From: Ectocarpus siliculosus
Lineage: Eukaryota > Sar > Phaeophyceae > Ectocarpales > Ectocarpaceae
Direction of reading: 5' to 3'
Assembly: GCA_000310025.1 (NCBI GenBank)
Contig: FN649731.1
Span: forward strand, 3,123,672 to 3,187,671
Length of the DNA: 64,000 nucleotides
Position 1 is the first letter of the stretch. Each line of letters opens with the position of its first letter. The position numbers and the translations under genes are program-made. Shown here piece after piece: positions 1 to 64,000 of the stretch. The notes beneath the pieces were generated by a model. That model saw nothing but the letters and a program-made list of their open reading frames with translations, had not been told where the DNA came from and did no database searches.

Positions 1-82
1 GCGGGCCCCGGAACCCGCCCGGGGCAGGTCCGCTTCCACAACCAGCCCGGGAACCCAACCCACTCTTGTATTTCGGCTTATT
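1..82. other. left flank outside the duplicated unit
   Basis: These bases are not matched at the equivalent place in units B and C, where the sequence before the shared motif ccgcacggcgactcatgg is different. The stretch is GC-rich and contains no ORF I can support. The duplication junction is therefore at about position 83, or unit A is truncated on its left. Confidence 0.6.
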
Positions 83-374
83 CCGCACGGCGACTCATGG
101 AAGAACGTTGCAGAACAACATCGGCACCCGGTGGGTACTTGTAGAGGTGTGCTCAACAATCTGTCGCAACACGTGCCGGACAAGCGTCGAGAATTCGTTT
201 CGTTGCAGCGAGCGCGAGCGACAGACACAACTTGATTGAGCGATTCCTCGAGGGGAACACCGTCGACCATCGTGCAGCGCGTGGTACTGACACCCTCGGC
301 GATTGTTGCACTCTAGAGAAATATTCCAACCGTCGGGGATCGGGTGCAGAATGCGCCACGACCTAAGAACTTGG

Positions 375-665
375 TCAATAGTTAGTTTGAACTTGAGGGT
401 TTATTTTTGGGTCCCACCCAAACCTAAAGCCTAATTTATCTCTGTTTATTTCCTCACGGACGAAATAGACCGCGAGGGTTGCCCTGTCTTTGTACTCGAC
501 AGAGTACGGATCTCCGGGATCTCCGGTGGTCTCGCGGTTGTTTGTGTATGGGTGTGGTGGACTTGGTACGTGAGTTTCCGCTTGGCCTTGCCCCTGTCTC
601 TCTCTCATTGCACTGGTTACAAAAATGAGCTGAGTCACTCCGCCGTACAGAACTACTCTCGACAA
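375..665 (-). CDS. possible conserved exon of unknown function (unit A)
   Basis: This minus-strand open segment contains PPHPYTNNRETTGDPGD followed by a charged stretch ending YFVREEIN. The same reading is kept in unit B (12,706-12,930) and unit C (36,226-36,447) with few changes, while the sequence on its upstream side differs by indels between copies. It lies downstream of the FNIP gene on the same strand, so it could be a 3' exon or a remnant of another gene. I recognise no domain. Conservation may simply reflect recent duplication. Confidence 0.2.
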   Translation of the reverse strand: MSRVVLYGGVTQLIFVTSAMRERQGQGQAETHVPSPPHPYTNNRETTGDPGDPYSVEYKDRATLAVYFVREEINRDKLGFRFGWDPKINPQVQTNY

Positions 666-1984
666 GAGCCCGCGAGCGTGACAACGAAACGCGCTGACAT
701 GTCAATCATGCTCAACTTCAATATCTGTCTGTATCTGTCTACATCTATTAAAATGCGGGGAGAAAACAATTAGGGAATTAGTCTACATTATCATGCTACC
801 TCTTTCAAATACGAGTAGCGTAGGAAAAAAACACACCTCCCCCCCAAATGTCTGCACGGACCAGCTGAGTAGGCATCATCTGTTGAGAGTAAAGGTTCAC
901 CCAGATAGAAGCCGTGCGTTGGCAAAACCATGAAGACACCACACTACGCTAAACAGGGTTGAACGAAGAGTATGAGCAACCGCGAAATGGTCAAGGACAA
1001 CTACCCCCTATATTCTACCCTGCCCGGGCTGTCCTTGCCTCAAAATATAAAAGACTCTGACACGCGCCGCCACCACGGCAGCATAAACGGTATGTTGCAA
1101 CAAAAACCGTGTTGCCTTACGATTGATTTCGACGCTCGATGTGGTTCATGCTTTATATCCACACAAAGAGCGAGCGGGTTCACCAAACGTAACACCAATC
1201 CCCACACCCGCAACAACGACGACCAAAAACGGCAATGACCTCCCCCCTCTTCTTCAATGTACTCCTATATGTACGACCGGTTTTTTTCCGTTGTTCATTC
1301 TCGTGGCGTGTGCGATGTTTGAAAAAGAACCCCTCCCTCACTCCATGCCCTCCGGTGCGTTGTGTCCCTCAGAGAAACCAACCACAAGAGACCACACGAA
1401 ATTCCAATTCTGTGATGTACAGGGCTACACGGTCTACAGACATGGAGGTGGGAACCGGGCGCATTCTACCAGACAGTGGTGATCGCTGTATGTAGGGGAT
1501 GCGTTGCTGCGCAGGATGTAGAGTGCCCAGGTACAACAGTCGGTACATCTTGGTTCGCTTGGCATGACTACGTGTCTACCCTGGGTACACTCTTCTGCCC
1601 CCCACCAAACGCCTCTCTCTGCTCCACCAAATGTGTACGGCAAACGCCTCGAAGACTCGGTGCGAGGAAATCGATCTATTCCCAACACCCAGCTACCCTA
1701 GATGCCCCCCACGAGGTTCGCACTGATACAGTCTGATAGCTCCGCTCCCAAGCATGTAAAATTGCTTTGGAGCAGGTCGTGTCACGAAACGAAGAAGGCA
1801 CAAAATGGGGGGGGTCACCACCTCGACACGCTTGGGCATCCTGGCTTTCTCACTGAAAGTGGGCTTGTCCTACCTGGAGGGAAAACAAAATACAATATAC
1901 ACACATCTGCCTTCCTTACCAAACGTCATTTTCTACCTTGCCGAAAACAGGATCCGCATGACTGGAGGAAAGCCTCGACAGCTG

Positions 1985-4123
1985 TCACAGCAGACTACGC
2001 CGTTCACGAGTCACACTTCGTAAGGCGACCGGCCACACGACCGGCCACATGACTTCGGCGATGGGCTGGTTGAAGTGATGACGAAACCGTAGCTGCTGCA
2101 GGGAGGTCGGCCACACGACGTCGGCGATGGGCTGGTTGAACTCATCACCAAACGATAGCTGCTGCAGGGAGGTCGGCCACACGACTTCGGCGATAGGCTG
2201 GTTGAAGTGATCTCCAAACGACACGTGTTGCAGGGAAGCCGGCCACACGGTTCCGACGATGGGTTGGTCGAAGTTGTCCCCAAAGGCTAGTTGCTGCAGG
2301 GAGGTCGGCCACACGGTACCGACGATGGGCTGGTTGAAGAAGTCTCCAAACGATAGCTGCTCCAGAGAGGGCGGCCACACGGCTTTGGTGATGGGCTGGT
2401 TGAATTGATCTTTGGTGGTACTGAAGTATTCAGAACGAAAGGATAGCTTCCGCAGTGAGGCCGGCCAGACGACTTTGGCGATGGGCTGGTTGAAGGATTC
2501 TCCAAGCGACAGCTGCTGCAGGGAGGCCGGCCACACGACTCCGGCGATGGGCTGGTTGAAGGAATACCCAAACCACACCTGTTGCAGGGAGATCGGCCAC
2601 ACAACTTCGGTGATGGGTTGGTTGAATGAAAACCCAAAGGATAGCTGCTGCAGGGAGGCCGGCCACACGACTTTCGCGATGGGCTGGTTGAATTCAAACC
2701 CAATCCACACCTGCTTCAAGGACACCGGCCACGCAACTTCGCCGATGGGGTGGTTGAAGTGAACCCCACACAGCTGCTGCAGGGAGGCCGGCCACCCGAC
2801 TTCGGCCATGGGCTGGTTGAAGGAAGCACCAAGCGATAGCTGCTGCAGGGAGGCCGGCCACACGGTTCCGACGATGGGCTGGTTGAAGCGAGGTCCAAAT
2901 GACAGCTGCTGCAGGGAGGCCGGCCACACGACTTCCAAGATGGGCTGGTTGAAACGACCAAACGATCGATACCGCATGCTGGGCACCCGTCGGACTTGAT
3001 CGATGGAGTCGTTGAAATTATCCCCAAAGGAAAGCTGCTGCAGGGAGGCCGGCCACACTACTTTGGCGATTGGCTGGTTGAATTTTTTCCCGAACGACAA
3101 CTGCTGCAGGGAGGCCGGCCACACGACTTCATCAATGGGCTGGTTGAAATAAAACCCAAACGATAGCTTTTGCAGGAAGACCGGCCACACGGCGTTGGCA
3201 ATGGGCTGGTTGAATGCATCCCGCATCGAACATCTGCCTGACTGCACGGCCCCCACACTGGGCTGGTTGAATTGACAACCAAACAATGGCTGCTTCAGCG
3301 AACCCGGCCACACGAGTTCAGCGATGGGCTGGTTAAAGCAAGCTCCAAAGGATAGCTGCTGCAAGGAGGCCGCCCACACGACTCCGACGATCGGTTGGTT
3401 GAACGCATCCCCAAATGATACCTGCTGCAAGGAGGTCGGCCATACGACTCCGACGATCCGCTGGTTGAATGTATGCCCAAACGATAGTTGTTGCAGGGAG
3501 GCCGGCCACACGATATCGGCTATGGGCTGGTTGAAAGAATTCCCGAAAGACACGTTCTGCAGGGAAGCCGGCCACACAACTTCGGCAATGGGTTGGTTGA
3601 AGTCATACTTGAACGACAACTGCTGCAGTGCGGCCGGCCATGTCACCGTCTTTACCGGCGTATCCGAATATATTACCAGCCGTCGGAGCCTTGGAGGCCA
3701 AACCAGAGGTCGCAGGCTTTCTGCCGATGAATTCCCTTGCAGTCGCCGACTTTCTGACCCTGACCGTGGCTCAATGGCAGAGTTTTGCAGCAGAGGCTCC
3801 ATCGGCAGTGTCCACCTCAGGCCAAAAGCCTGCACAGACGGCACGCGACTCGAGATCCAACTCTCTCGACCTCGCTTGTTGGTCGTTGTGTACGGTTCGC
3901 GAGGAGACCACAAGCTAGGAGGTGTGCCTGAGGTGACGCACACGTCCAAAGTCGGGAAACTTCGGCACGCCCCACAAAATGCCAGCGACACCAGTTGTAG
4001 CTCCAGGGTAGACGCAATCCAACGGTTCTTCTGTCGTCCATCGCAAGCCTGGTTCAATGCGACAGTGAAGGCATCCAGGCACTTGCTCCTCCCTGAGATA
4101 CCGAATGGCAGATACAGGAACAC
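1985..4123 (-). CDS. FNIP-repeat protein, unit A copy (about 24 repeats)
   Basis: The largest ORF of the unit, about 712 codons open on the minus strand. An N-terminal region of about 130 residues without a recognised domain is followed by about 24 tandem 22-residue repeats of the form WPASLQQLSFGxxFNQPIAEVV. The FNQPI core and the spacing match the FNIP repeat known from Dictyostelium and giant-virus proteins, which are thought to fold like leucine-rich-repeat solenoids. Repeats 8 and 12 are degenerate and repeat 20 has an insertion between the Phe and the FNQP core. The extreme 5' end is uncertain: the upstream in-frame triplet is GTG, and the first clear ATG is in MEPLLQN, about 110 residues in, so an upstream exon is likely. 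The C-terminus ends in ERRSLL, as in unit B. No F-box, transmembrane helix or clear signal peptide is visible. The function is unknown. The two residues after each FG are hypervariable between units. Confidence 0.75.
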   Translation of the reverse strand: MFLYLPFGISGRSKCLDAFTVALNQACDGRQKNRWIASTLELQLVSLAFCGACRSFPTLDVCVTSGTPPSLWSPREPYTTTNKRGRESWISSRVPSVQAFGLRWTLPMEPLLQNSAIEPRSGSESRRLQGNSSAESLRPLVWPPRLRRLVIYSDTPVKTVTWPAALQQLSFKYDFNQPIAEVVWPASLQNVSFGNSFNQPIADIVWPASLQQLSFGHTFNQRIVGVVWPTSLQQVSFGDAFNQPIVGVVWAASLQQLSFGACFNQPIAELVWPGSLKQPLFGCQFNQPSVGAVQSGRCSMRDAFNQPIANAVWPVFLQKLSFGFYFNQPIDEVVWPASLQQLSFGKKFNQPIAKVVWPASLQQLSFGDNFNDSIDQVRRVPSMRYRSFGRFNQPILEVVWPASLQQLSFGPRFNQPIVGTVWPASLQQLSLGASFNQPMAEVGWPASLQQLCGVHFNHPIGEVAWPVSLKQVWIGFEFNQPIAKVVWPASLQQLSFGFSFNQPITEVVWPISLQQVWFGYSFNQPIAGVVWPASLQQLSLGESFNQPIAKVVWPASLRKLSFRSEYFSTTKDQFNQPITKAVWPPSLEQLSFGDFFNQPIVGTVWPTSLQQLAFGDNFDQPIVGTVWPASLQHVSFGDHFNQPIAEVVWPTSLQQLSFGDEFNQPIADVVWPTSLQQLRFRHHFNQPIAEVMWPVVWPVALRSVTRERRSLL

Positions 4124-4905
4124 AAACGAAGAGCGTTGTGAGCCTTAGAGGTTTCTTGATTCTGGTTTCCGGACTGGTCGGTACCAAGAAGAGCACGGCC
4201 TCCGGAAAACTGCAGACAGCAGCCCTTGGTCATCAAACGCAGCAGTGCCCTGGGGTCACCTGTCTTACTTCTTCATACCCGGCACCCTCCCGTGGAACGC
4301 TAGTTTGGGCGAGGAAACGTTCCATTCGGCAGAGGCCGCTGAAAGACTTATGAAGTGATTTTTTGCAAGAAAATGGAGCGAGCGCTATTATGTAGACAAA
4401 TACGTCGAAACCACACTCTTGAAACAGAACCCAACAGTCTAAGCCAACCAAGCTCTTCGGCACCATTTCCGGCGACGGTGGGTGAGCAGGTGCATCCCCG
4501 AAACTTGGCTATCAATCCAATCACTCCGCGTTCATATGCCTCGATCGTCAAGGATGACCTCCTTCCCAAACATCGAGGACTTGTTGATCCAAACTGGTTG
4601 GCGAGGGCCATTTCGCGAGGCAAAACAGGGATAAATACAGTTGTTTCCGCGGGGTTGGCGTCCAATTCTCGGGCTAAAAGTCAAGTTCCGATGGATCAGT
4701 TCTGCCTCTAGCAAGAAAACAAATCGTGCGATTCGCCTTGATTGCGATGCCGGCCAGAATCAAGACGTTTCCCTGCCCTTGATAGCTGTTCCAGTTCGTC
4801 GCAGACTCCGAACGATAGCGCAGCTATTGAGCTCTGCGAGGCGCATGGCAACTCCATTGCTCTTGCGTGTATCAACATATAATATTCACCCGCGTCGTGA
4901 TGGAT

Positions 4906-5232
4906 TGTTAGGATGATCCGAACTGGGGGTAGCTTGTCGCAAGACGTGTGTGTGTTGAATAGGGTGTCGGCAACTCGGCGAACTCGCGCCAAGGAGGAAA
5001 TATGTGCTGGGTTTGTTGTATAGACTTCTTCTTCACATGAAAAACATAGACTCACATGAACACATGAATGAACACATGAACGCATGAACACATGAACTGC
5101 ACGCACGCGTGCACGCACCACCATGAGGGGGCGACGCAGTATACAACAGGGGTACCTTGCACCCCCTGGAAATAAATTCCACGTACCACACAATCCTACA
5201 ACCACTTGGCATTGCTACAAGTATATCTATCA
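4906..5232. mobile_element. solo LTR (327 bp) with 5-bp target duplication
   Basis: The insertion begins TGTTAGGATG and ends TATCTATCA, so it has TG...CA ends, and it is flanked by TGGAT at 4901-4905 and 5233-5237. Unit C preserves the empty site (gtgatggatgaccaat) and unit B also lacks the insert. There is no internal domain or second LTR, so this is best read as a solo LTR left by LTR-LTR recombination. It contains a short imperfect cacatgaa repeat at about 5035-5095. It shows no obvious similarity to the LTRs at 27,869 and 30,348. Confidence 0.8.
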
Positions 5233-5561
5233 TGGATGACCAATATTAGCCTCCATGGAAAAAAGAAAAATGACAATATTTTTGTGTATTGTAGAGTTGC
5301 CGCAGCGGGTTCGGGGGGCGATGGGCGGGATGTAGACGACGTGTTATATTTGGGCATCGACCGGTACAACTCCGCAAGACGTGTACAGTACGGTCCCTCG
5401 ACAGGCGTGGTTGAGACTGAACGGAAGAGTCTAGCCCCCAAATGCGAGTACCTGAAGACACGAAACCCACGAACACCACTAAATACCAGGTGCGCTTGCG
5501 TGTGTGTGTCGGGTAATGATCACCCTCTTGTGAACAATGTGGGAAGAACAGCACCACCAGC

Positions 5562-5825
5562 ATGAACGAGAACGAACATTCAACGCCCCATATACACATG
5601 CGCGCTCTAAGGGCACGCTTCAGACAGCCTGTGGATCGAGTACAGGAATGTTTGGGGCCCCTCGTAACTAGCTTGTGCCGCGGGCAGCTGCCGCGTCTAT
5701 TTAGACGCTGGAAGACAGGGGGTAAATCTTCAGTGCTTCACTTTCTTACTTACAGCCGACAACACCTCTCTCCATTCATGTTCCAGTCGGCCAGTGCCGC
5801 GCTACGAAGACTTGGCGCCTCTTGA
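5562..5825 (+). CDS. 87-codon ORF of unknown function, unit A copy
   Basis: An ATG-initiated ORF beginning MNENEHSTPH and ending AALRRLGAS, kept at exactly the same length in unit B (17,558-17,821) and unit C (41,374-41,637). The protein is basic, with an RARFRQ segment and no recognised domain. Most differences between units change an amino acid, so purifying selection is not evident. It could be a small gene, a 5' exon, or a chance ORF that has not yet been broken since duplication. Confidence 0.25.
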   Translation: MNENEHSTPHIHMRALRARFRQPVDRVQECLGPLVTSLCRGQLPRLFRRWKTGGKSSVLHFLTYSRQHLSPFMFQSASAALRRLGAS

Positions 5826-7382
5826 CTATTCCCGCGTGTTCCAGATGCCGTACAATAGTGGCGAGGGAAGTGGACCCTTCCCATCCACTACAGGAGAGAT
5901 CACTGGAAACGTTTAGTGTTTTGATTTGCGGGCCCTGTCGTTGTTTCGTGACGAGATAGTATACACACCACTTTTGTACGCGCTCCTAGAACACGACTGC
6001 CGTAAGTTGCTATTTACACACCCGCATTTTGGAAAGCTTTGCATGTTCTCTTTGCAATGCCAGCCATTGGGGAGTTGGCCCTCCTCTTGCTGCGACCAAT
6101 TGAGCTTTTCCACATTGACCTGGTGTTGTTGTGGTATCGTGCATGGCATACGGTGATAGTGTATGTACCTATTTTATTATCATGAAGGTGGTAGGAATGC
6201 CTGCCATTTGTTTCCCCTGAATAGCAGGTTCGTTTTGACAGTCCCTTCTCTTCCGTTGAAGCCCTGAGCTAACTCAACTCCTCTCACCTTCGGTATTCAT
6301 GGCAACCGTAGGTTGAAGCGGTGTGGGCGCGCTTGCGAGGGTCAGTGATTGCCTGGGAGCACACCGTGAAGCCCCGTCAAAGGTCGGTCGGATCTGTCAA
6401 TCCGCCGGCCCGCCAGAATGTGAGGCAGGTGAAGGTACACTGTGTACGCGTTGGATGCCGCGTCTGTCAATCTCTGTTTCAGAATCTGTGCGCGGTTCAG
6501 GGCGGGGGCATGGAAAAGAAAAGGCATTATTCTATAGAAACTGTCGAATTTGGCTCAAATATTGAATGATTGCACGCACGATGTGTTGGGTGCCTCGTCC
6601 GTGCTTCAGAGATCTGTGTGCAATACAGCGAGGCTTAGACAGTAGCCTTCATCTCCCGCCTGTAAAATCGAATCCGGCCTAAATCCGCAAGGAACTACTA
6701 TACAGCACGTCGGGAAGACGTTCATGTTTAGCAAAGTGTAAGAAATACCGCAGGCATTGTCTCGAGCGAGCCTGAGGAGACCTCGGAGGCAGCCACTGGC
6801 CACCACAAATACACCCGTCAAGTGACACACGAAAACGGCGACGGGGACAGCGAACTGGGCGTCCGCGTATCAGCGGTCTCCATTTTACTTGGCGCCTGTT
6901 TGGCGTCTTGTCTACTACCTTGCTTGTAGGAATTGTGGCAACCACGCCACTTTTGAGGTACCGAATTTAGAACGCCAATCCACGTTGCGGGGAGCTGCAA
7001 CTGGTGTATGTCACACGTCCACGGCAGGTGGGACCAGCACTTCACGCTGGTCTGTGAATATAATTTTGCAACCGAAAAAATACACCGTCGTGTTAACGAA
7101 GCACACAGCCGCACAAACCGACAGCTCAGAAACGGCCGGGGGGAGAGTGTCAATCAACCATTCCTCATTGAGTGCCGCGGGTTCGAGTGTATGTCCCTCC
7201 TGTATATCTCCACGCCCTTCGTCACACCAGACCACTTCAAGAATCTTGACGTTGCTCTGACAACATTGCGCCTGCTGGTACAACACAGCAGTATTCGTAT
7301 ACAGTGGGGGGCCCTCTATAGTGCCGGTTGAATAGTGCCAACTGCCGGTATAGTGCCGGTAAAATCTCTCCACACAGAAATC

Positions 7383-7416
7383 GCCCTCAATAGTGCCAAA
7401 CGGCACTATTGAGGGC
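7383..7416. repeat. subterminal palindrome of the pogo-like element (left)
   Basis: Perfect 15-bp arms (GCCCTCAATAGTGCC and its complement) separated by 4 bases. The arm contains the agtgcc motif found repeatedly in the terminal 200 bp, so it may be a subterminal transposase-binding cluster. Confidence 0.8.
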
Positions 7417-7460
7417 GGGCCTGGTATAGTGCCGGTTGGGCACCACGTCAGCCCGCAATA

Positions 7461-9024
7461 GTGCCGGTTCATCAAAAGTACCCAGCTAGGTTCATCTTCA
7501 ACGTGGACGAGACAGGCATCCAGTGGAAGCTTATGCCCAGGCGCACGTATCTTTCCTCCTCGGAGGACCGCAAGAAGGCGCGGGGCTCCAAGAGCATGTA
7601 CTTCAAGGATCGGATGTCTGCCATCATGTGCAGCAACGCCGACGGCACTGCAAAGGTGGATATGGCCATCATCGGGAGGTCGAAGGTGCCTCGCTGCTTC
7701 ACGGACGCGCCTTCACCTCTGAAGTACTTCTCGCAGGCCAACGCGTGGTCTGACTCCGCGACGTTCCTCAAGTGGTGGCTTGAAGTCTTCCTCCCGTTCA
7801 TTCGGCGCTTCACTCACGAAAAGGTGCTGCTCCTGATGGACGGCTGCTCCTCTCACGGCGATCTCGTTGATGATCGTGGGCAAGTTACCATCAAGTTCTA
7901 TCCTCCGAACTGCACCAGCCTGCACCAGCCCATGGACATGGGGATCATCGCGAAGACGAAGGTCCTCTACAGGAAGGAGCTGCTCGACGTGAAGGCATCC
8001 ACAATGTTGGTCGCTGAGACCCTTCGCGCCCAGGCCAAAGCCAGTAAGATGAAGGCCGGGACGATGGGGCTGGCGCAGGGGCACCAACCTCACCTACGGG
8101 ACGCCGCTGAACTTCTTCAGAAAGCATGGGGCAGCGTCACTCCCCAGGACATCGCCAGGTCAGGTTTGAACATGTTCTGTTGCTATGTAGATGCTTCAAC
8201 TCGGGCGGTGGTGCTAGCACAATAGCTTTGGTGGCACGTTTCGTGGCAGAGGTGGTACGGATTTTTTTTGAGAAAGTTTCCTGCAGGGGCATCCCTCGTT
8301 TGCAATAAAAATTTCCTCTTTTTTTGCATGCGGATGAGTCAACTTCTGCCGCTGGGTCCGTCTAATATCTGCGTTGCACTCAAAAACGGATGCGGTTCGT
8401 ATTCTCGGCAACCCCGCGACCAGGTGCTTTGTCAAAGCGGACACGCTTCCGCAGGAGATGGCGGCTGAGCTCACCAACCTCCACGGGAAAACCCAGGCCC
8501 GCATCCACGAGCCTGCGTTGAGGTCCCTCACGAAGAGTGTCCACTCGTTGAGCACGAGCGTGCACGACGCGCAGCAGCAGGGGTCTCGCATCGAAGACGA
8601 GGACCTGAGTGAAATGTTCGCAGAACTCAACGTCTCACCCGGAGAGCCTGCCCCGGAGGAGGCGGTGGACTTAGTTCAGGCGTGGGCTACCATCGAGGAT
8701 GACGATGACGTGGTGGAGGCTTTTCGACAGGATGCAGCGGACGAAATGACGGCACAGCTAGCGGGAACGCGCCTATCTACCAGCCGCGAGGAGGAATCCG
8801 AAGATGAGGCGGACAGTGATCATGAGGACACGGGGGGCGGCCGCCGCGCCCCACCGGCTTACGGTGAACTGTCTTCTCACTTCGGTGTCCTGGAGATGGC
8901 CGCGCGGGAGAGTGGAAACGGGGACGCTGCGTTCCACCTATCGAAAGCGAAGATGGCGATGATCGCGGCGCATGCCGCTAAGGGCGTGCGCCAGACAGAC
9001 ATGAGAGAGTTTGTTGATGAGTGA
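7461..9024 (+). pseudogene. pogo-type transposase, N-terminally truncated
   Basis: The first open segment (7461 to about 8157) encodes the DDE_1 catalytic domain: NVDETGIQW carries the first Asp, LLLMDGCSSH the second, and PPNCTSLHQPMDMG the third acidic position, followed by the typical KAWGSVTPQDIAR. A GT donor after IAR (about 8158) and reopening at about 8374 (KTDAVRILGN) suggest an intron of about 200 bp. The second part, to 9024, is an acidic C-terminal tail (EDEDLSEMF, REEESEDEADSD), common in this family. The open frame starts only about 160 bp inside the left terminal repeat with no room for the HTH/CENP-B DNA-binding domains, so the protein lacks about half of its usual length. It would not be expected to bind its own ends. 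Confidence 0.75.
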
Positions 9025-9405
9025 GGGGGGGACAGCTATACCGCAGTTTTTTTCTTTTTGTTTTGTTTTATTTTTGTCCGCTTCGTTGCTGGCGCGTTTA
9101 TTGGTTTTGTTGGCGTGTCTCATCACGCAACATCGTAGGGAGGCAGCGAGGAACGTGACATTTTTTCAAGTATACTAAGTTGCACGGACGGGAGCTGTAC
9201 ACGGGGTTTGGCTCCGAAGGTGAATTCTGCGCGTGCATGCGGGAATGGTTTCGCGGCAAACTCAGCTTATCAGAGTGAAACCCACATTTGTCTCAGAAAA
9301 GGCTGCCCCTGCCGCCCACAAAGTATATTCACCACACTCGATCCACATGCTACTCTGTTGGCCTCGCAAATGGTAAGCGATACACCATGAACTCAAACAG
9401 CAGTG

Positions 9406-9436
9406 CCTCAGTAGTGCCAGACCGGCACTACTGAGG
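9406..9436. repeat. subterminal palindrome of the pogo-like element (right)
   Basis: 13-bp arms (CCTCAGTAGTGCC and its complement) around a 5-base loop. It is the right-hand counterpart of the palindrome at 7383 but has cagtag where the left one has caatag, with the matching change in the other arm. Confidence 0.75.
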
Positions 9437-9598
9437 GATATCGATCACCCGAATAGTGCCGTTTGGCACTATTGAGGCACTATTCCCAGTTGTGCCGGTG
9501 CCCGCTATAGTGCCGGTGAACGCCCTGCGCACGTACCGGCACTATAGAGGGCCCCCCACTGTATTACTGAATTGGCGACACAACGGCGCCATCATCAA

Positions 9599-9850
9599 TC
9601 ATCTCCACACAACAAACACATCGTAGCACGGTGGAAGTTCTTTACAAAGAACCATCTTCCTTTTTCGATAGAGACCGCGGATTCTCTCTGATCGGCATAT
9701 CTGTACGCGGCTGTTTCTTTTCGGGCCCCGACGATGCCTCAGCCCTTGTATTTCCTTTCCTTCATCGAGGTGGGCCATGTTGACGCAATCGGTGTCCAAC
9801 GACACCAACTCATACAGTTTGAACCCCCGGAGGAATGAGACATCAACCAT
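9599..9850 (-). pseudogene. unknown ORF broken in unit A (intact in B and C)
   Basis: The reading MVDVSFLRGFKLYELVSLDT through EGKEIQGLRHRRGPKRN matches unit B (20,765-21,055) and unit C (43,060-43,308). A 1-nt loss near 9710 (acgcggctg versus acgcgaagttg) then throws it out of frame, and the pogo element sits just downstream in the antisense direction. In B and C the frame continues through NNFAYRFADQ and GRWFFVKNFH. No family recognised. Confidence 0.3.
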
Positions 9851-9924
9851 TCTCTCCGCTCAAGCTACAATCACAAAATGGTTGTCCGACCTATCATCGT
9901 TCGTCACTCGTACGCACAACGCGC

Positions 9925-10251
9925 TCAATGGATAACAGAGACATGTCGGAGGAGTAACGTCGGTAGAGGTTGAGGGACATAGAGGCTCGTGAAGCGTGCG
10001 GCCCTCCTCCGCGTCCAAAAAGGGTTTTTCATGTTTTCGCGGGCGAAGCCAACGTACAGTCTCTCGAAAAACGCTTTGGTCCCAGTACATGAAAAAAATT
10101 TGCCGTGTTTGCGTGTTTCGGAAATGACCCGCGCCGTGGAATACGTGTGCTCGACGATGAGGTTGTTCGCTTTGAATGATTCGAATGTGTCATTGTGCCC
10201 ACCGTCAAGAAGCTCCGGGCTGGCTGCAGCTAGCGTAGAGCCAAGTAACAT
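9925..10251 (-). CDS. 108-codon ORF of unknown function, unit A copy
   Basis: An ATG-initiated ORF (MLLGSTLAAASPELLDGGHN) with a protein-like body (KANNLIVEHTYS, ETRKHGKFF, KAFFERLYVGFAREN). Unit C keeps the full frame (43,424-43,750) with about four amino-acid changes and several silent ones. Unit B is frameshifted by one base in an A-run. It may be the first exon of a minus-strand gene continuing into the ORF at 9599-9850, since GT and AG candidates lie between them. I recognise no domain. Confidence 0.35.
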   Translation of the reverse strand: MLLGSTLAAASPELLDGGHNDTFESFKANNLIVEHTYSTARVISETRKHGKFFSCTGTKAFFERLYVGFARENMKNPFWTRRRAARFTSLYVPQPLPTLLLRHVSVIH

Positions 10252-10794
10252 GTTTAAGTTGGAAGGTTTTCATATGGCAACAACAATGTGGGCATCCAGA
10301 TGAAGGTGTCATCATCTTTTCGCTTGAATATCGTTGCTACTTTTGCCGCTACCGAGAATGAAAATAGGTTGAGGTTTGCGCTGTTGTACGCACGCCCACA
10401 TGAACGGCCCGAGCCCTCAAGCCTACGAAACACCTCCTAGCTTGAAATAATGTTGGTCTCTTACGCGTTATGGATGCGCAAAGGAGGAGGCGTGTGTGTG
10501 GTGTGGCATCTTCCTCGCCATATTTCTCTCTCCAACAGTCCGTCGCGAGCCTCACTCACCGAAATGGTGGCCCCCAGAAATCGTTGTTGGTGATGATGCA
10601 ACACGAGTGATGTAGATTATGTCCAATAGGCAGGTGTGTAGTGGAGTCACGCACGGATGACGGAGATCCCGGGGACGCGTTCGGATGAGAGTGTGGTGTG
10701 ATGTGGTAAACTGTCAAGTTGGGGGGTTGGTGACGTTGCCCCGAATGGACATTGATGAGCTGATGGGTTGTGCCGAACGGCGTAGACTACTTGT

Positions 10795-10894
10795 NNNNNN
10801 NNNNNNNNNNNNNNNNNNNNNNNNNNNNNNNNNNNNNNNNNNNNNNNNNNNNNNNNNNNNNNNNNNNNNNNNNNNNNNNNNNNNNNNNNNNNNN
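10795..10894. other. assembly gap of 100 N at a (GA)n tract
   Basis: The sequence enters the gap right after cgtagactacttgt. In unit B (about 22,003) and unit C (about 44,297) this same sequence is followed by a long GA repeat. The gap therefore hides a microsatellite and possibly the spacer that joins A to B. The length of 100 is conventional and the true size is unknown. Confidence 0.9.
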
Positions 10895-13800
10895 TCTGTC
10901 GTCCTGTCGTCTGTATCGCCCGACGGCTTTCACCAGCCAGCAACCACCTCGCTAACGTCGTGGTTGTTCTCTCATTTTGGACTGGCGAAGAATTGGGACT
11001 CTGGCCGAAGCCGTTGTTCATGAATTAATTACCAGACGTTTACCAACGCACAGCAACAAGAGAGGCTACCATACTGGTTCAGTAGCACTGTGCATCACTC
11101 ATTATACATCCCTGCTGTTGGAGGTAGTTCTTGTTGATGTGGCTGGAAGGACTGCTGAGCAGACAGAAGAGATGCGCTTTCTTGGCCGTTCGTTGGGATT
11201 TCGCGGACATGTACAGCAGCAGGACGGCAAGGGATCTTCATCTCATTGCACGCATCACAAGCGCGGACCTGTGGCATTACACATCTATAGAGTACAGCAC
11301 GAATCGTATTCTACTATTCTTCCTGCTGTTGATGTTTATGGTGGTGTGGTGCGGCATGACTGCGCAGGGTGAAAGCGAGAGCCAGACGCTTTTCTACGCC
11401 GTTGGGAAGTATGCACGGGCGGCGACGACATCGTATCTTTACACCCACAGCAAGCGCGGATCTCATCGATCTCATGGCAGCACCGCCTCACCCTACAAAC
11501 TTGCTGCTACAATCGCCGCTGTTGCTGCTGCCCTTGACTACTGCCGACCTTCCTTGCTTTTGCGAGGGGCGGTGTACTTGCCGATACGCATATAGATAGA
11601 TCTACATGACTGTCAGTGTTTCTCAACGACTGGCTTCTTAGAATGAACGTGTTGCGGCAGCAGCAGAAGTGTGGAGTAGACAATAGGCGGCCATCACGCT
11701 ACAAGCATAGGGTTCGAGCTCGGGCTACCATGTGGGTGTAGTCGACGGCGCCGTACAATCGAGGGACTTGGGTTACAACCCAAATTCCTGCATTCAGTAC
11801 CCCTCTGTATGCTAGTAGCCGGGTTTGGTTCCCGGCTGGTGTTCTGAGGAAAGACAAATACAACGTTTGGACGAAAAACGCGGGCCGTGCCATCACAGCG
11901 TATGTAGCCGTTTGGGAGAAAATCACACGTACATTTGCTTAGGATGAAACTTCTCTCCTCCATGACTGACTCTGAAACCGAGAATGATTCCGAGCAAGTT
12001 GGCGTCAGCACCAGTTGAGATCGCGTAGGATAAAGGCCACGCAGGAGTTCATGCTTCCCTCAATCTCGCATTTGTTTTTCGGGGCTCGCCCGTATTCATC
12101 TATCGCAAAGAAGGACCCAACCGTCCTTTCTCTTTATCGAACATGAAGTCGAGTTTTTGTGTACCCACCAGCTGACCGTGTTGCCATTGGTTGGCACGAT
12201 TCGAGCCTCTCTTTATCGTGGTGCGAACACCGTAACAATGGACGATGACGCCCCCTAGCTGAATTGTCCTCTTGTTCTCCCGTGTGGTGCATAGAAGCGC
12301 GTAAGGACATGAAGTGGGAGCATTCCACACATCACGGCGACGAAAAATGCGCTCGAACCGCACGGCGACTCATGGAAGAACGCTGCAGAACAACATCGAC
12401 ACCTGGTGGGTACTTGTAGAGGTGTGCTCAACAATCTGTCGCAACGCGTGCCGGACAAGCTTCGAGAGGTCTTTTCGTTGCAGCGAGCGCGACCGACAGA
12501 GACAACATGAGTGATTCCTCAAGGGGAACACCGTCGACCATCGGGCAGCGCGTGGTACTGACACCCTCGGCGATTGTTGCACTCTAGAGAAATATTCCAA
12601 CCGTCGGGGATCGGGTGCAGAATGCGCCACGACCTAAGAACTTGGTCAATAGATAGTTTGAACTTGAGGGTATATTTTTGGGTCCCACCCAAACCTAAAA
12701 CCTAATTAATCTCTGTTTATTTCCTCACGGACGAAATAGGCCGCGAGGGTTGCCCTGTCTTTGTACTCGACAGAGTACGGATCTCCGGGATCTCCGGTGG
12801 TCTCGCGGTTGTTTGTGTATGGGTGTGGTGGACTTGATGCTCGAGGTTTCCGCTTGGCCTCGCCCCTGTCTCTCTCTCTCATTGCACTGGTTACAAAAAT
12901 AGATCGAGTCACTCCGCCGTACAGAAACACTCTCGACCAGAGCCCGCGATCGTGACAACGAAACGCGCTGACACGTCAATCATGCCCAACTTCAATATCT
13001 GTCTGTATCTGTCCGTATCTATAAAAATGCGGGGGGAAAATAATTAGGGAATTACATTAGCATGCTACCTCTTTCAAATACAAGTTGTAGCGCAGGACAA
13101 AAACACGCCTCCCCCCCAAATGTCTGCACGGACCAGCTGAGTAGGCATCATCTGTTGAGAGTAAAGGTTCATCCAGATAGAAGCCGTGCGTTGGCAAAAT
13201 CATAAAGACACCACACTACGCTAAACAGGGTTGAACGAAGAGTATGAGCAACCGCGAAATGGTCAAGGACAATTACCCCCTATATTCTACCCTGCCCGGG
13301 CTGTACTTGCCTCACAATACAAACGGCTCTGACACGCGCCGCCACCACGGCAGCATTAACGGTATGTTGCAACAACAACCGTGTTGCCTTCCGATTGATT
13401 TCGACGCTCGATGTGGTTCATGCTTTATATCCACACATTAATCGAGCGGGTTCACCAAACGTAACACCAATCCCCACACCCGCAACAACGACGACCAAAA
13501 ATGGCAATAACCTCATCCCTCTTCTTCAATGGACTCCTATGTGTACGTAGGTGGGATCAGTCTAGTTTCAAGCACACCGTTACAAATCGGCATCATCGAG
13601 ATAACATATTTGAATCTTTTCACCGGACCGGTTTTCCATTGTCCATTCTCGTGGCGTGTGCGATGTTTGAAAAAGAACCCGTCCCCCAATCCATGCCCTC
13701 CGGGTGCGTTGTGTCCCTCAGAGAAACCAACCTCTAGAGACCACACGAAATTCCATTTCTGTGATGTACAGGGCTACACGGTCTACAGGCATGGAGGTGG

Positions 13801-14315
13801 GAACCGGGCGCATTCTACCAGACAGAGGTGATCGCTGTAGGGTATGCGTTGCTGCGCAGGATGTAGAGTGCCCAGGTACAACAGTCGGTACATCTTGGTT
13901 CGCTTGGCATGACTACGTGTCTAACCTCGGTAAACCCTTCTGCACCCCTGCAAACGCCTCTGCTCCACCAAATGTGTACGGCAAACGCCTCGAAGACTCG
14001 GTGCCAGGAAATCGATCTATTCCCAACACCCAGCTACCCTAGATGCCCTCCACGAGGTTCGCACTGATGGCTCCACGTCTAAGGATGTAAAATTGCTTTG
14101 GAGCAGGTCGTGTCACGAAACGAAGGAGTCACAAAATGGGGGGGGTCACTACCTCGACACGCTTGGGCATCCTGGCTTTCTCACTGAAAGTGGGCTTGTC
14201 TTGCCTAGAGGGAAAACAAAATGCATCACACACACACCTGCCTTCCTTACCAAAGGTCATTTTCTACCTTGCCGAAAACAGGACCCGCATGACTGGAGGA
14301 AAGCCTCGACAGCTG

Positions 14316-16388
14316 TCACAGCAGACTACGCCGTTCACGATCCACACTTCGCAAGGCGACCGGCCACACGACCGGCCACATGACTTCGGAGATGGGCTGG
14401 TTGAACTTATGACCAAACGATAGCTTCTGCAGGGAGATCGGCCACACGACGTCGGCGATGGGCTGGTTGAAGCGATATCCAAACGACACCTGTTGCAGGG
14501 AAGCCGGCCACACGGTTCCGACGATGGGTTGGTCGAATAGGGTCCCAAACGACACCTGTTGCAGGGAAGCCGGCCACACGGTTCCGACGATGGGTTGGTC
14601 GAATTCTCTCCCAAACGACACGTGTTGCAGGGAAGCCGGCCACACGGTTCCGACGATGGGTTGGTCGAAGTTGTCCCCAAAGGCTAGTTGCTGCAGGGAG
14701 GTCGGCCACACGGTACCGACGATGGGATGGTTAAAGGAGTCTCCAAACGATAGCTGCTCCAGAGAGGGCGGCCACACGACTTTGGTAATGGACTGGTTGA
14801 ATTGAGCTCTGTCCCCACATAAGCGTTCAGAACGAAACGATAGCTTCCGCAGTGAGGCCGGCCAGACGACTTTGGCGATGGGCTGGTTGAAGTGCAAACC
14901 AAACGACAGCTGCTGCAGGGAGGCCGGCCACACGACTCCGGCGATGGGCTGGTTGAAGATACAACCAAACCACACCTGTTGCAGGGAGATCGGCCACACG
15001 ACTTCGGTGATGGGTTGGTTGAATTTAAACCCAAACGATAGCTGCTGCAGGGAGGCCGGCCACACGACTTCCGCGATGGGCTGGTTGAAGGAACGTCCAA
15101 ACCACACCTGCTTCAAGGACACCGGCCACGCAACTTCGCCGATGGGGTGGTTGAAGTCAACCCCACACAGCTGCTGCAGGGAGGCCGGCCACCCGACTTC
15201 GGCCATGGGCTGGTTGAAGGAAGCACCAAGCGATAGCTGCTGCAGGGAGGCCGGCCACACGGTTCCGACGATGGACTGGTTGAAGGAAGCACCAAACGAC
15301 AGCTGCTGCAGGGAGGCCGGCCACACGACTTCCAAGATGGGCTGGTCGAAACGACCCCACGACCGACGCCCCATGCTGGGCACCAGCCGGACTTGAGCCA
15401 TGGAGTGGTTGAAATTATCCCCAAAGGAAAGCTGCTGCAGGGAGGCCGGCCACACTACTTTGGCGATTGGCTGGTTGAATCTGTTCCCGAACGACAACTG
15501 CTGCAGGGAGGCCGGCCACACGACTTCATCAATGGGCTTGTTGAATTCAAACCCAAACGATAGCTTTTGCAAGAAGACCGGCCAAACGGCGTTGGCAATG
15601 GGCTGGTTGAATGTATCCCGCATCGAACAACTGCCTGACTGCACGGCCCCCACGCTGGGCTGGTTGAATTGACAACCAAACAATAGCTGCTTCAGTAAGA
15701 CTGGCCACACGAGTTCAGCGATCGGCTGGTTAAAGCGAATTCCAAAGGATAGCTGCTGCAGGGAGGCCGGCCACACGACTCCGACGATTGGCTGGTTGAA
15801 TGCATCCCCAAACGATAGCTGTTGCAGGGAGGCCGGCCACACGATGTCGGCTATGGGCTGGTTGAAGCGATATCCAAACGACACCTGTTGCAGGGAAGCC
15901 GGCCACACGACTTCGGCAATGGGTTGGTTGAAGTTATACCTGAACGACAGCTGCTGCAGCGAGGCCGGCCATGTCACCGTCTTTACCGGCGTATCCGAAG
16001 TTATTACCAGCCGTCGGAGCCTTGGAGGCCAAGCCAGAGGTCGCAGGCTTTCTGCCGATGAATTCCCTTGCGGTCGCCGACTTTCTGACCCTGAGTGTGG
16101 CTCAATGGCAGAGTTTTGCAGCAGAGGCTCCATCGGCAGTGCCCACGTCAAGCCAAAAGCCTGCACAGACGGCACGCGACTCGAGATCCAACTCTCTCGA
16201 CCTCGCTTGTTGGTCGTTGTGTACGGTTCGCGAGGAGACCACAAGCTAGGAGGTGTGCCTGAGGTGACGCACACGTCCAAAGTCGGGAAACTTCGGCACG
16301 CCCCACAAAATGCCAGCGACACCAGTTGTAGCTCCAGGGTAGACGCAATCCAACGGTTCTTCTGTCGTCCATCGCAAGCCTGGTTCAA
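14316..16388 (-). CDS. FNIP-repeat protein, unit B copy (about 24 repeats)
   Basis: An open frame of about 690 codons with the same architecture as the unit A copy: an N-terminal region with MEPLLQNSAIEP, then about 24 repeats of WPASLQQLSFGxxFNQPI, ending VALRSVDRERRSLL. The extreme 5' end starts from a non-ATG triplet, so the real start is either the internal ATG or lies in an upstream exon. Compared with A, the array lacks one N-terminal repeat and gains a block near the C-terminus in which FDQPIVGTV occurs in three successive repeats. The two-residue hypervariable site differs from A in most repeats while the framework is almost unchanged. Confidence 0.75.
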   Translation of the reverse strand: MNQACDGRQKNRWIASTLELQLVSLAFCGACRSFPTLDVCVTSGTPPSLWSPREPYTTTNKRGRESWISSRVPSVQAFGLTWALPMEPLLQNSAIEPHSGSESRRPQGNSSAESLRPLAWPPRLRRLVITSDTPVKTVTWPASLQQLSFRYNFNQPIAEVVWPASLQQVSFGYRFNQPIADIVWPASLQQLSFGDAFNQPIVGVVWPASLQQLSFGIRFNQPIAELVWPVLLKQLLFGCQFNQPSVGAVQSGSCSMRDTFNQPIANAVWPVFLQKLSFGFEFNKPIDEVVWPASLQQLSFGNRFNQPIAKVVWPASLQQLSFGDNFNHSMAQVRLVPSMGRRSWGRFDQPILEVVWPASLQQLSFGASFNQSIVGTVWPASLQQLSLGASFNQPMAEVGWPASLQQLCGVDFNHPIGEVAWPVSLKQVWFGRSFNQPIAEVVWPASLQQLSFGFKFNQPITEVVWPISLQQVWFGCIFNQPIAGVVWPASLQQLSFGLHFNQPIAKVVWPASLRKLSFRSERLCGDRAQFNQSITKVVWPPSLEQLSFGDSFNHPIVGTVWPTSLQQLAFGDNFDQPIVGTVWPASLQHVSFGREFDQPIVGTVWPASLQQVSFGTLFDQPIVGTVWPASLQQVSFGYRFNQPIADVVWPISLQKLSFGHKFNQPISEVMWPVVWPVALRSVDRERRSLL

Positions 16389-17557
16389 TGCGACAGTGAA
16401 GGCATCCAGGCACTTGCTCCTTCCTGAGATACCGAATGGCAGATACAGGAACGCAAACGAAGGGCGTTGTGAGCCTTAGAGGTTTCTTGATTCTGGTTCC
16501 GGACTGGTCGGTACCAAGAAGAGCACGGCCTCCGGGAAACTGCAGACAGCAGCCCTTGGTCATCAAACGCAGCAGTGCCCTGGGGTCACCTGTCTTATTT
16601 CTTCATACCCGACACCCTTCCTTTGAAAGCTAGTTTGGGCGAGGAAACGTTCCATTCGGCAGAGGCCGCTGAAAGACTCATGAAGTGATTTTTTGCAAGA
16701 AAATGGAGCGAGCGCTATTATGTAGACAAATACGTCGAAACCACACTCTTGAAACAGAACCCAACAGTCTAAGCCAACCAAGCTCTTCGGCACCATTTCC
16801 GGCGACGATGGGTGAGCAGGTGCATCCCCGAAACTTGGCTATCAATCCAATCACTCTGCGTTCATATGCCTCGATCGTCAAGGATGACCTCCTTCCCAAA
16901 CATCGAGGACTTGTTGATCCAAACTGGATGGCGAGGGCCATTTCGCAAAACAGGGACAAATACAGTTGTTTCCGCGGGGTTGGCATCCAATTCTCGGGCT
17001 AAAAGTCAAGTTCCGATGCATCAGCTCTGCCTCCAGCAAGAAAACAAATCGTGCGATTCGCCTTGATTGCGGTAATGGCCAGAATCAAGACGTTTCCCTG
17101 CCCTTGATAGCTGTTCCAACTCGTCGCAGACTCCGGACGATAGCGCAGCTATTGAGCTCTGCGAGGCGCATGGCAACTCCATTGCTCTTGCGTCTTGTAT
17201 CAACATAAAATATTCACCCGTGTCGTTATAGATGACCAATATTAGCCTCCACGGATAAAAGAAAAATGACAATATTTTAGTGTATTGTAGAGTTGCCGCA
17301 GCGGGTTCGGGGGGCGATGGGCGGGATGTAGACGACGTGTTATATTTGGGCATCGACCGGTACAACTCCGCAAGACGTGTACAGTACGGTCCCTGGACAG
17401 GCGTGGTTGAGACTGAACGGAAGAGTCTAGCCCCCAAATGCGAGTACCTGAAGACACGAAACCCACGAACACCACTAAATACCAGGTGCGCTTGCGTGTG
17501 TGTGTCGGGTAATGATCACCCTCTTGTAAACAATGTGGGAAGAACAGCACCACCGGC

Positions 17558-17821
17558 ATGAACGAGAACGAACATTCAACGCCCCATCTACACATGCGCC
17601 CTCTAAGGGCACGCTTCAGACAGTCTGTGGATCGAGTACAGGAATGTTTGGGGCCCCTCGTAACTACCTTGTGCCGCGGGCAGCTGCCGCGTCTATTTAG
17701 ACGCTGGAAGACAGGGGGTACACCTTCAGTGCTTCACTTTCTTACCTACAGCCGACAACACCTCTCTCCATTCCTGTTCCAGTCGGCCAGTGCCGCGCTA
17801 CGAAGACTTGGCGCCTCTTGA
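17558..17821 (+). CDS. 87-codon ORF of unknown function, unit B copy
   Basis: Same ATG, stop and length as the copies in A (5562) and C (41,374). Differences from A are mostly amino-acid replacements (for example KSS to TPS). No domain recognised; weak evidence for a real gene. Confidence 0.25.
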   Translation: MNENEHSTPHLHMRPLRARFRQSVDRVQECLGPLVTTLCRGQLPRLFRRWKTGGTPSVLHFLTYSRQHLSPFLFQSASAALRRLGAS

Positions 17822-18181
17822 CTATTCCCGCGTGTTCCGGATGCCGTACAATAGTGGCGAGGGAAGTGGACCCTTCCCATCCACTACAGGAGAGTTCACT
17901 GGAAACTTGTAGTGTTTTGATTTGCGGGCCCTGTCATCTTTTTGTGACGAGATAGTATACACACCACTTTTGTACGCGCTCCTAGAACACGACTGCCGTA
18001 CGATGCTATTTACACACCCGCATTTTGGAAAGCTTTGCATGTCCTCTTTGCAATGACAGCCATTGGAGAGTTGGCCCTCCTCTTGCTGCGACCAATTGAG
18101 CTTTCCACATTGACCCGGTGTTGTTGTGGTATCGTGCATGGCATACGGTGATAGTGTACGTACCTATTTTATTATCATGAA

Positions 18182-19659
18182 TGTGGAGGACGACACAGAG
18201 TGATACTCAATTGCCCTGCCGTACTAGCAAACGAAAACGAACTAGGGCCCGGAAATTAAACGATTGATTTATTCTATCGTTCCTAACAGTTGCCATGTCT
18301 ATCTTTTCCGAGACTTGAGACAAATTTATACTACTATTATTCTGTGTTATATATATATATTTAGCACAGGACCAGTAGCCACGGTGGTTGGTTGTATCCA
18401 GTGGAAACAACCTATTTTTGAAGTGTTTGGGGAAACACTCGCGAGGAGAATTGAATGATACCACCTCTGTCCCAAGATCTTATTTTTTTATGAATAGATC
18501 TTATTTTTTGATGAATAGATAAACTTGCCAGAGGGTCACCTCATTACAAGTTCATCCTCCATCAAGATCTTATTTTTTTGATGAATAGATAAACTTGCCA
18601 GAGGGTCACCTCATTACAAGTTCATCCCCCATCAATACCTTATTTGTGATGAATAGATAAACTTGCCAGAGGGTCACCTCATTACAAGTTCATCCCACCA
18701 AGATCTTATTTGTGATGAATAGATAAACTTGCCAGAGGGTCACCTCATTACAAGTTCATCCCATCAAGATCTTGGTTTTGATGAATAGATAAACTTGCAG
18801 AGGGTCACCTCATTACAAGTTCATCCTCCATCAATATCTTATGTTTTGGTGAACAGATAAACTTGCCAGAGGGTCACCTCATTACAAGTTCATCCCCCAT
18901 CAAGATCTTATTTTTCGATGATGAATAGAGAAAACTTGCTAGAGGGTCACCTCATTACAAGTTTATTCCTCATCACGATATTATTTTATGATGAAAAGAC
19001 AGACTCGCCGGAGGGTCACCTCATTACGAGTCTATCTCTCATCAACCCCACAGCAATATCATGCGAAATATTTTAGTACACTAGCTGTCATCTTGATAGC
19101 CCAGTACCCACAATTTTTTTTTCTAGACTATTCTAGTATGGACCACATCTATCACTACTCTGTCTGAAGACTCCGTGTTTTTTAACACGCGTTGTATGAT
19201 AATCAGGCCGAGTTGATGATGTTGTACCAGGTAGGTTAACTCCAATACATGTGTCTCCATGAGCCACTCATGTCTATGGCCGCCAAAAGCACATCTTTAG
19301 CACAGATGGACTTGTGGCGCATAGAGGGGGGGGTGATGTGGAGGACACCTGTCAGGAGTTTAACCAACCATGTGTGCACATACAAAGTGTAGGAAGATAT
19401 GGCTCCCTCGGGGTATCTTGTCACAAGGAGAGTGACAGGAAATGCACCGTCGGAGATGGATATCTTCCGAAGTCCCTGGCCACTTGCCGAAAGTCGAAGC
19501 GGAGAGTCTTCGACTCTCCTCTCCCTCTGCCGCTATGGCCACTCTCTCTTTCTACCCTCTTCTCCTCGTTTACACATCACGAGAGGAAATAGCCTTCCCC
19601 TGGCAGTGGGATAATACTGCCACGGCACCGGCATCTGTCTCCGACAATAGCCAGTGTCC
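18182..19659. mobile_element. 1.48-kb insertion specific to unit B
   Basis: It is flanked by a 7-bp direct repeat TCATGAA (18,175-18,181 and 19,660-19,666). Unit A has one copy of this site uninterrupted (attatcatgaaggtgg). The ends (TGTGGAGGAC and CCAGTGTCC) show no clear inverted repeat, and there is no coding potential I recognise. The insertion contains a TA microsatellite at about 18,347, an array of hairpin-forming 68-bp repeats (18,471-19,045) and about 600 bp of anonymous sequence. The motif gatgtggagga recurs internally at about 19,335. It is likely a non-autonomous element of unknown class. Confidence 0.6.
18471..19045. repeat. array of about 8 hairpin-forming repeats, about 68 bp each
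   Basis: The unit reads caagatcttatttt, gatgaatagataaacttg, ccagagggtcacctc, attacaagttcatc, then a short spacer. Each unit is an imperfect palindrome: GATGAA and ACTTG on the left pair with CAAGT and TTCATC on the right, and the centre contains GAGG-GTCA-CCTC. The last units change both sides of the stem together (AGACTCG pairing with CGAGTCT at 19,001 and 19,027). The spacers vary in length more than the stems. Confidence 0.85.
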
Positions 19660-20764
19660 TCATGAAGGTGGTAGGAATGCCTGCCACTTGTTTTCCCTGA
19701 ATAGCAGGTTCGTTTTGACGGTCCCCTCTCTTCCGTTGAAGCCCTAAGCTAACTCAACTCCTCTCACCTTCGGTATTCATGGCAACCGTAGGTTGAAGCG
19801 GTGTGGGCGCGCTTGCGAGGGTCAGTGAGTGCCTAGGAGCACACCGTGAAGCCCAGTCAAAGGTCGGTCGGATCTGTCAATCCGCCGGCCTGCCAGAATG
19901 TGAGGCAGGTGAAGGTACACTGTGTGCGCGTTGGATGCCGCCTCTGTCAATCTCTGTTTCAGAATCTGTGCGCGGTTCAGGGCGGGGGCATGGAAAAGAA
20001 AGGCATTATTCTATAGAAACTGTCGAATTTGGCTCAAATATTGAATGATTGCACGCACGATGTGTTGGATGCCTCGTCCGTGCTTCAGAATCTGTGTGCA
20101 ATACAGGGAGGCTTAGACAGTAACCTTCATTTCCCGCCTGTAACATCGAATCCGGCCTAAATCCGCAAGGCCCTATTATACAGCACGTCGGGGAGACGTT
20201 CATGTTTAGCAAAGTGTAAGAAATACCGCCAAAATTTGTCTCGAGCGAGCCTGAAGAGAACTCGGAGGTAGCCACTGGCCACCACAAATACACCCGTCAA
20301 ATGACACACGGGAACGGCGACGGGGACAGCGAACTGGGCGTCCGCGTATCAGCGGTCTCCATTTTACTTGGCGCCTGTTTGGCGTCTTGTCTACTACCTT
20401 GTAGGAATTGTGGCAACCACGCCACTTTTGAAGTACCGAATTTAGAACGCCAATCCACGTTGCGGGGAGCTGCAACTGGTGTATGTCACACGTCCACGGC
20501 AGGCGGGACCAGCACTTCACGCTGGTCTGTGAATATAATTTTGCAACCGAAAAAATACGCCGTCGTTAACGAAGCACACAGCCGCACAAACCGACAGCTC
20601 AGAAACAGCCGGGGGGAGAGTGTCAATCAACCATTCCTCATTGAGTGCCCCGGATCCGAGTGTATGTCCCTCCTGTATATATATCTCCACGCCCTTCCTC
20701 ACAACAGACCACTTCAAGAATCTCGATGTTGCGCCTGCTGGTACAACACAGCCGTATTCGTATA

Positions 20765-21055
20765 TTACTGAATTGGCGACACAACGGCGCCATCATCAAT
20801 CATCTCCACACAACAAACACATCGTAGCACGACGTGGAAGTTCTTTACAAAGAACCATCTTCCTTTTTCCATAGAGACCGTGGATTCTCTCTGATCGGCA
20901 AATCTGTACGCGAAGTTGTTTCTTTTCGGGCCGCGACGATGCCTCAGCCCTTGTATTTCCTTTCCTTCATCGAGGTGGGCCATGTTGACGCAATCGGTGT
21001 CCAACGACACCGAATCATACAGTTTGAACCCCCGGAGGAATGAGACATCAACCAT
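20765..21055 (-). CDS. unknown ORF, unit B copy (intact)
   Basis: About 96 codons: MVDVSFLRGFKLYDSVSLDT, then GKEIQGLRHRRGPKRNNFAY, then KGRWFFVKNFHVVLRCVCC, ending in VVSPIQ. The frame is shared with unit C (43,060-43,308) and broken in A. It may be a downstream exon of the gene whose first ORF lies at 21,065-21,455. No family recognised. Confidence 0.3.
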   Translation of the reverse strand: MVDVSFLRGFKLYDSVSLDTDCVNMAHLDEGKEIQGLRHRRGPKRNNFAYRFADQRESTVSMEKGRWFFVKNFHVVLRCVCCVEMIDDGAVVSPIQ

Positions 21056-21064
21056 TCTCTCCGC

Positions 21065-21455
21065 TCAAGCTACAATCACAAAATGGTTGTCCGACCTATC
21101 ATCGTTCGTCACTCGTACGCACAACGCGCTCAATCGATAACAGAGACATGTCGGAGGAGTAACGTCGGTAGAGGTTGAGGGACATAGAGGCTCGTGAAGC
21201 GTGCGGCCCTCCTCCGCGTCCAAAAAGGGTGTTTCATGTTTTCGCGGGCGAAGCCAACGTACAGTCTCTCGAAAAACGCTTTGGTCCCGGTACATGAAAA
21301 AATTTGCCGTGTTTGCGTGTTTCGGAAATGACCCGCGCCGAGGAATACGTGTGCTCGACGATGAGGTTGTTCGCTTTGAATGATTCGACTGTGTCATTGT
21401 GCCCACCGTCAAGAAGCTCCGGGCTGGCTGCAGCTAGCGTAGAGCTGAGTAACAT
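21065..21455 (-). pseudogene. 108-codon ORF, frameshifted in unit B
   Basis: The counterpart of the intact ORFs in A (9925-10,251) and C (43,424-43,750). The run catgaaaaaatttgcc here is one base shorter than in A, which shifts the frame in the middle, so neither the N-terminal nor the C-terminal half is complete. It could also be a homopolymer sequencing error. Confidence 0.45.
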
Positions 21456-22002
21456 GTTAAAGTTGGAAGGTTTTCATATGGCAACAACAATGTGGGCATC
21501 CAGATGAAGGCGTCATCATCTTTTCGCTTGAATATCGTTGCTACTTGCCGCTACCGAGAATGACAATAGGTTGAGGTTTGCGCTGTTGTACGCACGCCCA
21601 CATGAACGGCCCGAGCCCTCAAGCCTACGAAACACCTCCTATTTAGCTTGAAATAATGTTGCGCTCTTACGCGTTATGGATGTGCGCAAAGGAAGAGCGT
21701 GTGTGTGGTGTGGCAAATCTTCCTCGCCATATTTCTCTCTCCAACAGTCGTCGCGAGCCTCACCCACCGAAATGGTGGCCCCCAGAAATCGTTGTTGGTG
21801 ATGATGCAACACGGGTGGTGTAGATAATGTCCAGTAGGCAGGTGTGTAGTGGAGTCACGCACGGACGACGGAGATCCCGAGGACGCGTTCAGATGAGAGT
21901 GCGGTGTGATGTGGTAAACTGTCAAGTTGGGGGGTTGGTGACGTTGCCCCGAATGGACATTGATGAGCTGGTGGGTTGTGCCGAACGGCGTAGACTACTT
22001 GT

Positions 22003-22036
22003 AGAGAAAGAGAGTGAGAGAGAGAGAGAGAGAGAG
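22003..22036. repeat. (GA)n microsatellite, unit B
   Basis: An imperfect GA tract following cgtagactacttgta. It matches the tract in unit C and the N gap in unit A. The 11.8-kb insertion begins at its right edge. Confidence 0.9.
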
Positions 22037-22599
22037 AATAAGGTCATTTTAATCATTCCAAATTTTGGTTCCAAAGTTCCAAAGTTCCAAATATTTGGAA
22101 CTTGTACGGAGGCGTTCCTCCAAATTTCTTCCAAAAATTTGGAACGAACCTGGGCCCGAAAATTTGGAACGAGTTGGTTCCAAATAGTTGGAAGCTTTCC
22201 AAAGTTGTGGAGCATCAGTCCACAACCCCAGGCAAGGGCGCCACAGGCCGTACCACAAGGGCTAGGCAACAGCAGAGCTAACTTGGATACTTTCTGGGTC
22301 ATGGTAGACAGCAGAAAACGTGGTGTGACTCCTGTATCAGCGCTTTTTCTCGATCGAGAGGAGATGCTCCAGACGAGGTGCACGCAGCAGCTACCCCACC
22401 CCGACAGCACAGGGCTGAGCACAGGGGTGGTCATATCGACGCTCGTTGATGGAAGAAGCAGCAGGCTCTTTTCGAGCCGCGGCACCTATATGGGGAAGAG
22501 CACACAATTCCGTGCTTCCTCGCGGACATCTGTAGGCGGCGACACTCTCGAGGATGGATGTACGCATCGATGAACGAGTACGCGTTCAACAACTATGAT

Positions 22600-25500
22600 G
22601 GAACAGCTGGCACATACCCTGGAGCACAAGGACGACTACCAGGCAAGTGGGCAGAGAGGAAGGGAGACGGACATGCCCTGTTTTGTCTCCAGTAACCCGT
22701 TTCCGCTTGGGTTTCCCGGCCCTCTGCTATTATACTACTGCTGTTCTTTGTGCTCTTTTCCGGTACTGCTGCTGTGAAACTGCTGTGTGCTGCTGTGGGG
22801 AACTGACACACCTGCTCCGGTTGTACCGTACATATTCAACATCCGTGCGGGTGTCTTTTGAACATCCGCTTCCCGTTGTCACGCTGGCTACAAATGGCAG
22901 CCTTTTCTACCGAGGCTCGACCTCTGTACCACTTGGCATCAGCATTTGTCCATCAGTTGTTTTGGGTCTTTGTTCTTTTACGCTCCTGTATTGGTTGTTG
23001 TTTCTCATCGAACAGGCTGGCTGCTGTTGCATCGAATCACGTGCAGGAACATAAAACGGCGTTGGCACGCTGTCGAAGATTCGTTCGCTTTTGCCGACTT
23101 GGGGCGGATATTGCTGAGAACTTCGTCCTTCGATGTCACAGTACTGTGTGGCGTTGCGGAGGAGCTGAGTTTCGTGTCCCATGGCACCAACGACGGACCG
23201 TTCTATACACACGTGGATGGCGAATCTAGTGCTGCTGTACAGGTATGTGCTTTACCTCTACACTGATGTGATACCTCTTGAGCCAACAGGTGCAAAGCGT
23301 TGTTGTGGACGAAGACGTGAAATTGTCGGCATTTAGCAGCAAAAGGGTCAGTTGTGTTGGGTCTGTATTGGCGTGGTCACAGCACCAGCAGTACAGAACC
23401 GTTCGTTTACGGCGATGGACGGTAGATTCGAAACCCGCTATTGGTGTACGACGTATTCTTGTAGCCCACCATTGAGTCGATTATGTAGGGGCGGAGCTTA
23501 CGTGGAGTTAGAATCTAGGGATGAAGTTAATGCGTATTTCAGCAAACCCTGTCGTACTTTGTCGGGAGGATTTTCAAGGAGACTACCAACTTGAGACAAC
23601 CCCCCTCTTTAGCAACGCCGTTTTAGCACTGGTTCTACAGCAGTGAAACAGGTTGACTGAGGTACAGCAGGGCAGAGCCGGACTTGTTTTTCGTGCTCAA
23701 TGCTTCGGAACTGGTCTGTGCGGTTTGCTTTGACTCCTGGGTTATCTTTCGGGCTGGGTCACAAACCCAAAGAGGTTGATCATTTAGTATTGTCTGCAAG
23801 GGCTTCAATCCTTCCCTTCCGACACCTCACACCACCACCCTAGACCCACCTAAAACTGAACAGATATCGGCTATTCGGGCGTGTGCCTCCGGAAACCGCC
23901 TTTCGAAAAACGTCAATAATGCCACAGGGCTTCCGTCCGGGATTCCGTGCAGTACCGAGTAACGTATGGTACAGGGTATGAAGTGGGATGAGGGGTGCTT
24001 CCGGAGACGCTAACGGAAGAGAAACAGCAGCAACGAGGCACGCCGTCATCCCCCCATCCCTCTTCACCCACCCCTTCCCGCAGCTTGTTTACATCGCCGT
24101 GGGGCCTCGTGCGAGTATTTATTTCGTTGTTGCAACAATGTTTTTTGCGAAACAAATGTTGACAATGCACCTGTCGTGCGGGAGGCCCTGGGTTGTGAGT
24201 TGGATACATGGCGTCAGCTACCAGGAAACCCAACTGCCGTGCTGTTGCCTTGCCCCTGCGAATTTCGTGATCTAATCCCTAAGGCGAACATCCAACGATA
24301 CGTTACCGACTAAATATCAAGAAGACTGGCATGGACAAGCGAACGGGGTCCGGCGAAGTCGACACGCGCATGACGATGACGATACTGCTGGACGAGCAGC
24401 GTGGATACCGTCCGGACACAACTTGGTCCCAACCAGAGGGGGGCTAGGGAAGGATTTCGTCGGGCGGGCGGGGAATTTTGCGTGGACGTGGTGCCTCAAG
24501 AAGACTGTAGATTTGGGGTCGTGGGCAGGGGAGAGAGGAGCTTTAGCTTTGGCTGGGACGGGGCCGGCGGAGGGCGACAGGTGCTTGTGTATGTGCTGTT
24601 GGGGGGGGGGGGGGTTGTCGTCTAGGTGGGGACCAAGGGGGTCGTCAGCGAGAGAGAGGCGGTGGACGAGGGAGGGTCGGCGTGGGTTGCGCCATTTCGA
24701 CAAGCACCCACTGGCCGCTACACGGACAAGGGCGGCGAGAAAGTTTCGGTAGGCGGTCTTCCATTTGAAGTTCATTTTTGTTTGCTGTCTTTTCATGGAA
24801 AGGTGCTGTGCAACTGTGCAAGGTTAATTTTCTTTTGTTGAATGTTGAACACAGTCCCCTAAAATAGGCTCAAGGAGTAGGTGGCAGACAAATGCCCCCC
24901 TGCGATGTGCGCTTGCAGCCTTTGCGCTTGGCGTCTTTACTTGGTACATATTTGTTCCTGTTCTCAGTGTGCTGCAGCAAAGCACCGGGTAGAGGTGCTT
25001 GCCTATACGCCGGAGTGGTGGCTGATGTGATTTGCTGGTTGTGTGTGGGTATATGTGTTTCTTGTGTCCGAAGGTCGCTAGTGGTTGGTGCTTGGATGTA
25101 TGTCGTGATGGACACCCCCCACACTAAATTTATGGGTCGAAGGGGCCATTGTTGCAGAACGAGGAGTGCCACCCTGCGGAGGCGAATGAAACGATGAAGA
25201 TCCCGGGAGTAATGCCTTGGAAATTGTCCAACCACGACGAATAAAACTAAAATGCCCCAGGGCTTACTCAAAGTTTGAGGCTTCGGCCAGATTTTGGGGG
25301 GGGATATTCTCATGGCGGGGGGTGTTCTGCACGTTATTGTAGAGCGCACGACATAGAGAAAACTCCCTGTGGGGAGGTGTGGCGTTTGTGATTTACACAA
25401 CACGAACAACAAAATGTTGGGAACTCATTCACGTGGTGAAATGCGTTTGACCCTTGACGCAAAGCGCAGTATACCGTGACCACCGCAGCACGATTAGTGC

Positions 25501-27860
25501 GATCTCCATGATCTTCCTTAAAAATCATGCACGTGGCACGTTGCCCCAAAAGAAGGAGCCGGGCATGAAAACGACACATGGCCATGCTGAAAGGTACTTC
25601 GTCAAACGGGGTACTACACGGTAAAGAAAAAGACGCCGGGCAATCGGTGTCAGGGCAAAGTATATTCCTGAGCATCGGTTCAGCTCTCTTTCCTGCTCTC
25701 CAAGTACGAACGCATGTGATGCTGCCACAAACATACTTGCACCTACGTTTCAGCATGTGTCTTTCAATTTTCACGCAATGCTTGTTTCCTTAAAAGAAAC
25801 TTTACCTACTTTACCTACGAATGCATTGCTTCGCCTCCGAAAAAAAAAGTATGCCACGGTTTTACGAGTGGCGTGGAACAACAAAAAAACTTGCCACCGT
25901 AGCGTCCTCGCCCTCCTTTTTATATCAACAATGGCAAGTGCGTGGGCCTTCCAGGAACCAAACCGACATACAAAACCAAGTACGAATGCGAGGGACGCCA
26001 GAACCCGAACGTATCGAAAACACGTTGTGCTAAACGAATATGTCCCAGAAATATTTGGCGATAATGCAGGTGCGCCACCTGGATCACCCCTAGAGCAACG
26101 AGCCCTCCCATATCCCCACCCAATTCCCGCTCGCTCTCATCCCTCCCTCATACTGCGAGATATTTCCCCACCGCTCCATCAACCTGCGACATTGTTATCC
26201 ATCGCAAAAATACGTGAGAAGGGCGATCGGAGGGAGGTCGGGTGGGCGAAAATTGCACGGCAACGCTGCTACTGTACATCGTGTTTTTTCTTGCTGGTGC
26301 GCCGATCTGCCGTTTCGTTGCACAAACACTCGAGACAAATAAAATCAACACCGTGGGCAGGATGACACACAAATATTTTGAGGGATAGGATAGCTCAGAA
26401 AAGGCGTTCCTGTACCGATATAAGGGGAGAATGGCATTAAGATGATCGTGCAAGCTCGTTCTGTGTCAAGAAGAAAGATCAAAGGGGTGGGCTGCCTGAA
26501 TCGATCCTTGCTTTCGGAGATCACCTTCACTATTTATCGTCCTTGAAGTCCTCCAAAATGCCGTAGTCGGGGCCCCGTTCCTCCGCGCTGTATCCTCGTT
26601 GTCGAGCTCTGCTTTCGCGCCAGCTGCGTCCGTTGCTCTCGGGAAGGCCTTTCCTCTACCAGCCGTCTACTCGGTCACGCGCGGAAGATCCCATTGTTTT
26701 AAGTTCTTCCGGCTGCATGAGGTGCGATCGCCCCCTGCAGCGGCATTTTCGTCTTGATGACGGAAACAAAAAAATTGTCAACGTTGCGGGACGCTCAGTC
26801 AAATATTGTAGCATTCGCACCTCAGAAATTGTCGGGTGCGTGCGAGAGAGCGGTAGGTCTATCTGTGTAGGTGAAAACGTACTACAGAAGTAGTTTTTTC
26901 TCGTGTCGTGGTCACGCATGTTTGGTGTCGACAACAGTCGCAGGGGTGATGGGGCGTATTCTGACGAATACGTTGTACTGCTGTACGAAACAATCCGCAT
27001 TCTGTCTCACAAGGACTGCACGCTGGCAGAATGGCTGCTGCTGTGGACGAACACATCACCATGCATGAGTCCAAAAATATGCTGTACATTTGTGTACGGT
27101 AGGTACATGTTACAAATTCATGTCACACAAAAAAAAGCAAACGATTTACCACTGCTGCTGCCGACTTGACTGACGGATTACAGCAGGTTCCGGCGATACA
27201 GCAGTAGTTTCGGGGACACAGCAGTGATAATCTCGGCATGTATGCGCCCATTTACAAACTACTGTATTAGACTAAGCAGTACAGCTGTACGCAGTGGGTA
27301 ACATTAGCACCGTCCGTGGCACCAGCATGCTTCGAAATGCTACAGAGTCGGAGGTCCGGATACAAGAATAGGGACGCACACATGTGGGTATCAATCTTTG
27401 AATTATGAATACCACCCGATACATGCTTCGACTTGCAGTGCGAGACGAAGAGTTGGGGTGGTATTGCGGGTATTGCGGGTGCGAGCGAGTGCGGCGAGAC
27501 GAGAGAAAGACAGTGACACACGCGCACACCAGGCGGACACACCAAGGCGGACACGTATGTATATAGACAGATGGCGAGAGAGAAAAAACAAGCTTCTCAC
27601 ACACCTACCTGCTGCTGCAACCTCGAGACCCGAGACATGATGGCTTCTCCTTTCAACCTGGCTGACGCTATCCAGCAAGTAGGGCATGCTCTCGGCATCT
27701 TGCTGCTTCGTGCTTGCTCGCCTTGGCTTGAGGTGTTGCCTGGCGGCCTGCCGAGCAGGGAAACCGAATGCGGCTGGACCTACAGCAGCGCCGTTAACCG
27801 CCCTGTTTGCTGAATCCTGCCGGAATTTGCCCTTGGTGACCACTACCCCTCTTTCTGTTG
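22600..27860. other. interior of the insertion; no recognised gene
   Basis: I recognise no family here. There are several short exon-like open stretches, for example around 23,085-23,240, where an open frame ends at a GT donor. The longest plus-strand ORF is 25,757-26,365 (about 202 codons, no known motif). A G14 run lies at 24,601. Bases 24,317-24,796 are open on both strands, which is typical of GC-rich non-coding DNA. This could be a degraded element interior or captured host sequence. Confidence 0.4.
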
Positions 27861-27868
27861 GGCCCCAC

Positions 27869-28096
27869 TATTGGGCGAAGTGGCTCACGCTGTGCAGCGA
27901 GGGACGCTGTCCTCTCGAGCTGCTGGCGTTGTTCATGCGAGGTGTAGGTAGGGTAAACACAGAGTGATTTATTATCCACACTCAGACGCCCAAGCTGTCT
28001 TCACCTGACGGTTACAGACTTGGAAACACGCCTTCACAATACTGCACAGAACCCATGCAGTAGAACCAGTCGTTCTTGTACACAAATACTCCAACA
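27869..28096 (-). repeat. 3' LTR of the gag-only element
   Basis: 228 bp, matching 30,348-30,575. On the minus strand it begins TGTTGGAGTATTTG and ends CCAATA. The purine-rich GAGAGGACA immediately upstream on that strand may serve as polypurine tract. Confidence 0.88.
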
Positions 28097-28236
28097 TGTC
28101 CTCTCGAGAACTACCTCGTTCTACAGCTCTGATGCAGAAGACTAAATAAACTCTCTTCAGTGTCCTCTCAAAACCATATCAATGTTCTCTCGACGAAGTA
28201 ACATTAGTACTTGCATATTCAACTCAAATCAAATTA

Positions 28237-28665
28237 TCACTTCTTCACTAACTGCCAATCAATATTCATACTAGCAGCGAATTTCTGTCCTTCAACACAG
28301 ATCTCCCGATCCTCCAACACAAATCTTCTATTTCCATCCTTCCTCCGGCAGCGTCTTGACATCTTCACGCAGTCTTGTTCTTCTTGAGCATTGAATACTA
28401 GTACCACACATCTACAGTACCATTGAACTTCTATTTTCATGACTCCGTCGTCTCCTTCGTCTTGGTCACCTGCTTTGATGTGGTCCAATTTTCGCTCAAA
28501 GGGAAGTGTTCGGGCAAGTTGATTGCTGTTAACTATTGTTTCGTTTAAGCTCGCTCCTTCCGGCGGCAGTCGGCTCCTCTTTCGGTGAAGTTGCCGCGCC
28601 AGTTGTGTCCTTCTGCACCTGTTAACCATATTTTCTCTCTTTCGTTTCAAGCATGGCGCATCCAC
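28237..28665 (-). CDS. downstream ORF of the gag-only element, unknown
   Basis: A minus-strand ORF of up to 142 codons between gag and the 3' LTR. It is very basic at the start (CLKRKRENMVNRCRRTQ) and resembles no retroelement domain I know. It could be a decayed end of pol or a chance frame. Confidence 0.2.
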   Translation of the reverse strand: MDAPCLKRKRENMVNRCRRTQLARQLHRKRSRLPPEGASLNETIVNSNQLARTLPFERKLDHIKAGDQDEGDDGVMKIEVQWYCRCVVLVFNAQEEQDCVKMSRRCRRKDGNRRFVLEDREICVEGQKFAASMNIDWQLVKK

Positions 28666-28694
28666 TCGTTCATCATCTGCATCCGCTCGTTGTA

Positions 28695-29130
28695 TCTTCT
28701 AGGCCTTCTCCTTTCGTTGCAATCAGCCCGTTCCTCTTGTCTGGTAACGTATTCGCGCCAGTTGTATGCTTCACTTGCCAGTATGGCACAGCCCGCTCCT
28801 CCTCCTCAAGTGGCGTGGCTGCGGCAGTTCAATTAAATTTAAACATGCATCTATCTTTCTAGGCGTTCTCCTTTCGTTGCAATCAGCCCTTTTCTCTTGG
28901 TGTCGGAACTGCATCATCATCATCATCATCACAGGTATCATTCCACCTGCAGTGCACGTATATAGCAGCCCGTTCTCTGGTGGCGGTACTGCGTCAGGTA
29001 TCATTCCACCTGCACGTGTTTAGCAGTTCGTTCCTCCGTTTTTGAAACAGCCAGCTCTTCTCTGGGTACCCTTCTCCGGTGGCTTGACTGTGGGGGCAGG
29101 TATCATTCCACCTGCACGCTGGTGCCTGTA
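28695..29130. repeat. imperfect internal repeats in the gag-only element
   Basis: ggtatcattccacctgca occurs three times (about 28,934, 28,999 and 29,099), each followed by a tagcag...cgttc segment. ttctcctttcgttgcaatca occurs twice (about 28,705 and 28,865). A (CAT)n tract lies at about 28,912-28,931. These repeats fill the space where pol would be expected. Confidence 0.7.
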
Positions 29131-29178
29131 GCAGCTCGCTCGTCCGGTGGCGTTGCTGCAGCATTGTGTTATCTTTCT

Positions 29179-30306
29179 CTACCATGCCTGGGTAGTTGTT
29201 TCTTTCCCGACAGCAGTGTTCGCCTGCTCGGTTATTTCTTCCTTGTCTTCTTCTATGTGCGTCGCGCGCAGTGGGCAGTCGTACCACCCATGTCCTCTTG
29301 AGTTTCTGCAGTACCGACAACGTCCTTTACGGTTCTTACCATTGTCCTGCCCTGACGCTTCGTTTCCTTGTTGTGCACTACCTCCCGCACTTGCTGCACC
29401 TTTTCCGCCGTCCGTCAGCCCGCGTGTCCCATGGTTTCGGTTCGACGCAAAGTTGTTTCCGCTCGACGGGCCGTTCGACGAGTTGTTGCCACCGCCTCGT
29501 CCGCGACGACTTCTCCCTCCACGACCACCTTGTTTGCGGAATCCACGCGCTCCTTCGTGCATTACTGTGTTCAGCGCACGGCTGTCGCTGCCAGAATCAC
29601 CATTATAGGTGGTTACTTTCCCCCGGATTTGACCAGCATGGTACTTCTCCGCCATTTCTGCGAGATCTTCGAATTTCGGGTCGCTGCCAGCTCGTTGCGA
29701 ATCAATCACAAGAGCAGCCTTGAAAGCGCCGTATAGTTCGTCTGGGAGTGCATTGATAAACGCGTGGGTCTTCCTTGCCTCGACTACTTTGTCGCCGAGA
29801 GCGTCTAACTCAATGCATATGCGGCGCAATTCCTGAACAGTCCGAGCTGGATCATAGGCATCGACTTCGGTTACGGCAAGTTCTGCAAATTGTGCGTGCA
29901 GTTCTTGCATGCGAACTGTCCCCCTCGACCGAAACTTTGCTTCGAGCGCTACAATCGCGCTGCGTCCGTCACCAAACCCGTCCAACCCTATCGGTGCATA
30001 GGTTTGGACTACGACCGCTGCAGGACTGTCGTATCCTTCCGGACAGTCCGTCGTCGCAAGAACCAGGCGGGTATGAAGTTTGCCATTCTTCTCTTTGAAC
30101 GCTTTCACGAGTACCTGATGAGCCGATCTTTCGGTCGGGGATGGATTTCCAGTCAGTGCCGCAGGCTCTCTCTCCGCCCCAGTCATGATCTCTCCCAGGC
30201 CTGCTTCGAACATGAGGGCTCGCTGGAGAGAAATCCAGCTATTGTAGTGCGCCGGCTTTCCGCTGAACGGTGCATATCCCTTCAGGATAGGATTGGCGGA
30301 GGACAT
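29179..30306 (-). CDS. Gag protein of the LTR element (Copia-like)
   Basis: About 375 codons from the ATG of MSSANPILKGYAPFSG, which lies about 40 bp after the 5' LTR. The start PILKGYAPFSGKPAHYNSW is the usual opening of Copia-type Gag proteins (GYxPFxGxxYxxW). Near the C-terminus is a zinc-knuckle-like motif CRYCRNSRGHGWYDC, with CX2CX5HX4C spacing, one residue longer than the classic CX2CX4HX4C. An RGG-rich stretch (KQGGRGGRSRRGRGGG) precedes it and would fit RNA binding. The protein would form the particle and package RNA. The ORF is intact, supporting recent activity. No protease or pol follows. Confidence 0.8.
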   Translation of the reverse strand: MSSANPILKGYAPFSGKPAHYNSWISLQRALMFEAGLGEIMTGAEREPAALTGNPSPTERSAHQVLVKAFKEKNGKLHTRLVLATTDCPEGYDSPAAVVVQTYAPIGLDGFGDGRSAIVALEAKFRSRGTVRMQELHAQFAELAVTEVDAYDPARTVQELRRICIELDALGDKVVEARKTHAFINALPDELYGAFKAALVIDSQRAGSDPKFEDLAEMAEKYHAGQIRGKVTTYNGDSGSDSRALNTVMHEGARGFRKQGGRGGRSRRGRGGGNNSSNGPSSGNNFASNRNHGTRGLTDGGKGAASAGGSAQQGNEASGQDNGKNRKGRCRYCRNSRGHGWYDCPLRATHIEEDKEEITEQANTAVGKETTTQAW

Positions 30307-30347
30307 TGTGACTCGATGTGGTTTACCTACCACGTTGGCTCATAACC

Positions 30348-30575
30348 TATTGGGCGAAGTGGCTCACGCTGTGCAGCGAGGGACGCTGTCCTCTCGAGCT
30401 GCTGGCGTTGTTCATGCGAGGTGTAGGTAGGGTAAACACAGAGTGATTTATTATCCACACTCAGACGCCCAAGCTGTCTTCACCTGACGGTTACAGACTT
30501 GGAAACACGCCTTCACAATACTGCACAGAACCCATGCAGTAGAACCAGTCGTTCTTGTACACAAATACTCCAACA
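30348..30575 (-). repeat. 5' LTR of the gag-only element
   Basis: 228 bp, same as the 3' LTR by eye. It is the upstream LTR for the minus-strand transcript. The outer flank is CCCAC. Confidence 0.88.
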
Positions 30576-30843
30576 CCCACCATGGTGTCGTGCGTGTGGG
30601 GCCGTTGTCTGTGGCGTGCGTGGTGTGTTTGAAGGGGCATGCCCACTCGCCACCACAAGCGGCGGGATTTATTTGAAAAGTTGCCTTGCAGCGCGTTTAA
30701 AATGAAGATGTTGGTTCCAATTATTTGGCTCCAAATATTTGGAAACTTTGGTGGTACACACCATTCTACAACACCTGACTAGATACCGAATATTCCCGAA
30801 CTTATGCCCCCACCTTCGAAAGAAAAGGGATGGGAGGGCGGGA

Positions 30844-31106
30844 TTTTCTAAACTGCCGCCGCTACTGCGTTAGGCGGCTGCTGCTGTCCTTCCGTTGCTT
30901 CACGCGCTCTGTAGCTGTCACACGTTACCCGACTTTGCTACAGCCCCTGCGTGGACTCGATCACGGAATGACACCCCCAACTATAGACTAATAATTCCAA
31001 ACACCGTGACCCTGGGTTTCCGGTAGAAAATGAAGCCAAATTCTAATTCGACTGTTACAAAATAAACACCAGTTTATTCTATCTGCTTCGACGAACAAAC
31101 CTTCCT
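30844..31106 (-). repeat. direct repeat A2 of the YR element
   Basis: 263 bp beginning ttttctaaactgccgccgc on the plus strand and ending aacaaaccttcct. It matches 33,578-33,840 without a difference that I can find by eye, which suggests a recent insertion. Confidence 0.88.
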
Positions 31107-31386
31107 TTTATTTTGTTTTCTTTCGAATTGCTTCATTATTTCTTCGGTTTCTAGGCTACGTGTTGGGGAGAGAGACGCACGAAACGCTCATCGTCTCTCC
31201 GGCCGCGTTAGCTGCTAAAGGCCGGCGTCAACTCTTACAAATCCATCTCTCTCCCCACAAATACTAGCCGGGGGACTACGACTGCAAACGCAGGAGTCCC
31301 AAAACTGACCAAGTCCTCAAATGGTACACACCATTCTACAACACCCACATCGAGGTCAGTTTCTGGACGACTACCGAATAAGTCAA

Positions 31387-32595
31387 CTATCCGTTCCCCC
31401 AGACGGTCCCCTCCCCCGGCTGTCTCGATACGATCCTACTGCCGTCTGTAAGTTTCCGTGACACTCGCCGCGAATCCTCTACATTGTTTCGCGCGTACGG
31501 CTTGTATGCATCCGACCTCCACTTCCCTTCTCTCTGAATCACTCGTTCTGCGATGTCTCCGCCCGATGCAAGAGCCGTCGCGCCTCCAATTCGCAACGAG
31601 TGCAACGCGTACTCCTGGGGGTTACGCCCCGACCTCGCTACCACTTCTCTGAGTGCACGGAGGGCAGCAGTATACCTCACTACTCTCACTGCTCTTCCAC
31701 TACGGTACGAAGCCAACGGTGCGGAGTCAGGGAACGTCGCATGACACGATAACAGCTCCACCACAAGAGCCACCGCGCCACCGCGTGCTCTCACACCTGA
31801 CTGCGGTCCGGTGACTTCGTCTCGCGTACGAACCCGTATGTTTCCTTTCTGCTCTTGATCGGCCTTGTGCCCTCTAAACCTCATTTCGACACGGTCTGCT
31901 CTACGATAGTGACTAAAGACTAATTGCGTCTCGCCAGCAAACAATGCTACGTCCGCCCTCGTAAGACAGTGTGCCTCATGCACCCTGCCCGCATCATTCG
32001 CGAACACCTCATCAGACCGTGTGATAAAGAGATAGGACAAGCACAGACACAGCCACATCACTCTGCCCCCTTCCCCCCAGTTCTGGCTTGCGCTTTCCCC
32101 GTCCAGCAGCATACGCCAAGACACAGGCAGGCGCACACGGCGTACCGTCCCCACAGCCACGTGGTTCCTCGCAATCCCCCTTAGCGCACATTTCAACATC
32201 GGAGACGACAAGTCTAGCTCGACAGAAGCTTCCAGCCTATGAAAATGTTGTACAGCCGTGAGTTTTCCGGATATTGTACTCGCTAGATTACCCTCAGACT
32301 CGAAACACCAGGCTACGAAGTCTATCAACTCCCACACATGAAGGTCCCCGGCACGTTGCCCTAGGAACTTGGGCTTCTCCGTCAGCCTGCGAAACGTGCA
32401 CCAAGAGTTGAAGCCTGACGTGTAAGTCCTTCTAGACGAAGACGCAACTGAGTGCTCGACGAGCTGCATGCCAAGACGTCGGTAACAAAAGTCCCGTCCT
32501 GCCTGTCCCAGGTCCTGAACCTGCTGATAGCCCTGGAGCCAACCTCGTGTAGACCGGCGTGCTGCCGTTCGATTTAGCCGCAGGTGCGCTGCCAT
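31387..32595 (-). CDS. tyrosine recombinase of the YR element
   Basis: 402 codons from a true ATG (MAAHLRLNRTAARRS). An N-terminal core-binding region (about residues 45-150, with SSSRRTYTSGFNSW) precedes the catalytic domain. The catalytic residues are present: Arg193 in LFITRSDEVF, His332 and Arg335 in LHSLRIGGAT, Trp359 in GKWRSDAYKPY at the place often held by His, and nucleophile Tyr366. The HSLRIGGAT and WxSDAYxxY signatures are those of eukaryotic DIRS/Ngaro/Crypton recombinases. The enzyme would integrate a circular DNA intermediate. The frame is uninterrupted and of family-typical length. It lies downstream of the gag-like segments and just upstream of repeat B1. Confidence 0.88.
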   Translation of the reverse strand: MAAHLRLNRTAARRSTRGWLQGYQQVQDLGQAGRDFCYRRLGMQLVEHSVASSSRRTYTSGFNSWCTFRRLTEKPKFLGQRAGDLHVWELIDFVAWCFESEGNLASTISGKLTAVQHFHRLEASVELDLSSPMLKCALRGIARNHVAVGTVRRVRLPVSWRMLLDGESASQNWGEGGRVMWLCLCLSYLFITRSDEVFANDAGRVHEAHCLTRADVALFAGETQLVFSHYRRADRVEMRFRGHKADQEQKGNIRVRTRDEVTGPQSGVRARGGAVALVVELLSCHATFPDSAPLASYRSGRAVRVVRYTAALRALREVVARSGRNPQEYALHSLRIGGATALASGGDIAERVIQREGKWRSDAYKPYARNNVEDSRRVSRKLTDGSRIVSRQPGEGTVWGNG

Positions 32596-32635
32596 CCGAG
32601 GTAGGCCCCCCCGCTACGCGGGAGAGCCCGCACCC

Positions 32636-33394
32636 CTATTTGTCTTTCCCGTGGGTGAAGAAGCCAGCGGCCTTGGGTCTCGCGCCGCCCTCGCCAGCGG
32701 CGCGCGCCTCTCCTCCGCGCCCTCCCCCGTTGCCGTGGCCAACGCCGCGCGCGCCGGTTGCCGGAGTTTCGGACGCTCCGCGCCTAGCGTGGGAAGGGTT
32801 CTGGGCGTGGATGTGTGGGCAGTTACGATCATGGCAACCGGACGACGAGTTGAAGGCGAAGCAGTAACCACGAGCGTGTCGAGCGATGCCGCCACTTTCT
32901 CTGTCACCAGGACGCCTTTGCGAAGCAAGGATTGCCACTCCATCTGCGACAGTTTTGAAACTGCCGGGGGCCGCCCCAGGATGAGCCACGCTTTTACCCG
33001 GCGGAGGTCCCCCCACATCCGCGCTCTATCCTTTGCCGTAGCCTTAGCCGCCTCGGCGCTGGGTGTAGCGGGGGCCCGAGAGGCCGATGGTGGGGCGGTT
33101 GTGCCCACAAGTTGCACCCCCCCCCGGAAGGCCAGGTCCTGCTGCTTGGGTGGCGATCAGGTCGTCGATCGTTGCTTGAAGCTGCTGGCGATCACCGGCA
33201 GCCTCATCGCGCTTCCGCTGCAGCTCCTCCCTCAGGCCGTCCACCAGCCCGCGGAGAGAAGCGAGCTCAGTCTCATCAGCGGGGGGGTCGCCGCGGGTGC
33301 CTGTCCCTGGCGCTCGCGAGGAGGATACCGCTCGACGCCTCGCGGGAGTACGTGATCCGCTGCGCGTCGAGGGGCGAGCCGTCGAGCTCGCCAC
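32636..33394 (-). pseudogene. gag-like gene of the YR element, in three frames
   Basis: Three overlapping open segments read as one Gag-like protein with shifts between them. The first (33,394 to about 33,115) contains a coiled coil (LVDGLREELQRKRDEAAG). The second (about 33,117-32,890) contains KATAKDRARMWGDLRRVKAW and QSLLRKGVLVTEKVA. The third (about 32,890-32,636) contains a CCCH-type finger, CFAFNSSSGCHDRNCPHIH (CX8CX4CX3H), of the kind found in Gag proteins of DIRS-like elements. Two frame changes could be decay, sequencing errors or programmed shifts. Confidence 0.5.
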
Positions 33395-33577
33395 CGATCG
33401 CGCGGTAGACCTCCCGTGCGTGGTGTCGAAGGTGTCGCCGCCCGACCTCGCCCTGCTTGCCCAGCCGCTGCCCTGCCGCTCCGCGTGGAGGCCCGTGTCG
33501 GCATCTTTATATGGAGAGTCGCGTGCTGGTCACTTCCCCAATGCTTGCGCCGTGTCCCGTCCCGCCCTTTTCTAAAT

Positions 33578-33840
33578 TTTTCTAAACTGCCGCCGCTACT
33601 GCGTTAGGCGGCTGCTGCTGTCCTTCCGTTGCTTCACGCGCTCTGTAGCTGTCACACGTTACCCGACTTTGCTACAGCCCCTGCGTGGACTCGATCACGG
33701 AATGACACCCCCAACTATAGACTAATAATTCCAAACACCGTGACCCTGGGTTTCCGGTAGAAAATGAAGCCAAATTCTAATTCGACTGTTACAAAATAAA
33801 CACCAGTTTATTCTATCTGCTTCGACGAACAAACCTTCCT
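33578..33840 (-). repeat. direct repeat A1 of the YR element
   Basis: 263 bp, same as 30,844-31,106. It forms the 5' end of the element in its coding direction and touches the outer 19 bp of the putative right terminal inverted repeat. Confidence 0.88.
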
Positions 33841-33867
33841 GAATAAAACGACCCTATTATATTATAA

Positions 33868-34087
33868 CACACAACAGTGCGGTTATGTTGTTGTCGATGT
33901 CGCTATGTACGTCACGCTCGTCGGTGCTACTGCTGTACTACTGTACTGATGTACGCACACAAATCAAATCGACACGATCCAGCGATCCAGCGCGCTTGTA
34001 CGTTGGCCAAAGCTGCCGGTTCGAAGACCAAAGAACCGGTTCAAAGGCCGTTTGGTGTTGGTTCGGCAATTGGTGCATCATGCCGTG
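33868..34087. repeat. displaced right end of unit B
   Basis: cacacaacagtgcgg through gtgcatcatgccgtg matches 44,371-44,584 that follows the GA tract in unit C. This shows the 11.8 kb before it is an insertion into unit B. Confidence 0.88.
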
Positions 34088-34320
34088 CACAGGTGGAGGT
34101 CGACCCCCCTTCCCCAAAATGTCGGATGCCCTCGCCCCCTTGTGGAGGCCTTGACAAGGTCGAACACCTTGGAGAAGACAACCAAGGCCTAAAAAAAACA
34201 TGATTTCTCCCGTTTCAAGGCCTTGGTTGTCTTCTCCAAGGTGTTCGACCTTGTCAAGGCCTCCACAAGAGGGCGAGGGCATCCGACATTGTGGAGAAGG
34301 GGGGTGGGCGTCCACCTGTG
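34088..34320. mobile_element. 233-bp foldback (MITE-like) element
   Basis: Two 103-bp arms (34,088-34,190 and 34,218-34,320) are inverted repeats with about half a dozen mismatches, around a 27-base loop beginning with an A8 run. The ends are CACAGGTGGA and TCCACCTGTG. There is no coding capacity. It sits at the B/C boundary where the C/D boundary has unrelated sequence, so it is an insertion there. I see no definite target duplication. Confidence 0.8.
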
Positions 34321-37300
34321 TAGTGCCGTAGGATATGCATATCAGTAGTGCCGTCCATCAGCACCGCCGATCGTTGACTCGTTCCCTGTCTACAGCCTGT
34401 CTTCTGTCGTCATGTCGTCTGTATCGCCCGACGGCTTTCACCAGCCAGCAACCACCTCGCTAACGTCGTGGTTGTTCTCTCATTTTGGACTGGCGAAGAG
34501 TTGGGACTCTGGCCGAAGCCGTTGTTCATGAATTTATTATTGAATAACCAGACGCTAACCAACGCACAGCAACAAGAGAGGCTACCATACTGGTTCAGTA
34601 GCACTGTGCATCACTCATCAATGTATCCCTGCTGTTGGAGGTAGTTCTTGTTGATGTGGCTGAAAGGACTGCTGCGCAGACAGAAGAGATGCGCTTTCTT
34701 GGCCGTTCGTTGGGATTTCGCGGACATGTACAGCAGCAGGACGGCAAGGGATCTTCATCTCATTGCACGCATCACAAGCGCGGACCTGTGGCATTACACA
34801 CCTATAGAGTACAGCCCCGAGTCGTATTCTACTATTCTTCCTGCTGTTGTTGTTTATGGTGGTGTGGTGCGGCATGACTGCGCAGGGTGAAAGCGAGAGC
34901 CAGACGCTTTTTTACGCCGTTGGGAAGTATGCACTGGCGGCGACGACATCGCATCTTTACACGACACAGCAAGCGCGGATCTCATCGATCTCATGGCAGC
35001 ACCGCCTCACCCTACATACTTGCTGCTACAATCACCGCTGTTGCTGCTGCCCTTGACTACTGCTGACCTTCCTTGCTTTTGCGAGGGGCGGTGTACTTGC
35101 GGATACGCATGTAGATAGATCTACATGACTGTCAGTGTTTCTCAACGACTGGCTTCTTGGAATGAACGTGTTGCGGCAGCCAGGAGAAGCGTGGAGCAGA
35201 CAATAGGCGGCCATCACGCTACAAGCATAGGGTTCGAGCTCGGCCTACCATGTGGGTGTAGTCGACGGCGCCGTACAATCGACGGACTTGGGTTACAACC
35301 CAAATTCCTGCATTCAGTACCCCTCTGTATGCTAGTAGCCGGGTTTGGTTCCCGGCTGGTGTTCTGAGGAAAGACAAATACAACGTTTGGACGAAAAACG
35401 CGGGCCGTGTCATCACAGCGCATGTAGCCGTTTGGGAGAAGAAGCACACATACATTTGCTCAGGATGAAACTTCTCTCCTCCATGACTGACTCTGAAACC
35501 GAGAATGATTCCGAGCAAGTTGGCGTCAGCACCAGTTGAGATCGCGTAGGATAAAGGCCACACAGGAGTCCATGCTTCCCTCAATCTCGCATTTGTTTTT
35601 CGGGGCTCGCCTGTATTCATCTATCGCAAGAAGGACCCAACCGTCCTTTCTCTTTATCGAACATGAAGTCGAGTTTTTGTGTACCCACCAGCTGACCGTG
35701 TTGCCGTTCGTTGGCACGATTCGAGCCTCTCTTTATCGTGGTGCGAACACCGTAACAATGGACGATGACGCCCTCTAGCTGAATCGTCCTCTTGTTCTCC
35801 CGTGTGGTGCATAGAAGCGCGTAAGGACATCAAGTGGGAGCATTCCACACATCACGGCGACGAAAAATGCGCTCGAACCGCACGGCGACTCATGGAAGAA
35901 CGCTGCAGAACAACATCGGCACCCGGTGGGTACTTGTAGAGGTGTGCTCAACAATCTGTCGCAACACGTGCCGGACAAGCGTCGAGAATTCGTTTCGTTG
36001 CAGCGAGCGCGAGCGACAGACACAACATGAGTGATTCCTCAAGGGGAACACCGTCCACCATTGGGCAGCGCGTGGTACTGACACCCTCGGCGATTGTTGC
36101 ACTCTAGAAAAATATTCCAACCGTCGGGGATCGGGTGCAGAATGCGCCACGACCTAAGAAGTTGGTCAATAGTTAGTTTGAACTTGAGGGTATATTTTTG
36201 GGTCCCACTCAAACCTAAAGCCTAATTAATCTCTGTTTATTTCCTCACGGACGAAATAGGCCGCGAGGGTTGCCCTGTCTTTGTACTCGACAGAGTACAG
36301 ATCTCCGGGATCTCCGGTGGTCTCGCGGTTGTTTGTGTATGGGTGTGGTGGACTTGATGCGCGAGTTTCCGCTTGGCCTCGCCCCTGTCTCTCTCTCATT
36401 GCACTGGTTACAAAAATAGATCGAGTCACTCCGCCGTACAGAAACACTCTCGACCAGAGCCCGCGAGCGCGACAACGAAACGCGCTGACACGTCAATCAT
36501 GCCCAACTTCAGTATCTGTCTGTATCTGTCCGTATCTATAAAAATGCGGGGAGAGAACAATTAGGGAATTACATTATCATGCTACCTCTTTCAAATACAA
36601 GTAGCGCAGGACAAAAACACACCTCCCCCCACAAATTTCTGCAAGGACCAGCTGAGTAGGCATCATCTGTTGAGAGTAAAGGTTCATCCAGATAGAAGCC
36701 GTGCGTTGGCAAAATCATAAAGACACCACACTACGCTAAACAGGGTTGAACGAAGAGTATGAGCAACCGCGAAATGGTCAAGGACAACTACCCCCTATAT
36801 TCTACCCTGCCCGGGCTGTCTTTGCCTCAAAATACAAACGGCTCTGACAAGCGCCGCCACCACGGCAGCATTAACGGTATGTTGCAACATAAATCCTGCT
36901 GCCTTCCGATTGATTTCGACGCTCGATGTGGTTCATGCTTTACACAGTATCCACACAAACATCGAGCGGGTTCACCAAACGTAACACCAATCCCCACACC
37001 CGCAACAAACGACGACTAAGAACGGCAATAACCTCCCCCCTCTTCTTCAATGTACTCCTATATGTACGGAGGTGGGATCAGTCTAGTTCCAAGCACACCG
37101 TTACAAATCGGCATCATCGAGATAACATATTTGAATCTTTTCACCGGACCGGTTTTCCATTGTTCATTCTCGTGGCGTGTGCGATGTTTGAAAAAGAACC
37201 CCCAATCCATGCCCTCCGGTGCGTTGTGGCCCTCAGAGAAACCAACCACAAGAGACACACGAAATTACATTCCTGTGATGTACAGGGCTACACGGTCTAC

Positions 37301-37770
37301 AGACATGGAGGTGGGAACCGAGCGTATTCTACCAGACAGAGGTGATCGCTGTAGGGTATGCGTTGCTGCGCAGAATGTAGAGTGCCCAGGAACAACAACA
37401 GTCGGTACATCTTGGTTCGCTTGGCATGACTACGTGTCTACCCTGGGTAAACTCTTCTGCCCCCCTGCAAACGCCTCTGCCCCACCAAATGTGTACGGCA
37501 AACGCCTCGAAGACTCGGTGCCAGGAAATCGATCTATTCCCAACACCCAGCTACCCTAGATGCCATCCACGAGGTTCGCACTGATGGACTCCCAAGCATG
37601 TAAAATTGCTTTGGAGCAGGTCGTGTCACGAAACGAAGGAGTCACAAAATGGGGGGGGGTCACTACCTCGACACGCTTGGGCATCCTGGCTTTCTCACTG
37701 AAAGTGGGCTTGTCTTGCCTAGAGGGAAAACAAAATACATTACACACACATCTGCCTTCCTTACCAAACG

Positions 37771-40169
37771 TCATTTTCTACCTTGCCGAAAACAGGACCC
37801 GCATGACTGGAGGAAAGCATCGACAGCTGTCACACACAGCAGACTACGCCGTTCACGATCCACACTTCGCAAGGCGACCGGCCACACGACCGGCCACATG
37901 ACTTCGGAGATGGGCTGGTTGAAGGAGTCTCCAAACGATAGCTTCTGCAGGGAGGTCGGCCACACGACGTCGGCGATGGGCTGGTTGAAGCGATATCCAA
38001 ACGACACCTGTTGCAGGGAACCCGGCCACACGGTTCCGACGATGGGTTGGTCGAATAGGGTCCCAAACGACACCTGTTGCAGGGAAGCCGGCCACACGGT
38101 TCCGACGATGGGTTGGTCGAAGTTGTTCCCAAACGACACCTGTTGCAGGGAGGTCGGCCACACGACTTCGGCAACAGGCTGGTTGAAGCGATATCCGAAT
38201 GACACGTGTTGCAGGGAAGCCGGCCACACGGTTCCGACGATGGGTTGGTCGAAGTTGTCCCCAAAGGCTAGTTGCTGCAGGGAGGTCGGCCACACGGTAC
38301 CGACGATGGGATGGTTGAAGGAGTCTCCAAACGATAGCTGCTCCAGAGAGGGCGGCCACACGACTTTGGTAATGGACTGGTTGAATTGAGCTCCGTGCCC
38401 ACTGAAGGTTTCAGAACGAAACGATAGCTTCCGCAGTGAGACCGGCCAGACGACTTTGGCGATGGGCTGGTTGAATTGGAACCAAACGACAGCTGCTGCA
38501 GGGAGGCCGGCCACACGACTCCGGCGATGGGCTGGTTGAAGCGCACTCCAAACCACACCTGTTTCAGGGAGATCGGCCACACGACTTCGGTGATGGGTTG
38601 GTTGAATGTAAACCCAAAGGATACCTGCTGCAGGGAGGCCGGCCACACGACTTTCGCGATGGGCTGGTTGAAGGAACGTCCAAACCACACCTGCTTCAAG
38701 GACACCGGCCACGCAACTTCGCCGATGGGGTGGTTGAAGTCAACCCCACACAGCTGCTGCAGGGAGGCCGGCCACCCGACTTCGGCCATGGGCTGGTTGA
38801 AGGAAAAACCAAACGATAGCTGCTGCAGGGAGGCCGGCCACACGGTTCCGACGATGGGCTGGTTGAAGGAAGCACCAAACGACAGCTGCTGCAGGGAGGC
38901 CGGCCACACGACTTCCGAGATGGGCTGGTTGAAATTACCCCACGATCGACGCCGCATGTTGGGCACCCGCCGGACTTGGGCGATGGAGTGGTTGAAATTA
39001 TCCCCAAAGGAAAGCTGCTGCAGGGAGGCCGGCCACACTACTTTGGCGATTGGCTGGTTGAATTTGTTCCCGAATGACAACTGCTGCAGGGAGGCCGGCC
39101 ACACGACTTCATCAATGGGCTGGTTGAATTCAAACCCAAACGATAGCATTTGCAGGAAGACCGGCCACACGACTTCATCAATGGGCTGGTTGAATCTATC
39201 CCGCATCGAACCTATGCCTGACTGCACGGCCCCCACGCTGGGCTGGTTGAATTGACAACCAAACAATAGCTGCTTTAGCGAGACCGGCCACACGAGTTTA
39301 GCGATGGGCTGGTTGAAGCGAATTCCAAAGGATAGCTGCTGCAGGGAGGCCGGCCACACGACTTCGACAATCGACTGGTTGAATGCATCCCCAAACGATA
39401 GTTGTTGCAGGGAGGCCGGCCACACGATGTCGGCTATGGGCTGGTTGAAATATTGCCCGAAACACACGTTCTGCAGGGAAGCCGGCCACACGACTCCGAC
39501 GATCGGCTGCTTGAATGCATCCCCAAACGATAGCTGTTGCAGGGAGGCCGGCCACACGATGTCGGCTATGGGCTGGTTGAAAGAATGCCCGAAAGACACG
39601 TTCTGCAGGTAGGCCGGCCACACGATGTCGGCTATGGGCTGGTTGAAGCGATATCCAAACGACACCTGTTGCAGGGAAGCCGGCCACACGACTTCGGCAA
39701 TGGGTTGGTTGAAATAATCCCCGAACGACAGCTGCTGCAGCGAGGCCGGCCATGTCACCGTCTTTACCGGCGTATCCGAAGTTATTACCAGCCGTCGGAG
39801 CCTTGGAGGCCAAGCCAGAGGTTGCAGGCTTTCTGCCGATGAATTCCCTTGCAGTCGCCGACTTTCTGACCCTGACTGTGGCTCAATGGCAGAGTTCTGC
39901 AGCAGAGGCTCCATCGGCAGTGCCCACGTCAAGCCAAAAGCCTGCACAGACGGCACGCGACTCGAGATCCAACTCTCTCGACCTCGCTTGTTGGTCGTTG
40001 TGTATGGTTCGCGAGGAGACCACAAGCTAGGAGGTGTGCCTGAGGTGACGTACACGTCCAAAGTCGGGACACTTCGGCACGCCCCACAAAATGCCAGCGA
40101 CACCAGTTGTAGCTCCAGGGTAGACGCAATCCAACGGTTCTGCTGTCGTCCATCGCAAGCCTGGTTCAA
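37771..40169 (-). pseudogene. FNIP-repeat gene, unit C copy, frameshifted (about 29 repeats)
   Basis: The 5' part (40,169 to about 38,478) encodes the N-terminal region and about 20 repeats. The 3' part (about 38,478-37,771) continues in another frame with about 8 repeats. The switch is a 1-nt loss at about 38,474-38,480 (tgaattggaaccaaac where B has tgaagtgcaaaccaaac), inside the hypervariable tract of that repeat. A 4-nt insertion at the 3' end (cacacacagcag) removes the stop used in A and B and adds about 20 residues. The array is longer than in A or B, with an extra two-repeat block (QNVSFGHS and QNVCFGQY units, about 39,430-39,620). It may be a real pseudogene, or the 1-nt loss may be an assembly error. 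Confidence 0.7.
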
Positions 40170-41373
40170 TGCGACAGTGAAGGCATCCAGGCACTTGCTC
40201 CTTCCTGAGATACCGAATGGCAGATACAGGAACGCAAACGAAGGGCGTTGTGAGCCTTAGAGGTTTCTTGATTCTGGTTTCCGGGCTGGTCGGTACCAAG
40301 AAGAGCACGGCCCCCGGAAAACTGCAGACAGCAGCCCTTGGTCATCAAACGCAGCCGTGCCCTGGGGTCACCTGTCTTACTTCTTCATACCCGACACCCT
40401 TCCTTTGAACGCTAGTTTGGGCGAGGAAACGTTCCATTCGGCAGAGGCCGCTGAAAGACTCATGAAGTGACTTTTTGCAAGAAAATGGAGCGAGCGCTAT
40501 TATGTAGACAAATACGTCGAAACCACACTCTTGAAACAGAACCCAACAGTCTAAGCCAACCAAGCTCTTCGGCACCATTTCCGGCGACGATGGGTAAGCA
40601 GGTGCATCCCCGAAACTTGGCTATCAACCCAATCACTCCGCGTTCATATGCCTCGATCGTCAAGGATGACCTCCTTCCCAAACATCGAGGACTTGTTGAT
40701 CCAAACTGGTTGGCAAGGGCCATTTCTCGAGGCAAAACAGGGACAAATACAGTTGTTTCCGCGGGGTTGGCGTCCAATTCTCGGGCGAAAAGTCAAGTTC
40801 CGATGCATCAGCTCTGCCTCTAGCAAGAAAACAATTCGTGCGATTCGCCTTGATTGCAATGCCGGCCAGAATCAAGACGTTTCCCTGCCCCTGATAGCTG
40901 TTCCAGTTCGTCGCAGACTCCGAACGATAGCGCAGCTATTGAGCTCTACGAGGCGCATGGCAACTCCATTGCTCTTGCGTCGTGATGGATGACCAATATT
41001 AGCCTCCATGGAAAAAAGAAAAATGACAGTATTTTTGTGTATTGTAGAGTTGCCGCAGCGGGTTCGGGGGGCGATGGGCGGGATGTAGATGACGTGTTAT
41101 ATTTGGGCATCGACCGGTACAACTCCGCAAGACGTGTACAGTACGTTCCCTGGACAGGCGTGGTTGAGACTGGACGGAAGAGTCTAGCCCCCGAATGCGA
41201 GTACCTGAAGACACGAAACCCACGAACACCACTAAATACCAGGTGCGCTTGCGTGTGTGTGTCGGGTAATGATCACCCTCTTGTGAACAATGTGGGAAAC
41301 GCGTGGTTTCAAGCATCAAAGGGAGGTAGCCCACTGGTTGGTGTCGCCAAAGATCAGGAACAGCACCACCAGC

Positions 41374-41637
41374 ATGAACGAGAACGAACATTCAACGCCC
41401 CATATACACATGCGCCCTCTAAGGGCACGCTTCAGACAGCCTGTGGATCGAGTACAGGAATGTTTGGGGCCCCTCGTAACTACCTTGTGCCGCGGGCAGC
41501 TGCCGCGTCTATTTAGACGCTGGAGGACAAGGGGTAAATCTTCAGTGCTTCACTTTCTTACCTACAGCCGACAACACCTCTCTCCATTCCTGTTCCAGTC
41601 GGCCAGTGCCGCGCTACGAAGACTTGGCGCCTCTTGA
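41374..41637 (+). CDS. 87-codon ORF of unknown function, unit C copy
   Basis: Same ATG (MNENEHSTPH) and end (LRRLGAS) as in A and B. In this unit the frame is also open upstream of the ATG because of the unit-specific 60-bp segment. No domain recognised. Confidence 0.25.
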   Translation: MNENEHSTPHIHMRPLRARFRQPVDRVQECLGPLVTTLCRGQLPRLFRRWRTRGKSSVLHFLTYSRQHLSPFLFQSASAALRRLGAS

Positions 41638-43059
41638 CTATTCCCGCGTGTTCCGGATACCGTACAATAGTGGCGTGGGAAATGGACCCTTCCCATCCAC
41701 TACAGGAGAGATCACTGGAAACTTGTAGTGGTTTGATTTGCGGGCCCTGTCATTGTTTTGTGACCAAATGGTTTACACACCACTTTTGTACGCGCTCCTA
41801 GAACACGACTGCCGAAAGTTGCTACACACCCGCATTTTGGAAAGCTTTGCATGTCCTCTTTGCAATGCCAGCCATTGGGGAGTTGGCCCTCCTCTTGCTG
41901 CGACCAATTGAGCTTTTCCACATCGACCCATTGATGCTATTTCAATATCATGGAGGTGGTAGGAATGCCTGCCATTTGTTTTCCCTGAATAGCAAGTTCG
42001 TTTTGACGGTCCCTGCTCTTCCGTTGAAGCCCTAAGCTAACTCAACTCCTCTCACCTTCGGTATTCATGGCAACCGTAGGTTGAAGTGGTGTGGGCGCGC
42101 TTGCGAGGGTCAGTGAATGCCTAGGAGCACACCGTGAAGCCCCGTCAAAGGTCGGTCGGATCTGTCAATCCGCCGGCCCGCCAGAATGTGAGGCAGGTGA
42201 AGGTACACTGTGTACGCGTTGGATGCCGCGTCTGTCAATCTCTGTTTCAGAATCTGTGCGCGGTTCAGGGCGGGGGCATGGAAAAGAAAAGACATTATTC
42301 TATAGAAACTGTCGAATTTGGCTCAAATATTGAATGATTGCACGCACGATGTGTTGGATGCCTCGTCCGTGCTTCAGAGATCTGTGTGCAATACACAGCA
42401 AGGCTTAGACAGTAACCTTCATTTCCCGCCTGTAAAATCGAATCCGGCCTAAATTCGCAAGGCCCTATTATACAGCACGTCGGGGAGACGTTCATGTTTA
42501 GCAAAGTGTAAGAAATACCGCCAAAATTTGTCTCGAGCGAGCCTGAAGAGACCTCGGAGGCAGCCACTGGCCACCACAAATACACCCGTCAAGTGACACA
42601 CGAAAACGGTGACGGGGACTGGGCGTCCGCATATCAGCGGTCTCCATTCTACTTGGCGCCTGTTTGGCGTCTTGTCTACTACCTTGTAGGAATTGTGGCA
42701 ACCACGCCACTTTTGAGGTACCGAATTTAGAACGCCAATCCACGTTGCGGGGAGCTGCAACTGGTGTATGTCACACGTCTACGGCAGGTGGGACCAGCAC
42801 TTCACGCTGGTCTGTGAATATAATTTTGCAACCGAAAAAATATACCGTCGTTAACGAAGCACACAGCCGCACAAACCGACAGCTCAGAAACAGCTGGGGG
42901 GAGAGTGTCAATCAACCATTCCTCATTGAGTGCCGCGGGTCCGAGTGTATGTCCCTCCTGTATATCTCCACGCCCTTCCTCACACCAGACCACTTCAAGA
43001 ATCTTGACGTTGCTCTGGCAACATTGCGCCTGCTGGTACAACACAGCAGCATTCGTATA

Positions 43060-43308
43060 TTACTGAATTGACGACACAACGGCGCCATCATCAATCATCT
43101 CCACACAACAAACACATCGTAGCACGACGTGGAAGTTCTTTACAAAGAACCATCTTCCTTTTTCGATAGAGACCGCGGATTCTTTCTGATCGGCAAATCT
43201 GTACGCGAAGTTGTTTCTTTTCGGGCCGCGACGATGCCTCAGCCCTTGTATTTCCTTTCCTTCATCGAGGTGGGCCTTGTTGACGGAATCGGTGTCCAAC
43301 GGCACCAC
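43060..43308 (-). CDS. unknown ORF, unit C copy (shortened start)
   Basis: Matches unit B at 20,765-21,055 through GKEIQGLRHRRGPKRNNFAY and GRWFFVKNFHVVLRC. A change upstream (gtccaacggcaccactcat) alters the N-terminal part. Possible exon; family unknown. Confidence 0.3.
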   Translation of the reverse strand: MVPLDTDSVNKAHLDEGKEIQGLRHRRGPKRNNFAYRFADQKESAVSIEKGRWFFVKNFHVVLRCVCCVEMIDDGAVVSSIQ

Positions 43309-43423
43309 TCATACAGTTTGAACCCCCGGAGGAATGAGACATCAACCATTCTCTCCGCTCAAGCTATAATCACAAAATGATTGTCCGACCTATCATCGTT
43401 CGTCACTCGTACGCACAACGCGC

Positions 43424-43750
43424 TCAATGGATAACAGAGACATGTCGGAGGAGTAACGTCGGTAGAGGTTGAGGGACAAAGAGGCTCGTGAAGCGTGCGG
43501 CCCTCCTCCGCGTCCAAAAAGGGTTTTTCATGTTTTCGCGGGCGAACCCAACGTACAGTCTCTCGAAAAACGCTTTGGTCCCGGTACATGAAAACATTTT
43601 GCCGTGTTTGCGTGTTTCGGAAATGACCCGCGCCGAGGAATACGTGTGCTCGACGATGAGGTTGTTCGCTTTGAACGATTCGAATGTGTCATTGTGCCCA
43701 CCGTCAAGCAGCCCCGGGCTGGCTGCAGCTAGCGTAGAGCCGAGTAACAT
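43424..43750 (-). CDS. 108-codon ORF of unknown function, unit C copy
   Basis: An ATG-initiated frame matching unit A (9925-10,251) with about four replacements and several silent changes. Across the A-run that shifted unit B, the sequence here differs (gaaaacattttg) but keeps length and frame. This is the best of the unit's small ORFs for a real coding exon. Confidence 0.38.
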   Translation of the reverse strand: MLLGSTLAAASPGLLDGGHNDTFESFKANNLIVEHTYSSARVISETRKHGKMFSCTGTKAFFERLYVGFARENMKNPFWTRRRAARFTSLFVPQPLPTLLLRHVSVIH

Positions 43751-44296
43751 GTTAAAGTTGGAAGGTTTTCATATGGCAACAGCAATGTAGGCGTCCAGAT
43801 GAAGGCGTCATCATCTTTTCGCTTGAATATCGTTGCTACTTGCCGCTACCGAGAATGAAAATAGGATGAGGTTTGCGCTGTTGTACGCACGCCCACATGA
43901 ACGGCCCGAGCCTACGAAACACCTCCTATTCAGCTTGAAATAATCTTGGTCTCTTACGCGTTATGGATGCGCAAAGGATGAGGCGTGTGTGTGCGCGTGG
44001 TGTGGCATCTTCCTCGCCATAATTCTCTCTCCAACAGTCCGTCGCGAGCCTCACTCACCGAAATGGTGGCCCCCAGAAATCGTTGTTGGTGATGATGCAA
44101 CACGGGTGGTGTAGATTATGTCCAATAGGCAGGTGTGTAGTGGAGTCACGCACGGATGACGGAGATCCCGAGGACGCGTTCGGATGAGAGTGCGGTGTGA
44201 TTGATGTGGTCAACTGTCAAGTTGGGGGGTTGGTGACGTTGCCCCGAATGGACATTGATGAGCTGATGGGTTGTGCCGAACGGCGTAGACTAGTTG

Positions 44297-44302
44297 TAGA
44301 GA

Positions 44303-44366
<64 letters not shown>
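44297..44366. repeat. (GA)n microsatellite, unit C
   Basis: About 70 bp of GA repeats interrupted by two GAC triplets. Unit A has an assembly gap at this point, and in unit B the 11.8-kb insertion starts at its right edge. Confidence 0.95.
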
Positions 44367-44371
<5 letters not shown>

Positions 44372-44584
44372 ACACAACAGTGCGGTTATGCTGTCGTCGA
44401 TGTCGCTATGTACGTCACGCTCGTCGGTGCTACTGCTGTACTTGTGTACTCCTGTATGCACACAAATCAAATCGACACGATCCAGCGATCCAGCACGCGT
44501 GTACGTTGGCCAAAGCTGCCGGTTCGAAGAGAACCGGTTCAAAGGCCGTTTGGTGTTGGTTCGGCAATTGGTGCATCATGCCGT

Positions 44585-45154
44585 TACCCGTTACCCCAAA
44601 GGATCAAAAACGATTTGTAAATTAAAAAAAAAAAAAAACGGCGGGAAACACCTACTGTCCGTGAAATTCAAAAACCTGTAGATTCAAAAAACGAGTGATG
44701 TAGGGCTGGTGATGTACTGCTGTAGGTTTTGTCCCACCTTCCATGAATTTTACAATATTATTCCTAATATGTCTAATAATCCAGCAAGCTGTCAATAGAC
44801 ACTCACTGCGCCGTGTCCCCTGTGAAGGTTACATTTTACAATACACGACACAACGGAGGGTTTCTCCCCGATATTTTGTCGTTGATCCAGTAGAGAACTA
44901 CAGGGGATGTATTGTAAAATGTAAGTTACCTATACAGACAGATGTTTTCACCCGATGTTTTTGTACTTAGCACCAGCTGGCATCACTGGAATAAATCATC
45001 AGTGTATAGACTTAAAAAGACTCGAAATAAAGTCCAGTACCCAGCCGGTTTCCCTCCACTCACTGAAAAGACTCCACCACATCCCGTTCGACTGTGGGTA
45101 TATCTCGAATGGGTAGTCTTTCTGTGTGTGTTTATATTATTCCTTAATGCCGTT
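44585..45154. other. spacer between units C and D
   Basis: AT-rich sequence unrelated to the B/C spacer, with an A15 run at about 44,621. It contains a perfect 17-bp inverted repeat (TTACATTTTACAATACA at 44,829-44,845, complement at 44,908-44,924). No gene seen. Confidence 0.6.
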
Positions 45155-45917
45155 GTGCCGTAGCATATGTACAGCAGTAGTGCCGTACATCAGCACCGCC
45201 GATCGTCGACTCGTTCCCTGTCTACAGCCTGTCTTCTGTCGTCCTGTCGTCTGCATCGCCCGACGGCTTTCACCAGCCAGCAACCACCTCGCTAACGTCG
45301 TGGTTGTTCTCTCATTTTGGACTGGCGAAGAATTGGGACTCTGGCCGAAGCCGTTGTTCATCAATTAATTACCAGACGCTTACCAACGCACAGCAACAAG
45401 AGAGGCTACCATACTGGTTCAGTAGCACTGTGCATCACTCATGCATACACCCCTGCTGTTGGAGGTGGTTCTTGTTGATATGGCTGGATTGACTGCTGCG
45501 CAGATAGAAGAGATGCGCTTTCTTGGCCGTTCGTTGGGATTTCGCGGACATGTACAGCAGCAGGACGGCAGGGATCTTCATCGCATTGCACATCTGTAGA
45601 CTACAGCACGACTCGTATTCTACTATTCTTCCTGCTGTTGTTGTTTTGGTGGCGTGGTGCGGCATGACTGCGCAGGGTGAAAGCGAGAGCCAGACGCTTT
45701 TCTACGCCGTTGGGAAGTATGCTCGGGCGGCGACGACATCGCATCTTTACACGACACAGCAAGCGCGGGTCTCATCGATCTCATGGCAGCACCGCCTCAC
45801 CCTACATACTTGCTGCTACAATCACCGCTGTTGCTGCTGCCCTTGACTACTGCTGACCTTCCTTGCTTTTGCGAGGGGCGGTGTACTTGCTGATATGCAT
45901 AGATAGATCTACATGAC
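45155..45917. repeat. truncated unit D
   Basis: It matches the first 760 bp or so of unit C (from gtgccgtag to agatagatctacatgac, compare 34,323-35,127) and then ends abruptly. It marks the right edge of the tandem array. Confidence 0.88.
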
Positions 45918-47636
45918 GGCAGATGATTCTTGATGCTGCTGCTGTAGGTGCTGAATTGTTTGCGCATTGCCACAAATACAGCATCGATAGGGGACAAAGG
46001 GACAGTTATCCAAGGTGAAGGCAGCTCGAAAGTTGTTCTCCTGCGTTCTGGCCATCTACTGCAGAAATCCGCATGTGAATCGACGTCGTGGTTGTCGAGA
46101 TATCATCAGCTTCACGGAGAGAGAGCCGCGAAGAGAGGCAAGGCCTGGAACTTTCTTCTTTTCTTTTTTTCTTTTTTTGCAGACGCTCCCAGTAAAAAAT
46201 CGCCCCAAGCATGGCAGAATGCATGGCAGAATTCATCGGGTGTCAATCATGCAGCAGGTGTAGTTATTAGAGCCGCCCTCGCTTAAGCCACTCAGCGGCG
46301 TTTGCTGTCAGATTTGAGGTTTCTGTATCGGTACGTGCTTAACACCGTTGGGCCAATAATTGCGCGCAAGGTAGGACTACGTAGCAGACACGGGCATGAA
46401 TTCTGTCTCTACCAGCGGGTAACCCGGTTTGTTTCGAGTTTGAATGTGAATGAATGATGCCTAGTGACCAGAATTTGGCTTGAACATCAGACCTGGTCAT
46501 GTCCGGCCCATGACACAGTGCACCGCCACCGGTGGCATAGTAGCGGGTGCTGGCTCGTGATTTGAAGTGAAGGTGCATCATCGTGATACTTCTATCTTGC
46601 GCACATTGCGGTAAGAACCATTTTGCCGACGAGTGATCGTGAGACGCAGAGAGCCATATCTTCCTCTTCTAGACTCGATCTTTGGTTGAGATTGAAGAAC
46701 TCCTTACATGTTCTGTGGAGTCATGCAAATCTTGCATTTCGCAGTTAGCCGTCATTGCTCATGACTCACTCCATGACACGAGTCTTAGACGAGACCGATC
46801 GCAGCCTTCGCAAGAGTTTCAATATTTACTTATCGAAAACCTATGTGCAGTTCTCGCAAACAGCAACAACTCCAGCCCACCGAATACGCATGATGCCCTT
46901 CACAGAACTGTGTCGACTGTGAAATCAAATCACATCCGCGCGTACACACCTCAGGGACAAAATGCCGTTTCCCTCCTTCTCGCTCAGAGTTTGGTTCTTC
47001 CGAACGGGCGGTGACAACATCCGCGTGATATCACTCCCACCCTTTTTTAAGTGGAGGGAATTATTTTGTAAGACCTACAGAATCTGGTGACGACCAATCC
47101 AACGCGCACCGTCCCATTTCGTACTGTCGATAGAAACGCAACGAACGAATGGACAGCTAAGCAGCAGGCGACTTCGACATCACAAGACGCACCCGCTGCT
47201 GTGTCGCACGTCATCTTTGTTCACTGAAACAGTCTCACAGGTAAAATTGCATGGCTCCATTCATTGCAGTTGTGCCTCGGTCGCACAAAATATTATTTTT
47301 CTGTACGCCAATAATTTGCCATCTACGGTAGGCCCGAATAAGAGCGTAATCCAAGCCGCCAAGATGTAAGTGCACTCGAAGGACACCGCACGATCGTGCC
47401 AAAGTCTACAAACACTTACGAGAGATAAAGAAAGTTGTAGAACAACCAAACCTCCTTCGGTCCCAGCTCCGGGTACCGTCTGCCCAGCCAGCTAGCGTCT
47501 CCGTTTAGGTACCCCCCGAGCCCCACCGGCCGAGCTGTTGGCACTTGCCGACGAATTGCGCCAACCACCACTCCCGTGTTCCCCTTCACTATCGGCCAAC
47601 AACTCCCTACGATGGCGTTCCTGCCAGGTAGGACGG

Positions 47637-47637
<1 letters not shown>
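45918..47637. other. single-copy region with no recognised gene
   Basis: The longest ORF is plus 46,682-47,014 (110 codons, beginning MVEIEELLTCSVESCKSC), with no domain I recognise. There is a T-rich run at about 46,155-46,180. Nothing else supportable. Confidence 0.4.
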
Positions 47638-47668
<31 letters not shown>

Positions 47669-47829
47669 GGCGGGCGGGGGGGGCGGGGGGTGGGGGGGGG
47701 GGGGAAGGAGGGNNNNNNNNNNNNNNNNNNNNNNNNNNNNNNNNNNNNNNNNNNNNNNNNNNNNNNNNNNNNNNNNNNNNNNNNNNNNNNNNNNNNNNNN
47801 NNNNNNNNNNNNGGGGGGGGGGGGGGGGC
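47638..47829. other. poly-G tract with 100-N assembly gap
   Basis: A run of almost pure G (47,638-47,712) is followed by 100 N (47,713-47,812) and more G to about 47,828. Long apparent Pro/Gly ORFs across it are artefacts of the homopolymer. Confidence 0.95.
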
Positions 47830-47999
47830 GCAAAAAATGGACCAAATTTTGCCGGTATCGCTCTTGGTGGAGACATGTAATCAACTCTGATGGGGTCGCG
47901 GCTCGCCTGTGGTGGACATGAATCAGATAGCGGAGGGCGTACTCATGTTTGTATGACTTAGCTGTTACACCACATTGACCAAGCGTCATCGACAGGATG

Positions 48000-48400
48000 G
48001 AGCAGTGTTCCCACAGGACCAATCACCGATGGCCAATCGTCCCTTCCCATTTTGCCAAAGATGGCTCAAAAACATTTTCCCTATCTTATCTATCCTATCG
48101 ATATCACTTCCCACCTTTTCAGCCCACTTTCAACCCCGAGTAGCTACCTTTTCCTCCAGGCTAATACATGCCTCAAGCATCTTTCGGTACGTTCATGCTT
48201 TTTTCCCAGCCCAGTCATGTATCTTTCTCTCTGTTCTTCGTAAAACAGGCATTCTTCTATCACATGACCTTGTCTTCGCACTCTTTGAGGCGCATTCGCA
48301 CTTGAACTTGTCGCCGTCTCGTCTTCCTTCATAAAACTTCGTCTACATTCTCCAAGGCCAATATCCCCAGTCCTGCATTTGACCTTCAGCATCGTCCCTG
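48000..48400 (-). pseudogene. decayed LINE-type reverse-transcriptase C-terminus
   Basis: Read on the minus strand with frame changes, this segment gives GDKFKCEC, then KECEDK, then GHVIEECLFYEEQRERYM and GLGKKHER. The CxC...HxxxxC arrangement followed by YxxxR is the zinc-finger-like motif at the C-terminus of many non-LTR retrotransposon polymerases. The motif spans at least two frames and stops, and no upstream RT domain is visible, so it is a relic. Confidence 0.5.
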
Positions 48401-49840
48401 CATTCGTTGGTCCATGTACGTACTCCTTGGACCGAATTCCTTCTTTCTATCAACATTCCGAACAGACAGACCAATCCTTAACGTGTTTCGCAGAGCAAAC
48501 AATGCCACTGTAGTTCCAAACGCACCTCCTCTTGCTCCAGCACGTGTTCCAAGGCCTTGAGCCGAGCAACGAGAGACGGCACACTGTCCTCTTTCAGCTT
48601 TTCACCGATTCCGCCGATTCCATCCGTCACGGCTTCCACCGTCCGTTCCGTGGCTAGCCCGGCGGGCGACGGTGGCGAGTCGTCGAGGACCCCGCTAGTT
48701 TTGGTGCCGCGTTTTTTCCTCGACTGTCAAGCCAAACGGGGATAAGGGAGCAGATGAATTCTCAGACAGGAATGGTGAAGGGAGATGAAACTGCCAGCTA
48801 CCCATGGAACGCTCATGGGCCGTCCATGAACCGCTCAGCGCCCACTACCGCCAATGAGCCATCTACTCCAGATCACCGGTTTCCTCTTTGAGGAGCTGTT
48901 TTCACATAGAAATCCTTCCCCCGGTCGGAATTCCTGCCCATGCCGGCGGGGGTCATTTTTTCTCAATCGTTTTACTCGGAGGGGGGAACCTCCAACGGGG
49001 GAGCAAACTACAAACGCAGACACCCCTAGTTTTCGGTTTCGTTTCTGCAGCATCTTTGCATTGACGTCATGCTGGTCCGCCTTTCAGAGATAGACAAGCG
49101 CAAGCACACCAAGAGCTGGAACCTCCCATATTCGGCCGTACCTGCACTGCTGTACAACCGTTCAGGTAACCAACCTCGTACAAGTGTGTGTGTGTTTGCT
49201 CGTGTTTATCCTCTCAACTGGTCTGGGCATCAGTCTACAACGTGCGGTATACGATTGACGCACCAGCCGGGGATACACACGAGGAAGGGAAACTGGTTGC
49301 AAATTTGTTTTCCACCGCTTTTTCCCCAGCAGTGCTTGCTGTCAGGTTTTGCAAGTGTCAATGAACATGGCGTGTTCCAAGACCCATGACGGCGGTAGCA
49401 CGGCCAACTCGCTCAATTTTTTATGTGCCTTCGAGACGCATACAGTACGTCACCAGCAATTTCAGTCGTACCTTTGCCGGGAATCGCGAACTCTAAGTAC
49501 TGTTGTTTGATTCGGCAGAGAGGCTAACCCTAAATCTTCCGCATGCTGCAAAGGGAGGGAATTCACCAGGTCTCCCTCGTAAGGTACCTCAGTCTAGCCC
49601 TAAAGCTCACACGGGACGCGATCCTGAGGGCACACCGCCCCAACGCCACCGAAATCAGCTGTCAAGTTTCTCTCAGCACGCAAGTAATATCTTGTCACCC
49701 GTTAAGCTACTTGATCCACGAGTCGGAGCCCAGCGTACGCCAAGGCCTTGCTTGTTTGTGGTGTTTAGAGATCAAGCGAAAGCGTATTTTTTTGGCGACC
49801 CCGATGTACAAATTTCAGCCTTGCGCGTGTAGCCCCGCAC

Positions 49841-52800
49841 CTGCTCGCAAGCCTGCAAAGCAGCCGCTTTCGCCTCTAGCTCGTTCATGGCTCTTCCTAG
49901 GGTGCGGAGGCCCGACCCGAGGGCAAGCTTGACTATTCTCGCCCTTCTCCTTCGTTCCCGAACGGCGAGGTACCTCCTATACATGTTCTGTAACATGATC
50001 GCCCCCCGCGTCATCCTGAACTCCTCTAGGAGACGCTTACGCCTTCCGAGTGTCGGGTGGAGCGGAAAACCGCAACGGAACATGCATGTGGGAGTAGGTC
50101 TCGAAACGTGTCATTGTTTAGATTGATTCTGGCCGTTTGGCCATTTCTATCCTCATAAGTTTGGATGGAATAGCGCAGTAAGCCTCATAGGACGCGATCG
50201 CTCTAAGCACGGCGACACGGCCAACCACAACGTTTTGACGGGCGGGGTGACGCTCTACCCAGCAAGGGCAACTTTCGTCCATGATGCTCGTAATCAGCAC
50301 CTCAACAGGAATATGTTGTCGACGTCGATTCCCCAAGCAGATTTCCCAGGCGGAGGAAAAGTTCTACTTGTGTGAAGACTCCAAAATGTCCTAGAACCCA
50401 TTGCTGTCACCACCTCTTGCCATTCGTTAATGCTTTCGCGTCTCTGACCCGACGTTTGCTCACTTTCCTGAATCCAGAGCAAAATGAACGACTAAAGTTC
50501 GTAGCGAAGATCTAAACACATCCCTTGCTCTCCTTACATGATGCGTGCGATCTTCCCGCGGATGTTGGCCTGTATCAACGTGGCAGCGTATTGGCGATCC
50601 TCATCCTCCCATTCAGGAGGATTCACTTTTCTCCACCAGTTCTGTATTAAACCAAAATCAAGGTCTCTTGTGTCAGAGTGGTAAACACGGGTGGAGGAAG
50701 GGTTGGGGAGTGATTCGTCCACGTACCGTGCGCTTGAGACGACCATATTTTAGTACACCATTCGGGGTCAAATACTTTCGTTTGACGACGGTGGGCCCTA
50801 TATTCTCGATTAAGGCATGCCCACAAATGGGGCAGAAACGAGTAACCCGTAAGATGAGAAGCGTGGATGGAACTATCATAGCGTGTACGGAACTAACCCT
50901 ACCGAGTGACCATAAAGTAGGTATTACGATAGGACACCACGAGAGCGCTTACGTCAAGACGGAGACGGTCATGTTTGCAGGAAAAGACGATTAAACACGA
51001 AGCGGACACTGACCGTGGGTACTTGGGGCCGGTGTGGATTTCAGAATAGTGGCCGGTTGCAAGACGATATCCCCGTTGCAAGTAGACAACTCGCTACGGG
51101 GGTTGGGTGAGTCAACGACCCATGCACCTTAATGGCAGTGGCGGCGTTGTACTGCCTCCATTTCTCCCGTCGCTCTTGCTCTCGTCTGGCTGCCGCTCTC
51201 TCCTCGATCATATCTTGCAGCATGTCCACCTTGAACACGTGATGGCGCGAAGTTCAGCAATGAATGTCACAAACGATCCGACTCTTCATGGGGCGACGAA
51301 TGCCGCAACTGGAAGCAGCGAAGATGTAGTACCGTGTTTTGACCCTAAAATGTCACCAAGCGGCTGTAAGGTGTGCCCAACGCCAACACTTGTTCCAAGC
51401 ACAGCCTAACCCCCAAAAATACGCTACCCCATTCCAGTCTGCCTTTAGTTCCATCGCTCACACACACCGTACCGAACGTTAAGAATACTACCGAGGGGTG
51501 CTACTTTTTGAATGCCCTTTCCAACGTACCGTGCTATAAGTGATCAAAGATGGCGCAAGTGATGCACTGAAACCCTCGTGTTTCCGTCACTGATCCCCTC
51601 AGCCCATAAGACGCCCTTGCAAGCACTCACCTTCATTGAAGCCATCATGTGGCGCGTCCTGTCCGTTTCCTCGGTGGCATTTCTTGCTTCGACTCGGTGG
51701 GCTGGGCGCACCTTCGGCATTTCAGCAAGGATGAGTAATTCTATGGTCAGGGCAGGGGTTGCTCTAAACAAATCGCAAAAACGTCGAGGGATATGCAAGA
51801 GCCATCCGTCGGCGGGAGACTACAACAGAACGAGGTGTCGTGCGGTAAGAGCTTGCCGTAGAGCTGGACACAACAGCATTGATGATTGAAAATCTCAGGC
51901 AACCTAAGGGACGGGTTCCTTATCTGTTCATCTTGAACAACACGTACAAGTGAGGTTCGGGGGAAAGGTTGGTGGTCGAGCACCTTCACGATGACGGTCA
52001 CTGGAACACCGAGACTGTGTTTCTCGGTTTCTCATCCAGCACTATGATTTCGGGCAGATTGGTGGAAGCTGCTACTTTTTCGGTTCTCTGTTAGAGTTGG
52101 CCGGGGCAGACGTTCATCACGGGCCATAGAAACGAACGCCTCGGGCCAAGTCTAGCCGGTATCCTTCACAGACAAGTCCTGTGCCGGGAAGCCTTCCCCG
52201 GGGGGTGGACGGCGGCGAAATCAACCCTGTTCACACACCTCGAATTCTCTCGCTCGTCGTTTAATACGACTCCACAAACATGATCGAACAGACATGTGTC
52301 ATGTCGTGGGTCTTGACGACATCAACCATGCGCAGAACCAAGCAGGACACCCCTTGGGACAAACTCTCGCTGGTGGGAGAATTTCTGCACCTACTTCAAA
52401 TTCTGCCAGGAGGCCGACGGCAAAGCGTTTCCACCGTCAAGGCCATCTCCTTTGTTCGGGAGGGGGCAACCCTGCGGGGGCAACTGTACAAGGGCTACAG
52501 TAAATCTTACAATACGATTTCGAGAACCACTTGGACGGACGGAAGGCGTGTCGATCGATCTAAGGACATGTGTGCGATGCCACAGTTTTTCATAGAGCTC
52601 GGTCAGGTAACAGCAATGTAAACGCTTCCTATTCTAGTGGAATATCGGTCCAGCTAGATGTTGCCACCGAACGACACGTTTTGTAAGCCGCACTATAGGT
52701 TTGAAGGGCCTGTTGTGTTGTTATTTTTTCTCTAAAATCTCCGCATGCGTCGCAAGGCCCCAGCAGTGAATGGATGGACCCGACGCACCTCGCTCAGCAC

Positions 52801-54825
52801 TCCTGCCAGCGACTCGACGCTCTCCCTTGGGGCAGCGTTGCCGCCAGTCTCTTCGTTGGCAGGGCCGCTGATGCTGCTGGCACTACCTTCTTTTGCGTTG
52901 CCCGCCCCTCCCTCACCGTTCTTCTTGGTAGGTGGCGTAGGGGAAGGAACAGTGGCGTTGGCTGCCGTTGCTCCTGGTCGGATTCGCGAATCAATATACA
53001 GCTGCCAAAGGCACGATCATCGATCGTCGCAACGAAGCGGTAATGGGTAAAGGTCGGTCAGAGGCGTCGTGAGACCGCTGTCCCCTTGGAAACGACGACA
53101 CGAGCGAGAAGTCAGAAAGTCTCCTCGGCTAGGGGGTTGCTCGATAACTACGGTGGAAATAGGATTCATTGGAGGGAAAACCTCGGTGTTATGTTACAAC
53201 GTTCCATAATGACGGCTTGCCTCTTGGTTATTGCCAGCTTGTGGGATCATATATCAGACCACCACCACCACGAATTGTTCAACGAGAGTTGCCGTCGCCC
53301 GGGGACGAAGCCGTCTTGCGTCTTTGCTGAGGAGGGGGATAAGATTCACTTGTTCGCGTTGTCCTGCCAAGATGCTCATCAAACAAACTGTAACTACACC
53401 ACGCTCGCACAACTCGTTGGGATTGAAAGATCCTTCTCAATTTGTTACCTCGAGTTCGGTCGGTGCCATGCTGGCTAGCTTCTGGCGATGATCGTCGTTA
53501 ACCTTGGCATCTTCCGCCAGGAGCTGAAGGGGCCACGGCAGGAAGACTAAGAAGTGAGATGGGAGAACGGTATTCATAGTCTCTCGACATCGTATCCCTC
53601 ATGGCGTCCGGAAATATATAATAATCTCTACAAGGTGGATGTTACCACAAATGACCGCGACCGCCTGCGATGTACACAGCATAAGCTTCTAGTATTGGGC
53701 CATCGATAGCCGTAGTATTGCTGTGGCACGCGTTTCTGCCCACCTTTGCCAATCGCTGCACGTGATAAACTTGTTGCTTTAGTCTCTCCTCCTCTGCGAG
53801 CGTGGTCTCCAGCGACCCCTTGAGTCTGGATAGATGCTTCACCACTTCCTTCATTGGCACGCAGGAAAACGGAAGGAGAGTCGTGGAGGACGCGGGCGAA
53901 ACTGCGCATCACGACAGTTCTTCAAGCTCTCCAGGGTTGGACTGGTACAGGTTTACAGTTCACCGCCCTAGGCTGAACCAACCGTTGAATTTTATAGCTT
54001 CAACGCTCGTAGACCTTTCGACGTCAGACACAAAATGTTTTAGGCGTCCCCAAAAATGATCGAACTCCGCTGCTTTCTAGCCGGTTGTATTATACGTCTA
54101 ATAGATATCGCCCGTACATCGTGAGCTGTGGACGAAGGGGGTTAACGCGAGAGAAGACAAGATAAATGTGGCGACCAACACCGTATCCGAATTTCCCCCA
54201 GCCCGGCCCGAGCTTTCGTCTATGGGAAGTAATCGAAGAGGAATCACGGACAAACCCACCTCAACAAGACTGGCGTAATGCCCTCTCATGACCTCCATCA
54301 GATCACCTCGTTGGCGGCACGCGCAGCGTTCGTGCCGCACCAGCTCCCGAAAGCAGCTGTCAAACACCTGGCAGTATGGCGAGGTTAACGGCAGGAGCAC
54401 AGCAGTAGTAGCCGCAGCGAAGAAGGTGGCCAAGCACTGGGCGAGACAGGTCTCCTTGAAGAAACACACATGTTTTCCCTTGTAGTTGTGGAATGTGTGG
54501 CTGAGTGAAAGGACATGTGAAAGACCACACAGCCCATCTGGAACACATAGGCAACACGCACCTCGCCCTCATCAGTCACCATGCCCTCCAACGACGATAT
54601 GACGTCAAGGCCCATCCGCGCCCCAGACATCAGGTGCGGCACTCTGTCTTTTTCGTTCGCTGCCATGTCTTTCGCGGTCTTGGCGAGCGATGCCCGCCCG
54701 GAATGGGGGCGAGAGCGCGTGCCATATAGGATGTCTCGCAGGGCGGCTGAAAGGGCGGTAGCTTGCTCACGCGCCCTGGGGGACCCCCCCGGAGTTTGTT
54801 TCCCGAGCCTTGGATGCAGCGAGGA
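49841..54825 (-). CDS. multi-exon IQ-motif/coiled-coil protein with axonemal-dynein-light-chain-like segment
   Basis: The exon chain is read on the minus strand with GT-AG borders. 54,825-54,562 ends SSLEGMVTDEGE. 54,368-54,260 is VFDSCFRELVRHERCACRQR through MRGHYASLVE, joined in phase 0. About 53,860-53,650 is coiled coil (VVKHLSRLKGSLETTLAEEE). About 52,960-52,745 is possible. About 51,768-51,631 contains LTIELLILAEMPKVRPAHR. 51,229-51,128 is MLQDMIEERAAARREQERR ending NAATAIK. About 50,860-50,727 ends YGRLKRT. 50,641-50,538 is NWWRKVNPPEWEDEDRQYAA with an IQ-like TLIQANIRGKIAR. About 50,040-49,841 carries IMLQNMYRRYLAVRERR, an IQ motif. The FDSCFRELVRH...C..RG segment resembles axonemal dynein light-chain proteins (FDELIRQ...C.ERG). 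It would act in the flagellum with calmodulin bound at the IQ motifs. Neither end of the gene is defined; the assignment to one gene is an inference. Confidence 0.4.
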
Positions 54826-55084
54826 GGTAAAGGGTGGACAAGGTGACGAGTGAGAGAATTCGATCAGTGAATTTCTCCAAGTGTTCTCGAGTGAGTAGAG
54901 GAGATAGACAACGCTACCGCGGAGAGACCAAGATACGAGTCTTCTGTACACGTTTTCCCGCAAAAATTACGCGTGTACTGCCACGCCAGGTAACGTTTCT
55001 TACGACCTTGGTGCAGGGGTACGGTCGACCTCACTGTTCTGCTAAGAATATTTCCGCGAGGGCACAACATCTCTGAGCCCGTCA

Positions 55085-57800
55085 TTCCCCGTTGTCGAGA
55101 GCTATTTTATGTACATGTATTTGGTGGGTCCGTCACCGGTGTGAAAAACAAGTCCCCTATGTGCAGTTTCTTCTGAGCTCTTCACGAGCCACTTTCGTTA
55201 CTGACTAGACCTCTCCAGACCTCGAAGAGAGCAGTGCATGTACTGCATGCAAAAGTGCAACTTACACCGCGGTGGCTACTTAATGGGTGAAGTACAAAAC
55301 GGCAAGCATTTATCACACATGGAAAAATAATCGCACGCGCCCAAACATCTACCCCACCTTAGCTACTCCCCCTGCCGGTGTTTGCCACCGGGGTTTGGGT
55401 TTTCATCGCTTGGCAGCGACGTTGTAAAACAAGCCGCCCCCCCGTTGGGTTTTCGTCGGTTGGCAGCGATGTTGTAAAATAAGCCGATCACTTCGTGAGC
55501 TCGGCAACCAGGTTACCGTTTTTTGTTTGCCTTTGGTTTTTTTTTTGCGGTAACCATGAATCGTGGTCGAGTAGATCATGTTGTGCGGGGTCGAGAACCC
55601 TCACTCCGCGCAAGGGGGATAATCGCACCACGTTGTGTTGAATTGGTCAAGCACCCTCGAGGCAGTTAAAAAATGCTTACAACTGTCTCTGGAAGCGAAG
55701 TACCAGAAAATAAATGAAGTCATACGCAGCTGTCATCCGTACGCAAGGAAGTAAGCACAAGATGCCGAACACCCTTAGCAGGATGCAGCGCACCCTTCAT
55801 GCGACTCGCCGAATACCTCACCGCGCTTCGCGCTTGATGATGTGAGAGCCTGATCGGGTGAGAACCCGGCGTGCTCCGCCCCGGCTTTGTAGGGATGCGA
55901 GGTCAATGGTCTAACGACTACGGCATGCACGACTATGAGTACACCCCCCCCGCACACACACCGTAGCTATTTGCAGTCAGTTCTGCTTTGATTCGCAGAA
56001 AACCGCACACTATCCCTTGGTCGTCGCAGTACGAAAACAACCGAGAATATGGCAGGTCTGCGGTACGCTCACGTCGGTGTTCCCAAGTCACCCTGTCCGT
56101 TGATGAAGGTAGCATCGGGTGGACAGTGACCAAACGAGATAACCCGCCCACCTTGCGGGAACATCAAACCGGTAGGCTCGCCCTGCATCATCACCATCAT
56201 CGTCGCTCTGCCGCCTAGGGTCATCGGGGAAACGTGCCCTAGTGAATGCCACCTTGGGAGGCAAAACCACCGGACTAAAGCATCCCCACCCTGGCGTGGT
56301 AGCCGTACGCGCCGAGGAAATGGATTCCTTATTTTTCATCTCGGCTAGCAGCATGGAGGGAATGCTGCAGTCGCCGCCACCACCTTGTGGCCCACCTTGT
56401 TGAGAGGGGTGAGGAGGTCCATCAGGTGCAGCTTGGGCCTACCGCGAGAACAAGGCAGCAACCCAGTAGCCAATACAGGCGGTCACAGATAATACCAAGT
56501 AGATGGTGCGACAAACCCGTCAATTGAACACAAACTTTGCCGATTACATCTGTATTCTACACAGGGAAGTACAGATTGGGGTTTGCGATGGTGCTACGTA
56601 GCTGCGGTACTGTAGTCCAGATGGCAACAATTTTCCTTCAACTTAGACAGCTACCTCATGTTCAAGCCTCCGATCGCATGGGAGTCTCTCGACACAGGGA
56701 CGTGAGTATTCCCACTCGAAGTTACTGACCAAAGATCTGGAATGGTTGTCAACATGGAGACAACAACAACAGCCCCATGGTGAAAAATCTAAAGAGGAGA
56801 GACTACTGTTCGCTGTTACTACACATCAGCACGCATGGCAGGTAACGGCTCTGTCGAGGACACAAAGTGTTAAGGAAAGAAACATAACGTGAGTCAGGTG
56901 TGCCGTCACCAACAAACGATGCGTACCACGAAAACTTGGTGATATTTGATGCACGATCTACTGCACGGCGGTACGTACGTCTACATCAGACTCTACAAGA
57001 CTGTTGTGCGACATTCGGTTCGTTGTTTTGTCGTCCCAGATGTTTTCCCGGCGCTCCCATTCGCCGCACCTACGGCCTTGTATCTCTGAGTCAACAGATC
57101 TAATCCAGGGTCATACATCAGGAAGTGCCTCCACGTGCTTTCATGCAAGGCGCGATGAAGCTCTACACGATCGCTGGTTACTTCTTCGCGCCACCGGGGG
57201 AAAATGTTCCGAAATTACTGTAGCTGTAGCAGTCGCGGCATCCAGAGTGTATGTTAGAATAGCCGCACCTCGATCTCAGGGTTCACGTACATCCAACCAG
57301 ATGAGTAAGAAGAGCAGCTGGACCCGACGTTCAAGCCGCTTGCTTTGATACCCCCTCTCTTGGCGTGCACGCCATGATGGCGCCCTTGGAAATCAGGCCT
57401 GCGCTGTCTTCGAGCTATGGTACGGTCAGCCGCCACCTCTGGTTTGAAGGGGGCAAAACCCACGGCCATTTGGGCAATCTCGATGGACTGATTCATTCAG
57501 GTATCGAACTATTGTACTAGCAAGAGCACTGTGCCAACCAGCGCGTTGAGTCGTCGGGTACATCGATCGCGTGGTGTGGCATGGTTCATCTCCCATCTTT
57601 CATGAGGTGTTGATTTGTTCCCACATGAAATTGCGCCGCCGCGGTCTAATTGGTGCCGGTTCGGTGAACACAAATATATTTGACGGTTTCGCGAACATGC
57701 GACAACGCGGAACCCAGGCGTCTCTGGTTGCAAACCCTTTGGTGCGCAGGTGGGGGGCGCCTTGCACTTTGCGTGGGTCTACAGACACCTTGCCGTGTGG
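55085..57800. other. intergenic region with no recognised gene
   Basis: It contains two near-identical tandem copies of a 60-bp segment at about 55,385-55,490 (gggttttc-tcg-ttggcagcga...gttgtaaaa-aagccg). A minus-strand open stretch at 57,254-57,496 (AVGFAPFKPEVAADRTIARR) could be an exon but has no partner I can identify. The katanin promoter would lie upstream of 57,819; no TATA box stands out. Confidence 0.35.
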
Positions 57801-57818
57801 AGGCAGGAGAAGAAAACT

Positions 57819-60800
57819 ATGCAGCAGCCGACTCTGCCTGCAGATGTTGTCACCCTTCCTGAGACGCTCACCAAGTTCCGGGAGCACGCCCTCAAGGGGA
57901 ACTACGCCTTGGCCCAAAGATACCACGAGCAGGTAAGGTAGCAGAGTCTAAACGATTGCCATCTACGGCGGGTACAGCAATGTTGGGCTGAACCCATGTG
58001 TGCTCGCGAAGGGGTCATCGCATTTCGACGCTGGTAAATCTCGTAGCGAGCAACTACATTCCTACAGTATAGAGTCCAGCGGCCTTTCGTGGGGAGGTAT
58101 GTACGTCATGATTGCGCTGTCGTGCCGGGAATCGAGCCCCGGTCGGAAATTTTCTTACCCATGGGGTTTTACAGCAGTAGACCGTATCAACAACTACTGG
58201 GAGCTCTTCTTTCGATTATGAGACTTCGGCACTTTGACCTGAAATAAGCAGGGCACGGCTGCGATCGAGAGCCTTGTCGCTGGAATGGACGGTGACGATT
58301 CGAGACGAGCAAAGTGGACTGGCCTCGCAACTGAATTGGACGCTGAATTAAAGATTGTCAAAGTGAGTGTAATTACATTGGGTGTGCGGTTTGGTACTGT
58401 ACACCCCCAAGGGTATAGGTTGCTGAACGCTTCCTTTGCCTGCGGCTAACGAACAGACGCGAAGGGTTTACTACGAACGCTCGCCTGCCCACACCAACAG
58501 AATTGGGCAGCGGGGCTTGTTACACAATCGTAGAGCAAAGTTACTATGTTGCGTGTACTGTACAGTAGTGCCTTGCTCACCAGGCGGCATTCGGAGAGCA
58601 GAGCAGCAGTAATTCTCCGTGCCATGCATTTCCATTGAGTAACATTTGTACTTTCGAAGTACGTGCTGTCGGTCGCGCTCTTCCGTGGATGCTCTTTCTT
58701 CGTCAGAAAACCCAACAACACACAACATGCCAATCCAACAACCACAACGTCAACTACCCTTCATCTTTTGACTTGCTTCAATCAACGTGACAAGGCGCGA
58801 AAGCCCTTATATGTGCTTTCATACATCTCAACAATCGCCCGGCGACGATAAAAGTTATTACCCTGAGAGGTACGTGCAAACTGCTTACGTGTAGCTAGCA
58901 ACATGTAGATATCCTGGAACCCCTGCCTCGGGACGTTTGCTGGTGGTAGCTGCTGCTGATACCTATCTCCTTCTATTCTACGACAGCCGTACTACACAAC
59001 ATCAGCGATACTGAAAAGCCAATATGTGTGCTAGAGGTGGGCTATTACTCTCTCAAGCACCACAGACTGGCAATCAGCCGCCCATGACACACCCTTTCTA
59101 CTTCAAATTCATCCCAATGCAAATTGTTGCTTTAGACACGATATCCAAGAAAATGACCAACAAGAGTACCTTCGTTTTCGTTCTTGCAGGACATTGTCAA
59201 AGAACTGGCCCGGACCGTGTCCTTGGCTGGGAGCTCTGGCCCCACCGAAGAGCGCCGGTCATCCGGTGGCGTAGCGTTTACGGCGGGAGAGGTGAACGAA
59301 TGCGTGTGTTGTAGGTCTATCTGTCGTTGTTCACTGGTCTCAGGTTTCAATACGATTGGAAGCGCCCATACCTGCATGGGCATGTGCTGAGGGGTTTTGC
59401 CACACACGCCGTCCTGCGAGCGAAAATCGTGCTGACAGCGCCACAATCGGTTCACGAAGGGATGGCCCGTAAGGGTTAGCTAATTTCGTCCAGCCAGCGA
59501 CCTATCAATATCTACCAGCATTCCGGTCGGCAGCCACTTTTGCCCTTCCCGAGTCCCTTTAACATTGAAGAGAACATTCACGCGCCTTTTAACTCAAGCT
59601 ACATTGAGCCTTGCTGTTTACGTACCAAGAAAGGATACCCAAGCACGAAACCAGCAGATCGAAGAGGTGTACTTGTATTTCGCTTAAGCAACTATTTTCG
59701 TTATCGCTTGAAAACACACTGGACAACGTTTGGCACCGAAAGATCACGGCCCAGGCGAACCAAAACGTACGCACGATGAGTTCAAAAACGCAGATCCAAC
59801 CCGTCAACACGAAACAACGACACCCGCTCTGTGATCAACCGAAGCTCCTAGAGAAGCTATTGAACACCTTCCGAAAACATCGGCCCTGGACAATGCTATG
59901 TAATCCATACGCCCAAAACAGTTTGTCTCGTTATTTCTTACGTTTTCCTCTTCGAGATTCTCTTTCCTGACAACGCACCAATGACGCCGGAAAATTCCAT
60001 TCAAACAGCCGGGTGACCTTGCGGTGCGAGTCAGCAGCCGTGAGAACCAACACCAACAACACCACAGCCGGGGCTCCATCATCGACGGTCGCAACCGCCA
60101 AAATATTGGTGGTGCGGTGGACAGACTAGACCTTGGTTTGGGATCTCTCGCGATTGATCCTGATGGTCCGGTAGCAACAGATGATCCAGACGTTTGGCCG
60201 CCACCGACCCCGGATCCTTCACGCGGCGGAGCGGTGCTACATCAAGGTGCCACTTGTTGGAGGTATTGCCTTGCTCGCATTTCGCTCGTTAGTCTCCAAC
60301 CGAACACCTGGCTGATTGTTGTCACATTCATTTTTTTTTTTTCATAGTCGACGAGACAAAATATTTTCTGAGAGCACACCATCGTTTCTAACCCAAGACA
60401 TGAAGGGCAAACAGCGGGAAAACTGCCAGATGCTATATCCAGGCCACAGCTTATCCCTTACGTGACTGAGTTGATCTGGTTTGTTTTGCCTCCTCCTCGA
60501 GAACTGGCTCTTGGAATGCTGCAAAGTATGACACATTTGTAGTACACAGAATCGGTCGCCGCGATGGTCTAGTGGTAACGTCGATACCGCTAGTTGCAAA
60601 GTCGAAAAAGCTCTCGTGAGTACCACACTTCGACGTTAGCACCGTCGACGAGGGAGAGGGGCGGCCGGACCCTTCTCGCGAAGAAAAACAAAATTCAGCA
60701 CGCTCCGCAGGAGGAAGGTGGGGCACGAAAATAAATATAAAGAGAACGAAAAATCCCGGGTGTTAACCCCCTCCTGGGTGACCCTGAATGGTTGCAGTTG

Positions 60801-63800
60801 TACGAAAAAATACAATGAAAAGTGTAGTACAAGTCTCACCAGGAAAATGGGAGAACTTTCGCCATAATAATTAGGACGAAAACACACACACAATCAATCG
60901 CGAAGGTGAACATTCACGAATCACGGCGGCACGGGTGATAGAGCAACGAGGGGAACGCTCGTTTGTGTTTTCGACCTTTTTGCAGACAACGTAATCGGAA
61001 CTGCAATCGGAACTGGGTAGAGATTTCTACAGATGAGAAAGAAAAAATCAAACCGTGAGGAACCCCGGAACCTGTCGCATATTCTCGTCCACGTTGATTC
61101 CCGCCGCAGCGGGAGCGGCTGCCGGCGGTGGTCCAGGCTCAGGCCTATCCCCAGGGCCACGATTTGGCGGCGGGGTTGCGTCGTCAAAGTTGGTGCGGAG
61201 AGAAGTCGCCGCGGCTGCCCTGGCATCGGATATGGCGCGGCAACAGCTGCCAGCCTGGGCGAGAGCCGGCACGCCGGCGGCCGGCAACGGCTCCCGTGCT
61301 GGCTCCGGAAGGGAGAGGAGGGGTAGCAGCGGCGGCGGCGGCGGCGGCGGTGCGGGCGTAGGTGGTGGGTTACCCCGAAAAGATTCCGTCGTGCGAGGAC
61401 GGATGGTGATCGGCGGGGCAGGGGGGGCGGGGGGCGGAGGAGGGGGGCAGATGGGCAACCGACGGAATAGCAGGGGTGAGTCTGATGGGGGAAACTCTCC
61501 CACAGGTCATGTGATGTCGTTGACACAAAGAGCCCGAGTGTCAGTACAGTTAGGCCGACACGTATAGGCAGGCCAACGGGGGCAAAGTTAGGTCATCGGG
61601 GCGGAGGAACTGCACATTTATTGCCGTCGATCCGCTGCTGGCTTGATCATTGGGAGCCGCTTGCCCAGAGTTTGCGTTTGTTACGTGAGAAAACAATGGG
61701 GCTTTCATACTGTAGTACCAGTACGGTCCACAACACACCCTGGAGACCTAGGATAGCTTCGAATTGTTCCGTATTATGTTTAATGAGGCTTCGGTGACGA
61801 TGTGTTTCGTGGCCGCCGCGAGTCATGACTGTTTCTGACACCGGGTCGTGCTCGCTCAGACATTGGATATTGTTGCGCCCACAACACAAAAAAGGGGAAC
61901 GGTTTGTGGTGCACGATACGGCAAGAGATTTGATGTTATGCTATTTCACGAAACTTATGAGCCATCTATCTTCCCGCCCCAACTATTGCGTCTTGCGACT
62001 GCAGATCAAGTAAAGGTGGACCCTAAAGCACGCCGAGAATCGAAGGACACGGGGGCAGCAGGGGCGGGGCCACGTCGGAGGAGGTCAAGCTTTGGTGGCG
62101 GGGTCGGAGGTACGGATTCCTACTAGCATCTCTCCTCTCTCCCTGAAAATTGTACCCTTATCGCGGGCAAGTTGCTCGAGGAGGATAGGAGGCAGCTCAC
62201 CAGCGGGGGGTATACGAACTTCTTTTTTTTCCAGTCGGGTCTTGGTCCGGTCCACCTCTATTCTCCCAAGCAACCGTCTACTTACGGCTGGCTGTAAGGC
62301 CGCGTCCCGCCGTGTTAGGGTGGCGCAACATGCGCACACACGGTGTCTAATCGAAAGAAAATCTAGTCGACCTGCTTGGAATGAGCGTAAGGAGGCAGTG
62401 CGTGGAAACCGACTCGCAGTGGCGCGGGACTACGTAGGACAAAGGGTGGCTTCAAGGTCGCGAATCCAGGAGCATACCACAGCAGACGGAACAGCGGTTA
62501 ATGCATGCCAGTGGTTAACGTCTGTGACCAGCTTGTGAATATCATCTCTTGGTGGCAATACGTGTGGAAGATGTTGGTATTCGACCGAACTTTGCAAGCC
62601 TAAGGTCAAGACTAATAATTGTGGGGATGTCAAGCAACTTGAGCTGTCATTGCCCAGCTCATCGTACCAGTTTTGAGCGGTCGTGCTTTAGGTTGGAACC
62701 TTAGAGCTCAAGGCATGGGCGATGTAAAACGCTACGTCTAGCAACAAGAGATATGCTACCCTAAGCCCTGTTCAGTACGTTGCCGGGAATTCCCACCAGC
62801 ATGATACTGTAGATGTCCTCAGTTCCACGAGAGCAACAATTTTCTCGGCCGGAATATCGCCCCGGTGGTCTGGTTGGTATCTTCGAAACCTTCTAGAGGT
62901 CAGGTCAGGGGTTCGAATCCCGGCGTTAGCGACCTATTCTTGCAAAGTGAGTTTTTCTCTCGCTTCCGCTTCTGGCCTAGTGGATAGCGCTAGTTCGTGT
63001 GTACACAGAGGGAAGAGAGTGCTGAACTCTTCTCGCATTAAAAATCGAAGGCAAAGTACCGCAAGAGGGGAGGGTAGAGAGGGGCTCTTCTGTGTGACCA
63101 CGGTTGGAGTAAACGGCACTAGTGCTGTGAGCGCTGATTTGAAGTGAAGACAAAAAAAAAATGTTTAGACGGAAAACATCTCTCCCGGACTGATGGCTCG
63201 AACTATCACACACTACACGTTCTCCACCGTGGCACACCATAAAGCCATTGCAGAAACAAATTACGCTAATCGCCCCCCGGTAAACGCGGTCGACAGGTGG
63301 TGCAGCAGGCGGGGCTGAGAGCCGAGTCGCCGGCAGCGTTGACCCGGCACGGGCGGCGGGCGGAGGCAGTAGGCGGCAGCAGCAGCAGCACGGGGCTGGT
63401 GCAGCGGCTCCAACGTCGGCTGGGCGGGCGGAGGGGCGGGAAGGGAGGAGAGGGTGGGCACCGGAGGCAAAGCGTCAGGGAAGCCCGCCGGCTGGTAAGG
63501 CTACAGAAAGCATGCCCTCACACCCTGAAAACATCCTGTTCATATGTCACGTGCTGTATATTCATTCCACTACTGCTTGACTGGTCACTGAGGGAGCCAT
63601 CGCCTATTCTCCAACGGGATGGTATTTAGTGATGGAAATGAATGTTAGATACCAAATCGTTTACGCGTGTGAGCTGGATAGGTTTTATCATTTTTTGCTC
63701 AATCTCTACATGGTCGATTTTGAGTAACTTTCTTGCCACGGTAGTCTTGCTAGGAGCGGCATGACGTATCAATTAATCTGCGCTCTACAATGATATAGAC

Positions 63801-63961
63801 CGACTGTACTTTAACGAGCTGCAGCTCTTCGCAAGCCTCAGCATTTTCCGCTCGACGCTCGCACACACCCCCATCAGTCACTGGGCCAGCGCAGCAACCG
63901 CGGTATTCGGATTTGGCGAGGGAAGAGGGCTGGGCAGACAGGGAGCTCATCGAAAGCCTTG
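57819..63961 (+). CDS. KATNA1: katanin p60 (microtubule-severing AAA ATPase) subunit, 5' part
   Basis: Exons have clean phase-0 junctions: 57,819-57,932 (MQQPTLPADVVTLPETLTKF... ALAQRYHEQ), 58,252-58,362 (SRRAKWTGLATELDAELKIVK), 59,190-59,291 (DIVKELARTVSLAGS) and about 60,009-60,247 (VATDDPDVWPPPTPDPSRGG). Further likely exons lie at about 61,100-61,473 (Gly-rich, ending RRNSRG at a GTGAGT donor), about 62,008-62,109 (ARRESKDTGAAGAGPRRRRS) and 63,895-63,961 (RYSDLAREEGWADRELIESL). The first three exons form the MIT-like microtubule-binding three-helix domain, with the KWxxxxxELxxExxxVKDIxKxL pattern. DVWPPPTP matches the conserved linker motif, and GWADRELIESL aligns with the YDKDLVEALERDI-type segment that begins the AAA region. 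The AAA ATPase domain lies beyond the window. The Gly-rich linker is longer than usual. The protein would hexamerise and sever microtubules in cilia, spindle or cortex. Confidence 0.88.
62864..62935 (+). other. tRNA-like sequence with A and B boxes (pseudo-tRNA or SINE head)
   Basis: tggtctggttggta fits a pol III A box and ggttcgaatcc (62,910-62,920) is a perfect B box, about 40 bases apart. The flanking acceptor arms (gccccgg and cgttagc) pair poorly, so it is not a functional tRNA as read. It sits in a katanin intron. A tRNA-derived SINE fragment is the likely explanation. Confidence 0.4.
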
Positions 63962-64000
63962 GTGAGTAATTCCGCGAAAGTTTATTCTTTCCGATCGGAT

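Follow-up and report, generated by a model that had tools for sequence, protein, structure and literature searches.

Tightly localised excess of change at two exposed residues of FNIP/FGxxFN repeats in some gene clusters of Ectocarpus siliculosus

In some gene clusters of Ectocarpus siliculosus, exposed residues of a known repeat family change in excess, and this excess is tightly localised. The cluster analysed here lies in a stretch of 64,000 nucleotides (the window; contig FN649731.1, positions 3,123,672 to 3,187,671) and holds three paralogous genes, A, B and C, composed largely of FNIP/FGxxFN repeats. Change is concentrated in a seven-base tract consisting of the silent third base of the Gly codon (Gly3) and the codons of the two residues between FG and FN (xx). 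We think it probable, though far from certain, that diversifying selection acts here on exposed contact residues, with new variants supplied by point substitution and by very short copying within arrays. The framework of the repeat would be held by purifying selection for packing, and the exposed residues of a young gene cluster would be under diversifying selection, most likely since the proteins bind variable partners; both the binding role (recognition or adhesion) and the selecting agent are presumed. New tracts would arise through ordinary substitutions and through very short copying from one repeat to another within an array. Such copying, presumably gene conversion or template switching, would span the tract plus anything from a few bases to some tens and carry the silent Gly base along with the two codons; as the flanks resemble each other, it would leave little trace beyond the tract.

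All three genes lie on the minus strand. Gene A (1985..4123) is a 712-aa open frame with an N-terminal non-repeat part followed by 24 FNIP/FGxxFN repeats according to a motif search, the matches covering about 2041-3645. Gene B (14316..16388) is a 690-aa open frame. The arrays of A and B are unbroken frames; an earlier reading made from the sequence only had described the whole array as one exon. Gene C (37890..40169) has its open frame interrupted within the array, with ORFs at 38268-40169 and 37771-38712 in different frames. One of its tracts (38476..38481) has six nucleotides instead of seven, which shifts the frame, so that C may be a pseudogene or reflect an assembly error. The upstream non-repeat parts are very similar (13/614 nucleotide differences in A-B, 19/613 in A-C and 12/613 in B-C). 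The PF05725 profile scores 299.9, 321.2 and 261.9 bits for A, B and C (first frame only for C), far above the curated cut-off of 21, and a Pfam scan of the three frames returned only FNIP and a sub-threshold DUF7182. The arrays display a 22-residue repeat with the consensus LxxLxFGxxFNQ, in which the F, G and F columns are fixed by the search pattern and the others are observed; repeat and consensus are those of known FNIP proteins (PF05725), including Crov588 and Crov539 and proteins of Dictyostelium, mavirus and Megavirus. Profile searches matched the solved structures of Crov588 (6nyr, E 6.6e-145) and Crov539 (7zal, 2.2e-56), and the arrays are accordingly predicted by sequence similarity to form leucine-rich-repeat-like solenoids with a double Phe spine and the variable residues at the concave edge. 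An AlphaFold2 model of the array, built on an alignment of 3 rows only, reached pLDDT 62 and pTM 0.57, too low to build on. The family is large, and the assembly holds at least 137 FNIP repeat matches (150 of 1,539 candidates scored). It also holds at least 150 matches to EsV-1-7 motifs (150 of 880 candidates scored), which are typical of brown algae, so that both motif families point to a brown alga.

Seventeen repeats were paired by position across A, B and C, leaving the rearranged array ends out of positional counts. The central repeats are collinear and carry position-specific framework marks, which makes their pairing safe, while repeat number differs among the three arrays. The sequence-only reading had claimed variation between FG and FN in about 14 of 17 pairable repeats; exactly 14 of the 17 differ in at least one array and three are identical in all. 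Its example repeat also proved exact in letters and positions, the tract being GTATTCC in A (2561..2567, encoding YS), TTGTATC in B (14958..14964, CI) and AGTGCGC in C (38541..38547, VR), all on the minus strand (ggaatac, gatacaa and gcgcact on the plus strand), and to either side of this tract A and B agree over more than 20 bp. For per-nucleotide counts the insert repeat at 2404 was omitted throughout and the frameshifted tract at 2494 was omitted for C, while two irregular repeats were retained. Differences then amount to 33/112 nucleotides in the tract versus 35/944 in the rest of the repeat for A-B, 32/105 versus 35/885 for A-C, and 13/105 versus 35/885 for B-C. Aligned repeat by repeat, the 7-nt tract therefore diverges 7.9, 7.7 and 3.1 times faster than the other 59 nucleotides, which disposes of the possibility that the tract evolves no faster than its surroundings. 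Other comparisons used automatic pairing by local alignment (15 tracts for A-B, 14 for A-C and 16 for B-C), and their repeat sets consequently differ slightly from the positional set. The insert of one irregular repeat, longer and variable (A 2405..2437 on the minus strand, B about 14802-14834, C 38386-38418; coordinates set by eye from the alignment), diverges strongly among the three genes.

Tract changes in the trio are of two kinds, affecting either one or two bases or much of the tract. Differences per tract between A and B run 3, 0, 2, 2, 0, 4, 0, 1, 6, 2, 4, 6, 1 and 0 in the 14 regular repeats, a variance reached in none of 20,000 permutations (14 regular repeats; 13 with C). Large changes are found in the tracts YS/CI/VR, FE/RS, PR/AS and ES/LH, and a milder one, AC/IR, leaves Gly3 unchanged. 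Overdispersion extends to A-C, B-C, L018/L019, L016/L017, L027/L028 and L039/L099 (p 0.022 or less for all seven pairs including A-B), and in L018/L019, a pair unrelated to the trio, it was reached in none of 5,000 permutations; it is absent from L006/L007 (0.46), L051/L052 (0.08) and L057/L063.

Shuffling of whole repeats, unequal crossing over or mispairing might account for the tract differences, and the varying repeat number and rearranged ends of A, B and C are what such processes would leave. Tract and framework change also go together in L039/L099, L051/L052 and L027/L028 (Spearman 0.89, 0.82 and 0.78), which fits whole-repeat replacement or mispairing in these three pairs. The central trio repeats, however, match in their flanks right up to the tract, and tract change there is independent of framework change within the same repeat (0.21, -0.11 and -0.05; -0.11 in L018/L019). 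Given this collinearity, shuffling is largely excluded for the central repeats, and we regard it as a very unlikely explanation overall.

We compared non-synonymous divergence at xx with synonymous divergence of the framework in ten gene pairs, using Nei-Gojobori counts on few repeats. The ratio is 4.04 for A-B (bootstrap 2.0-8.3), 2.97 for A-C (1.05-7.6) and 2.43 for B-C (0.39-10.1, not significant on its own), and the A-B framework itself evolves at a non-synonymous rate of 0.024 against a synonymous rate of 0.095. Elsewhere it is 0 in L057/L063, 1.03 in L018/L019, 1.92 in L016/L017, 1.10 in L027/L028, 3.14 in L006/L007, 3.64 in L051/L052 and 1.28 in L039/L099 (bootstrap 0.9-1.5). The bootstrap interval lies above 1 in A-B, A-C, L006/L007 and L051/L052, the last two being of uncertain register; these two pairs, together with L003/L004 and L039/L099, are given low weight for that reason. 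Relaxed constraint, under which xx would drift freely within a constrained framework, is compatible with L018/L019 and L027/L028, where xx changes as fast as silent sites do, and nearly so with L039/L099. It is hard to reconcile with ratios above 1 in A-B and A-C (and, with pairing less sure, in L006/L007 and L051/L052), with a biased amino-acid make-up of xx, or with the complete conservation of xx in L057/L063, and we consider it highly improbable.

The make-up of xx was examined in 613 regular repeats, which come from the window together with the first 60 loci. The two positions have amino-acid entropies of 3.94 and 3.97 bits, against 2.82 bits in the column that follows; the search pattern fixes F, G and F. 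Measured against base composition, both positions are enriched in Trp, Phe and Arg, the first also in Asp and the second in Glu, whereas Gly, Pro, Ile and Val are under-represented. Position-wise base composition (taken from stop-free repeats) predicts about 108 tracts with a stop codon, but only 2/898 have one, both of them in L099, and the tract is seven bases long in 730/770 cases. The near absence of stops, the dominance of length seven and the biased composition indicate that selection shapes the outcome. The earlier suggestion that the variable residues sit on the contact face gains support from solved relatives, in which the corresponding residues line the concave face at its variable edge (PMC9525666, available text).

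This plausible binding edge would also suit positive selection acting on ordinary point mutations alone, the blocks being successive substitutions. Changes in B-C are of one or two bases except for a single block (6/7 bases), and in A-B bases 1 and 2 of the second codon change most (9/16 and 7/16), while in both codons the third base changes least (2/16 each). Against this reading stand the overdispersion of tract differences, the sharing of tracts within arrays, which it leaves unaccounted for, and the behaviour of the silent Gly base. Gly3 differs in 4/14 cases in A-B, 3/13 in A-C and 1/13 in B-C, compared with 6/130, 5/121 and 6/123 fourfold sites of the framework (one-sided Fisher p 0.0086, 0.030 and 0.51; A-B and A-C are not independent). 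In the local-alignment set for A-B, Gly3 differs in 0/9 tracts with fewer than three xx changes and in 5/6 with three or more (p 0.002), so that some events resemble block replacement; coupling elsewhere gives p 0.033 in A-C, 0.0625 in B-C, which has one block only, and 0.095 in L018/L019. Independent point mutations would hardly produce such coupling, and we judge point mutation alone an unlikely source of the pattern.

The inclusion of the silent Gly base in the varying tract, part of the original claim, stands for block events. It does not extend to two further pairs, L015/L025 and L025/L035, in which Gly3 differs in 0/10 and 0/8 repeats while xx differs at 28/60 and 32/48 sites. In comparisons with L089, Gly3 does differ (1/5 and 2/5 cases). 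An invariant Gly3 beside a variable xx argues that the seven-base edge is not general. Gly3 has the highest entropy among silent third positions of the 613 regular repeats (1.77 bits, others up to 1.70), close enough to the rest to be unexceptional genome-wide.

Generality was assessed in 100 further loci, which are part of the family. Close gene pairs behave differently from one another. In L057/L063, 9/124 silent sites of the framework (7%) have changed, yet xx is constant in all nine tracts and Gly3 has changed once; its 0/9 changed tracts contrast with 11/15 in A-B (Fisher p 0.0006), but not significantly with 4/16 in the somewhat younger B-C (p 0.26). Tract acceleration is therefore a property of some clusters and not of the repeat as such, bearing in mind the latter p value. 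The same counts argue against universal instability of the tract, and these differences between pairs also count against a general tract mutator. In this young pair (L063 at G000 C3:1930932, L057 at C3:2021486), where xx is unchanged, the downstream part carries many differences and indels. Searches for additional paralogues recovered only the known L019 for L018 (88%) and at best the known L015 for L025 (85%); L012 gave no other full-length match, and a scan of viral contigs with N-terminal patterns gave no relative. When all repeat pairs are ordered by framework distance, the tract saturates fast, but unrelated near-consensus repeats enter this comparison and we do not use it as an argument for that reason.

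The sharing of tracts inside arrays supports copying of tract-sized pieces there. Identical 7-mers in repeats of the same array that differ at 10 or more of 59 framework sites form 37 pairs in 19 loci, whereas 15.8 are expected (sd 3.6, maximum 27 in 500 shuffles). Gly3 agrees in 74 of the 84 same-array pairs that have identical xx but a framework difference of at least 6, against 46.6 expected (sd 4.1; maximum 62 in 5,000 permutations), and 41/48 tract classes are uniform at Gly3. The framework fourfold bases of the same 84 pairs agree in 460/609 cases, below Gly3 (p 0.0085). Shared flanks of the 37 pairs have medians of 8 and 7 bases, and those of 3,883 other same-array pairs 5 and 5. Duplication of whole repeats followed by framework drift could be the source of part of this sharing. 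Identical 7-mers between unrelated loci (85 pairs versus 74.3 expected, sd 8.9) gave no reason to keep a genome-wide library of shared tracts, and local templates were likewise discarded, as a search of 400 nt around 18 block tracts found a direct copy of one and an inverted copy of one (chance 0.63 and 0.62).

A search for donors had been proposed, and donors proved mostly absent. In B and C, the tract at 15284/38867 is identical to that of the adjoining repeat, and the A tract at 2692 equals that of another repeat in B and C. The five positions of block change in the trio hold 11 distinct tracts, the frameshifted one omitted, and for 8 of these the only copies among 934 repeats of 103 sequences, if any, are in the same repeat of a sister array. 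Two pattern searches of the 189.5-Mb assembly, with 109 and 101 places in all, covered seven of these eight tracts; among the matches listed, six occur at their own place only and TTGTATC once more, at C17:4176137. Because of these donor-less tracts, a dedicated tract mutator has to be kept among the candidates: a sequence-directed process at TTTGG...TTCAAC flanks would replace or scramble the seven bases, with or without a template, and selection would then remove stop codons. In the trio and in L018/L019, block changes stop at the tract and leave its flanks untouched; this, the Gly3 coupling in A-B and the C tract one base short all speak for it. Yet, besides the conserved tracts of L057/L063 (significant against A-B only), it has to face an xx rate no higher than the silent rate in L018/L019 and L027/L028, an invariant Gly3 in L015/L025 and L025/L035, and frame-breaking lengths in 22/770 tracts that compare with 17/907 FNQ-to-WP spacings. 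We rate this process as improbable. The claim of a locally targeted diversification survives in that change is concentrated in the tract, independently of framework change, and that within-array copying has statistical support; as a general targeted process it finds no support in the conserved and silent-rate pairs. A narrower version, restricted to some clusters, in which seven bases are swapped as a block between near-invariant TTYGG and TTCAAC flanks, diversifying single-frame arrays one residue pair at a time without exon shuffling or recognisable genomic donors, is slightly less doubtful but still rather unlikely.

Diversity-generating retroelements and lamprey VLRs are systems in which variability is localised at contact residues of binding proteins, a feature that the window arrays would share with them. 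Hallmarks of these systems are a template repeat, adenine-directed changes and a dedicated reverse transcriptase for the retroelements, and assembly cassettes for the VLRs. FNIP repeats have been reported in Saccharina (121 proteins) and Ectocarpus, as far as the accessible portions of PMC4421812 and PMC2373305 go. The variability of the two residues is already known and little is known of FNIP protein function, according to the available text of PMC9525666; that text treats variability between repeats and proteins and contains no occurrence of 'gene conversion', whereas our comparison concerns close paralogues, silent sites and block changes. The virophage genomes EV1 and EV2 lie two SNPs apart except in their FNIP gene (PMC10945749, in part), so fast change of an FNIP gene is already on record; those genes are viral and their change is given at the level of the gene, while that of the window is at the level of the tract. 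Brown algal LRR-ROCO candidate immune receptors, as described in the consulted part of PMC11378527, likewise form a large repeat family with diversifying selection at exposed sites. Each of their repeats is a 72-bp exon of its own and whole exons are shuffled, whereas here part of the repeat changes within one open frame; they also carry ROC-COR, a domain missing from the three scanned frames of A, B and C. Within titles and abstract openings, a partial coverage of the literature, we found no description of tract-level change in FNIP arrays or of block changes between near-identical genes. What the present analysis adds is that xx hypervariability is not universal among gene pairs and that whole tracts, Gly3 included, are shared within arrays above chance. 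Giant viruses, virophages, slime moulds and brown algae all have FNIP proteins in large numbers. That the exposed pair of residues in each repeat outpaces silent sites in a cluster, partly through tract-sized copying, points to a recognition role and makes that role testable.

Other features of the window include a DDE_1 transposase-like frame at 7461-8225 on the plus strand (PF03184, E 2.4e-29). Two minus-strand frames, at 31387-32595 and 29179-30333, resemble a tyrosine recombinase and a retroelement gag on visual inspection, with no Pfam match at E 0.001. A minisatellite at 18496-19031 (7.8 copies) has a period of 66, the same as the FNIP repeat, and by eye a different sequence.
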